Assembly (NCBI GenBank): GCA_950295325.1 | Contig: OX485805.1 | Span: 41,502,758-41,566,757, forward strand | Reading direction: 5' to 3' | Origin: Polytrichum commune | Lineage: Eukaryota; Streptophyta; Polytrichopsida; Polytrichales; Polytrichaceae | DNA: 64,000 nt | Shown: in pieces, positions 1-64,000 of the stretch | How the letters are laid out: each line of letters begins with the position of its first letter | How positions within the stretch are numbered: position 1 is the first letter of the stretch | Translations under genes and position numbers: made by a program | Notes under the pieces: generated by a model | Database searches by the model: none | The model's input: only the letters and a program-made list of their open reading frames with translations | Told to the model about the DNA's origin: nothing

Positions 1-80
1 ATATATTGTTTGGGTATATGCATAGATGTATGTCTATCTATGGATATTGCTAGATACATAGACCATACTCACAGGTGATA

Positions 81-320
81 TTTACAAACGCACGTTCGTA
101 AACTCTTAGCCATCACATGTGATTGAATCATTAATACAAATGCGTTCATTTGTGATTTACGAACGCGCGTTTGTAAACTCTCAATCACCATATATGTTTC
201 AACCAATACTATAAATGCGTTGATTTGTGATTTACGAACGTGCGTTTGTAAACTCTCAACCATCATCTATGTTTGAACCAATACTACAAATGCATTGATT
301 TGTGATTTGTGATTTATATT
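81..320. repeat. 75-bp tandem repeat carrying the 22-bp palindrome
   Basis: Three units start at 81, 156 and 231, exactly 75 bp apart; a fourth decayed one runs into 320. Each unit opens with a version of the palindrome TTTACGAACG-NN-CGTTCGTAAA (81-102, 156-177, 231-252), followed by an AT-rich spacer with a conserved tail before the next unit. The array stops at the outer end of the foldback-like element (321), so it is either an older array the element landed beside or a decayed outer part of it. Confidence 0.85.
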
Positions 321-722
321 TGTACCATAGGTTGGTTGAAGCTTAGAAACATTGGATCTGGATTCGGTTTGCGAAAACCACCTTTGACCAAAAACGTTAG
401 CTAGTCATAAGGATCCGAAAACTCCACTATAGGTTGTAGAAGGTTACAAATGCCAGCTCTAAGCTTATATTATGGAAATAACATCTAAAAGTTGGCCATT
501 CAGACCAAAAACGTGAGCTCGTAGGTAGTGTCCAAGACATATTTTTTAGCCTTAAACGGAAGTTTAAGGCGATCATACGTCAAAGGAGTTTTCTAGAGAT
601 GCACTAGGTTGGGAGGTGTTTTTGCAAGGCTTGGAAATGACTAGCAAGAAAAGAGTTAATGTAGCAAGGAAGGATTGCAAACACCCATCAACAATGGGCT
701 TTCATATATACGTACTATGCAG
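321..722 (+). repeat. Left unique arm of the foldback-like element
   Basis: This pairs with 4768-5170 in reverse orientation. Homology stays clear up to a shared segment reading ACAATGGGCTTTCATATATA followed by CGTACT near 718, after which each side enters its palindrome array. Confidence 0.85.
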
Positions 723-1240
723 CATTTGGTTGCTGCGCAGAAGTTTACGAAAATGTGGGCCGATGTTTATGAACGCCCGTTCGTAAATGTGCATCGAGGT
801 TTACGAACGCCCGTTCGTAAATGTGGGCCGAGGTTTACGAACGCACGTTCGTAAATGTGGGCCGAGGTTTACGAACGCACGTTCGTAACTGTGCAGCACT
901 TGGTTGCTGCGCAGAAGCTTACGAAAATGTAGGCCGATGTATACGAACGCCCGTTCGTAAATGTGTGCCGATGTTTACGAACGCACGTTCATAACTGTGC
1001 AGCACTTGGTTGCTGCAAAGAAGTGTACGAAAATGTGGGCCGAGGTTTACGAACGCCCGTTCGTAAATGTGCGCTGACGTTTACGAACGCACGTTCGTAA
1101 CTATGCAGCACTTAGTTGCTGCGCAGAAGTGTACGAAAATGTGGGCCGAGGTTTACGAACGGGCGTTCGTAAATGTGGCGGAGATTTACGAACGCCCGTT
1201 CGTAAATGTGGGCCGACGTTTACGAACGCACGTTCGTAAA
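718..1240. repeat. Left array of 22-bp palindromes (11 copies)
   Basis: Copies of TTTACGAACG-NN-CGTTCGTAAA start at 766, 800, 834, 868, 940, 974, 1046, 1080, 1152, 1185 and 1219. The two spacer bases vary (CC, CA, GG). Spacing is about 34 bp, interrupted by a second motif, GCAGCACTTGGTTGCTGC, near 718, 891, 1000 and 1104, which makes a higher-order unit of about 105-170 bp. A reading frame crosses the array only because the unit lacks stops in that frame; its protein is the same short repeat over and over and is not counted as a gene. Confidence 0.9.
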
Positions 1241-4203
1241 ACTCCGGAATACGCGGCGGTATATGCGGTGGATATACGTTGTACATACATGAAGTGTGTA
1301 GTGTGGACGTATAGAAATGTGATATTATGCGCGCACTCCTACAAGTCTCTAGAGGAGTCTCTAGAGCATGCCGCAAAAAAGAGCTATGGTGTGGGGGGGA
1401 AGACCTTTAAGTACTGCTCTAGGGCGATTCAAAATCCCTTGGATGCTCTTTAAAAAGCGGATTCCCGCCGCCTACCTTAACCTAACAATATGTCATTCTA
1501 TCCATGCGAAACATGTATGACGCTATGTATGGAACATGTATGGCATGCATGCAACATATTGAAAATATTAATGTCGCTCGCACACCTTAGGTGTTACCAA
1601 GGCCTCAGGATAGAAACATAAATACTATAATAGTCAAATGTTATTGAAATATGATGATGCTTAACATTAAATAAATGATTTGCGACCAAGTTATGAAATC
1701 CAAGTTTTTGGGCAATTGATACCTATATGTTACCAAGGTCTAAGTGATATATATATATACACATATATACAATGAGGTAGGAGTGGGTCAAAATTAGTTG
1801 TGGAGGCCCCTAAAATTGCATATATTATATGATTCACATCAAAACATGTCCAGAATATGCTCACTAAGTGTGTGGCCACCAATAAAAAGTCGGATTAATT
1901 TGGAATGGCTTGTAAGGTAGAGGAAGGATATGATATGAAACCATACCTAGGTATAATGTAGGTCTTAATTTAAGTGCAAACCTAGATGTGGAAAGATTGA
2001 ATTAATCCGGAATGTGTGGCAAGATTGAAATTAATTTGGAATGGTACATAAGGTAGAGTAAGCATATGAATTCAAAACATACCTAGGTCGAGTCACACTA
2101 ATTGCATGTTTTTGCATCCTACGAGAAGTAGGTGCATAACTAAAAGTATTCATTTAAAGTTGAGTCTTAAGACATGCATGTTAGAATAAGATTAAGTATG
2201 GACTGTGTGATCAAAATGCACTCAACATTATTAAGGTGAAAGAGGAAGAATTCCAAACTTCACTTTTGACATAAACCAAAGTTGTATCTCAAATCCAATT
2301 TTGAATCTTGAAATGACAATCGGCATGATTCTCAATAGTTGTTATTAACCGGATGAAGCAATATCCAATCCAACCAACATTGGTAGACCAGTTGGACATG
2401 CCCACATACCACAACATGGCCACATATTTTGAATATTGGTAAGATTAAAAGATTTAGGGATGTAGGGTTTAGGGTTTGGGGTTAGGGTTTGTGAAAGTTG
2501 TGCATGTCCGACAGTTAATACAATAGATTACACACACAAACGATATTGACTACTCAATAGCCCATATTGCACTCACTTAATTATGTAGAATGCACATTTT
2601 ATACTTGCCAAACATCTGATCACATGGCTCAAGTACACTTAGTTCAAGTTGAAGTTAAAGTTCAATGCACTATACAAATGTTAGTTCAAGTTGACACCTA
2701 ATTATATGAATTGATGACATGTTCGAAATTGAATTTCCCTCCACCTCTACTAAAATTAAGTTCACTCCCTCCCCCCAATCTCAAATTGTGTATTTTATGA
2801 AGCTAATAATGATTAGAGGAACTAATGAACAACTTGAAAGATATTTCATTCTTGAAAACATTATATTTCAAAACACCATATGAGCATCCTTGGGGTTGGA
2901 TTCTTCAACAAATTTCTACTAAATGATGTGCATTGTTCACTACAAATTTATACTCCCTATGTACCTAATGTTTACAAAAGAACCAAATGTATAGGGACTA
3001 ATAGAATGGGGAGAAAAAATTCATTTGTATTTATACTAAGCTATTCAAATCAATATGATAAACACCTATACTACATATACATAATACAAAACATGAATTA
3101 AGCATGCCTTCATTACTTACAAATTCTACTTTTATTTTCATGCAAGAGAGTCATCGAACGTTTTTCCATCCTAACAAGTATGGACAAGGTAGTCATATGA
3201 CTGCCTCCATAATATGACAACAATTCATGTATCGTAACTTGGATGAAACTAACACATTTCAATGGTAACAAATTCCCTCCCCGCCCCCACCCCTATCCCA
3301 TCCCATCCCATCCCATCCCATCCCATCCCATCCCCTCCCCACACCCCATCCCACCACATCCCAACCCTTCCCACGTGCAGGAGGCCACGTAGCAACGATA
3401 GGGAAACCCTAACGGCGTTGGCTACCTCCCCGCACCCCTTCTTCTCCTTTCATTGTCATTTGGAGCATAGAAAGAAGAAGCGGAACGCTAAGCACATGCG
3501 GAGCGGAGCTCTTGTCATTTCTTACTCATATATTTTCTTTGTTTTGTTGGCGCTCGTGTTTGAGAGTCGCAGATCTCTTTTGAGAGTTGCAAGTTTGCTA
3601 GTAGAGAGCTTGAGAGCTACAAACTTGAAAGTTGCATACACATAAGAGTTGTTGCAAGGGTATGTATGTAACGTGCGAGGGCTTAAGAGTGTGAGGGAGG
3701 AATGACTAATGTGAGGGTGCAGTAGATTGAATTTACAATTCTGAGGTTTTCGAAGTTTTTCACTAAATGAGGAAGCACAAGTTTTGGATGTATACCAATT
3801 CAACGTGCATAGTGTAATCCTCCTGAACTCACTTCCTTCACATTTTGAAATTTTTTTCATTGTTGAATTCCATGTGTTTTTTTCCATGTATGTTGAGCTT
3901 TGGCATGTTTTGTTTGCAAGCTTCCCCATGTTTTTCGATTTAGTGTTCTCTCACAACCTGAAACTCAATTTTGATTTCATTCGGTTGTTTCAATTTTTAT
4001 CGTTCTCAATTTTTATCTTCACTTGCAGTATGCAAAGGCACCAATTCAAGGTTGATAGGTATCAATCACAAACCAAAAGTGGCAAGATGCAATGGACAAA
4101 TTACTGATACATATCAACCACTCCATTATAGACCAATGCATATTTGTATTTGTTTATATATGAATATAAAAACCATATGTACATGCGTAAATACCGGAGC
4201 ATG
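1241..4203. other. Loop of the foldback-like element, no gene recognised
   Basis: About 3 kb of AT-rich DNA between the two palindrome arrays. It contains a degenerate plant-telomere-like run (about 2461-2490, TTTAGGG variants), a pyrimidine microsatellite of CCCAT units (about 3295-3340), then a short GC-rich stretch with a CACGTG G-box (3372-3377) and an AAACCCTAA telo-box (3404-3412), both common in plant promoters. Short open frames follow (3262-3645, 3784-4107), but none resembles a known protein. If the element ever carried a gene, this promoter-like stretch is where I would place its start. Confidence 0.5.
3295..3345 (+). repeat. CCCAT microsatellite
   Basis: Perfect to near-perfect CCCAT units lie in tandem, continuing as imperfect C-rich sequence to about 3370. 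It sits inside the loop of the foldback-like element, upstream of the G-box and telo-box. Confidence 0.85.
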
Positions 4204-4711
4204 TTTACGAACGGGCGTTCGTAAACTTCAGCGCAACAACCAAGTGCTGCACAGTTACGAACGTGCGTTCGTAAACTTCTGCGCAGCAGCCAAGTGCTGC
4301 ACAGTTAGTAAATGTACGCCGACTTTTACAAACGGGCGTTCGTAAACCTCGGCCCACATTTACGAACGGGCGTTCGTTAACCTCGGCCCACATTTACGAA
4401 CGGGCGTTCGTAAACCTCGGCCCACATTTTCGTAAACTTCTGCGCAACAACGAAGTGCTGCACAGTTAGTAAATGTGCGCCGACTTTTACGAACGGGCGT
4501 TCGTAAACCTCGGCCCACATTTTCGTAAACTTCTGCTCATCAACCAAGTGTTGCACTGTTACGAACGTGCGTTTGTAAACCTCGACGAGTATTTACAAAT
4601 GCGCGTTTGTAAACCTTGGCCAACAACAAAGGTTGCATATTTACGAACATGCAATTGTGAACTTCGGCGTAATAACCAAGGGCTGCATGTTTACAAATAC
4701 ACGCTCATAAA
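4204..4711. repeat. Right array of 22-bp palindromes (about 10 copies)
   Basis: Copies start at 4204, 4254, 4325, 4359, 4393, 4486, 4558, 4592, 4640 and 4690. The arrangement mirrors the left array, including the GCAGCACTTGG-type spacer motif in reverse. Copies near the loop are close to perfect, while those at 4592, 4640 and 4690, next to the unique arm, are degraded. Confidence 0.9.
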
Positions 4712-4767
4712 CCTTGGCTACATACAATGAAAATGTGCACCACCCCCCTGCTACAATAATCAATAGC

Positions 4768-5170
4768 GAATAGGAGTACGTATATATGAAAGCCCATTGT
4801 TAATGGGTGTTTGCAGTCCTTCCTTGCTACATTAATTATGTTGTTGCTAGTCATTTCCAAGCCTTGCAAAAACACCTCCCAACCTAGTGCATCTCTAGAA
4901 AACTCCTTTGACGTATGATCGCCTTAAACTTATGTTTAAGGCTTAAAAATATGTCTTGGACACTACCTACGAGCTCACGTTTTTGGTCTGAATGGCCAAC
5001 TTTTAGATGTTGTTTCCATAATATAAGCTTAGAGCTGGCATCTCTAACCTTCTACAACCTATAGTGGAGTTTTCGGGTCCTTATGACTAGCTGACGTTTT
5101 TGGTCAAAGGTGGTTTTCGCAAACCGAATCCAGATCCAACGTTTCTAAGCTTCAACCAACCTATGGTACA
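4768..5170 (-). repeat. Right unique arm of the foldback-like element
   Basis: Reverse complement of 321-722. The outermost matched bases are TGTACCATAG read inwards from 5170; the next base out does not match on the two sides. Confidence 0.85.
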
Positions 5171-6195
5171 TTTTTCAAGTCATTCTAACTATTTGCTCTA
5201 GACGTCTCCTATGAGTGTCACGTTCGCGCATACCCACCCTTTCTACTTTCTAATGCATTCTTTGTTCCTACATGACAAGTTGTCCAATGCACATTTTCAA
5301 TAACACCTTCAACACCTTTGTCTTGCCAACACTAAGGACTATGTTATCTTAGAAGGAGAGCAGTAATAGGAGAATGCCAACAATGAATCTACTCTTCAAA
5401 TCCCTCTTTCAACACTTTGTTGCTTGTTTTCCAAGACTGTTGTCCGTCTGGACTGCCTCACATTTCTAGGTCTAAACTTACAAGCATACACACCTTCTCT
5501 AAGAGTCTAAGCTATCTTCACATATGTGTACTAAGAGAGCCAAAAGGTTCTAGGACAATCTTTATATACCTCAAAACAACTACCTACTAGGTGGGTCAAC
5601 TTGGTAGGTTACCACCCTGTCAAAACACTGCAACTAGCTGTCCTCACGCGTTTTTGCCCTTTGTCCAATACATGACCAACTGGCACATTGAGGTCATAAA
5701 AAATGATCAACTAGTCAAAGAAATGCAATGCTATTTAATAACTTTGGACCAACAAGTCATTATCTGACCAACTAAATTATTAACACCAAATAATTACTAC
5801 TACTGAATAAATTGCTCAGTAGTAAAACAGTAAAGAACCAATTAGTGGACGTTTTAACAACTAATTGCATTAGGGACAAATTTGACGTCAACTAGTAAAC
5901 TAGCATTCTTTTGCCCTTTCGACAATTCGTGTCCAACTAGTCAGTTTTTGATGGGTTGGTTTACTATGAACATTTTATGTTCTTAAAACACGGTGCTAAC
6001 TTCTACCTTAACTTCTATCTTATCTATGTTTGTGCAAATAAACGAAACCACTATACATATTTGCAAACACACATTCGTAAAAATACGTAATGTTGATTTA
6101 CACATTACACATTACACTGATTTACGAACGGTTGTTCGTAAATATGCTACCAAAATCTACTTTAACAATTGAATGTGGATATACTTTATATTGTG
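5171..6195. other. AT-rich region, no gene; two palindrome copies at its end
   Basis: No coding frame of note. Two solo copies of the 22-bp palindrome lie at 6060-6081 (degraded) and 6121-6142 (both halves largely intact), about 0.9 kb beyond the foldback-like element. Confidence 0.7.
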
Positions 6196-6490
6196 CATAA
6201 AGTATGGTTTTGGAGAACACGGTGCCCATTTTCAAGTTCCTCATCTGTGATCTCCCAAGCCCTTGCCTCGTTCTCGGCCAAGAAGTATGCGATGAGCTAA
6301 TTGACAAGAATGGTGTGCCAATGCCCAAGTTGGTGGTCGAGGCGGAGGGCAACATTTCCTCAAGGTCTTGAGGTCCAGGTTGTGGCTAGAAGTCCCCCTA
6401 TTGGAGGGAGTCCCCCACGGGAGCTGGCCAACTCCAGAGAACACCCTCCTCATCGACGACAACACCGCCAAGAGCCTTCTTTGTCCCCTC
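6196..6490 (+). pseudogene. FCP1/NLI-type (HAD) phosphatase-like gene fragment, frameshifted
   Basis: Three consecutive pieces in different frames together resemble the second half of an FCP1-homology domain. The first piece (about 6196-6300) reads ...FSAKKYAMS then a stop. The next frame (to about 6360) reads CDELIDKNGVPMPKL. The third (about 6350-6490) reads WLEVP...GSWPTPENTLLIDDNTAKSLL. The segment ENTLLIDDNTAKSLL fits the conserved IDD motif near the end of the domain in plant FCP/NLI-type phosphatases. At least two frameshifts and no visible start make this a broken fragment, perhaps captured by a transposon, since palindromes of the foldback type lie just upstream. The family is recognised from motifs by eye only. 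Confidence 0.4.
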
Positions 6491-6584
6491 CTATTCTTTC
6501 ACCGTTGCTCTCATTTTCTTGCATCTGCATGTTATGCACTTTACGAGCGCCCATCCCAAACCGCCCCTCCTTAATTTACCCACT

Positions 6585-7005
6585 CCACTCTGTCTATGAT
6601 ATTGTTTCACAGGTCGCTCCACGCTCGTTTGGTGGCCGACCCTCCTTGACTTCTTCATTGGAGACGCACACAACTCAAGGTTGCATCTTCCGAGTCCGAT
6701 CGTTGTTTGGCCCTCTGGAGAAGTGCAAGACATTCTCTCTTGCAGATGCCTTTGTATTCCACTACAATACCACTTCGTACAATTCGGGAGCGCATTTGGA
6801 CATATTGAAGAACGACACATATTCGAGGCCAGTCAACAAACTTGGCTATAGTTGCGGGCCGGAGATTTTCAAAGCTATAGAGGCCATTGGAGCATTACAG
6901 AGAGAAGCCACCGTAAAAGATATGGACATGGCCGCGAGAAAAAATATAGTGGGACGTACTAAGGTACAAATACCTATAACCGATAACTTAAGCATTTCAG
7001 CATAG
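6585..7005 (+). other. Open frame of unknown nature after the phosphatase fragment
   Basis: About 140 codons are open, ending in ...IPITDNLSISA and a stop at 7003-7005. The composition looks protein-like (for example KLGYSCGPEIFKAIEAIGA), but I recognise no family. It may be a further piece of the captured or decayed gene upstream, or chance. Confidence 0.25.
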
Positions 7006-7707
7006 CATATCTCGGGTTATCGAGAAGGAGTTTATTTTTGTGCGTAGGAAAATAAGGTTCATGAAGAATGAGCTTTTTTTCAAAATTGATTAAATAAAAT
7101 TAGAATTACTACAATTTTTTTTGTTCGAAAGTTGGTTTGAGCCCATAACCAACATATAGCTTCACCCATGACCAACAACAACTATTTTGACAACTTCCCC
7201 TCCACGAAGTCATATGGTCCTCACGTTTTATATATAAAAATAACGACTTCTAGTAAAGCCATGTGCGTTTATGCATAACTCTACTTATCGGTGATGGGTG
7301 CGTTATCGGTTATGGGTGTCTATACCTTAGTGGGACTATAAACGCCTACGGACTCCCTAAATGTGTGTAGGGGTAGAGCATAGTGCTTGGTTATCCATTC
7401 TATTTGAAGGTCTTCAAGACATTAATGGTATTTCCATTATGTTTGTATTTCAAACCCGTTGAATAGATTCAATTTCCAATCATTCTCCACATCTTCCTTT
7501 CCATTAGCAACAATTTGTCATTTTATACACATATGTTTTCATGTATGGTTCATTTTTTTGTTCACTTTGATGCATTTATGTTGATGATTATATCCAATGT
7601 TATACGTATGGTATTTTAATGTTGTTAACATTGGCTCAAATTTGAAAACCACGTCCTTGAATAGTCTCAAAATCATCAAAAAGTCTCCGATTACTGAATA
7701 TAGTGTT
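7006..7707. other. AT-rich intergenic stretch, nothing recognised
   Basis: No coding frame, structural RNA or repeat border seen. Confidence 0.6.
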
Positions 7708-9155
7708 TTCATTTAAAGGGGAGCCTGGGAGAGGATGGCTCATAATACTAGTAAGCACTTGGATCCCCTTTGTGGAGGTCGGAGTGGATAAAGCGTATGC
7801 AGTGTGTACGTTTGACAAATTTCATTTGACGTTCAACTTGAAATCTAAAGTGTCATGTGACATTTTCAAAAACGAAAATGAATGTCAATCGACATCCACA
7901 TTTTCTTGTAAAATGTCATTTCAATGTCACGTGTCTAGTAGTATGTGTCATTTCAATTTTTTTAAATGTCAATTGATGCGTGGTTTTTTTGTTGACAAGT
8001 CAAACTACATGTCAAAATCTAAATTGTGCGTGTCAATTGATGTGCATTTCATTTCTATGCAATTTTTTGCGTGTCAAATGCCAAAAACTTGCAATTCTTT
8101 TGTCACACATATACACTGAGTGTATGTTTGTAATATGAAGTGGTGTTCACAAGGCCATGGCTATAGGAGACAGGGGGAATTATCGTATGTGAGCGTACCT
8201 CTCATTCATTCAATATAAAAGCCTTGAAATATAGCAATACCATTACCACTTTAGCACTTATTAAATTATTTAAAGGAAAACCACATATTTGGAAATGGTA
8301 AATTTAAAATATAAAAAATTAATATGGGAAATTTGATTTTCCTTTGAATCCGGGATTGTCGAATTTAAAAGAGAAATGACAATGAATAGTTGCCTACAAA
8401 TGGCCAAGTGGTAAAGGTACTACATCAATCTGTGCACTATGTCCCTTTCAATGGTAAGTCACAAAAAGCATGACCTCAATGCTAATGAGGGTTTGGTAAT
8501 GTTTTTGACTTCCAAGTTTATTCCATGCTTTATCAACGGATCCACTTCGAAAATGAAATCCCAGTCAATTGCTTATTTACTCAATGGATGTGAACATATA
8601 TATTGGATTTTGGACTTTGAAGATGAAGTGCACTCAATATGGGTTATATGGTCAAGCGACCTTCAAGAATGCAAGGGCAATTTTATTTTTCAAAGTCGGA
8701 CAGAGCGGGCAGGGAGCATGGACTTCATCCCGGCAGTGAAGCGACCGTGCCCGGCGAGGAACCCAACCCTGGCCATATGTGATCTAGCCTGATGCGTATT
8801 TTGAGAGGAGATGCTCAAAGTATAAGATGGGGGGGAGGGGTCTGTAACTTAATGTGCAAGTCCTTGCCCAATCCATGAGATTTAGTTTTTGACCTCGATA
8901 AAATTTGGAACAAGTGTGAATGGGAGTAGCTCATACATGTGGAAGAAATGATGAAGTAGAGTGAGAAGCATAGATAATGGGGGGGGGGAGGTTTAACTTA
9001 GGAGGTCGAGAGAACAAGGTGCGTCCTCGTGATCTTATCGCTCATGTTTTTCTTATAGCTCATGGTTGGGAAGAACTAGCTTTTGAAAAATACACATCAC
9101 TCTATTTTGGTGGAAGTTGCACCCAAGGGGAATTCTAACCTGTTTACCACATAGC
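7708..9155 (+). repeat. Repeat R1, copy 1
   Basis: This matches 28267-29430 in the same direction from TTCATTTAAAGGGGAGC to ACCACATAGC, with scattered substitutions and small indels. The main length difference is a 319-bp MITE at 7800-8118 that copy 2 lacks. An internal section (about 8440-8720) also occurs inverted at about 16545-16895 and 24440-24764. A frame open over 8439-8792 corresponds to frames in those copies (shared words SHK.H.L.ANEG, LTSK, EVHSIW, LQECK), so this section may descend from coding DNA, but I cannot name the protein. Confidence 0.85.
7800..8118 (+). mobile_element. hAT-type MITE with 8-bp target duplication
   Basis: The 319-bp insertion has terminal inverted repeats: CAGTGTGTACGTTTGACAAA at the left, and the complement of CAGTGTATATGTGTGACAAA at the right. 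Flanks are AGCGTATG (7792-7799) and AGTGTATG (8119-8126), an 8-bp duplication with one difference. The R1 copy at 28351-28358 has the site once (AGTGTGTG) and no insertion, which is the empty site. Eight-bp duplications and CA...TG ends are typical of hAT elements. A partial inverted copy lies at 17745-17842. Confidence 0.8.
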
Positions 9156-10362
9156 TTCGAGTTTGTTCAAGGATTAAGCACCCACACAATCAAGAATTAG
9201 ATCATAGAATTATGTGACTTATCTTCAAATACCCTATGCGACCATAAGCAGGCTGGCTGTGAACAATTTGTTTTGACCCCTTTGGCACTTGTTTTGGTAG
9301 TTTTGAGATTGTTTCAACTACTTCTCTTGTTCATGTTGGGTTCCACATTGTCATGCCACGTGGATAATTTTGATTCAACAAAGTTAGCTATCTTTGGATG
9401 AATTCAAATGTGGGAGTGTTCTCTCGACAAGTTTACAGTGGAACCCGTCCTCGGATGCCTACTTGACATTTGTGAGCTCTGTGGTTAAGGGGCAACATAT
9501 CTTAAACATGGTTTTCTTGTTGATCTCCATGCGCAAATGATTCCAATTGATCTAAAAATTTGCATGACACGCAAACATACAAGATCCTTACCATCCAATG
9601 TTGGATTTTTGAGCTTCACATGTCTTGGTGGTGTAAATTCATGTGGAAGGTGCGCAGTTGTGACACCATTGCCTCAAAATTTGTAAAGCTTCCCAAAAAA
9701 TCACAAAATAATGGTTCCAAGATTTGTGAGCAAATATTAGTAGGTGTGTTTCCCTTTTTTTTTATGAGGGTAACTTTTTTCATCTGGAGATGATTTGAGT
9801 GGAGGTTTGATAAAAAGAACCAACTCCAATCTAATTTCTAAACTATTGCCCCCCAAGTCACTATATTTATATCCTACATAACAAAGTTTAATCATTTAAA
9901 ATTTGGACTTTGAAGTAATCACCTCTAATCTGCAAACATCTATACGGTTAGATTTGTCAAAGAAACTCTAGAACTTCAAATATAATCACTGAAATTGATA
10001 TCACATTATTTGGGTAGATTTGATTAAAATTGGGAATGGGAAGTTAGGGGGTTGACAAATGGTTTTGAAACACACACTACAAATGTCCAATATTCTTTGG
10101 AAAGGTCATGAAATTAATAGATAAATTGATTATGTGACCTCTTCAAAACTCCATACAAAAGCATTTATTGAACACAAGAAAATTAAACTATATATGTCTA
10201 GACTAACTTCATCTCCCATCCACATAATCACCTCATGATCATCTTCCATAATGATTGAGTACACTACCTAGCCAAGTATAAAATCATTACTAAAATCAAA
10301 ATGCAAATTCAAAAGTCTTAAATACATCTACAATGAAATTCAAGTACTATCTACCATCAATT
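9156..10362. other. Intergenic region downstream of the ROCO gene, nothing recognised
   Basis: AT-rich. Any 3' untranslated region of the minus-strand ROCO gene would lie in its right part; no clear polyadenylation signal stood out. Confidence 0.5.
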
Positions 10363-13300
10363 CTATAACGTGCAACCAAGAAAGTCAATTTTGTCTTGAC
10401 TCTCCTCACGATCCTTGCATTTCTTGCAAATCCATGCTACTCTCCCATTGATATCATCTTCACAATTTTTATACGTGACCTTATACAATCCAAAACGATC
10501 TTCGAATTTGTGGTTGCATAGGAGATCCTCAAGCCATTTTCTTGCTTCGTTGTTTGCATGCAAAATGGTGTCATGTGGATTTGAGACACTTGGTGTGCCA
10601 ACGTTCAATCCACGGTCTAAAACCCTAGGAGTATCAAGTACTAATAGAAAGCCCTTAGCTATCTCAGGAATTAAGTTGCCAATTCCAGGTGCAAGAACAT
10701 GAGCACCAATTGAAATCAAAATTGACAACGATAACATTGTGTACGTTGCAATCCTCTTGAATTTTGCACTAGATTCACTTTCTACCGTGATTCTAATTCC
10801 TTTTTGGTTTTCTACCTCATGCATATGCTCTCCGATCAAGGTTTCACAAAGAATGTGAACCGTGTATTTTGTGCCATGCCAATCAATAAGAGGTTTCTTC
10901 TTGGCTTTCATTTCTTGTTTTGAGCACTTGAACCACACAAATTTGGGGTATTCTGTACTTGCAAGACCCACAGTCAAATTCAAGGATTCTTGCAATTTGT
11001 TAGACAATTTTGAGACCGATGCGTCCGATTGCGATGAAATCTCACGGAACTTGTTTTGAACCAAGAGAGTCAAGTCCTCTAACTTAATCCCAAGGAGTGC
11101 TTCTGTCTCACTTCTTTGCCTTTCATACGATAACATCAAGTTTCTCTCCATCTTGTCCATCCTCTTTCCAAAGGCTTCATCAATCTCTTCCACTAACCTT
11201 GTGAGGTCTAGTTCATGTCCTGGAATCTTCATCAAACTTTCTTTTGTAGCCGTGATCAACTTCGAGAAATATCCAATCACATCACTTTTCTCAATATCAC
11301 TTAATAATGACAATGCTTCGTCATATTCAACGTTCAAAACACCTTCTTCTTGCTTCCACGCATGTGTGAATTTCAAACTATTGCTCTTTTTGATATTTTT
11401 CTTCAACATTTTGACAGAGATGATTTGGTTCCTTCTGTTTCTGCACAAGACCAAATCTTTCACACAAGAGGGCCGTATGATGCTTTCTTCAAGAATCACC
11501 CCTGGGCACCCTCTAATCGCATCTGAACATTCTTGGAAAATGTGTTTTATGATACGATTTGTCAAAAACTCATAGACATCGCTCTCTTTGGTGTCCTGGG
11601 ATCGAATGAATATATCAATGTGGAAGCCAATGTGTCCGCTATACTCCAATATGATTTCCATCTCATTCCGTACAAAGCAAATCATGTTCTTCTCAATGAT
11701 GTATCCGTCTTGTTCAAATAAACGTTGAAAGGACACGTACAAGTGACCACATAATGGTTAGGCTCGTTTCATATGGTGGAACTTTGCAACCCATGTAATT
11801 TTAAAATGAAGGCACCAACATAAGAACATACAAAAAGGAATCAAATGATTGTCAAGATTTGTGATTATCACATTCCATAAGTATGCACGAGGATCCTTGC
11901 CATTGCTTTGATAATATACGAAGACTTACTTGCAAACGCGGGAAGAAACCCAAGGTCAACATTGTACGATTTGTGTCCACAGGGGCCACTCTTCGTCCCA
12001 CGTGAACACCTTCGTCAAAACTTTTCCTTCTGAGCCAACGAAGTTTTCTTTCACCGGAATCCGACGGATTTTTTTCGTTATCGCACAAGGATGCGGGAAT
12101 CAAAATATTGTCTTCGTCACGCTCGATGCATAAATCCAATTTTATCATGAGTTTCAACAAATCTCGGCCGGTATCCTCATCGAATTCTTGATGTTGAGAC
12201 TCTCCTAGAAAAGACATCAAACTTTTCGAACTCAACACACCCATTTGAGGCTCGAGTACGCCACAATCCTTACAAGAGATGACTTGCCCAATGACATCAT
12301 GACAAAACCAATGAGGATCCAAAATCACAAAGTTCAAGCCTTTGTAATAAATCACTTCACCCGCCTCATGCAAAGATGTTGCCACAATCTCCCTTCTTTT
12401 TGCGGCCGCTTCAAAACAGATGTCCTCCCCAGCCACCAAACTTGGAACCTTGTCACATATAGCTTGGAATACTTCCCATTTCACCAACGTATGTGTTGGA
12501 TTCATCTCTTTATATTCGTTCAAAATTTTTCGCAAATCCTCACATGCTTTAAACACATGAGGGAGAGTTGGTAACAAATCTAAAAGTGTTGCTTCCAATT
12601 CCTCCAATACAGGTCCAATACTCTTGATGTCGTGAGCATTAACATAAAATGGTTCCTTGTTGATATTAAGAGTGCCTTTGAATTGCTTTTGCAAACGCTT
12701 CACATGCTTGTCAATTTCCTTCTTGATGGTCTTAACATGACTTTTTACTTTATCAAAACATGTGAAAACCAATTTGACGCATGGATGGTACACAATTGAT
12801 TTTTTGGTGTTTGATGCAATGAACTGCAACCAATATTTGATTTCACTAGCCGTTTGCATATACGCTTTCTTTTTGGTAGGATATTCCGGCTCGAACATAT
12901 TACAAAGGAGAAGAAAACAACATGAACTCCCACCACCATGTATGTTTGAGATCACAAGGTCATGAAAAGGATGGTATGCATCGTGACCGGCCATGTCCCA
13001 CATAGTGAGGTGCAAATTGTTGAGGGTTGTAACTGCTTCCACTTCAATTCCTCTAGTGCGATTATGCATGTCCCATGTGTCCATCGCATCGCATGAATTC
13101 ATACCAACATTATCGGTAAATTTATTGTGAGATACGTTTCTTTTTTTTGATGTTGATGTAGGTTCTTCCATTTTCTCCCTCAAACTCTTGACTATAGTAT
13201 TCTTCAAAGTGGTCTTCCCTAATGACATTTAACAATGCATAAAGTTAATGTCAAAGGAAAAACTCCAAATTTGATATTGTCCACACTTATAATATATCAT

Positions 13301-15573
13301 ACGTAACATGTCATAGCCTAGCCTCGTAAGAAAACTCGCATCACATAGTTTGTCATGTAGGGATGCGTTGTCACGTGGAATGCACAAGTTCTCATCTAGG
13401 ATTAAAGTTCAATAAAAAAAAACTATACTTCTAGGATCATGTGGTATTTAAGCTCCAAATGTCATTTTATTGACATAGTTTGGGTTACTAACAAGGAATT
13501 CCTACTTGAGAATTATGTTTGGCCTTTTTTTTGTTGTAGAACTTTCCAACTTTGATAAATTACACATGGATTAAATGGTATAGAATGGAACATAGAAACA
13601 CACTCGGAGAATATATCTTGCGGAACTAAACTCATTAAATATATAACCCCCAAAAGGACATCAATTAATCATTTGTACGTGACATGTAACTTTCATCTAC
13701 AATTGCTTTGGAGTGGCATCATGATTTTTCATATTTACATCAAATGAGTGAAGGAGGTTGTATTTTCATATCCCATAAGTGTACAGTACATGGAGAGGTC
13801 CAACTTGAGACATGTAAATTACAATTTATTTTTTAACATTTTAAATTGCTTACACCAATAAGTTCATTGTGGTTGTATTACAATTTTTAACAAATTGAAC
13901 TCTTTAAGAATCAAATATCCATGTTTGGAATTTGCTTCAAATTGATCAAACTTATGTTAAGATTCTCTAAGTGATATCAACACGATAACACATGTGACAT
14001 TAGATGCTCAACATGACATTTGTTAATCATTGAAAATATATTACACATATCACAAGTAGATTCACTCAAACAAATGTCAACTCATGTTTCCCAATATAAC
14101 TCATTTAATCATAGGCCTTGATTTATTTTAAATGTATTTAGTCACGATTTCACATATTGCATGCATGTAGTATAAGAGATACACAAGCCAAAGAAAGTCA
14201 CCTGCATGTGGGTAACCACAAAAGAACAATCGAGCTGACGTTGAAGGAACAAGAACCATGTCCTTCATCACCTCCCATGGCTTGTTGGTTGCCCTCTCCT
14301 CAAATAACATTGTTAATGCCTCCACGTAATAATTGTTCCTCCATGGATACATGAAATCCTTGAGCTGATAATTCACTCTCAGTGCGTCCATGATTGTTGA
14401 AAATACAACATCTTCGTATTTATCATCAGCATCAAATAATTCACTTTGCCCAGTAAAGTGTTCCAATCCTTGATTGAATTTCAAGGCTCCAATCACCTTA
14501 AACGGTACAGCTGTCTGAAATAAGGTGATGTTCAAGGCATTTAGACACTTAGTTGTTTTGATGAACTCACAAAGAGTTTCATTCCAGTCCTTGAAATATT
14601 GAAGGAGTACGCAGTTGAGGGCAGTGATGGGATGTTGTCCTTGCGAGTCAGGCATCAACACTCTCATCACAGCCTCTTGCAAATTTGTGCAATGGATGTC
14701 AAATCGAAGAGTGTGGACTTGATTGTTGAGACACAGAACCTCCGCCAGCCTCTGAGCGAGCGACCCCTCAAAATCCACAACGTCCTCTAAAGGCTCAAAA
14801 TCTGAACTAAAAACAATTTCCTTGATGGAAGGGGTGCGTTGAAGGAACTCGCCAAGACGCTCAACTGATGTACCATTCCACTCGAGCTTGTCATCGAATG
14901 CTAATCTTTCAAGAGCCGGGCATGATCCACCCTTCTGTGCTAAAAGCATCTCTTCAAGTACCGTACACGGCAACAGCGGCCTACCAGTCTTAACAGACAT
15001 GTCCCCGGGACGTACCTCGATCGACTTTACGGTTGAGCCTGGTGCGACAATCAAGCCACATACGGCCTTGAGCTTCTGTGGTGGTAGCTCGCCCACTATC
15101 ACTATGTCTGTGAGAGTAGGATTATCCAGTTGAATTTTGTGTGTGCTAGAAACCGCTGCCTCCATCAAGTTGCACTCTGCATGGCCATTTGGTGATTCGC
15201 CATCACCGACGACATTTGACTCCTCCGCAATAGGGGTCGGCTGTAGTGCCTTTATGATCTCTGCTATGTCCTCACTGAGAGTTGCGTGTCCATCGGGGAG
15301 CTTAGCCAAATCTCCCTCTAGAAAGCTATCGAAATATTTATACTCTACAAAAAATTTCGAGATAGCTAAAGTGGATATGTTGGCCAATCTAAGTTTTTGG
15401 ATGAAGTCTTTCCTAACATGGCACGGGTACTCCTCAAGGTCAACACTAACATCTATCTCCCCATGCAATCTTAGCTCAATCTTTGAATCCTTAAAAAATA
15501 CGGTCGAAACAGTAGTTTTCCCTTGGCCTACTGCCAAAAGAAACTCCTCCATCTTGTGTTGCATTGTTGCCAT
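10363..15573 (-). CDS. TORNADO1-like ROCO protein (LRR-Roc-COR), junction 2 frameshifted
   Basis: Three exons. Exon 1 (15573-14202) starts at ATG 15573, is rich in leucine-rich-repeat-like sequence (LERLAFDD, VHTLRFDI, LNALNITLF) and ends in FFCGYPHA. Exon 2 (13218-11930) completes the P-loop as GKTT and carries RTRGIEV, the G3 motif WDMAGHD, the G4-like FTCFDKV, then COR sequence (GLNFVILDPHWFCHDVIGQV, GFFPRLQ). Exon 3 (about 11762-10363) continues COR (FEQDGYIIEKN), then a helical region, a likely membrane or hydrophobic segment (YTMLSLSILISIGAHVL) and a C-terminal WICKKC motif. About 1,350 residues, close to Arabidopsis TRN1, a Roc-COR protein acting in auxin-linked patterning. Introns: 14201-13219 (GT...AG) and 11929-11763. 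The second has a consensus GTAAGT donor, but its only nearby AG (11764-11763) puts exon 3 one base out of frame, and the correct frame has a TAA just upstream. So there is an indel, a sequence error, or the gene is newly broken. A TAG lies upstream of 15573 in frame; a 5' non-coding exon is possible. Confidence 0.8.
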
Positions 15574-16200
15574 TTCAACCCGTTGCAACCAAATATTCTC
15601 TACGAAATTTCCCTAACCAAGGAGGTCGTACATACTTCTCAGGACAAGTGCAAAGTTGTCATTCCACACTTCTTTGAGATGCTCAAGGCTACACCTATCT
15701 AGCTAGTAAAGGGGGAAATCGGGCCCATTTTCAATTGAGGAAGGCGCCTTCAAGCTTGACAGGACAAGGTAAGACGATAGACTCGCACGTATTTGCACTT
15801 GCAGGCACATAGGAGACCGAGGAATATCTTATGGCTATGTCCATATGCTCCAAGTGGACATGGTGAGAAACCCTTCCACAAATGACGGATTATTGAGGTA
15901 GGCGTGGATGCGCTTGTAGCGGCGAATTCCTAGCGTCGATCAAAATGAGCATGCAACAGAAATACAGAGATGCAGATTCCTCATTCATTCCATGGCGCCA
16001 GAGAAATTACAAAACTCGAAAATCTGCCACGCATACGAGACCCACCATCAAAATTGTCAGACTCATGGGGAGGAGGCTAGGGATTCATGTGCAAACAACA
16101 AAGAGCATCACATCTCCTCTCCTCCCTCAACTCTGCCGCCCAAGCCCACTCCAACTCCAACTCCTTGGCTTCAGCAGAAGTTACTTGGTGAAGTCGGAGC
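15574..16200. other. Upstream region of the ROCO gene
   Basis: Likely holds the promoter and 5' leader of the minus-strand ROCO gene. A plus-strand frame (15945-16373) crosses it into the duplicated block but resembles nothing known. Confidence 0.4.
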
Positions 16201-16544
16201 ACAACATTCATGGATGCCTGCCACTAGACTACTACTACTACATACACAGCCCCTTGAAGCAGGCGGTTGAAGAAAGATTGGCAGACGTGGGGAGAATGCC
16301 GACTGACTTACAGTCAACGATGACTCTTCCGAATTCAGGAAGGGCACACAGCATTTCCGAAGCTCGTCCTTGAGATGATGCTTCCCCTGAAGTGAAAAAT
16401 CATACAAAATTCATTATTAAATTTCTTGGCCGCCAATAGAGGGCCTCAATAAAGACGGTGCACAGTTACCCATGGGGGACGTTAAAGTTCCCCCACGAAC
16501 TTATAGGGGACGTAGATTCGGGCAGGGGCAGCCGCCCGCCCAGC

Positions 16545-16895
16545 CATAAATTTCAGATTTTTAGGATCCGATCGAAAATTGTTGCGAGCCTGTCCGACTT
16601 CAAAAAAACCATTGTCCTTGCATTCTTGAAGACCACTTATCCATATATCCCATATTGAGTGCACTTCACTTTCAAGGTTCAAAATCCACTATATATGTTT
16701 ACTTTCATTGAGTAAATAAACAATTGACTCGGATTTCATTTTCAAATTGAAACAGCAATCAAAGTATGTAAATAACTTGGAAGTCAAAAATATTATAAAA
16801 CCCTCATTAGCACCGAGGTTATGATTTTTGTGACTTGCCATTGCAAGGGTCTTTGTCATTATTAAAACTTCAGTTGTATTGGGTTGAAATGACAC
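16545..16895 (-). repeat. Inverted R1-type section in block A
   Basis: Reading the minus strand gives the same sequence as about 8440-8720. The minus frame is open apart from a TAG where the R1 copy at 8.6 kb has a tyrosine codon. Downstream of it comes EVHSIWDIWISGLQECKDN. The product is unrecognised. Confidence 0.7.
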
Positions 16896-17029
16896 GTATT
16901 ACTAGGCTAATTAAGTATTATAAACTGCAGCTCAAGTATCCAGAAAGCATAACCCAGAACATTAGGAGAACTTCCCATACTCACTTACATACTTAAGTTC
17001 AGCCTTATCCTGTAATTTTCTTTGTAGTC

Positions 17030-17148
17030 AAGAAGGCTCTACAGCTGAGACGGTGATGGGAGAGAGGTGGTGGAAGGTAAGTACAAGGCCGACAAGACCA
17101 TTGTTCATGGTTTCTTGCGGATGTATTTCCACAATTGTTTTGTGCATG
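17030..17148 (+). pseudogene. Class III peroxidase first-exon fragment (block A)
   Basis: The translation reads AETVMGE, then, after a 2-base shift, KADKTIVHGFLRMYFHNCFV. Class III plant peroxidases have ...AE.IV...V......D.T...LLRMHFHDCFV at this point, with the arginine and histidine of the distal haem pocket in LRM.FH. Here R and H are kept, but the aspartate after H is asparagine. The end lacks the splice donor still seen in block B. A frameshift and lack of any other peroxidase exon make it non-functional. Identified from motif only. Confidence 0.6.
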
Positions 17149-17422
17149 CATGTGAATGAACAATCTGCCCCAGCAGATCTCAAAAAATGATGTTTTGGCT
17201 GGTTAAATAATGGGTTAATTATGAGGCGTCTAAGTTTAACACGAGGGTGATTTGAGGTAGACTTCGAAAAGTGCATAGATCCCCTCCAAATTGAGTATAA
17301 TGTACAATGTACAATTCACAATGCATGAAATGAAGCTAGAGTGGAAGCATAAATGTTGTTGGGTCTATGCTCTGAATGCCTCAATTTGAATTGGCACACA
17401 AATTGGCCTAAATTATGCAACC

Positions 17423-17641
17423 ATGGCACTCATTCCATCAAGTACATCTATTTGTGAGAGAGGATTCTCCAAACAAAATGCAATCAAAAGCCACTTGCAC
17501 AATAGGTTGAACTTGAAGACCCTTGATGCTCTTATGCGGGTCTCTCCTTGTGGGCTTGAAGTGGATGCAATGGATTGGGCTACAATGGCCAACATTTGGA
17601 AAAACATGCGAGACCGAAAGATCCTTACGCTCGATTCATAG
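17423..17641 (+). pseudogene. hAT transposase C-terminal (dimerisation) remnant, block A
   Basis: A 72-codon frame reads PSSTSICERGFSKQNAIKSH..NRL...LDALMRVS. The pattern of P.S....ER.FS..N.IK....NRL followed by LM.(V/I)S is the hAT family dimerisation region found at the transposase C-terminus. No catalytic part is present in the block. The copy at 25293-25511 differs at only a few bases. Confidence 0.8.
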
Positions 17642-17744
17642 TGTTTTTTTGTTTCAAATCAAGATTATATTTTGATTCTTCAAAACATTAGGTTTTCTAA
17701 AATATTGTGTAACCCAAAATTGAGGTGACATTTAAGAATAGAAC

Positions 17745-17842
17745 GGATGTCAATTGACATTCGTTTTTGTTTTTGAAAACGTCACATGACACTTTGGATT
17801 TGAAGTTGAACGTCAAATAAAATTTGTCAAATAAACACATTG
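17745..17842 (-). mobile_element. Partial copy of the 319-bp hAT MITE, inverted
   Basis: The minus strand matches the first 100 bp of the MITE at 7800 (terminal CAATGTGTTTATTTGACAAA against CAGTGTGTACGTTTGACAAA). It lies immediately beyond the right border of block A; block B has unrelated sequence there. Confidence 0.7.
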
Positions 17843-19444
17843 TCTGGAACTATCGAATTCATATACTTTTTTGTTTTCCAACACATTTAATAACTCATTG
17901 TTTGGATGTCATATGGACAAGTTACAAGGGATTAAACTTCTATTTGTTCATGACCTAAATTAAAACCAACACCCAAAGCACATGTTCAAGTTGTGTACAT
18001 TCTCATAATTGATATAGACCTATTGCACAATATTTTTAGGTCTTGATTTCATGTCAATGTTGGTGATGAATGTACATACATTCGATTTTAGACTACACTG
18101 ATTATCCTGATTAGTGTGTGTTACCACAGAAAGTTACGCAGTGCAATAACGCCATACTCGGGAGTTTGGTTTCTACTAACAAAAGTTCAATTGGTTGCTT
18201 GGACATGACATGACATAAGTGACTTTCCTTGGTTAAAATGTTACATTCTTAGTGAATAGTTGTAGCACTCCATAAATCCGAATAGTACGATGCACTAATT
18301 GGGAGAATCAGTGTACAGAATTGGGGAGCGGAGCGTGGAAGACGTAGGAGTTTATGCCCATGGTAGAGACTATTGGTCGAAGAAGAGCCTCCACAACGCA
18401 CAACCACGTGTTGGGCCCCTACCAAAGGTAGAACTACTTTCTTTCTTAAAAATCTTCAATTGTGGCAAGCAAGAGTAATCCATGTATGCAAAGGTATGTT
18501 TAGGAATGTATGAATTGATACTAAGTGGACTACTTAGATAAGGTTACTTGATTTAAGTACATGATGTGCGTATCTGTAGAATTTTCTTTTGTGGTATAGA
18601 AAATATGGGTTGGTTAACCCCTAAGCGTCTAAGAGACGCACATTAAGCCTTCTGCAAGGAAAAAATAGCAGACATGAGCTACGTACTTTCCTGTTTAGTT
18701 AATCACGTCAAAAGTGGTCTTCTCTAAAATTCAATTATTTGTGTGAATGCCCTATTTGAATAAGTTGAACATTTGGATGTAATTCAACATTCAAGTTCAT
18801 TATGTAGAGTGGGTGCCTTTGGATGCAAATACATATATTGTATTTTCGCCATCAATGTCTAGTATGAGTATATTTTCATTTTCTCCTTGACATAAGACAA
18901 TGTATATGATGAGGTTACAAACACATACATATTATATAGAATATGATATATGAACTTGGCAAAATCCATATAAATTGTGTACATGGCCGTATATTGAGAC
19001 CCCACGTCCTTTAAGAGCTAAGAGAGGTGAGCTACTTCAAGTTGCTTTCAAATAAATGTCATTACTTCTTGAAGGACATTAAAATTATCCTTTTGACTAG
19101 ATACGGGATTTCGTCAAGAGGTGGTACCCTATGATTTTGCACTAGTTGGATTGTATAGAGAACCAACAACACCTTTATGTCCACTTGTGGTGTGCGCTTG
19201 ATTGGAGGTGGTGTTAGAAATTGAATGAAGGGCAACGTATTTGTTCAAAGCGTCGAACAAACTCCATTGTTTAATTTCATGTCTTTTTTATAGCAACTGC
19301 GGGCGTTGAGTGGAAGTATGTAACTTAAAGCAGCAGCTTCGAGTTTATGGGGGTTATCATTTTCCATCTTCCAGGCTGAGTCCCTTTGGTTATGGACCCT
19401 ACCACCCACTCCACGACTGCACACGTAGAATGGCTCATTTCCGC
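17843..19444. other. Intergenic, nothing recognised
   Basis: AT-rich DNA with no supportable gene or repeat border. Confidence 0.5.
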
Positions 19445-19446
19445 TA

Positions 19447-19663
19447 CACCAAATATGATATTTAGTGTGACTTACTGTTTGGATTTACACGGTGCTATAT
19501 CTTCTTACTACTGGAATAATTTTTTACCAAGTAAAGTTGTCAATGTTCTATAATGTCCAAACTACCAATTTAACATTTGTTGGTAAAATATGAGATGTAT
19601 AGTTGATAGATATAGCATTGCGTAATTCCAAATAGTAAGTGACACTAAATATCATATTTAGTG
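19447..19663. mobile_element. 217-bp MITE with TA target, CACTAAATAT ends
   Basis: The left end is TA-CACCAAATATGATATTTAG and the right end is the complement of TA-CACTAAATATGATATTTAG. About 30 bp are inverted at the ends and flanked by TA on both sides. A related element in the other direction lies at 53881-54091; the interiors match (ACCAACAAATGTTAAA, TTTGGACATTATA). Confidence 0.8.
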
Positions 19664-20326
19664 TACTAACTTCTTGCAGCTGCAACAGCAAGTAACAACG
19701 TTGTGGTTGGTAACCTAAGACTTACCAAGGGGTATTGAAGAGTAAAACTGATATCTTATAAGTCGGTTGTTGATTCATCCCAATTTGAGTTTATTAGACC
19801 AACTTTGGGTATGTACTTTTGATTTATATTTTATTGTAGCCAAAATGACAATTACCTAGGCTCTATAACAATAATCAACATTTTCACTCCGCCCTTGCCG
19901 AGTTTGTCCTACCTCTCGGTAGATGTTGTGAACATTCACCCAATGTAGCGTCGGGGCTATGTAGTTGCATTGTTTATGGTAAAATTGGTGGGCACACTTT
20001 TGGGGTGACTTACTGTTCATTGTGTTGTATTTTGCTCAATAATAATCATCGTCACTCATTGAAATAGCGTGGAACTTTATATTTGAGTGAATTTTTTATA
20101 TTTTGTGCATCAATTTCTCCACATTCTTGTCTTACACATGAGATTTCAATGAGGTCTATGTGATTTCATACTATACCCAACTTTATGGATTTTTCTATTT
20201 TTCATTTTTACCAATAAGATTCAACGAAGAGAATTCCTAACAATGGCAATTTCCAACTTTGTTGACGTCTTAAAAACAATCTTGAATTTTAGATTCAACG
20301 TTGCCCATGTTGGACATAAATGCCAG

Positions 20327-20477
20327 GATTGCAGAATATACCAAACTCAAAGTTGATGAACCGAAAGTAAGTTGGGATGACGGTACTTGCAAACTTATTC
20401 ATAAGGAACATCCTTAGAAAGGTTACCACACTAACATAAAATACCATACGACATTGAATACAATATTTAGTGTACTT
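20327..20477 (+). repeat. Direct repeat ending in a MITE-like terminus, copy 1
   Basis: This matches 21018-21145 (shared GTAAGTTGGGATGACGGT, TTATTCATAAGGAACATC) and ends in ACAATATTTAGTGTACTT, a variant of the terminus of the TA-target MITEs. Copy 1 is about 20 bp longer near its right end. Confidence 0.8.
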
Positions 20478-21017
20478 ACAACCCGCCCCTTACCAATATT
20501 CCTACCATTGTTGTTCTTTTGTGGCTGGCAAGTCCACATGGGTAGTGTTTGGGTAGAGGTTTGTGTTTTGGCTAGTGGGTGTTGGTGTTTGCGGGTGGGG
20601 GTTACCACAAAGTGTTATGGTGATTGGTTCCGGTTGCTATGGGTTTCTCTGCGGTAGGCAAGGGTCTCCTTCAGTTTATGTTGGTTTGTATGAGGTGTTG
20701 TTCGGCTAATATGCGGTGTTGTTCGGTTGGTATGGGGTGGCTTAAAACCAAAACCACTAAAAACATAGCATTTGCGATTTAAAATATGCATCAAACATTC
20801 AATATCAACACACATTTGTCCTCGTATACCTTTAAAAGGACCAAAACCCACAAAAAGAAAGTCCTTGCCCATCAACGATCAAACAACACCACACGTTTGA
20901 CCTTCTGCTCTTCATAAAGCCAAAAATAAAAAAAGAAGACGCTCGTGTGCCTCAAAAATATGCCGCAAACAAATATTGTCCAAATTTTGTGAAAGTATTT
21001 AATCACATAATTGTTAC

Positions 21018-21145
21018 GATTGCAAAATATACCAAACTAAAAGTGGACAATCTGAAAGTAAGTTGGGATGACGGTGCTTGCAAAGTTATTCATAAGGAAC
21101 ATCATTAGAAAGGTCATGACACTTAATACAATATTTAGTGTACTT
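21018..21145 (+). repeat. Direct repeat ending in a MITE-like terminus, copy 2
   Basis: Second copy, 690 bp downstream of the first. The two may be right-hand pieces of one MITE family, or one may be a local duplication. Confidence 0.8.
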
Positions 21146-21920
21146 CATGTGAGAGGGTCACCGAGTAAGTGACAAGTTGTCATTTATGGTAAGGTGGAAA
21201 TTTGGAAAACAATGATTGACTGCTACTCGTGCACTAGTAGACTAGGAGTAGAATGATTCTTGTGTGGACCCAAACTAACTAATTGTAAAATTAGTGGTCC
21301 AAAAAGGATACAGTGATTGGTGGGATACGTCCTATTCCACGCCACTTGGGATCAGTTTTGGGTGCCATTGAGTTATTTTATGAGCATTCCTATACAATGT
21401 AGGATATTATAATGCTGAAATTAGGGAGACTCTATTATACAACTAGGGAGTTCGACTTACTTGCGGTGTTGAGAAACTGCAACAAATTATTTACAGGGAA
21501 TAAAACTACGAAACACCTTGCCAATTCCTCCTCATTCCCTCACCTCCGTCTTTGCAAGAAGATTGCACAAATCTCAGCTTCTTCTCACCGTCAATTGTAG
21601 TTGTCCCTTGAGATTCACTTTCAGTCTGGAGCATTCTTGATTACACGCAAGCGTGGAGTGCAGCATAGCGTACCTTGAATTTGATGCACAAAAGTTTGTT
21701 TTGGTGTTTCCAAGGCAGACGGTGTCACATGGCAAGGCTTTTTCAATGGCCTTACACCTTTGTGTTGCCTGGGAATGACCAGGTCGTCAACGCAGTTTCC
21801 TTGCGGAGGAGATGAGCTTGAGGACCAAGTCCAGCGGAGATGGAGATGGAGATGGAGATGCTGTGTAACTTAGGCCTGATTACCGGGAGTGGCAGTCAGC
21901 AACACTGCCCTGTGTTTATC

Positions 21921-21996
21921 GAGGCCCTGTAATGGCAGCCAAGAACTTTCATGATGAGTTTTGTATGATTTTTCACATCGTGGGAAGCATCATCTC
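21921..21996 (-). repeat. Inverted 76-bp piece of the duplicated block
   Basis: The reverse complement matches 16371-16447 in block A (CTTCCC, AAAATCATACAAAATTCAT, GGCCGCCA). It lies just upstream of block B in the opposite direction, so more of this family was once present here. Confidence 0.7.
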
Positions 21997-22357
21997 GATC
22001 GAGGAGCAGGTTTGGAATTTGCTACGGTGGGTGGCAGAGAACACTCAACAGAGGCTGAATACTCAATTAGTTTGAATGCGTATGAATACATGTGAAAGTA
22101 GACAACATTACCTAAAATATTATAAACTATACATACTAAATCAGCACACTAATTTAATTAAACAACATTCATGGATGCGTGCCACTAGACTACTGCTACA
22201 TACACAGCCCCTCGAAGCAGGCTTCTTCCAGGAAATGGCAGTTGACATGGAAGAAAGATTGGCAGACGTGGGGAAAATGCTGACTCACTTACAGTCAACG
22301 ATGACTCTTCCGAATTCAGGAAGGGCACTGTGCATTTCTGAAGCTCGTCCTTGAGAT

Positions 22358-24241
22358 CAATGATCGGGGAGAACCGACGGCTAGTGTATTATCAGCCGAT
22401 GGATTTTCCCTCATGGCCGGTCCAAATTTCCAACCATCGGATGGCAATCCGATTGTAATTTCAATCCTCCGGCAATTAGCCGATGTACTAGAAAATGTCC
22501 TGGAAATTTAGCCGATTCATCTTGTGAGTTACCGGATTTTAGCCGGAAGAAGTATTCAAGTACTGGCCGATACCCATGAAATGGTAACCAATACCCTCCT
22601 GGTCATGAGCAGGGGTATCAGGCATGTACGGAGGTCATGAGCATGGGTATCAGCCATGTATGGAGGTCATGAGCATGGGTACCAGCCGTGTATGGAGGGA
22701 TGCAGGTTCGAACTTCGCACCTCCCTCAACGCGCACTTCAACTTCCTGCTTTGGACTGAGTCCTCTTGCAAAGCTCCAAGCTTACAACTCCATCATCTAC
22801 TAGCCTCTCTCACTTCTGCTCAGTTAGGCTCACAATTTTCGTTGAGTTATGACCGTCATTCAAACCAACAAATTCCATCACCCTGCACAGGAGCTATACT
22901 ATCAGCACATGGCAATCATCCGACATTGGTGAAAGGAGGCCGACACTCAAGGAACATCCACATTTTCGCCGAGGTTTTGTGTTTTGCCGTGATTGTTTTG
23001 TGTTTAGGGTTTGCTCTGAGATCAGGTGGGGAAGTTCGTTGTTTAATTCTTCTAGTGGATTTCCTATTATACCCCAATTTGGGCCTCCATGTGGATATCT
23101 ACAACGCTTATCAAGTGAAATTAGAGGTTCTAAGTTTCATTCTATAGACTTGATTCGGGATCCTTTGGGTCGTGACTTAGAGAGTGCTTTGGACTTTCAA
23201 AAAACTTATTCTGAAGCGGTTTGTAGTGCTTTAGAAGCAAGATTTGTTGACAATGACATTATAGATTGTTTTAAAATTCTTAATCCTTTACACATGCCTC
23301 GTAGACAAGTAGGTTTGGCTTCTTGGGGTGTTGTGGAGTTGGATAGGTTGTTGCAGCAATACGGTGTACAAAAAACACAAGGAGTTCAAGTCCTTCCGCC
23401 GTTGGTGAATGCAACACTGTGCAAGCAAGAGTTTTTTGCTTTCAAGATACAAGGAAGTACATAGTGGATGGATCTTACTTTTGCAGATGTATGGACATCA
23501 ATTTCTTGGTCTCCATCTTTGAAAGTGAAGTATTCTAACCTTTTGATTCTTGCTGAGATTGCTAAGTGCCAACGTGTGAGTACTGCAACATGTGAAAGGG
23601 CGTTTTCTATTCAAAATACTATTAAACAAAAACTTCGTAATCGAATGTCTACATCTAACTTAGAAAGTATGATGCTTGTTGCTATAGAAGGCCCAGACAA
23701 TGATTTTGATGACATTCTAACAAGTGCTCTAGATCTTTGGAAGGATGATGCTAAGTTTCGCTATTTGTATAGCAATCCCGAGCGTTGTTTGTCTAGGGCA
23801 TCGGATGTTGCACTTGAGGAAGTACCCTAAACCTTAAACTTTTTGAATTATGCAACCTTTCCATGACCAAATCCAATTGCTTCTATGAAGAATTGGGGGA
23901 TCCTTGGCCTTCAACCGGTGAAGGCATTGCTAGGTTCAATTCCTACCAAGGATATTAACTCTTCAAATTTAAAGTTTTGAACATGCATTTCTTTTCACTT
24001 ATTCAAGATTTTGTACTAAGAAATGATTTCTAATAAATTTTCATACATTTTTTAAACAATTAGTGCCGATATGAATTCAATTTAATCGGATCTTGGCCGA
24101 TGAAAATATGAAAATATAGGCAATTGGCCGATTGATTTTACAAAAGACCGGCTCTTGCCGATGTAAATTGGAAAACAGCCGACCCTTCGTAGCAACTACC
24201 GGCAATTAGCCACTAAGGCTTCAAAAACTTCCCGAACTCTG
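22358..24241 (+). mobile_element. 1.9-kb hAT element nested in block B
   Basis: CTTGAGAT occurs on both sides (22350-22357 and 24242-24249) and once in block A (16369-16376), giving an exact 8-bp target duplication and an empty site. The ends are imperfect inverted repeats: CAATGATCGGGGAG at left, complement of CAGAGTTCGGGAAG at right (10 of 14). GCCGAT-type motifs are repeated near both ends, as expected for hAT subterminal binding sites. Three 32-bp tandem units start at 22601, 22633 and 22665. Inside is a transposase tail, so it looks like an internally deleted derivative. Confidence 0.88.
22979..23830 (+). pseudogene. hAT transposase, C-terminal part, one in-frame stop
   Basis: A single frame runs from 22979 to 23830, broken only by TAG at 23462-23464. 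The convincing part begins near 23150 (IRDPLGRDLESALDFQKTY), continues through PPLVNATLCKQEFFAFKIQ, and after the stop reads WTSISWSPSLKVKYSNLLIL and CQRVSTATCERAFSIQNTIK, then NRM...LESMMLVAIEGP. This order matches the C-terminal third of plant hAT transposases, including the dimerisation segment. The N-terminal zinc finger and most of the RNase-H-like core are missing, so it cannot be active. It is a different hAT lineage from the tails in blocks A and B. Confidence 0.85.
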
Positions 24242-24439
24242 CTTGAGATGATGCTTCCCCCGAAGTCAAAAATCATACAAAATTCATTTTAAAGTTCCTG
24301 GCCGCCAATAGGGGGCCTCCATAAAGACAGTGCACTGTTACCGATGGGGGAAGTTAAAGTTCCCCCCACAAACTTATAGGGGAGGTAGATTTGGGCAGGG
24401 GTAGCCGCCTGGCTAGAAATTTCAGATTTTCTGGACCTG

Positions 24440-24764
24440 ACCGAAAATTGTTGCCCGTCCGCTCGGCTTCAAAAAAACCATTGTCCTTGCATTCTTGAAG
24501 ACCACTCATCCACAAATCCCATATTGAGTGCACTTCACCTTCAAGGTCCAAAATCCATTATATATGTTTACTTTCATTAAGTAAATAAACAATTGACTCG
24601 GATTTCATTTTCAAATTGAAATTGCCATTAAAGTATGTAAAGAACTTGGAAGTCAAAAATATTATAAAACCCTCATTAGCACCGAGGTTATGATTTTTGT
24701 GACTTGCCATTGCAAGGGTCTTTGTCATTATTAAAACTTCAGTTGTATTGGGTTGAAATGACAC
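24440..24764 (-). repeat. Inverted R1-type section in block B
   Basis: Same as 16545-16895 with a few substitutions; the minus frame again has the stop after ESKHI and then EVHSIWDLWMSGLQECKDN. See R1 at 7708-9155. Confidence 0.7.
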
Positions 24765-24892
24765 GTATTACTAGGTTACTTAAGTACTATAAATTGCAAC
24801 TCAAGTATCCGGAAAGCATAACCCATAACATTAGGAGAACTTCCCACACTCACTTACATACTTAAGTTCAGCCTTATCCTGTAATTTTCTTT

Positions 24893-25015
24893 TGCAATCT
24901 GGAAGGCTCTACAACTGAGACGGTGATGAGAGAGGTGTTGGAAGGTAAGTACAAGGCCGACAAGACCATTGTTTATGGTCTCTTGTGGATGTATTTCCAC
25001 AATTGTTTTGTGCAG
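24893..25015 (+). pseudogene. Class III peroxidase first-exon fragment (block B)
   Basis: An uninterrupted frame reads TETVMREVLEGKYKADKTIV then YGLLWMYFHNCFVQ and meets GTATGT, a good splice donor. In class III peroxidases the first intron commonly falls just after FHDCFVQ, so the exon and its donor seem to have been taken together from genomic DNA rather than from a transcript. Tryptophan replaces the distal arginine and asparagine the aspartate, so the active site is lost. The exon lies between transposon parts. Family identification is by motif only. Confidence 0.6.
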
Positions 25016-25292
25016 GTATGTGAATGAACAATCTGCCCCAACATATCTCGAAAAGTGATGTTTTGGCTGGTTAAATAGTGGGCTAATTATGAGGCGTCTG
25101 AGCTTGACATGAGGATGATTTGAGGTAGACTTTGTAAAGTGCATAGATCCCCTCCAAATTGAGTATAATGTACAATGTACAATTCACAATGCATGAAATG
25201 AAGCTAGATTGGAAGCATTATTGTTGTTGGGTTTGTGATTTCAATCCCATCAATTTGAATTGGCACACAAATTAGCCTAAACTTATGCAACC

Positions 25293-25511
25293 ATGGCACT
25301 CATTCCATCAAGTACATCTATTTGTGAGAGAGGATTCTCCAAACAAAATGCAATCAAAAGCCACTTGCACAATAGGTTGAACTTGAAGACCCTTGATGCT
25401 CTTATGCGGGTCTCTCCTTGTGGGCTTGAAGTGGATGCAATGGATTGGGCTACAATGGCTAACATTTGGAAAAACATGCGAGACCGAAGGATCCTTACAC
25501 TCGATTCATAG
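25293..25511 (+). pseudogene. hAT transposase C-terminal remnant, block B
   Basis: 72 codons, nearly identical to 17423-17641 (one residue changed near the end). Too few differences to tell selection from recent duplication. Confidence 0.8.
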
Positions 25512-25588
25512 TTTTTTGTTTCAAATCAAGATTATATTTTGATTCTTCAAAACATTAGGTTTTCTAAAATATTGTGTAACCCAAAATT

Positions 25589-28266
25589 TCCGATGGTAAA
25601 TATACGTTCCATCACATTCCTTAAGTGTCCGTCAAATAGAGTATCCCAACTTGGAAGATTTGCTATGGGTTGTGTGAGTGTGTGGTTGGGGGGGGGGGGT
25701 CAAGCAAATCCCACAATGCGACTCTGAAGTGCATGGTGATACACCATCCAAGAGCTTCCTACCAACTGTGAATGACGGCACTTGATACAATATTTGGCAT
25801 GTCCCCCAAATTTGAACTCCTGGTCTTACTCAAGAGAATAAACATGCAAATCATCTCGGTACTAGGAATTAGGGTGAGAGGGAATCAATCCTCAGGGAGT
25901 GCACTATTCATTAAAACCAAAGCATCACGTGCGTGCATGCCCCTTATTAAAATACCCATGTATACATTTTATTTTTGCTAAAATCAAGCAATATACTTAC
26001 AAATCTCATTGCTTCAAAATACATTTTCATACGTACACAAGGGTCCAAAAACAAATACAAAAATTGTATATAACATGTGTACAAATGTTTGGAAATGCAA
26101 AAATATGGCCCTATTATATGTATAATATCAAATCATGGATTTTTAGTTATAAAGTCGTTACTTAGTGGATGAAAAAACACATGATTCTTGGTCCAGGTCT
26201 GACTTGAACGCGTAAACGCGTAAATGCGTACTTTACATATATTTTTCTATAGCCTCATGTATATCTACTTCTTGCTTAATAGCAATATGTCTCTTGTATG
26301 TACATTTTGTACATGCTTGTTTTAAATAATACCCCTTTTGTGCACCCACGTGTATAAATACAGTACTTGAACAGTGCACTCCCTGGGAATCAATCGTATA
26401 CGAGTATAGTATCTCTCATCCATCTAACATAAAAACTTGATTCCTCTATAGATTCGTTGTTGATTCATCTCAAATGACCCCCAAGTAGATTAATTTCGGG
26501 TCTTTGAAGCTAATTTCAGTGTCAAATCAATTAAACAAATGTAATCTCCATGTTGCAAACTATTTTAGGGCTTTTGTGTTGGATGAATGAGAACACACTT
26601 ATATACAGAATTCCCTCTCTTCGGGAGTTTACAGATAACTCCTACCATTTGTATCATTTTGTACCATAACATTATAGAGTTCAGTATGTACAGTGCTTGG
26701 GCTGGAAATAAGCCAAAATTTTATTGTTATTATACTTGGTATATTCACACAACATAGCACTACATTGACAAATTCATGCTAAAGACTTGGGTGAGGCAAT
26801 GTAGTGATATTATTAGAATGGAACAATTAATATCGGTTGAATAATGCTATGTGCCATTTTTGTTTGTGAATTTTATGTAATAAGTGACTCCAATCAAAAC
26901 AAAGTAGCCAAGATCGTAGACGTGCACTACTACCTAGTAGTTACCAACATATCATTATAGCATGGATATTTTATAGTGAATGTTGCATAGCATTATCCAA
27001 TTGAGTTTGTACGCTGGGTGGAACCGTGAATAAGCCAAATTCTAGTTGGAATTATACTTTGTTTATTCTCTCAGCACAACATGTTTAATCCTGGTAAACT
27101 CAGGTGACCCAATGTCATTATTATTATTATTAAAACAGAATAATTGCTAGGATTTAAATGATATTATGTGATCTTCCTTCCTCTATATATATAGTGTTTG
27201 TGATGAGAGGCATCAATATGAGCGCATCAGGCAAAGGGTTAGGCTATATGGGGGTCGAACGGCAACTTCATACATACACAATAGAATTAATTGATAAGTA
27301 TCGGGATCGATTGGCATCACATTGTCTTAATGATCCCTTCTCTGAGTGTAACCAGAAAACCTTGGAGGGCTTCTTTGAGTTTTAGATGCCGACATGGTTT
27401 ATCGTTGTATATCTAAGAATCTTCTCGTTATCTTTGCCATCTATATGCACATGCCTCTCTTTGCTCCTCTCACCACTTGTGTACTCCTTAAATAAAATCA
27501 AACGTAAGAAAAAAAAATTTGTCAAAGTTTTTTGCCCCAAAATAAAGAAAATGGACTTCCTTCCTTAGTTTTATTTTTGGCATACTAACACAAGTGTTGA
27601 AGCGGCAAATATGGAGATTCCATCGGAAAACTTAAGTTCGTCCCCATTTTGATGACTTTTCAATTAACTTTCAAGCACATGGAGGACCGACCCCTAGGTA
27701 CAGATGAACCGGTTGAAGTTCAAGACCTTGGTAAAATTAGAGGAATAAAGAGAAAATGCCTCAAATGAATAAAAGAAAACCTGAAAATATGGACTCATAT
27801 ATTTGTAAGTAGTGCGAGTTTGGACATTCGTGAGGCCCGAGTTGGGTGGGGCGAAAGACAAGAATGGAAGGAAAAGTGTTCTCCTTTAATTTGCTCTTGG
27901 CAACAACACTCGAGGAAGGGAAGAAAATTAAAGAAGAAGAAGAAAACAAACGGACTCACTCAGTTAGGTTAGTTGGCTGCATGAAGCAACCCAGCATGCC
28001 TGCATGAGTGCCATTGATGAATGTTTTGTTTTTTGTTTTTTTTTTGGAGACAGAAGGCCGACAGGCCAGCGCCAAAGCACAGGAGGCAGTTGATCACCTG
28101 GCAAGTTTTCCGTCAAGTAGAGTGAAGATTTCACAGTCGGTATTTGAACCGCCAACCTCTTCCTTGAGATTTGGGTATCTCCCCACCATCATCTGGTAGT
28201 TTAAGGTCATCTCGGACCATTGACGAATGTATTGTTCTCGTGAGCGAAATTTCAAAAGCCCAGAGG
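25589..28266. other. Intergenic, no gene recognised
   Basis: AT-rich. A poly-G run lies near 25688-25700. Around 28050-28190 a frame is open but unremarkable. Confidence 0.5.
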
Positions 28267-29430
28267 TTCATTTAAAGGGGAGCTTGGGAAAGGATGACCC
28301 ATAATATTAGTAAGCACTCGGATCTCCTTTGTGGCGGTCGGAGTGGATAAAGTGTGTGTTTGTAGTAATATGAAGTGGTGTTCGCAAGGCCATGGCTATA
28401 GGAGACAAGGGGAAATTATCATATGTGAGTATACCTCTCATTCATCCAACATTAAAGCCTTGAAATACCATAATACCTTTACCACTTTGGCATTGATTAA
28501 CCTAATTTAAGGAAAACCACAAATTTGGAAATTTTCTTTTAAATTGATAAAAATTAGTATGGGAAAGCTCATTTTTCTTTAAATTCGGAATTGGCAAACC
28601 CAAAAAGCCAAATTACAATCAATAGTTGCCTACAAATGGCCAAGTGAAAAAGGTGCTACAGTCATATGTCTGCTATGTCCCTTTCAATGGTAAGTCACAA
28701 GAATCATAACCGCAATCCTAATGAGGGTTTTGTAATATTTTTGACTTCCAAGTTAATTACATGTTTTTATTGACGGTTTCACTTCGAAAGTGAAATCCCA
28801 ATCAATTGTTTATTTACTCAATGGAAGTGAACATATATATTGGATTATGAACCTTTGAGATGAAGTGCACTCAATATGGGTTATATGGACAATATGGGTT
28901 ATATGGTCAAGCGACCTTCAAGAATGCACGGCCAATATTATTTTTCAAAGTCAGGCGGAGCGGGCGGGGACCATGGGCTTCATCTGGGCAGTGAAGCAGG
29001 CGTGCCCAGCGAGGGACCCAACCTTGGGCAGATGTGAACTAGCCCAGGGCATATTTTGAGAGGAGATGCTCAAAGTATAAGATGGGGAGGTGTGTAACTT
29101 AATGTGCGAGTCCCTACCCAATCCATGAGATTTAGGTTTTGACCTCGATAAGTTTTGGAACAAGTGTGAATGGGAGTAGCTCATACATGTGGAAGTAATG
29201 ATGAAGTAGAGTGAGAGGGCATAGATGATGGGGAGGGGGGGGGGGAGGAGGTTTAACCAAGGGTGTCGAGAGAACAAGGTGCATCGTCGTGATCTTAAGG
29301 ACGGGCTTGCTCATCACTTGTATTTTTCTTATAGCTCATGGTTGGGAAGAACAAGCTTTTGAAGAATACACGCACTCTATTTTGGTGGACGTTGCACCCA
29401 AGGGGAATTCTAACCTCTTTACCACATAGC
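28267..29430 (+). repeat. Repeat R1, copy 2 (empty site for the MITE)
   Basis: Same direction as 7708-9155, without the 319-bp MITE. The target AGTGTGTG lies at 28351-28358. It contains the R1 internal section at about 28675-28965 and a poly-G run near 29231. The frame seen in copy 1 is broken here. Confidence 0.85.
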
Positions 29431-32157
29431 ATAACGAAGATATGCATTTGGCCGTGTGATATCGAACGTGTGGGGGATTGAGGGAGTGGAATATTTAAAG
29501 GCAGCGGCAAACACGGACTTTACGAGCAAGGTTTCAGCAAGTTCCGATAAACCCCAGTGATCGTCATCAAGATCAAGATCGTTTTGAAGGTGCACGACAA
29601 GAAACCGTGGCATGGGAGAATTCACTACACTAGAGTAATCTCCCACTTAAGTACACACCCATTTAAGTACGCATCCTGGTGAAGTGCACAATTTTTCTGA
29701 CAAAAATCAGGGTTCATACTCTATTGTTTGGACATGTCACGTAGAGTCATTTGCTGCAAATGCATGAATTTTTTACGCATGGCATTTAATGCCGGTTTGG
29801 TGACGTTTTGTTGAAATGTCTCACACGGTCGTTGTAGTTCATCATGCTTTTGTGCAATTTCCGTTTGAACATCGGAGCAAAGCAATTGGTCATCGATGCC
29901 AAGGACGGTTACGGGTAGAGAGCTTCAATGCCTTTGAAGCCGGTATCACTTTCAGATTCAACAAGGATTTCACATCATTGGGCTTCGGTCAAGCGGGTTG
30001 CCTTTGGTTTCAACCGTTTCCCGTCGCAATTTATCGAACCAGAGGGTCTAGAAAGCGATATAAGTAAAGTGCGCACCAACGGCTCCAGTTCAAAGTGCAT
30101 ACTCAAGCGGAAGATTATTGTACGTATTGTATTTAGTGCTATATGATATTTTATGTCACTGTGGTGACTTTTCTAGTAACACTTCTTATGAAGAAGTTTA
30201 GAAATGTTTTTGTCCCCATTTACTTTGGTTCATCCAGTCTTGGTATATTCTGCATCTTAACAATCCGCAATGAATATATTGTCATGTGGATGAAAATTCA
30301 CTTAGTAATTGACAATAACCGCAACATTGTAAATCTATAATGTCCAAAATTGTCAACAAGGGATGACAAATAATTGTAGGTTTGCATTTAGTGTTGGTGA
30401 CACTACATGGGCGGTTTACAATGAGTATCGAGCAAGACAAATAAAATTGGTGACACTTAATATAATATTTAGTGTAGTGTAGTGTAGTGTAGTAGGAAGA
30501 AGGGTCAGTTTCATATGGGCCCCATGGCATGGAGAAAAAACATTTATGTGTCATGGCCAAACATGGATGAATAATGTTTAATGGATTTTCTTTAACGTAT
30601 GAGAGTTGTGTCATTTCTTTGTAATGTGATAAGGTTTGTGAAAATTTTGTTATATGTTTAGTTATTCATTCAAGATTATTCACGAGATTCCACGTTCATT
30701 ATTGAATGTCCATGGAGGAATGTTCAATATTTGTTTAATTTAGAGATCTTCTTGTTTGTTTTCCCTCTTGCAAATTGTGATTTACCCATCTATTAAAGTG
30801 AGTCAGCTTCCCAAGTTACTAATGTACGAGAGAGGGAATTACCAGATACAAGCATGTCTCTCATTCATCCAACATAGAAGCACTAAAATAGTGTACATTC
30901 CAAAGGTTACTAATTTTTGTTATTTGGACACTGGATGTACATTTAAAGACCCCAAATTAATATTACTCAAGTCATTTGAAATTATGAAAATCCTATGGAT
31001 CTTCCCTCAAAGATTTCATTATTTACCGACAAATGTCATATAAATTGTTGGACAATGTAGACCATGAAAGATTTTATTTGGTAAACCCTTACATTTCAAG
31101 GTAAACTTTATAGCTTGTCATGAATCAAAGTTGTGTGTTACGAGAAATACCATAGATTGTGTAGAAAAATCTAGTTTGGAATCACCAATCTTTTTTACCA
31201 CAATATTGCCAATTTTTGAGTTCATGTTCAAAATCAAGAACATTCACAATCTTATTGTAAATGAGATTTTTTACAAATTCTCAATCAAATTGTAACTTGG
31301 TGTAATTTGACAATCATTTGAGAAGAATTTGAATGTACATATGTTCATTTTGAGAACATACGTTCACTAGTATACAAATTTAGTGTATTGTACCAATAAA
31401 GAATTTAGTGTAGCGCACCCATATTATTTACCCTGAATAGTGTACTCACTAATGAAATTGGGGGGCCTTGAACTTGGTCAATGTCGGTCCAGGAGTGGCC
31501 TTGTCATATAGAGTGCTTCAAAGCACATTGCTATAGATGTGAGTTGCAAGGAGTTGGTGGGCTAGGACATCCAAGTGAGGGCCATGAGGTCCAAGGTTGT
31601 TGTCCCTTATCCACCACTCTTGGCCTAGCCTTGTAGGTGCCTATGTACCTAAGGTCCCCTCAAAGGAGGCCCACCAACATGTTGGGTAGGCTTTTAAACG
31701 AGATAAATATAGTTATTCAATTTCAAATGTTCCTTCAAATCACCCATGGAAATTACAAATATGTCCTATTTTGCGATAATTACCATGAACAAAAAAATCT
31801 AGTTGTTGGAACGAAGAATCTATCAATGTTTTAAAATAAACATTTTGACATCGGTTGAAAGATGGAAGGGCCAAATCTTACATGTCTTCATTGCGTGAGA
31901 ACTTGCACCCATAAGCCCATAGTGGTTCAAGTTTATGTCACATTGACAGTAGGTTGTTTAATTCTACAATTTTGAAGTGAGGAAGTTGAAAATGCACAAA
32001 AAGTCATGTGAACCTAGAAACTTGCTCCACCTATCCTTGGCCCTTGCAATTCACAAGTGGTCTCTTTATTAATATAATACATGACGGTAGCTCTTCCATG
32101 AACATCTTTGAACAACACTACCTAGAGTGATCCTTAAGTCTATGAATCAAGATTTGG
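29431..32157. other. Intergenic with a MITE-like end
   Basis: At 30455-30492 the sequence GACACTTAATATAATATTTA runs into GTGTAGTGTAGTG..., a MITE terminus followed by a GTGTA microsatellite. Short open frames (29419-29646 minus, 29816-30146 plus) have protein-like composition but match no family I know. Confidence 0.4.
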
Positions 32158-32325
32158 ATGAGTTGGTGAAAGGTAGGTTTGGGAGCATATGCACAAAGTG
32201 ACTCCCACTTAGTGATAAATCACATTCATGGCTTTTTAGACCGAGCTAGCCTTGCTAGGTTCAAGAGGAACCATGATTTTAGGGAGGCATGCCCCATGGG
32301 TCACATCCAATTATAGATCCAAAGT
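32158..32325 (+). repeat. Direct repeat, about 165 bp, copy 1
   Basis: Shares GCACAAAGTGACTCCCACTT, GATAAATCACATTCATGGCT and GGTTCAAGAGGAACCATG with 32691-32855. Divergence is moderate, so the duplication is not recent. Confidence 0.8.
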
Positions 32326-32690
32326 TCTCTCAAAGGTTGTTGGATTGAAGGAGGAGGTCGGAGTCTCATTCATGTTTCAAAGTTAGGTTTTGATACAACA
32401 AGCTCTAATGAGCTCTTAACCCTTAAGTTCTTGGAGTGTATTGTGGTTTCAGTGAATCATCTAAAAAATAAGCTTTCCAAAGTTCAATATTTATTGTACC
32501 CAAAAGAAAAAGTTGTTGCTAATGATTTTAAGATCACACCAATACGATAGTAAACATTTAGTCATTTTCATGATTTGTTTGTAGTCCATGTAGAATAATT
32601 AAACTTCAAGAAATTGTGATAAATATATGCAATACAATCATAGTCCAAACTTCCAATATTATATTGAATAAATATAAACTTTTGAAGTAA

Positions 32691-32855
32691 GTTGGCTGAA
32701 AGGTGAGTTCAAGAACGTAAGCACAAAGTGACTCCCACTTAATGATAAATCACATTCATGGCTTGTTAGATCGAGCTAGTTGATAGGTTCAAGAGGAACC
32801 ATGGTTTAAGGGAGACATGTCCCATGGGTCACACCCAATCATAGTCCAAACTCTC
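32691..32855 (+). repeat. Direct repeat, about 165 bp, copy 2
   Basis: Second copy, 530 bp downstream of the first, same direction. Confidence 0.8.
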
Positions 32856-33637
32856 AAGATTATATTGAATAAAGATACACTTTTGAGGTGAGAAAAAGAG
32901 TCCATAGAAATAATATGAATATATTGTATCTAGTAATATATCGATCAAAATAATATGGATATACTATATATAATAATGTATCAACATTGGGAAAAGTTAC
33001 TTCATTCTTGGCTTAAAATATCTTTTTATAACAACCATCTTCTCATATTGGAATGGGATCATCACCACTGACAAGAAAAGTTCATGAGGACCACAATGAT
33101 ACCCATTGTGACCTTCCTAGCACCTTCCTTTTGGATGAATTTGCCTTCAAGAGTCGTCCATAAGCCCAAAACGGGCCTCTCAGCAAGATCAAAGTTAATA
33201 CAAGCACCAAACTCCCCTTTGAGGTACTTTGCGGAGTACTCTCTTGTCCTGAAAACTTTGCAAACTAGAAACAATCCAGGCAATTGGGGGCATGCAAACT
33301 TGGCTGTATTGAACAATATATTCTTCCAATCCTGAGTTGCAAGAGTATGGTGCATGATATTCCAGTGATATTACATTCTGCATTCAAATTTAGTGATGTC
33401 ATGAACAGTTCTACACATTTTCCTGCTGCACTTGCTTCAATTCTCTGTCAACTTCTTCGCCCCAACAGTGGCAATCTTTGTATTCACACCCGCCACCCAA
33501 ACGTGGCTCTCAAGGGATAGAGAACTGGCCATGTGCAGCGAGTTTCAGATGTCCTGTGCTTGCCAGCTTCAAACCATGCTCTTGCTCCCCAACTCATCCT
33601 GTTTAATGACTCATGCACTGCACCCATCGCAGAAAAT

Positions 33638-35401
33638 TCACGATGGCGTGGCTTTGTTCTTCTTGATCAGATCACGAATCTCATCTCCTGATGGTGGCCG
33701 AGGTCCCTCTGGTGGGTACACAACGTATGAACGCTGGAAATAGTGCAAAACACACATGAATATAGTACTAAACTTATCTACGACAATATATGATCCTCAT
33801 TATAGTAATATATGACGTAAAAACACATCCTTGTAAGTATCAAGCACTATTGGACAGGTATGTAGGTCAATGCATTATATCAGTGCATAATATCACAAGA
33901 TTAGTGAATATTTGCACCCCGAGTCATTATTTGGCTCAATACCATCCTAGTACCATATTGATACTAGGGTAATTTTACCTAGGTATGTAAGTTTTTGAAT
34001 GGTATATTGAACCAAATGATATCAAAAACAGAACCCAAAAAAAAAAAATCCTCAAAGACCCATACCATCTGGTATCAGAAAAATTTAAATCCTCGTGATA
34101 TATACCCATGTTGTGTAAAACAAACGTCATACCAATCCAGCACTGCTATCGAGGCTCAGATAACACTTACAGGTATAGGTATCCAGTAAACCACAAATTA
34201 AGGATCCACTATGTTAGCATGCTAGATTCAGACAATCAAAAGGAAGCAACAAAAAACTCAAAATGAAATAGAAAATAAATCACTCATGAAGCAATAGCAA
34301 CAATGTGGCAAGCCATTTGACCAGGGGCCATCCACAACAATCTGCATGGAAAATCCGCATTCCAAGACATTCCTACTGATGAAACCTCATCTGGATGTAT
34401 CCTTCTATCGAGTTTCTGTTGGATAGCACATGCGGATTAAGGCCTCAATTTCGAAACAAGGAAACCAGGCGAGATACGACAAAACCCTGAAGCTCAAAAC
34501 AACAGCCAAATTTTTAATTCATTCAAAAAAGTGCCCTACTGTTAATCAAACAGAGTATCATAAACAAATCACGTAAAGCTCAGCTCAAATAAATTAGATG
34601 AGACAACAAAAAGCCAAAGCTCAATACTGTCCATTTTGAGGGCCTATGTAACCACTTTAGATCACAAAGAAAATGCAAAGAAAACCTTGACTCTCATAAT
34701 CATATGTACATTACACGGTGTCAGGATTTCACGTATTCAAGTGCATTAGCCTCCTGATGGATTTGCTACATCTGTGAGTTTTCGGTAACCCAAACCTGAC
34801 CTGTGTTTTTGGCCCCAAAATGGGCAGCCACATGCTTCATATCAAATTAAGGATTTAAAACGCTGCTCATTGCTTCAGAGAGACCAAAAGCCAACGCTCA
34901 ACGCTGCCCATTTTGAGGGGCCTATGTAACCACTTTAGATCGCAAAGAAAACTGGATTTGCGAATGAATCAAGAATGCCCTGAAAGTGCCTGCGGGCGCC
35001 CAACAGGGCCTCAAACCTTGATTCTCATTTTTCATATCTAAATCATACCATGTCAAAAATCATAAATTCAAGTGCATGAACCTCCTTATAGATTTGCTAC
35101 GTCGTTAAATTACCCGTCGCATCTTTTGAGCACGTTAAGGGTCTCAAGTGCTCAAAGTGTCCGTTATAGGCAAGGTTTTCCTTACTGAAGTCACCATCCA
35201 ACAGTTTCCACGAGTGTTTGAAAAGAGGTGAGGGTTAGGGTTACCCTAAGCCATACTTCGTCCCAAGAGATCAAGCAAAAGAACCTCTCAAAATAAAATC
35301 ACACGTATTTTGTTAATCCCCACCGAACTACATAAAAGCAACGCAGGCAGATTCCTCCTCACTGCTCCGAAATGGGGACACTCACCCTAACCCACTGAAT
35401 T

Positions 35402-35435
<34 letters not shown>

Positions 35436-35567
35436 CACATTGCGAATGATCTTCTCCAGATTCTCGGAGTTGTTAGCGAATGCGTACATCATGACCACAG
35501 GTATGGCCACGTAAGTAGCGAACTTAAAGACCTCTAGCAACCCCTTCTTCCTCCCCACCGACGACAT
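33638..35567 (-). CDS. PET100: PET100-like cytochrome c oxidase assembly protein
   Basis: Two exons, 74 residues. Exon 1 (35567-35439) encodes MSSVGRKKGLLEVFKFATYV through ANNSENLEKIIRN and ends at a GTGAGT donor. Exon 2 (33733-33638) follows an AG and reads RSYVVYPPEGPRPPSGDEIR, then DLIKKNKATPS and a stop. The join is in phase. A single membrane helix spans about residues 12-30 (VFKFATYVAIPVVMMYAF). The layout, a short N-terminus, one helix, an N.E...I segment and a PPE motif, matches the small plant proteins related to yeast and human PET100, which sit in the inner mitochondrial membrane and help build complex IV. The intron is 1,705 bp and begins beside a GA microsatellite. Upstream in-frame codons to 35732 contain no ATG, so 35567 is the start. 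The name rests on resemblance, not on a search. Confidence 0.78.
35405..35433. repeat. (AG)n microsatellite in the PET100-like intron
   Basis: About 29 bp of perfect AG, only a few bases inside the splice donor of exon 1. On the transcript it is a CU-rich run. Confidence 0.9.
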
Positions 35568-36503
35568 CTTCTCCTTTACCAATTCCTCCTCCTGCCTGCC
35601 TTTTGCACTCCCAAACACTCCCTCGCATTCAACAAGCGCTTCTCCAGCACTACAAAAGAAGCCTCTTTCGAGCTCACAGCCGACAATACCTCCTCCGACT
35701 ACTAAGGTTCCCGCATCAGACGCGGGTGACAACCGAAATTGCGTCTGAATTTAGTTCTTTATCAAATCCAAAAGAGGAAAGGCAGCGAGGTTGTAAGCAT
35801 TCGGGCAGGGTTTGAGTGTCGAGGGTCCGGTGAATGAAGAGATGTTGGTAAGTATCAGAGACAGAGGGAGATGAGCTTCATCAACTATGGTGACGTGTAC
35901 AAGAGCAGCCTATAACCGTGTCCTTGAACTTCATTTTGTTATACATCACTCTTTAGCAAGAAAGGTATCCTTGATAACATCGAATATGGTTTTGTTTTTA
36001 TTAAATCTTATTTGTGTGGCCACACATCAATTATCTTAACTACACCATTTATGGTATTTGGTGTCACGTACATTATTGACGTATGGCCTAACCAAGATGT
36101 CTAGAGGCCTAGTGTCACATCCTCTCATTGGTGATTTGACACTATTTGTCACCAAAAGTAACTTTTGAAGTGTATAACTATATACAGTATGATATATAGT
36201 TTAGCACATTGGAGTGTTGAGATGATAGTTTTATGATCCGATATGCAAAAGGAAAATATTATTGAGTAGATTATTAATGCCAAGTGTCATGTGTTTGCAC
36301 TTATGGTAAACTTGTTGACCATTGTGTAATCTAGGCATAGACCTCATAACGTTATCAAGGATACTAATGCCAAGATATTAATAAGCACACTAATGCCAAA
36401 TGTCACAAGGTTACACTAATGGTCGTGTTGTTGGCCATCAATGTAACCTAGCACAGGCCTCATAACATGGTTATTGACACTATTTTGCAAGTGATACTAG
36501 ATA

Positions 36504-37495
36504 CAATCCTACCTCTTTAATATGACACGTTTGGGAAACGAGAAAAATGTCGTATTATCGAGGTGTCACATATTCAACAATATGACAAATTGGACCTGGT
36601 TGTCACAATAACGAGGTACTTCATAAAAACACACTTGAGATATTTTTCCATATGTAAAAATGAGTATTCTTTCAAATGTATTTCAAATATGCAAATTCTC
36701 CTCACTAAACCTATGTGGACTTGAAGAAGGAATCAATAGTCCGCTGATGTTGCCACTTCAAGTTAGCAACATATATCTTATTGAGCTTCTCTATTATGCC
36801 CTGCAATTTCATCATATTTGCGGGAGTGAAGTCTAATGAATTGTCCATAAAAAATGTAGCTAATAGCTGAGCATGTTGTTGAGCATCCGTCAGTTTCACA
36901 ATAGGGGGAGGTCTCTCATCAACATCTAAAGGGTTTACAGTCTCAGCAATAAGGTCCAAACTAACTAGCTCTATTCTCTGTCCTAAGGCCGTATCAACCA
37001 GCTCTGACATGCAATATTCAGCCTCAATGATGTCTTCACCTTCCATTACCACATACTCTTCAAATGGCATCTCATCTGATCCAAGCTGCAGTTTTGATAT
37101 AAGAAGGGCCAGGTCTTTGGACTCCTTGATCAATCTCGATTTTTCTCTTTGGTCCTCATGAGTAGGGTTTTAGAAAGAGAACCTAGTTCCCATGGTTCTC
37201 ATGTTTATTTCATCATTTTACATTTAAACCTCCTTAACCCAAACTTCATATGTATAAGATTTATGAATTTAAAATAAATTATGTATTTATGTATATATGT
37301 ATATATAAGTGTGTGGGATCCACCATATAAATGCATTTATTATCTCTATAACATGACATTTGGGGGGTCTAGGAGTGTCATATTAACATTGTCATAGTCG
37401 TAGTATAGAGGTAGATTTGAACTAGGAAGTTTGGTTTACGAAATTTGTGTCCAGGTTGTCGTATTATCGAGTGTCATATTAAAGAGGTAGGACTG
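36504..37495 (-). mobile_element. Pogo/Tigger-like derivative with transposase tail
   Basis: 992 bp between TA duplications (36502-36503, 37496-37497). Ends are CAATCCTACCTCTTTAATAT and the complement of CAGTCCTACCTCTTTAATAT, nearly perfect, continuing as GACAC. CAGT ends with TA targets are those of the pogo group. The minus strand holds the last part of a transposase. Confidence 0.85.
36711..37133 (-). pseudogene. Pogo-type transposase C-terminal tail
   Basis: About 140 codons ending HQRTIDSFFKST and a stop. It aligns by eye with the tail of the element at 61024-63783: EYVVMEGEDIIEAEY against EYINMEGEDDFEVEY, VKLTDAQQHAQ against VKLSDAQKYAK, and the DSFF/RSFF end. The catalytic core is absent. 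Confidence 0.8.
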
Positions 37496-37576
37496 TACCA
37501 TAACTAGTATGGTATTTTTCTTCTTTTTTCATGGGTTATTCAAAATCCTACCATCCTTAGTTTTGCAACAGAATTA

Positions 37577-37805
37577 AACTATTTATGGTATCTAGCATCA
37601 CTTAGTATTTGGAATTACAAAGTGGTAGACTTTGCTCACTCTAGGGTTTATTTATTACTAGCAAAGCTCAAGTAAATTATTTGAACATTGTAAAATACAA
37701 CTGACTTTAATTGGGGGGAAATTATATTCTCTATGAAAAGTTATTGCACTAAATAACTCCAAATAGTAAGTGGGACTAAATACTATGACACTACCATAAA
37801 TGGTG
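37577..37805. mobile_element. 229-bp TA-target MITE
   Basis: Left TA-AACTATTTATGGTATCTAG, right the complement of TA-CACCATTTATGGTAGTGTC, with subterminal CACTTA.TATTTGGA on both sides. It ends at the TA (37806-37807) where the next MITE begins. Confidence 0.6.
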
Positions 37806-37807
37806 TA

Positions 37808-38287
37808 CACCAATTATGGCATTTAGTGTCACATGCTTAATAATGTCACTTACCCTATTTTGAGGCGCATGCTAAATTGCGTTGACGATGAACAACTTCA
37901 CCATTAGTGTCAACTCATGACACTTGGCATTCAGATGCGCTTACTAATATTTCGGCATGAGTATGTTCAACAATGTTATGAGATGTATGCCTATGATACA
38001 CAATGGTCTACAAGTTAACTAATGTGTACACAAATGACACTTGACATCAATATGCTCAAGAATATCTTCCCCTTGCATACTAGAATGCAAAATCATCATC
38101 TCAAGTATTCCAATGTGCTAAACTAAATATCATAATGTAAATAATATTTCCCATAAAGAAGTTATTTATGTCAATGAATAGTATCATATTGGCAATTAAC
38201 AGACATGACACTTTGAAATCTACAAATAATTTTTAGATTAGGCCCTTTGCAAATAGTGTAACGTGACATGAAATGCTACAAATGGTG
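37808..38287. mobile_element. 480-bp TA-target MITE
   Basis: Left CACCAATTATGGCATTTAGT, right the complement of CACCATTTGTAGCATTTCAT; TA on both sides (37806-37807, 38288-38289). Related in its ends and interior to 36041-37513 and 55596-56414. Confidence 0.75.
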
Positions 38288-38289
38288 TA

Positions 38290-41200
38290 GTAGTTTGACA
38301 GCTACAACCACATCAACATTTACCCTCACTCTTAACTTACCTAGTCTAGGTTATGCTTAGCAATTGTTGGCTCTTGCAGAGTTCTTGCTAAGTCTGGTAC
38401 GACCATAACAACCTCACATTAAAGCAAACTTTAAACTAACTACACTATACATTTTGATTTAGTTCAGCTCAAGCCTCACTATACATCATAGATCCACATT
38501 ATTTGTCTTATGATCATTGGATGGCGACTAGAGAAGGTAGTACATGAAAATAACTCTAGTTGAAATGGCTTACACCAAATTTAATGCCACACTAGATAAG
38601 ATACTTTGAGATATAAACTGTAGCCCCTGTTGGGTTGTGAAGTCAAGGCCTTTGGGACACCTTACACTAGAGCTTGAGGGTCTGTCACCACTGAATCTAA
38701 AATCTTGCATTGGTGGAGAATGCCAATACCATCCCATTTCGCTTGAGGACCTAAGGGCCCAAGGAGGTTGGAATGGATGAAAAACCTGCATGGAGCCCTA
38801 CATGGCATACAGTGCAAAATGCTTCATGGTCTACCGGATTTTACATGAAGCTTGCCTCAAAGAGTAGGTCCGACACCAAACCTGGGACCACAACATTTCA
38901 AAATCTCACAACGCTTGATTCACTATAACTTATTGTGTACAAGGGCCCACATGATTGAAGATGGTAATGAAATGATATTCAGTTGAGAATCCAGCCATAT
39001 ACATCTCTACACTAAACCTGAAGGTTAAAATGCATTCGTATTTCTGAATGGGAATAAACTGGACAGACCTGCCATCTTTTGAGATATACAACCCAAGTTT
39101 CTTGATGGTGCAATCTGTGGTGTACCGACTTCATTTCTGCTCTGGATCTTTGGAGTTGGTGTGCAGCTGAACGGATCACAGATTTCCAGTATGAATATAC
39201 AGCTGCTCTCTAGCTCAAGACATGACTATTTTGTCTTCTTTGTTAATGTGAGCTACAATGGTTTAGTATACTGTTACTTCAAGATTGTACGCCCTTTAGA
39301 TGAGTGTGGGATGTGAAGAATAAAAAAACAAGGTATATACATCAAATGAAGGAGTGAAGTTTTGGTTATTCAAAGAACAGATCCACTTTCAAAATCAGCA
39401 ACAAAGTAGCACTCCTAATGCTACTTGGAATCCAAAACCTACCGATGCACATTCAGCAGTGCAGCTCCAGAGCCCTTCAGCAAAATTGCTCGCAAGGGTC
39501 TCCAGCATTCCTGGTAAATTCATCCCTACAAGACAGCAGGCAAAAGAACTATGTAATTCAGCCATAGAAAATTCTTAACACTCCGGATTCAACAAAGGCT
39601 CGGATAAAGACTGATTTATGAGCATCATGCGTATACCAGAGAAAGGTGTTGACAAAACAAACTTTGCAACCTCCGAACTGATTCCAGATTAAGAGTAGGA
39701 GGAATGTTTGGAGGGGTCAGCCCAGAATCTCCATAAACAACCAAGTTTGTGTTGTAATGCGTACACTACCTCCTGATGCACAGCCATGACAAGGCCAGCA
39801 GTAAAAATTACTGCATCTATTTGAATCTAAAGAACCTGCCCTATATGCAGAGCTCTGAGTATGCCCACCAGTCCCTCCGATCGTTTTTGCTACTAATGGT
39901 TTTGAGGATTTTTAAAGTACGACAGTATGTTTGCCCCTCCTTTTGTAACCAAAGTTGCTCATTGTCCACTGATCATGTTATAGAGGGCCTCTCTTTGGAC
40001 TTCTTGGCCAGATAAATGTTCTCATATTTGCCCCGCCAAGGCTTTCACAGAGAGGCCCTCTTGACCTTAGTCAATGGGAAATTTAGAATTTAGTTGATAT
40101 GTGGTGAGACAACAATGTTGCCCTACCTTATAAAGCTCAAATAGCCAACGGTAACAAATGAACAGTCTGATGGGCATGCTCAGAGTCCGCTACATTTTGA
40201 TACTACAAGAGCCACAATATAATGGTGCTCCAAACGAGGACAACCACAGAAGGGCAATTGCCACATTCCTGACCTTCTGACAGAACTCCACATATCAGTC
40301 AGCAATCCAGTAGTTCCAAACTGCCAACCCAAGTAGCAACAGGATAGACATAGATATTCTTAACAATATCACCACTGACTCCAAGTCAAGTTCGTTAATT
40401 ACAGACTGCCAACAACCAAAAATAACATACAAGGTCATGACATTGGTTTACTCAAACCCTAAACTGGCAACAATAACACTATTATAAATCTGTATCATTC
40501 AGTGAGGAAGGATTTATGAGGACATCAGACATCTTACAGAGTCAGTAAACGTCAATCCTTGGAAGTCAACCGTTTGTCCACAGTACTGCCACTCCTCCCG
40601 ATGAACCGCATAGTTATGTCTGCAACATGCTTCAAAGGAGCCCAACCAAGATTGTAGTAATGCATGAACATATGCTCTGATTCTAACAGACTGTTCCATC
40701 AAGATACTGAACACTACTTGTCACCATCTTATGAGGCAGCAATGAAACTTCCAAATTTGTAGTTGAACTCCTTCTGCCTAACAGCAGAGTCCATCCCTCT
40801 CCACCCACCAAAGAATCGATCGTCTGTCCATATCCTTGTACACACACCTTCAACTCCAGAATACGAAATTTTCCTCTAAAAGGGGACATGGCCCCTGTTT
40901 CAAAATTTGGAGCTTGCTGAAGGCTGTCAAAAATGTTGTCCTATCTATGAGTAACTGAAGCTTCTAACATCAGACATCTACATATAAAGCTTGAAAAAAT
41001 ATAACTTGCCTGATAGCCCAGCTTCAATCTACTGATGCCAACTATTAAGGATCCGAGTTTGCTTCTTGAGCTCAATTCTGTTCTGTACAAAACTCATTGC
41101 GTATGGACACGCATTAAATAGGTAGAATCCGGTCTTCAATGGCCTCAAAGATCAGGCTTTCCCTTTGTCATATCACCATAGATGTCATTGCCACAAGGTG

Positions 41201-41961
41201 AGCACCAGTTTCTTGTGGCTCAAACAAGGATCTGAGCCTTCAATCCTTCAGTATGAAGACAACCCCCCTCTTGGCATTCTCCTCTGCAAACCCATATGAA
41301 TGCCAACAGAAAACAACAGTAAAAATTACTGAAAGGAAGGTCACATCAGATCACCACATGTCCTTGATGATGCTGGAGCATATTACTGATGATCCCTGTG
41401 TGCAGACTCTCTGCAGTGTGCTGTCTGGTTGCCTTATGCCAACTGACAGTAGGAAATAAGTTTTACAGTCCATAAGATCCCAGATGAAGGACCATAATTG
41501 CACAAGGATTTCATTAAGGGATGAATTGATCATGCCATATAAATCCAGGAATTCTGCAAGCAACATCAGTGCACCCCACCCCGATTATATCAGAATGTAA
41601 CTTTTGATTCACAGCTGTATCTCCCAGTACCTTTTCCTTTTATGACATCAATTGACCAAATTAAGTATACCCTTGCAACTCAGACCAGATCATTTGTACA
41701 GCCATAGCCTAAAGTGATTACCCCACCTGTCTGTTCATCATCTCCTCTGGTGGATATTATCAAAGATCAAGATGATCACTAAGGCATCATTAGCCAGATT
41801 GGCAACCCTCTGCAGATTATAGCCTCTCAACTTCAAAGGCTGCTCAACTTCTGAAACGTCAACGGAATATATTTCAGGCTTCCAGTCACAGCCCCAATAT
41901 GTTTTAGGAAACAGCACTTGCACTGCTTGAGCTACAACAGCGGACTTGGATATGCTAAAAA
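38290..41961. other. Region downstream of the ubiquitin protease, no firm gene
   Basis: Less AT-rich than the flanking repeats and free of obvious transposons, so it may be 3' untranslated region or alternative 3' exons of the minus-strand protease. Short frames (40514-40889, 41351-41566 and 41738-41965, all minus) gave no recognisable domain. Confidence 0.4.
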
Positions 41962-44900
41962 TCATCTGATATTTGTGGCTTCAGAAGGGACTGCACACCT
42001 GTCTGGCATGTGCATGTACTGTGCAGTTGTAATAGACTGAGGTCCTGAATCATCAGTGAAAGATTCCGGGCGTGCAGATGATCTGGCACAGATATATACC
42101 AAACAAATTAACAATATCAAAAGTGGAATCTGAAAGAAAATATCACACGTGTCAAACATGCTGCCAATATCACAGCTTCAGGCAGTAGGCATTAGTGTAA
42201 TTTTCTAAAGGAATATACAGGCTGTACAACAGGACCAAGTGAAAGAGGGAATCGTAGAGTTCCAATATCTGGACAATTTTCTTGGCATTTTCTCAACACG
42301 TGGCATCAATAAGAATAGACAAAGTTGTTCATCTAGTAAGGGATGTGCACCTCTGAGGGTCTAAAAAATACACAAAGACTAGTTGGCAGAATGAACTGCC
42401 AAGAAGCGGAGGAATTAAAGTAGGGTAATTGAAGGGCAGTTGCAATCCAGTTCCACACTTCACTTACATATATTAAATCTAGTGCCTGTACCACTTCACA
42501 TCTATTTAATCTCATTCAATGGGTGGCACAATGTAAAACATGACAAGTTAGAGACACATATTCACCTGATATATAAGAGAATGTATGCTCGATGCGATCT
42601 CATCGTCTGCAAGTCCACCTCTGTAACCTGATCACACAAGGCACTTGTGATCAGGGTTCTTGATTGCAAGAAGTAGCAAACTAGACCTATCAAGAGTAAA
42701 TCGAATAATAGGAATCATCTGAACAATTTTCTAACATCCAAGGAAGAACTTTAAGTAAGACATAGCTACTTGCAAACTGCAAAACAAAAACATAGCAAAG
42801 AATAATTGCTGCATATGAAATCTCATTGGATTATAACAGCATCACAACAAGGTAGACTCTTCGCGTCTAAGTTCGCTGTATAGATTCTGTGAATGGGGAT
42901 GGATGGCCTACGAATCTAGTCCCACATTACTTTGACTAATATGTCAACCAGCCTAACAGGTTCTTAGCAATCGGCTTCAATGAGGACCTCGCCAAGACAT
43001 CTATGGAAGTGAACTTGCTGTTATTTGAGCTGATATACATCTCCTAACATACAGGGAGTGATGACAATGCAACCTAGAGACACAGATGTAGGAGGAGTCA
43101 TCACCAGGTCTTCAAAGGTCAGATTCAAAAGCACATGAAATGGACACTGCCAGACATTGAAGTACTACACACTTGCTCATTTGATAAGATGAAGATTACC
43201 TTTGCATCATCTGCTTGATACCAAGAGCCACGAGAACTCTTGACTAGGCAAATGTAATGCCCAAAGTAAGAAGCATTGAAGATATCCACGTGAACAATAA
43301 TAGCATAAAGCTTATAATGTGGTGGTCTATCGCCATTAGCACTCATATATGGCATCAGATCCAAATCTTCAGAAAAATGGACTTGCTTGTTCAACTTTCC
43401 AAACTTCCCACTCTGCATGAAAGAAACAGCAAGACTACTTTTAAGCATCCCATAATCCCAAAATTTGCCCTCACAGCCACCTATTAGAAGTGCAAATAAA
43501 AAGCTCCAGAAGGCCCAGTGTATACCCTCTGTGTGACCTTCCAAAACATTACATATCCAAGGAGCAAGAGTAGCCCTATATTGCTCCTCGATACAATGAC
43601 ACCAATCCATGAACGCCTTGGAGGAGTAGGCAGATACAAATTCCAAATACATGTCAGCACATATATGTCATAAGATTGACACAGCAGGACAATCTGCAGT
43701 GAGATATGGCTGAGAAGTGCAAAAATGGGAAAGGAACAGAACAAGGGAGAACAAAAAGGGCAATCAGTGCTTATCCAAATTGGCATGGATAAGAAGAGAA
43801 GTAGGCCAAAATTGAAGGAAGCAGAAGTTGAAAGCATCATTGACAAATACCTTGAAACGCTTAAGAGTGACAATGAGGATGTTAGGAGCTTCATGCACAG
43901 TGATCTGCTTGCAAGCTTCCACATATGAATTGCACCTGGATCACAAACACATGTAGAATACTTATGGGTCTGCAAAGAGGAACAAGATGACCAACTGCAC
44001 AATTTCAATATAATATTTGTGGACGCTACTTTGCAAGCTCCTCACAAATATTGTCCTACGTTGCAAGTAACTTCCAAGATGACAACAAATACAGAACCTT
44101 GCACAACTGACCCCATCCGCTTGACTCTAATGATATCCTTAACTATCTGAAAAGGTTCCTATGCCTGGAGATGAATTGGAAGCTTTGTAAGAGTGTCATT
44201 TATTAATGAATACCACGATTTTCTTCCACATTTCACTTTCTACTCTTCCAACTTCCACTTTTTAATTCATCTCAAGATCAGAGGAAACCCTTCAACAATT
44301 GAGAATAAAAGAAACCATCCCACTGCTGACATTACATGTCTTGCTATATAACATATTATCCTTTCCTGAGAATTTTGGTAGACAAACTTTTACTTTCCAT
44401 TCACTTGGTAAGTAAAGGAAGCCCAGAAACACCACAACATATTGATACTTTTAGTTGAATGCCTGCACTAGCACCACCTCTGTCAGCACATCAAACCTTG
44501 TTATGTACTAAAACGCCTAGGGAACATCCAATTTAAAGAGCTGTAAAGGAGAGACTGTAGGTGGTCCATCTAAAACTGCTTCTGGAAACAATTTGTTCAG
44601 GATAAAGTTCCACATGTCTGAATAACAAGAACACCCTTCTTTACACGACCATCGCAACCCCTGTATGATCACTAACAAGTGGACTTCAATAGAATGGAGG
44701 AACAAACCTGTCACACTTATACTTGTTGTCACCTTGCAACTTCTCAGGAGCAGTGAACTGTGCAAGAGCATCCTCCAAGGACTCAATATTTCCTTGAATC
44801 TCCACTGCAAGATCCATCATGTTTTCATATCGATTAGATTCATGGAGGCACTGCATGCACTTCACCTGCATCCCAGTCAAATAGCAGTGGTCCAAGTCAA

Positions 44901-47900
44901 CCCTTTATGCTGACTGGCAACCTGTGAACCACTGCTGACAAAACCAGGCTACCAATATGATTCACAAACCAATTAGCCACCTTTCTGCACTGATGTACAG
45001 AACCCTAATTTAATCTAAAAGTATAATAGACCTCCACAACAAATTTCTCCAAGATAACTACAGGTTCCAGTAGTATGTCTTGCGTATAGTAGGACTAGAG
45101 ACACAGAATCCATAGCAACCAGTAAAACATAATAGATTCTCAAACTTAACAAGATACCAGGTGGTTCTCAATGGGCCTAACCAGAATCCACAGAGGGCAG
45201 TGAAAAAAAACACTGGTAATAAACGTAATCAAGAAACAGAAAAGTTTGTACTATCTCAATTGTTCATATGAATTTTAAATTACCTTACATTCACAAGATT
45301 GTAGACAGGCAGTATAGACATGTATTTTTCTTTGAAAAATATGATTACCTATGATATCCTTATGTCTACCAACAGAAGTATGACAACATCTTCATCAATT
45401 ATTGGATTAATAAACTGCCTGACTGCTCACTAAATGCATGTCTCTCTAAAAGGATGGAAAGAAAAGCATGAAACTATATCCACATTCAGAGTATCTCACT
45501 TCTATCAGAGTGAAAGTTTTGTAGCACCATTGCAGGGACAAGGAAATATGAAAGACCACAAGGGTATAAATTAATGACATCCTTGTGATGAGCATCAACT
45601 GCAATTTTGTTTCTGTTTGACCTAATTTTACATGCTTAAAGCTACAGTCCCATCACTCTGAAATATGCTAGGATCAATTTCTCAAGAATAGTATCTCCGT
45701 AAGCAGCTCCCCAATTGCAGCTCCATGCTGCATGAAGAATCTTGATCCCACTTTACTAGGTCTTTATCTTATTAATAAAATCATAATTACCAACTGTCAT
45801 AACCTACCTCTAGTTCTCTAGAGAAGAGTATCTTACTTGACCCCTAATATCTTGACAGTTCAATCAACACATCAACCTAAAGTTATTTGCAGCTGTGCAG
45901 TTTTGTTGTCCTGAAGTAAGGTATTTACCTGTGATTGCAATTGTCCACCAAAAATATACTGAATGAGTGTAGTCTCTTGTGCAGAGATATCTACAGCTTT
46001 CGCCCCTCCAACTTCATCAAGGCAAATAGATTGCATCGAGTTGATGGCAAAACTGATCACATTCCATGCACAATGTGTCACCTAACTAGCAACCTCAAGC
46101 AGACAAGACAACCTCAAAGAAAAGATGCAACAAATGTCTAGAGATCTTGTATTTTCCAGGTAGCAAAAGAATACCATGGAGATCAAGAATCTACTCTCAA
46201 AAAGACACAAATGACTCCAAAACTTGAAAGTACTTTTAGAAAGTCTCCCATGAACAAGTGCACTCTTATTAACAAGGGAACATTGGCTACTCAACTAAGG
46301 ACCTCTCATCTTATTGAAACAATAAAAGGTATAGTGGAAACCTCATAAACTCATGTGCATCTTCTTGCTTGCCATAACCAAGATGACTCCCAATGTTCCT
46401 GATTCGGTTTAAAATCTTGACTGGAGAAAGGGGTGATCGACTCTGCTGTACTTTTGCAATATGTTGTTGAAGCTCACACAAGAAACACCAATCGCTTTTC
46501 CTACCTGTATTCAGGAGCAAATAATTCTATAAATGTTTTGATCCCAAGTTAAAAACAATTCTAGACATCAAACATGGCAGTCCTTTGTTCAATAAATGAT
46601 GTACAATAGTGGTCACGCACATATAGTTCAATGACAAGATATACTTACAATGTTCACTATGAACGCCTTCAAGTAGATATGCAGCCAGAGGCTGTGTGTA
46701 TGTCAAACATTGAAGGACCACATTCGCAAAGCAGCTGTACAAAAACAATAAAGAGAATATAGACAATACAGTATAGTTAGAACATTTTGTAGGCTTCACT
46801 CCATCATCTTTGAAAAATACTGAAAATTATCCCCAGCAAAAAGCTTTATTCAAAATTATTCAAAATTAACAAATTGAGCAAATAGTCAGACACCATCAAT
46901 TGCCAAACAAATTAAAATCCTGCATACATAAAGAAGTACTTGTCAATTGATCCAGGAACAATACCTATTTCCACAATTGTATAAGCCACACGGTGGGAAG
47001 CTTATCTTCCTGTTGAATAATTCGACGAAGTATGCATAAGGGAACAATATCTGACCAAAGAAATCAAATAGGACCAACATAAGAATCATACTGCACTTGT
47101 CAAAATAAAAAATCTCCATGTGCACATCATCAAAACATTATCTTCCTGTAGACTGATCGCTTCCACATTCTACTTCAGATTTTCACCTTGAAGGTCACGA
47201 TCTACCCTCATGATCCTCACCCAAATTCATGCTTGGAGGACACTCCCTCATAATTCTCTGTGGCTGCCTGGACAAACAACAGATCTAAGAGAATTTGGAT
47301 AAACTATGCTATCAAGAATGTCAGCAAGCTAAAGCTACACAGGCAAAGGAGAAAGCAAAGAAGGAAGCATCACCACTAATATGGAACTGCTCCTTTACCT
47401 CCTGGAAGGTGCAAGAACTTATCAGTTGTGATCCATTCCATCTGCTTAATTCGCCCACCTTAACTGCGCACCACCCCTCTCTTTATAAATCAAACAATCT
47501 CTCCTAAATGTTGGTTGCCTGCAGATGTGAAAGAAAGTTTGAAAGCAGGACATGAAATGCAGAGTCCTTGTATGACTCACCTTCTTGGGCTTTGTTCGAC
47601 GGCCGTCTGCTGATACAGTGGAGGATGTCTTCAGCAAAGAACCAGGTTGAGGAGACACTGGGGCTGAGTGTGAATTTGCAGAAGTCACAAATCCAGGTGC
47701 AGGTGAGAGAGCAGGTGAGAGCTGTGGTGCTATTATTTCATCCACACTTAGCGTATCTGAGATGTTATCACTCCTAGTGCTCCTTGGACTAAGGACATCA
47801 GAAAAATTTCGACTGTCACTTTCTGAGCTTCCTGGGCTGCTACTGGAATCAGGAATGCGTCCACCATTCTTGCTAATGGAATCAGGTGTGCGACAAGCAT

Positions 47901-49236
47901 TTCTGTGCCCTTCATTCCAATGTCGGAGTTGGCACACGCGAGAGCTGGGGAAGAGAACAGATGGGAGATTCTGTCAGCTCCTATAAATTTCCAACTAGAA
48001 CATGAAAAAATATAATTTGATGTCTTGCGAGTATCCCTTATGAGATTTTTTTTTATCAAGGTCACTGGCAGACATTAAATGACAACACGCAAATGGAAGT
48101 GCCTCCTCCCGCTACCCAATGTATGACAGAGACCGAAGTAATACTCATAACTTTCTTTCTGAGACAAAAATAGATAAGAGCAAGTACTTTGGACAATCGT
48201 CATGATTGCTCTGCATTCTCACCAATCACCAACCCAGCATATTCAATACAAAACTAAGGGAACTAAGAAATGTGGAAGAGGTGCAATTTCAAACACAAAA
48301 CTAGGCGAGCTCGATTCAGAAAGAAACATACCAGTAAAACACACTCTTGCAACGAGAGCATCGTCGTTTTGTGGGCTGATGGCAGACGGCACAAACAAGG
48401 TGCGAATCAGAATGCACCTTTCTTTCCACATGTCTTACAACATCCTGCTTGAGTGCTTTTTCTTCTTCTAAACCCTTTCGACTAGCCTCGTCATCTCTTT
48501 GTTTCCTTCTAATTACCTCTTCAGCCTCCGCCCTAGCCTGTGCTGCTATTTCTGCCTGTCTCTTCTTTTCTTGTTCTTCTGCTTGTCTCCTCCTGAAGAA
48601 CTCTTGCTCCGCTGCTTCTCTTTGTTTCCGCTCTTCAGCTTCAGCTTGTCTCTTTCGAACTACTTCCTCCTCAGCCTGCAATCTTCGATTGTATTCCTCA
48701 GCCTCAGCTTCCCTCCTGCGTAGTTCGTCTTCCAGTTTCCGCCGGTTGTACTCTTCCAAGTCAGCTTGTCTCCTGCGAAGCTCTTCTTCTTGAATCTTCC
48801 GATTATACTCTTCAATCTCAGTTTGTTTCGTACGCTTCTCGTCTTCTCTTCTCCGTCGATTGAAATCCACGGAGTCAATCAAATTCCTGTGTTGGGTTGC
48901 TTCCTCGGCAAGCAAATTTCTGTGAAATTCAGCATCGACGTTTCTCCAAGGTTCCTGGTTTACTTCCGCACGCTTCTGGTAGAGATTTTCAGCAGCTGGC
49001 CTACGCCGGTAATCTACTCTATAATCCGGTTGGCGATTACGACTGTACTCCTCCTCAAACTCTCGTTCAGCTCTCTCTTGCTCCTCCTCTGTTTTGCGCT
49101 TGAGCATCAGAAACTCGGCTCTCCGAAGTTCGCTCGCCCTGGCATTTTGTCGTAAGCATAGCCATACAGCAGCACCAACTATGATCAAAGGGACCAACAC
49201 CACAGCTGGAATAGCTATGTCCAAGAGCTCCTGCAT
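41962..49236 (-). CDS. Ubiquitin C-terminal hydrolase with MYND finger (UBP15-19 class)
   Basis: Removes ubiquitin from proteins. Eleven exons: 49236-48332, 47944-47581, 47050-46965, 46734-46649, 46504-46342, 46052-45929, 44865-44708, 43935-43851, 43412-43200, 42627-42566, 42082-41962. Every junction is GT...AG and in phase, giving 788 residues. A membrane helix (residues 3-28, [20 protein letters not shown]) is followed by a long charged coiled coil rich in RRRQAEAEE-type repeats to about 270. The MYND zinc finger spans 282-319 ([26 protein letters not shown]). The USP domain starts near 440: [18 protein letters not shown] with nucleophile Cys453, [19 protein letters not shown], and GHYIC with His709 and an Asp pair near 725. 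Arabidopsis UBP15-19 share this order of membrane segment, MYND and USP domain. The exon 5/6 join gives FMSFAI where relatives usually have FMRFAI. The last exon is short, and other 3' ends are possible. Confidence 0.92.
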
Positions 49237-50450
49237 CTAGTAAAATCCCCCTCCGTCCCTGCCTTATTATAAATCCCCCAGCTACCCAATACTCAGCTTG
49301 CTCGTGCATACCTTCACTAAAACCTTCGCGCAATACTGTCAGGCGAGGAGATCGAAGACCTGTAAGCAGAGTGTACATCGAGCGCTCTGTACGCCCTATG
49401 AATGCCAAGTAGCACAGTAGTGTCTTCAGGAGCCTACAAACACCAGTGCAGTGAAGTTATGAGGAATAAGCCTCGAAAACTTGGCTCGCTGTCAATTACA
49501 CTCTTTCCTCTATCTAGTGAGGGTACTTCAATATTGTGCCATCAAATTAGAGTGGTTCATTGTAATTGAAGGTTTTTTTTGGAATTAAATTGCCTCCATA
49601 AAGTATTTGTCGTCTGTATGTGTCATTCCGTGGGCTTCTGCCACTAATGTTGGGTCATCACTCCTTGTACACGGTCACCAATCTCAACATGAACAATACT
49701 TCTAAAAATTTCAAGACGACTTGTCATGCCTTGATGTATGCAGCCCCTGCTTCTTCTCTTGCATATTGCATATTTTGCTCGAATAGTGTGTATTATATTA
49801 CTTTTTGCGGTTAGGTGTGTCCTTTACGGGTTTCAGATCACCTTACTTAAATTGTAAAACGAATGGTTTTCACCCTACATAATTTTCTCTATTTTGCAGA
49901 ATAATGTGGTGTTCTAATATAGTGCACCACATTAGAATAAAGATAACCGAATTAGTGACAAACTTTCGAAATAATGAAGCCCACACGAAATGAAAGAAAG
50001 AGTGTACTTACCGCAGAGGAGCCAATGATCCAATCCCTTTGAGATTGAGCAACGAGCTTAAATGAAGGTGATTCCCGCCAAAGGAACCTCGAGATGCGTG
50101 ACAAGCTGGCGAGAACAAGAAGTCGTCAATGGCGTGCCGCCGACCAAAGCCAGAACAAAGTGCGAATATAATAATCTTGAAAATGTGTGCTGCGGACAGT
50201 TCGCTCTTCTTCTTATATGCCGAACTCGCGTTATTAGTAACGATGGCAGCCAATCAGCAGATCCACGTCTGCTCCTAAGAAGGGGTTCCAAGGGCGTCGA
50301 ACACCACATTGCCTAAATTTAGACGAAATTTGTTTCAAACTTCGGGAGATTTTCGCTCCGGGAAACCTAACAACAATCAGTAATAAGTGGCTTCCACAAC
50401 CTCCATATCAAATCTGCTCAAACATACCGCCGCATACAGAAGAAAGATGT
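49237..50450. promoter_or_regulatory. Divergent intergenic region (protease leader and promoter)
   Basis: Between the minus-strand protease start and a plus-strand frame at 50451. No TATA box is convincing. The interval probably holds the protease 5' leader, possibly with a leader intron, and a shared promoter; this is position-based inference. Confidence 0.35.
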
Positions 50451-50865
50451 ATGTCCCCTGTCCACAAACCTCTACTACTTCTCACTACTGCTACTACTAC
50501 CTCCACCCTGCCAAGCTCCAAGTCTCAAAATACCAGCAGACTATCACAACCTCCGCAACTTGATGTAAATCTGCGCAACCTCACCCACATCAATTCACCA
50601 AAACCTGTCTGCTCGAAGCGTGTCCACCTCCAACTCTTATACCCGCCACCGTCTCCGTCCAGTCGCCTTCTAGGTCTTTCTTGTAGACTACTCTCCAAAA
50701 GCTCCAACGAGGAGCAACCCTCCAGAACTATCGATGTTGACAGCAAATTGGCTCCGGAGGTGGGGAGAAAAGGCCTCAAAAGTCCAAAAACACCTCGCCA
50801 ACTACAATCCGGACTGTCCACCACAGGTGTTCACCCGCAACGAAGGAAGGAAAGGAAGGAAGACA
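50451..50865 (+). CDS. Unidentified frame, possible first exon with plastid-type leader
   Basis: Starts with ATG and reads MSPVHKPLLLLTTATTTSTL, rich in Ser, Thr, Leu and Pro with basic residues and almost no acids for about 100 codons (PPPSPSSRLLGLSCRLLSKS). This is the composition of a chloroplast or mitochondrial transit peptide. It stays open to about 50870 and meets a GTAAGT donor at 50866. I could not find a matching next exon before the repeats that start at 51.24 kb, so it may be an orphan exon, a gene cut off by the repeats, or chance in a GC-richer leader region. Confidence 0.3.
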
Positions 50866-51500
50866 GTAAGTAAATTAGTGAGTAAGTTCCGAAGTCACCC
50901 TGGCCTGCTACAAAGTAAACCACCTTTGCTAATTATCCTTACCTCCGATCGAACGCAGAGTAGCAGAGTTTGAAAGGTGGCAGGTGTCTGCTGCTAGCTT
51001 AGCTCCTAAGTTAGACGCAATTCCGCACCAAAACAGGTGACGAAAAGCTCAAAAGGCGTGGCCGTGATCACGCTGTTGAACGAGTCCGCGGGGACTTGTG
51101 ATGACTGTAAGTAAGTTAAGTAGGTTGCGATCGACGAAGGGGCCGGAGGGGAGGGAGCTGGAGGTTGGAAAGTGGCTATGGCGGGAGGCTGCACCACAGG
51201 CGAAGGCGCCCGCTTCCCCCCCTTGACTGTGTCAACCTTTCTCACTTCTCTAGCATAGCAAAGCATAGCGAGTCGAGCTCCTTTACCCTAGAATCACCCG
51301 CTTCCCTAGATCCTCGAATCTACAGTTCTTGTTCAGAATCAACTGGGCCCTGAGGATCTCAAAACAAACATACTGTAATTGGTGCACTTCTCTAGCATAG
51401 AATAACTGGTCGCTCATTCAAGTGCAGGGCACTTCCAACAACTCTCTTGCATGTTTCCTATCCACGCGTAGGATAATCCATTCATAACCTATATAGTTTA

Positions 51501-51715
51501 AGGTAAGTATACCCAAAACCATCACCCAACCTAAAATCACCAGCACCATGTACCACTTGCATACATGTGGAAGCAACAAATGTATGCATGTTGTACATAG
51601 TAGTGGTGGTGGTTATACCCAAAACCATCACCAAACCTAAAACCACCGCCACTATGTATTTTAGATTTATTATGCGTGTGATACATAATGGTGGTTTTAG
51701 GTTCGGTTTTGGGTA
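51501..51715. repeat. Hairpin-forming insertion in unit 1
   Basis: ACCCAAAACCATCACC followed by AACCTAAAACCACC occurs twice on the plus strand and once inverted, and can fold back on itself. Later units (about 53440, 53780) run through this point without it. Confidence 0.7.
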
Positions 51716-52030
51716 TCTTTGATCCACTCTCCTCTCTATGTTATGTATTACGTAATCAACTCCCTTGAGAATCTCAAAACTTATCTTATGCACATGGACA
51801 CTTTTCGAAATACTTACTCACTTCTCTAGGATAGCATAGCATAGCATAGTAGCAGATGCAGTGAGTTGAGTTCCTTAACCCTGGAACCAACATGCTTCCT
51901 AGATCCTCGAATCTACATTTCTTGTCTAGAATAAGTTGATCCCTCATTCAAGTGGAGGGCACTTCCAACAACTCTCTTGCATGTTTCCTATCCACACGTA
52001 TGATAATCCATTCATAACCTATATAGTTTA

Positions 52031-52253
52031 AGGTAGGTATACCCAAAACCATCACCCGACCTAAAATCACCAGCACCTTGTACCACTTGCATACATGTGG
52101 AAACAACAAATGTATGCATGTTGTACATAGTAGTGGTGGTGGTTATACCCAAAACCATCACCAAACCTAAAACCACCGCCACTATGCATTTTAGATTTAC
52201 TATGCGTGTGATACATAATGGTGGTTTTAGGTTCGGTGATGGTTTTGGGTGTC
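52031..52253. repeat. Hairpin-forming insertion in unit 2
   Basis: Nearly identical to 51501-51715 but with a fuller inverted half (GGTTCGGTGATGGTTTTGGG). The minus-strand frames across both copies (51482-51793, 52012-52329) are similar only because the DNA is duplicated. Confidence 0.7.
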
Positions 52254-52494
52254 TTTGATCCACTCTCCTCTCTATGTTATGTATTACATAATCAACTCTC
52301 TTGAGAATCTCAAAACTTATCTTATGCACATGGACACTTTTCGAAATACTTACTCACTTCTCTAGGATAGCATAGCATAGCATAGTAGCAGATGGAGTGA
52401 GTCGAGTTCCTTAACCCTAGAACCAACATGCTCCCTAGATCCTCGAATCTACATTTCTTGTCCGGAATCAATTGGGCTCTTGAGGACCTCATAA

Positions 52495-53325
52495 CAGTCC
52501 ACCCTTGATATATGTTAACACGTTGGATCAAGAAAAATTGTAACACTCATGTGATGTTAACAATTCTACACTTATTGGGGGGTCACATAGGCAATTTGTA
52601 ACACTTACATGAATAGCACCTATGTGATTGGGGAATTCAAAATAATAACACTAATATAAATAAAGGATGAAAATACACAAGATATGAATGTTATCGTACA
52701 TCTAAGCATAGCAGAAGAATGAATATAGCGTAATTTGATGACATTCTTGTGCATGCCAAGATCACATTTCCTTATGAAGTGTTTGATTACTATGGATGAG
52801 AGATGTAACATCATTAGGTTTTTGTTGTAGCATTTATTTTTCAAGATCATTATTGCACTTTGAACATCCTTGGATCCTAATCTATCTACCACCACATCAC
52901 CAATTTGCACATTACAAGCTCCTTCAATGGGTTCATTATGAGTTGCATCAACTTTTTCATCAAGCATACTATAATTTCCTTGTCAACATGGATCTCTTGA
53001 ATCAAAATCCAAGTTCATAATTGATGATCTCTTGTGCATTCATAGTGGGTCCAATTTCACTCTCTGCAAAAGTCAAATACATGATGGACCTAATTCAGTT
53101 TCATCTAGAATTTCATAGCCTCACTTTATTCAAATTAACACTTGTCAAGGTGAATTCATTGAAGAGGGGAGCATAATAATTATAATTTTTCTTAACAAAT
53201 CACAATTAACACGTACTATTGTTACTTCACGTGTTACTTTAAGAATCATTTGGAGGAGAGCAATTTTCCTTAACACATAGGCAATTTTAACACTTATCGG
53301 GGTAAAACATATCGAGGGTGGACTA
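52495..53325 (-). mobile_element. Pogo-like derivative, 831 bp, in unit 3
   Basis: Left end CAGTCCACCCTTGATATATG, right end the complement of TAGTCCACCCTCGATATGTT; the right TA is at 53326-53327, the left one is altered. The minus strand encodes a decayed transposase tail (about 52967-52620; DVVVDRLGSKDVQSAIMILK, compare VVKLSDAQ in the other copies). Confidence 0.65.
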
Positions 53326-53880
53326 TAATTGGTGCACTTCTCTAGCTTAGAATAACCGGTCCCTCATCCAAGTGGAGGGCACTTCCAACAATTCTCTTGC
53401 ATGTTTTCTATCCACACATAGGACAATTCATTCATAACCTGTAGTTTAGATTCACTCTCCTCTTGCTCGTTATGTAGTGCATAATCAACCTCCATGAGGA
53501 TCTTAAAACTCATCTAACGCACGTGGACATAATCAAAGATACTCACGTGACACTTCTCTAGCATATCATATCATAACACAGTAGCAGGCAGAGCGAGTCG
53601 AGCCCATAGATACACCCTATTCCCTAGATCTTCAAATCTACAATTCCTTATCATAATCAACTAGGCCCTAAGGATCTCAAAACTCACGCACTTCTCTAGC
53701 ATAGAATAAGCAGTCCCTCATCTCATGCACTTCCAACAACTCTCTAGGACGTTTTGATCTACACAGAGGACATTTCATTCATAACCTATAGTTTCCATCC
53801 ACTCTCCTCTAGCCGTCATGTAGTACATTATGCATTGTTATTGTTGCACTTGTTCGAGAAGTTTTTCATTTCAAGAGCTA

Positions 53881-54091
53881 CACTAAATATGTTAATTAGA
53901 ATCACTTACAATATGAAATTACGCAATGCTATATCTATTAACTCTATATCTCGTATTCTACCAACAAATGTTAAAATAGTTGTTTGGACATTATACAACA
54001 TCAACAACTTTACTAGGTGAAAAGTTACATCAATAGTGGAAAGATGTAGCAATTTGTAAATAGTAAGTGACACTAAATATCATATTTAGTG
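53881..54091. mobile_element. 211-bp MITE with TA target, CACTAAATAT ends
   Basis: Left TA-CACTAAATATGTTAATTAG, right the complement of TA-CACTAAATATGATATTTAG. Same family as 19447-19663, opposite direction; the left terminus has diverged more. Confidence 0.75.
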
Positions 54092-54179
54092 TACTTTCTT
54101 CTTTAGGATCCACATATCCTCAATTCCAATTATCATGACCATAATCAAACTCCCTTGAGGATCTCAAACCTTATTTGGT

Positions 54180-54370
54180 ATGGATTGGGCATTTTGGGAG
54201 TGACTTACATAGTACACAACCCCAAAACCAACAACCCATGTAGTTCTATGATGCCACTCCGGGGCGTTGTTTGTGCGGATGCATTGGTATCAATGCAATA
54301 TGCAACAAAACACACCGGTTCAAGAGCCATCGTTCACATCAATGCCTTTGGGAACTACTTATACTATAGA
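54180..54370 (+). repeat. Dispersed repeat, copy 1 (possible RNase-H-like relic)
   Basis: Related to about 55130-55300 and 56440-56590 (shared ACACAACC.CAAAACCAAC, ATGCACTTGGG or similar, GTATCAATG). The frame reads GVVCADALVSMQYATKHTGS; the copy at 55.2 kb reads LGSVIVRDAQVSM, which resembles the first strand of RNase-H folds in plant retroelements. Too short to be sure. Confidence 0.4.
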
Positions 54371-55129
54371 TTCGTCCCTTAACCTATACCCTCCAATCTA
54401 CAAATCTCGCTCATAATCAAACTCCCTCGAGGATCTCAAACCTTACTTGCTGCGCAACAAGGGGGCAATGAGCATTTATGGAGTTGTAGAGTAACCGGAC
54501 CCATTCCCGATAACTTAAGCAATTTCACATAAGTGTAGTACATGTGATACTGGAGTGATGTGCAACAGGTATGGAAATTGATATCACAACGTTTAACATA
54601 ATTATATATATAGTTTATTTTCAAGTTTTGAAAATACGATAATTTTTCGAAAGCAAGATTTTCATAACTAGGAGGCGAAAACTTGAGTACAATTAGTGGT
54701 ATTTTCAAGGAACCCAAATCCGTGCCTTTTAAACTTAACTTTTCCATCATGCCGAATGTGATGGCAACATGTGTGAAACGTCACGGCTTTTTCCATCATA
54801 TTAGAAAATGATGGCTACATGTGTGGAACTTCACAGCTTAGGGGACTCTATGTATTAAGATTGGGGGTTAATTGGAAAAGGGTATGTCTACTCTACATAT
54901 TACACAACCACAAAATTGGGCCCAAGGAATTGTGGTGTCTATGTAAACTCATTCATTGCAAAGGTGAAAACATATTGAACTATTTTATAGCTTGTAAGTG
55001 TCTCATTTGAGAGGATTTGACTCCCAAAATAGCTCCCCGAAGTCTAGTGGAGCTCAATGAATCGGTCCTTAACCTTGTAAGGTTATAGATAGACTGGAGA
55101 CAACTCATCCATGATAGATGATTTACATA

Positions 55130-55300
55130 GACGCCACAAAGCCCAAAACCCAAAATTGACTTCCGATCATGTATAATGCACTTGGGAGTGTTATTGTGAG
55201 GGATGCACAAGTATCAATGTGTTATGTAGTGACATACACTAGCTCAAGACCCATTTCACATCATGTCTTTGGGAGTTATTTTTTCTCCATAGCGGATCGC
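55130..55300 (+). repeat. Dispersed repeat, copy 2
   Basis: See 54180-54370. Contains ATGCACTTGGGAGTGTTATT and the VIVRDA-like frame. Confidence 0.4.
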
Positions 55301-55595
55301 TCATCCAAAATCAGAAGGGTTATCATAACTTGTCACAATTTTTCATATGTGGAGGTGTTTCATCATCCATAATACTCATGTTTTGTTCATGAAATGACTG
55401 GTTTGAGTAGGTCTCGCCACTTCCACGACTCTTTATCCACTCTCCTCTCATTTGTTGTCTTGTTTCCGGCCCCTAAAAGGGACCGGAGTTTCTATCTATC
55501 TGTTGTCTTGTACGAAATCAACCCTTAACATGGACCTTGAAATCTACATATCATGCCCATAAACAACTTCGTTAGAGATCTTAAAACTTTACTAC

Positions 55596-56414
55596 ATTAT
55601 TTATGGTATTTAGTGTCACATGCGTAAGAATGTTACTTATCATGTTATGAGGCCAAGCCAAATTACACTAATGACCAACACCTTGACCATTAGTATAACT
55701 TAGTGTCCATGGAGATTTTTGGGCATACTCAGTCAAAAATCCTAGTGTTTTCAAGTCCAACTGGTTATATGGTGTGATCTTTTAGTGTTTCTTCATAGAT
55801 ATAAGGTATATTCTATATATTATGATAACTTGATCGTGTTTTTTCTCGAAGTCTTGAACTTTAATCGGTTATTCCTCATACTCAACCGATTCATTTGTTA
55901 CCAGTTGATTGGTTGTCCCTATTCATTGGTATAACCTCACAACACTTGACGTTAATGTACTTACTAATCTCTTGGCATTAGTATACTTATAATATTATGA
56001 GGTATGTGCCTATGTTCCACAATGGTCAACAAGTCAATCATAAGTATACACACTCGACACTTGGCATTAGTATGCTAAATAGTATCATCCCTTACATACT
56101 ACTAAAATGTAACCACGTGACACATAATATCATCATGCTCAACAATGTCTTCCTCTTGCGTACTAAACTGATAAACATATGACACTTGGCATTATCATGT
56201 TCAATAATATAGATTCATCTTGCATAGTAAAACGTAAGAAGTATCGTCCTAATCACTCCAATGCGTCACGCTAAACACCAAACCCTAAATGAATATGCAC
56301 TTTATGTTCATGAATAATGTCATGTTGGAAATCAATGCATGTGACACTTGTAGACTTCTAAGCATTTAGTTTAGACCGTTTGCCGATACGTGACAATAAA
56401 TACCACAAATGGCA
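55596..56414. mobile_element. TA-target MITE enlarged to 819 bp
   Basis: Left TA-CATTATTTATGGTATTTAG plus TGTCACATGCG, right the complement of TA-TGCCATTTGTGGTATTTAT. Same family as 37808-38287; extra sequence around 55710-55930 (including Y-rich GGTTATTCCTCATACTCAAC) accounts for much of the length difference. Confidence 0.6.
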
Positions 56415-56439
56415 TAGTGAACATTGGATGCTTTTGGAA

Positions 56440-56590
56440 TAATTTTATAGTACACAACCACAAAACTAACTTCCAACAACCATGTATTATGCACTTTGGG
56501 GGTGTTATTTGTGCCAAATGCACCGGTATCGATGCACTTTGCATTGAAATGCACCGCTTCAAATGTCCTTTCACGCCATGCCCGCCCTAC
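56440..56590 (+). repeat. Dispersed repeat, copy 3
   Basis: See 54180-54370. Begins just outside the MITE at 55596-56414. Confidence 0.4.
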
Positions 56591-59500
56591 AAGTGATTTG
56601 GAGGTGAATTGGCACTCGGGCTAGTGTGTACTTTAGGCCTTATGAATGAATGTACACGTGGCAACAACTCCCCAACATATATACAATATATATCCTAGTG
56701 GTTTCATGTGATCAAGAAACAACATAGTACCTTATTAACGAAGTATCCGCCGGAGCTCAACACCCACCTCTTTGACTTGGGTCCCCCACTAACATTATCC
56801 AAGTGAAGGGAGTCTAGTGAAAATCTAACCCTCGTAATTTTGTGACTTATTTGTGTATAATGAGGCACCCTAGATTGATTTGGGCCTTTTAATGTTAAAT
56901 ATGGAGTCAAATGTTTTAAAAAAGAAATAAATTACATAATCCAGGACTATATACTTGACTTCATTTTCACTTTGGGTAATGTTGGTGAGGGCCTACCTCA
57001 AAGAAGTGGGTGTCTAGCCCTGGTTGTGCGTATCACGTGCCTTCAGTTTTTTTTGGTTGTCTCAATGTACTCACTAGCAACAATTGTAAATGACTACATA
57101 AGTGATAAGTAGGCTTGGCATTGCCGAACTGGCAAATTCTTGAGGTGATAGATGAGATTTTGTGAAATTTTGACTAATAAGAAATGACACATGGCACTTT
57201 GCTCAATTCATTATGAATTAGTTTGTGTCGAACTTGTTTATCACATGTGGTAGATTGGAAGAGTCCCTATTGTATTCAAAAACCTCCAAAATTTGAGAAT
57301 CTCAAAGCCTCAAAGAACACAACACTGCAAGACACTTGTGGAGTAGTTTACAAAGGGTCACAACATAATATCAAATTTTTGATGACCACATATAGTAGTA
57401 CATGAGCCATGGACCAAAATTTAAATGTTATACACGTGTCTAAATGGCTCTTTTTGTGTTGAAACAAGCGTTCAAAAGAGCCATGTTTTGTATTATTGTG
57501 TAGATGTATGTTGGGACATTCTTTTTCATAGCTCGCATTGGCATCAATGCGTTACACTATATAAGGTAAATGGGCATAATTTGGTCACTCATCTTAAATG
57601 GACACCTAAATTTGAGTGGTATGTAGTTAGGTGTGGATTTGGGAACGGAAACCATAAAGACATTTGCGTGAAGGAGATTGAATTTACGTGTACAGAATGT
57701 GTTACTCGTTCTAGGTTCAATGATCAACATGATTTCATGTACGATCATTTAATTTAAGGAAAACGATATTCACTTTAACAATGGACAAGATATTCATACC
57801 AACTCCAAAAATTATAAGGAAATTGGCTACGCCTATTGGTATAATTTGGATTTACTAATCATCTTGCACTAATTGTGTGTTTTTATATTCTACGTGAAGT
57901 GGGTGCAGAGCTAAAAGTGTTTGTTTAAGACCCATGTACCTTAGTGCCCATCCCTAGTGCACTTCCACATTTCAACACTATACTAAAGAATATGGATGTC
58001 TCAAGTGCTCTAGTAAAAGTGAGATTTATGCTCATATGTAAGACAAGCTGGAAAACTACCTCATTTTTGTGCATTATAAGTTTTCCTTGATATACACTTA
58101 AGCCCCCCCCCCCCCCACCGTTGTGTTTATGTGTGAGAAAGGGATCTCTTCTTGGGTCTTGGGCCTCATTACACTCAAATGGGGTTCATATCGAATTCTT
58201 TTGAGGAAAACTTAGTATGGATGATTACACTTTATTCATATCCATGTATGCTCATGCTCAATCGGGGTGATTGGCCATAGCCATGACAAACTAGAGACAA
58301 AACGAGGGGCCCATTTGAGCAACGAAAAGTGTTCAAAGTTTTTTTCCCATCATTCTCTTGCTAGCAATTGAGGCCAATGTAACACGTAATGTGGGACCTT
58401 ACACCAAACCTACTTAGGGGCTCACAAGTGGCCAAAGTGAAGGGACCACATGGGACCCCCTTCGCATCCCTCCCTTCTTCGCAAATGGGGTCCTTCCAAC
58501 ACTTGACGTAAGCTTGGGAGGGGGGGGGGGGCACTATTTGTACATTCCACAAGCTCAATGTGTGACCAACCATATTGAAAGTAAGTTAAGTGTGTAAGTA
58601 AAGTACCCTGCCCATCATGCATTTTTGACAAAGTCCATTGCAAGAGCCCATGTGCCATTTACCCGGCATTTTAAGTTACCAAAGGCATTCACCCAATTAA
58701 CATGACAAGTCTCTTATACACTTGTGCTTAAGTCATCTTAGGGTGGGTTTACATTAGCTAGGTCTATGTCCAAGAAACTTGAAGTCCAAAACACCTTACT
58801 TTCAAACTCGAAATTAGACCCAAGCTTGAAGATTTACTTTTTTAATTGTGAGCAATTCTTTTGAATGGCAAACCACCGACATTCAGCATGGAAAATGATG
58901 CCACATTAATGTCATTATAATTTTCATATTGATAGGTAGTTTGACAATACGGTCATTGGGCCTTGGATTATCTTAACCCTTTGGGGCTAAGCCTTGTCAT
59001 TGTTCACATTTTTTTGAAGGCAAACCCCAACTACTTTGGACCCACCTTGGATAGTCATAGTTGGAGTATCTTTTCTTCAACTTAAGGGACATCATGTGGC
59101 ATCCATCATACTAATATTTTGGAGCTTTGGACAAATGGTTGCCTAGACAAATTTGATCTCGTTGGCATTTAGGGGTTAATAAAGTGTGATAGTCCAATAT
59201 GCTAATCATTTTGTACCGATCATGAGCTGGTGTGTATAAGGATTAATGTCACATTGGATTAAGGTTTCTAATGACAATCTATGTTTTTACTCCTTCATTT
59301 CTTCTTCATTAAGTTTAATTCATACTCTTATGGTTCATTGGTGTTTTCTAAGTTGTGTGTGATCACGTCTTATGTGCATAGACTCCTATCATTTTAATTT
59401 CATCTTCTATGTCAATCATGAAGCTCAAAAGCTTGGCAAGTAGTTAATGGCTCATAGGCAAGACAACGTCTAGGGTAATGTCTTTTGAGTAACTGCATAG

Positions 59501-60134
59501 TCTTTAATTGTCATAAATTATGCTTGTGATAATCTCAAAGTTAAGTTCTCTTAATCAACTTACAACCATCATGCAAATCTTCATAACTGTCATCGCCACC
59601 TTCATCTTCCGTGGACCTTGCAACTTGTCTAAAGAATCAACCACACATGTTAACACTATAGCAACACATCAACAAGATAGGCTATACCATTTGTTCATAT
59701 GATTTAGCTTGGTTTTAGTTAATCAAACAATCTCCACTAGTCACAAACCTACATCAGTGAGGTAAAGTCTTCTTCCTACCAAGGTAATGTCCTTGGCAAC
59801 CCATAGCTTGCCCCAAAATAACTTTATGCCTCATCATCTTTGTATGTAGACTCCTTGCATGCTTTGTCAAGATGGAATAGGCTTACTAGGCTATATTCTT
59901 CTCTTTGTACTTACCCAAGGTAATGCCTTTCACTCTTACTCGGCTAACTTCCAACCTAGATACACTTTTGGAACACTACATAACATACTCATGCCAAGAC
60001 ATTAACAATTGCACTTAAACACCAAGTATCATGAGGCGACACTCCCTACTGATGAAGTTGTGGATCATCAGTGCAACCTAGCATACACCTCAAAATAGGG
60101 ACAAGTGACACTATTACGCATGTGATACTAAATA
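56591..60134. other. AT-rich region, no gene; partial MITE at its end
   Basis: Runs of C near 58100 and G near 58521. A frame at 57425-57757 is open but unrecognised. From about 60000 the sequence (CAAAATAGGGACAAGTGACA, ACGCATGTGATACTAAATA) is the inner right end of the 480-bp MITE family, in which the pogo derivative at 60135 is inserted. Confidence 0.45.
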
Positions 60135-60891
60135 CAATCTAACCTCATTAATACGACACCCTCGATATTATGACACATTTTTGCGAAACCATACTTTTTA
60201 GTTCAAAACTCCCTCTTTTATACAACTACGACACTCAATAATGTGACATTTAGAATCTCCGTTTTGTCATATTCTTAAAAGGGTAGTTAATGCTAAAATT
60301 CCTTTCATCTATGTTATGTACATCTAAAATACACCCATTTTCACTTGGGAACTACTTGGGAACTTCACTTATCATTAGGAACTTAATGAGAATTAGGGTT
60401 ATTAGTGTAGAATGGACATGGTTAGGGTTAGAATGGCCTCTTGCCCAGTATGTTGCCTTGTACTCATGATGATATAATATCACCAATATCTTGATGCTAA
60501 ACATCATGCATCATTGTTGTCTAATTTCTTACTTGAAAACTCTTTATATATTGGTGTTAATGAAATTATTAGTTTTCAAAAGTTAATAGGGAATTTAGAT
60601 AAGATGACAGTTGCTAACTCAGGTAGGCAACACCATAGATCTTTGGATTCTTATTTCAAGAGTTCTTGAGAACATTTGTATTTATTTGGAGTTATAAGTT
60701 ATCATTTCATACCATCTAAAATGCTTAAACTCGTTGTATAGATTTCCAAGCTCATATTACTTATGTTTTTGTATTCCCTCAATAATATGATAACTTTACG
60801 CCATTTGTCATATCAATGAGAAGACGACACCTCGATAATACAACTTTTTTTGTGTGTTTCCCAAACATGTCATACTAGAGAGGGAGAACAG
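60135..60891 (+). mobile_element. Pogo-like derivative with transposase tail, 757 bp
   Basis: Left end CAATCTAACCTCATTAATAC after TA (60133-60134); right end the complement of CTGTTCTCCCTCTCTAGTAT, followed by TA (60892-60893). Subterminal ATGTTTGGGAAACACAC matches the end of the 36504 copy. Confidence 0.75.
60468..60669 (+). pseudogene. Pogo-type transposase tail
   Basis: Frame reads YLDAKHHASLLSNFLLENSL, then EIISFQKLIGNLDKM and ends HHRSLDSYFKSS with a stop at 60667-60669. This parallels the tail at 36711-37133 (DAQQHAQLLATFFMDNSL, HQRTIDSFFKST). It is the most shortened of the transposase relics. Confidence 0.75.
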
Positions 60892-61023
60892 TATTGTAAA
60901 CGGGATACTCCCACTGGAGGGGATCCAAACACAATTCCATAAACAATTCCAACATGCTTGGGACCATTATCCCAGTGTCACTGGATTCGACAAATTCCTC
61001 TATTCAATCAAATGAATCCTCTA

Positions 61024-63783
61024 CAGTCTAACCTTGATAATGTCACCCTTGTTAATAGAACACCTTGATATTGTCACCTAAAAGTTTGAAACCGATTTTC
61101 ATAGTATAAAACTCCCTCGTTATTATCCCTATCACCCTTGATAATGTTACTATTTTTTTCAAAATCCATAGTGTAAATGTGATAATATCAAGTATGGATG
61201 GATTGTATGGGTGGGCATGGGTTCGATATTATTGTTCATGGGTGAGCATGGACTAAAGCAAAGCATATTGGAAGGGGTCATTGAATGAGCTCTCATTCAA
61301 TGCTTTCGGCATAGTGGGATGTTGTGTGTAATTTTGATTTTGGTACGTGTTTGGGAGTCCAAATGCTCAATTCTACACACTTGCAGTTGTCTGTAAGTTG
61401 AGGCCAAAGGTGGAAGTTCACAAACACACACATACACTTCCTGCTGATTTTTCGACTCACAACACCTTGGTGGTGGTGATGGGTATCTTCCCCTTATAGC
61501 TTGCATTCCACAACTTTGAATGTTTTGTTCTAAGTTCTGTCCTTGCTCTTGCTTGTATATATGTTGATATCAGTAATTTTCCTGAAGTCTTGAATCCATA
61601 TATTTCTTTGCTCATTTGGAATCGTGGGACCATTGGTCATAATTCTCCGCAAATCTGTTGTGATCACCACATTAGAGCACACGGTGAATTGAGTGCCTAG
61701 ACAACCAGCAATCGAACCTTGGCATCTACCAGAAGAATTATTTAGCAATTCACCTTCAAATTTTGAAACAAATCCTGGGATTTTTGAGTGCTCATTTGGG
61801 GGAATGGTTTGGCAAAAATAGGTACTTCCAATGGCAAGTAAATCCATGGGCAAACGAGTGGATTTATCAACCTCTGATAAGAGGAAAATTTGTGAAGTCC
61901 ACAAAGCTCATCCAGGTTTGAAACATGAAGACCTTGCACAATATATGGTGGATCAACATAAATTCAAGCTTGTGGATTGGACCACTATTTCCAAGGTTCT
62001 TCGTTCAAAAGAGAAGTGGATGAACGTGGATACATGTGTGCGTGAAGGCAATGTACGACGTGCTCGAGTTGGAAATGGCCTCAGCTTGGAAAAGCTTTGG
62101 TTTTATGGTTTGGACAGGTCAGAGCACGGAGGGGAGTATTAACTGATGATGTCATTATGCAAAAGGCTAAGGAATTGAGGGATTCATTTGGCATATTTGA
62201 TACCGAGTTCAAGCTTTCTCATGGGTGGTTGCAAAATTTCAAAACTCGACATGGAATGAAGTGTTATTATCTACATGAAGAAAGTGGAGATGTAGATGGA
62301 GTTGGAGTTGCATTGGCCATGGCAAAGATCCCATTCATATTGAAGAAATATGATCCAGAATACATCTTCAATTTTGACGAGACAAGTTTGTATTATAGAG
62401 CCTCTCCTTGCAAGACTTTGAATATTGGGAAGGCGAAAGGAAAAAGAAACAGAAGGATCGTGTGACATTGGGGCTTTGCACTAATATCTCAGGGAAGGAG
62501 CAATTGAAGCTTGTTTTCATTCACAAATCAACGCATCCCATATGCTTTCCTCGGAGTTTTGATCCAAATAGTACAATACACTATTATTCTAACAATTCAG
62601 CCTAGATGAATGGTGATGTTTTTACACATTGGGTGAAGAGTGAGAACCGAAGAATGGCATTGAAAGACAGAAAGATTTGCATTTTTATGGATAATGCAGG
62701 AAGCTATGATATTCATGGTGAGGTCAAGAAAGTTATAGATTGGTTTAATGCTTTTGTACTCTCCCATATCACTATCTTGTTCCTTCCACCAGATGTGACT
62801 TCAATTGTTCAGCCTTTGGATCAAGGAGTGATTGCAACATTCAAAATGTGCTATAAGCGCAAGCTTGTTGCCTGGACTTTGCAACAAATTGATAACAACT
62901 CAAATGAAGATTTGGGGAAATTGAATGTTGATCTATTTCAAGCTATGCTATGGTGTATGGCGGCATGGCATGAACTAGATGATCAAACCATTATAAATTG
63001 TTGGAGAAAGTCCGCCATATTGCCTATAGAGTGGAATGTAGATATCAACAATTTTGATGAACGTATGAAGTCCAAAATGGAGGAAGCAGCTTTGGAATTG
63101 GGCAATCTCATTGCCGCATTGAATTTGGCTTTGGATGTCGAAGGCAAGCCTGTAGAAAAGCTTTGTCCTTTGGAGTACATAAACATGGAAGGTGAAGATG
63201 ATTTTGAGGTGGAATATTCTATTGAGGAGCTTGTGCAATTAGTGCAAGATGGCGAACAAGTTCTTGATTCCATGGAAGTAGACCCATTGATTGTTGATAG
63301 TAGTGATGATGAGTCTAAAGTAGTGAAGCTAAGCGATGCACAAAAATATGCTAAAGATGTTTTGAATTTTATGGCTAGCCAAGGTTCTCAGATTTTCAAC
63401 ACTCTAGAGTTGTTAGGAATGGAAAAAATCCATGACAAACTCATTAGAATTGGTGTTGCACATTTAACATCAACAAAACAATGTGACATTAGAAGTTTCT
63501 TTGTCTCTAGTGAGAGGTCTTTACCTGATCTCAATGACACATTATGATGTGCTATTGTTGTTATTCACAATTTTGAATTAGATTTTACATTCAAAAACAT
63601 TGAAGTCTCAAATTTGTTATTTTCTTTTTACATTGTAATTTTATTTTGATTTTCTACCTATTTTTTTGATAATATCACATTATGCACAAATCTTCAAAAT
63701 GTGACATTATCAAAAATGTCACACCTTATTTATATCACTCTTTTTGGTGAAACGGATGGTGTGACATTATCAAGGTTAGACTG
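61024..63783 (+). mobile_element. Pogo/Tigger element, 2.76 kb, both ends intact
   Basis: Perfect terminal repeats CAGTCTAACCTTGATAATGT continuing CAC, with TA on each side (61022-61023, 63784-63785). A subterminal repeat of the same GATAATGTCAC words occurs near both ends. Length and CAGT ends fit the pogo group of Tc1/mariner-like elements. It contains one transposase gene on the same strand. Confidence 0.93.
61831..63547 (+). pseudogene. Pogo/Tigger transposase (CENP-B helix-turn-helix and DDE), broken
   Basis: The start at 61831 gives a DNA-binding domain of the CENP-B/pogo type (LSTSDKRKICEVHKAHPGLK, TTISKVLRSKEKW). A second helix-turn-helix follows in another frame (ALVLWFGQVRARRGVLTDD, LSHGWLQNFKTRHG). 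The catalytic core shows FNFDETSLYY, then ICIFMDNAGSY, then PPDVTSIVQPLDQG, that is the three acidic positions of the DDE_1 fold. The acidic tail ends CDIRSFFVSSERS. The frame is broken by a shift near 62090, another near 62440 and a TAG at 62603-62605 just before MNGDVFTHW. All other conserved parts are present, so loss is fairly recent. The protein would have cut and pasted this element and perhaps the three deleted relatives here. Confidence 0.92.
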
Positions 63784-63785
63784 TA

Positions 63786-64000
63786 CATACCACTCTCCAC
63801 TGTTCAGGCAAGTTCGGTTAGTATATTCTAACAAGGCAGAGGCGGCTGGCCTTGACAGCCTGAGGAGTGAATCCATGTAACGTCACGAATAGTGACGTGA
63901 AGTATGTTAAGGGCCGCTTCACACTGTGGCAGAAGGTCGAGAGGCTGTCAATTTCCACCAATTAGACTGCAAGAAACCAAGAATTTGGCCCCTCGACCCT
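63786..64000. other. End of window, short inverted repeat
   Basis: ACGTCAC (63880-63886) and GTGACGT (63892-63898) flank GAATA, a small perfect hairpin containing TGACGT, the core bound by plant bZIP factors. No gene seen. Confidence 0.5.

Follow-up and report, generated by a model that had tools for sequence, protein, structure and literature searches.

A 22-bp palindrome conserved in a DUF7869 transposon lineage of Polytrichum commune and its possible regulatory role

The transposon at the locus

The window, a 64,000-nucleotide stretch of the Polytrichum commune genome (contig OX485805.1), holds most of a cut-and-paste DNA transposon with terminal inverted repeats, identified by its ends and 4-bp target-site duplications (TSDs) and here called E (Table 1). 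E is 9,418 bp long (C3:41501047-41510464), and 1,711 bp of it lie further left, so that its left end falls outside the window at C3:41501047 (L029:8048). Its termini read AACACTATATTCG, which is present at 19 of 19 left ends and, inverted, at the 16 right ends found, with one base altered in the window, in L015 and in L018. The TSDs are exact in 12 of the 16 copies having both ends in hand, while the other four lack a matching TSD. A CACTA element, suggested by the TAGTG end, was rejected on the 4-bp TSD found when the start was set at AACACTA; a Helitron, considered from the flanks, was dropped after the terminal inverted repeats and TSD were found.

A transposase was looked for in E and none was found. 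Five of its longer reading frames have no Pfam match above the cut-off; for the longest one, PDB likewise offers nothing at E<=0.1. The E cores diverge by 2.0% between copies, marking these as young. Copies carry a C-to-T excess in every sequence context, CG cytosines having the highest transition rate in the core, and this excess across all contexts suggests that they were probably methylated in the past. It also speaks against full protection, as it is not expected if a protein had fully shielded the copies.

The original prediction described the inverted repeat within E as a foldback element whose arms pair over about 400 bp. The pairing is borne out, the arms being 396 bp long and 96% complementary, and a search of the host genome with the arm found it to be repetitive (40 of 191 first-look candidates were scored, all 40 at at least 96% identity). 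The foldback assignment does not hold, because the arms stop 2.0 kb and 2.5 kb inside the larger transposon. The dispersed arms do belong to a mobile element, but the inverted repeat is not itself the mobile unit, since the true ends and TSDs lie further out. Comparison of copies, proposed as the way to ends, TSDs and a transposase, yielded the first two, with a transposase only in a relative of E, called B, and not in E. Sequence just beyond the arms is the same across the 18 copies with both arms, the window included. Gene conversion between the arms is not supported: the two arms of one copy differ by 3.3%, more than left arms (2.1%) or right arms (2.5%) do from copy to copy.

Next to the arms are arrays of a 22-bp palindrome. 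With up to three mismatches, the pattern TTTACGAACG-NN-CGTTCGTAAA occurs at 23 sites in the window and at none in 100 shuffles. Some 10-11 copies per arm had been anticipated; at up to four mismatches between the arms, the left array holds 11 and the right one eight, so that the estimate was accurate for the left and too high for the right. Palindromes also occur outside the arm-bounded interval, on the left in 75-bp tandem units and on the right at a single position. Across 17 E copies, array size ranges from 3 to 14 sites on the left and from 8 to 31 on the right.

Table 1 Features of transposon E within the window and at its right border.
Feature	Position in window	Strand	Remark
E, portion in window	1..7707	+	Non-autonomous transposon, 9,418 bp in full
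Palindromes of left 75-bp-unit array (sites 81, 156, 231)	81..252	.	Further sites left of window
Left arm, internal inverted repeat	321..716	+	
Left inner palindrome array, 11 sites	766..1240	.	
Non-coding core	1241..4203	.	Pieces within window 1219-3888 match between-genes region of relative B
Right inner palindrome array, 8 sites	4204..4613	.	Lowest count among 17 copies compared
Right arm, internal inverted repeat	4775..5170	-	
Lone palindrome right of right arm, 1 mismatch	6121..6142	.	
Remnant of relative B's NIF/FCP1-like phosphatase exon	6204..6475	+	74% DNA identity
Remnant of relative B's 3' region	6505..6885	+	76%
Right terminal region common to E and relative B	7348..7707	+	76%
Right terminal inverted repeat, inward reading AACACTATATTCAGTAATCGGAGACTTT	7678..7707	-	
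TSD TTCA	7708..7711	.	Partner adjoins left end, outside window

The gene-bearing relative

Relative B is 16 kb long, is nested inside another copy and has the same ends as E. Its TSD is TAGT, and that of a second gene-bearing copy, B2, is ACAT. B encodes a DUF7869 transposase (E=5.8e-40) and, in divergent orientation, a four-exon gene (gene 2) whose product of about 1,600 codons carries a C-terminal NIF/FCP1-like phosphatase domain (NIF 1.5e-16). E and B are homologous, at 65-78%, over E positions 1-318, 412-644, 2930-5599 (in pieces), 7915-8596 (two pieces) and 9059-9418. We are nearly certain that E is a deletion derivative of a B-type element, a judgement that covers the element, its derivation and the conservation of the motif jointly.

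Between B and B2, the exons of gene 2 differ by 46 synonymous changes in 1,077 sites and 27 non-synonymous changes in 3,723 sites, by which measure purifying selection is acting on the gene. Genome matches to gene 2 are numerous: 97 of 1,087 candidates were scored, all at at least 87% identity, and 69 of the 97 are without stops. A scored match lies within 15 kb of 58 of 80 transposase matches, compared with 0.57 at random. Other DUF7869 groups, with open frames of 692, 502, 677 and 539 residues, were seen as well.

Gene 2 has no confident DNA-binding domain and no Pfam match above the cut-off outside the NIF exon. The best weak Pfam matches of exon 1, both below the cut-off, are GmrSD_N (E=0.022; 15.3 bits, cut-off 33.2) and DUF6551 (E=0.25); the whole exon 1 piece gave nothing in Pfam at E<=1, exon 1 nothing in PDB at E<=10, and exons 1 and 2 nothing in PHROGs or NCBIfam at E<=1. 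Exon 2 weakly matches N-SET in Pfam (E=0.07-0.15), and exon 3 HAUS-augmin3 (E=0.0011; 18.9 bits, cut-off 29.4), a match that a coiled coil might explain. Visual inspection had hinted at a methyltransferase motif in exon 2/3, for which Pfam gives no support. Among viral contigs, the transposase piece matched no stretch, while the gene 2 piece pattern matched 12, of which none was confirmed as a relative.

Distribution and reading of the palindrome

This transposon lineage has conserved the palindrome, which clusters in the region separating the genes and in all three gene 2 introns and is absent from the ends. At up to four mismatches, B holds 30 copies: 18 in the promoter region between the genes, nine across the three introns, each of which is occupied, two in exon 3 and one on the border of the transposase frame, with none in exons 1, 2 and 4 or within 2 kb of either end. 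Allowing six mismatches, B has 32 sites against a mean of 0.4 in Markov simulation, and E has 36 against 0.3 (20 simulations each). The first site (up to four mismatches) stands 935 bp from the left end in E and 3,858 bp in B, the last 1.6 kb and 2.4 kb from the respective right ends; at six mismatches, one extra degenerate site appears 1.2 kb (E) and 0.8 kb (B) from the right ends. In the B site profile, ACGAACG-NN-CGTTCGT is almost invariant and the flanks are close to random. The 117.9 kb of non-element DNA fetched contains no palindrome at up to three mismatches. Apart from a 12-base chance match, the arms have no counterpart in B. Because they are missing there while palindromes are frequent, the palindrome array appears to predate the 396-bp inverted repeat and to matter more, the repeat being a probable later addition.

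These patterns suggest that the palindromes are quite probably a protein-bound regulatory site. Our overall model, to which we give a probability of roughly 0.55, is that they form an array of dimer sites on which a regulator encoded by the element itself, probably by gene 2, acts in a VANC-like anti-silencing role. Two molecules of this protein, most likely that of gene 2, would bind each palindrome as a symmetric dimer; the protein would coat the non-coding DNA of its own family and keep the elements open or active despite host silencing, as VANC proteins do for VANDALs. E copies, having retained the sites, could be opened in the same way and then mobilised in trans. The tandem arrays would expand and contract by slippage or unequal exchange, and the arms would be a secondary inverted duplication within the E lineage. 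That gene 2 specifically performs the anti-silencing is a tentative assignment, which we put at somewhat short of even odds.

Subterminal repeats of En/Spm-type elements are binding sites for transposition proteins, and the palindromes could likewise be bound by the transposase, or by a protein that assists transposition, and serve excision or synapsis. Short-motif arrays near both genes and in a non-autonomous relative would suit such a role, as would the many sites retained by E copies, which need sites only in cis. However, at up to four mismatches the palindromes are not subterminal in either E or B, and they occupy all three gene 2 introns, an unexpected place for transposition sites; we regard this reading as unlikely.

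A lower standing still is given to two further readings. In the first, the palindromes would work by folding into hairpins, either as cruciforms in the DNA or in the RNA of introns and UTRs, and would affect splicing, replication or small-RNA production, as the perfect symmetry of the motif and the sites in every gene 2 intron might suggest; the long E arms would additionally yield double-stranded RNA. Matched outer-base changes in a diverged subfamily point the same way: of 49 distinct sites, 41 have a complementary second outward pair (27.2 expected) and 33 a complementary third pair (24.7 expected), a test in which shuffles overstate the weight, since the four copies are related. These changes are significant at those two positions only, and in neither B alone nor E alone, and they also fit a symmetric dimer site or template-switch repair of imperfect palindromes. 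The inner sequence, moreover, is near-invariant, although selection for pairing alone would permit it to drift. In the second, the arrays would be functionless satellite-like expansions, alike through recent origin and the correction of imperfect palindromes. The free variation of site number among the 17 E copies and the youth of those copies agree with this, but many B sites sit in unrelated single-copy spacers, and sites cluster in the introns and in the promoter region. Each palindrome also retains four CG pairs, despite CG having the top transition rate in the E core. Sites survive, too, where spacers have diverged: in the four copies of the subfamily, all eight stretches hold 7-11 sites (up to six mismatches), while matches to B are short and mostly 68-80% identical.

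It is very improbable that the inverted repeat represents a separate foldback transposon sitting inside a larger repeat: its arms are highly complementary and 16 of 18 copies have ATTT at both arm ends, but L009 and L013 do not keep the ATTT, no copy among the loci fetched lies outside the shared context, and the arm-enclosed sequence matches the between-genes region of B.

Comparison with known systems

If the dimer-site model is true, Arabidopsis VANDALs are not alone in encoding a protection from silencing that a motif directs: it has also arisen in a superfamily unrelated to theirs, through another protein and with a target that is symmetric. With a motif so clear-cut, dozens of sites per element and sites within introns, target recognition and spreading can be tested directly. 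The locus also illustrates how a conspicuous inverted repeat can draw attention away from what is conserved, namely the motif and not the fold. In a literature collection with few subscription papers, none of the papers listed for the half-site letters is, by its title and opening abstract, about transposons, no title listed for Sola, moss and anti-silencing topics describes such a palindrome system, and DUF7869 is not named.

Foldback elements have long inverted repeats that hold tandem sub-repeats; theirs are terminal, whereas those of E are internal. CACTA/EnSpm elements begin with CACTA and usually have a 3-bp TSD. E resembles them in the CACTA letters of its ends and in its short-motif arrays, and differs in starting with AACACTA, in its 4-bp TSD, in the DUF7869 transposase of its lineage and in arrays that are not subterminal. 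The IIDGQHS stretch and the weak GmrSD_N and DUF6551 matches in gene 2 exon 1, and a putative DNA partner that is a multi-copy palindrome, resemble ParB-parS and DGQHR-type systems; gene 2, however, has no significant match to these and belongs to a eukaryotic transposon without a partition context.

Sola elements are characterised by a DDD transposase of their own type; the transposase of B is recognised only as Pfam DUF7869, which may be linked to Sola. Sola elements, reported from the moss Physcomitrella, have a 4-bp TSD, terminal inverted repeats and some members above 15 kb (PMC10741241), and B and E share the TSD length and the terminal inverted repeats. The Sola passage in that source describes neither palindrome arrays nor a NIF-phosphatase gene, both of which are present in B.

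A parallel in function would be VANC of Arabidopsis VANDALs, a transposon-encoded protein that binds motifs in non-coding DNA, with tandem repeats (PMC5735166); this anti-silencing system is also treated in PMC10398659. Proteins of the VANC type bind their motif and remove methylation. Both lineages have a second element-encoded protein and a short motif repeated in their own non-coding DNA, in tandem arrays. VANDALs, however, are Mutator-like, whereas B and E belong to another superfamily, with a 4-bp TSD and DUF7869; the motif here is a 22-bp palindrome rather than the 9-base YAGTATTAY of the VANC system, and gene 2 differs in its NIF phosphatase domain and in having sites within its introns. 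A plant-type DUF7869 (Sola-like) transposon lineage may have evolved its own sequence-specific anti-silencing independently of VANDALs, a proposal that we consider doubtful in its full form. Here a protein of about 1,600 residues, with what may be a nucleotide-binding segment of the ParB/GmrSD kind and, at its C-terminus, a domain like RNA-polymerase-II-CTD phosphatases, would load on the 22-bp palindrome in the promoter region and in every gene 2 intron. It would thus cover non-coding DNA in the element and in its non-autonomous relatives and keep them transcriptionally open.

An inverted repeat inside a larger transposon

The original prediction read window 321-5170 as a foldback element with arms built from arrays of a 22-bp palindrome. 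The pairing arms of about 400 bp are present as described (396 bp each, complementary at 96%), and the palindrome, TTTACGAACG-NN-CGTTCGTAAA, occurs at 23 window sites at up to 3 mismatches versus 0 in 100 shuffles. The expected 10-11 palindromes per arm hold on the left side of the inter-arm region (11 sites) and not on the right (8). The foldback reading itself is wrong because the arms lie within a larger transposon, here called E.

E was delimited in the assembly (407.8 Mb, 64 contigs, seven of 42-78 Mb) from 20 loci around arm matches, a subset of the 40 arm matches. DNA immediately outside the arms is the same in the window and in all 17 of these loci that have both arms, and the inverted repeat is therefore internal to E. 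More than 900 bp of the L023 left flank is common to 18 of the 20 loci (L023 counted); L027, which is interrupted, carries 591 bp of this flank, and the reading of L017 came from the opposite side. The right boundary is sharp (...TCTCCGATTACYGAATATAGTGTT; L018 has one further base changed), and the DNA beyond it differs in all 10 sequences compared, the window counted. The left end, AACACTATATTCGTTAATCGGAGACTTT, was located by comparing two further stretches and was then present in 19 of 19 copies examined. The element is 9,418 bp long. An exact 4-bp target duplication flanks 12 of the 16 copies with both ends (TTCA at the window copy), the others being L016, L019, L020 and L021; this set of 16 omits L010, L022 and L026, whose right end falls outside the sequence, together with L017 and L027. 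With the left 600 bp of E as query, we found at least 38 copies at ≥97% identity, then two at 84% and 82% and three 34-base fragments, all lower bounds from 40 scored of 953 candidates.

The arms diverge by 3.3% within a copy versus 2.1% and 2.5% for same-side arms between copies; the arm duplication therefore took place before E spread, and the arms are not being homogenised. Over 17 copies, the inner palindrome arrays between the arms hold 3-14 sites on the left and 8-31 on the right.

Individual copies vary in structure. The window copy contains a 366-bp stretch with imperfect inverted ends (by eye); L016, L018, L020, L021, L023, L024, L025 and L028 lack it where their right parts were aligned, and it looks like a private MITE-type insertion. 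A second stretch (6429-6799) is missing from L023, L024, L025 and L028, an absence that marks a deletion subfamily of E. L019 and L020 are opposite-orientation copies 46 kb apart with no matching target duplications; one copy's right flank (TAAT) recurs as its partner's left flank, but the second flank pair is mismatched. An inversion between copies may have produced this arrangement; L019 also has its left flank within element-like DNA (L038).

Coordinates of E, of its gene-bearing relative B and of other features observed
Feature	Position	Strand	Description
E, window copy	1-7707 plus 1,711 bp left of the window (C3:41501047-41510464)
Left arm	321-716
Right arm	4775-5170
Further palindromes outside the arms	81-252 and 6121
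Telomere-like stretch	2461-2492		GGGTTTAGGG-type, within the element core
Deletion-subfamily stretch	6429-6799
MITE-like stretch	6962-7327
Duplicated blocks, dispersed or tandem	16536-17650 / 24405-25520; 8172-8966 / 28408-29216; 51407-52236 / 51937-52474
E copy L019	C2:17185370
E copy L020	C2:17139372
Transposase piece in L048	607-999	minus	adjoins an E copy; from a more distantly related DUF7869 transposase (57% identical across 132 aa)
Open frame in L056	J 27217-27900		outside elements; resembles TIR domain of a resistance-type protein (by eye)
Transposase of B	adjoins left end	minus	two overlapping frames, 636 and 540 codons
Gene 2 of B	faces away from the transposase across a ~5-kb inter-gene region		four exons of 432, 442, 478 and 251 codons

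A gene-bearing relative

E is non-autonomous, and five of its longer frames have no Pfam match above cut-off. At L017, an E copy is split between its arms by a second element that shares its ends. This element, B, is 16,111 bp long with target duplication TAGT, its far end reached with three further stretches; a second copy, B2 (16,215 bp, target duplication ACAT), is 98.3% identical to B over 16,009 aligned bases. The 540-codon frame of B matches Pfam DUF7869 (E=5.8e-40). E and B match at the two ends, the middle and a phosphatase remnant (65-78% identity), and in E the transposase is gone, as is most of gene 2; E is therefore best read as derived by deletion from a B-like ancestor. An older, intermediate form, L058, retains transposase remnants. 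Nothing in B corresponds to the arms.

Both elements are TIR DNA transposons, and their 4-bp target duplications rule out a CACTA element. DUF7869, which we take to be the Sola transposase, is abundant in the host (150 scored of 1,492 candidates, in several frame-length groups) and was found in none of 14 control genomes.

The three introns of gene 2 have GT...AG borders and are all phase 0. Its start was set at an ATG preceded by TTGCAG, and another intron may therefore lie 5′ of it. Exon 4 consists of a NIF/FCP1-like phosphatase domain (E=1.5e-16). Weak matches elsewhere are to GmrSD_N (E=0.022) and DUF6551 (E=0.25), both under cut-offs, at the IIDGQHS segment of exon 1; to N-SET (E=0.07-0.15) in exon 2; and to HAUS-augmin3 (E=0.0011, under its cut-off) in exon 3. 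GmrSD_N and DUF6551 presumably belong to the ParB/Srx-like fold group, and a segment of this kind in exon 1 is possible on these weak matches.

Between B and B2, whose exon 1 differs in length by one base, synonymous/non-synonymous changes in exons 1-4 number 9/5, 13/14, 16/7 and 8/1. The overall rate ratio of about 0.17 supports both the gene model and the function of the gene. Constraint is less clear on the transposase frames than on gene 2 (8/13 and 6/16, intron left in). Genome-wide, scores were obtained for 80 of 1,903 transposase candidates (all ≥92%, 57 stop-free) and for 97 of 1,087 gene 2 candidates (all ≥87%, 69 stop-free), the latter in two groups at 94-100% and 87-89%. Among these, 58 of the 80 transposase matches have a scored gene 2 match within 15 kb, against a random expectation of 0.57, mostly at a spacing of 8.0-8.7 kb.

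The palindrome across the lineage

The main point of interest is the palindrome system rather than the inverted repeat. B holds 30 sites at ≤4 mismatches, 16 of them perfect, compared with a mean of 0.4 in Markov-simulated sequence even at ≤6 mismatches. Eighteen are inter-gene, nine intronic (2, 2 and 5), two in exon 3 and one at the edge of a transposase frame, with none at this threshold in exons 1, 2 and 4 or the terminal regions; the 121-bp and 140-bp introns, both short, carry two apiece. Across 32 sites in B, ACGAACG-NN-CGTTCGT is nearly invariant, and flanking bases are near random except for A and T at two adjoining positions.

A diverged subfamily (four copies, two stretches each) shares only short matching pieces with B, mostly at 68-80% and one at 88%, and holds 7-11 sites per stretch at ≤6 mismatches. 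Here the outer site bases tend to change as matched pairs (TTT/AAA, TAT/ATA, AAT/ATT, GAT/ATC): among 49 distinct sites, 41 have a complementary second outward pair (27.2 expected) and 33 a complementary third pair (24.7 expected). With only four related copies as their source, these figures overstate independent events. The same test was not significant on B alone or on E alone. No palindrome at ≤3 mismatches was found in 117.9 kb outside elements (56.3 kb from the window), a scan omitting L001-L008, which overlap other loci or surround further arm copies. The palindrome belongs to this transposon lineage.

Eighteen aligned E cores differ by a mean of 2.0%, with transitions per consensus site of 0.29, 0.19 and 0.15 at CG, CHG and CHH cytosines versus 0.026 at A/T, an excess indicating that E copies were probably methylated in the past. 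CG depletion is weaker in E and B than in surrounding DNA (observed/expected 0.89 in E, 0.70 with palindromes masked, and 0.96 in B versus 0.49 elsewhere in the window); youth alone could explain this.

A putative binding site and known systems

A role as a transposition site fits less well, since the palindromes stand in the promoter region and introns and are missing from the ends. A symmetric, near-invariant site so placed better fits a dimeric DNA-binding protein: a dimer of an element-encoded protein would bind the palindromes and act on element chromatin or transcription. The natural candidate for this protein is the product of gene 2, the second conserved gene observed, and its binding may lead to anti-silencing of the element. 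Both the link between the motif and gene 2 and that between binding and anti-silencing are inferred.

Sola elements reportedly have a DDD transposase, 4-bp target duplications and in some cases lengths above 15 kb (PMC10741241), a description that fits E and B, whose transposase is recognised only as DUF7869. They are reported in the moss Physcomitrella (PMC10741241; PMC9033089), which, taken with the plant-type methylation scars of E, points to a plant host, perhaps a moss. For the palindrome system, the nearest worked example found is the VANC protein of VANDAL transposons, which binds short non-coding motifs, often in tandem arrays, and strips methylation from its own family (PMC5735166; PMC10398659).
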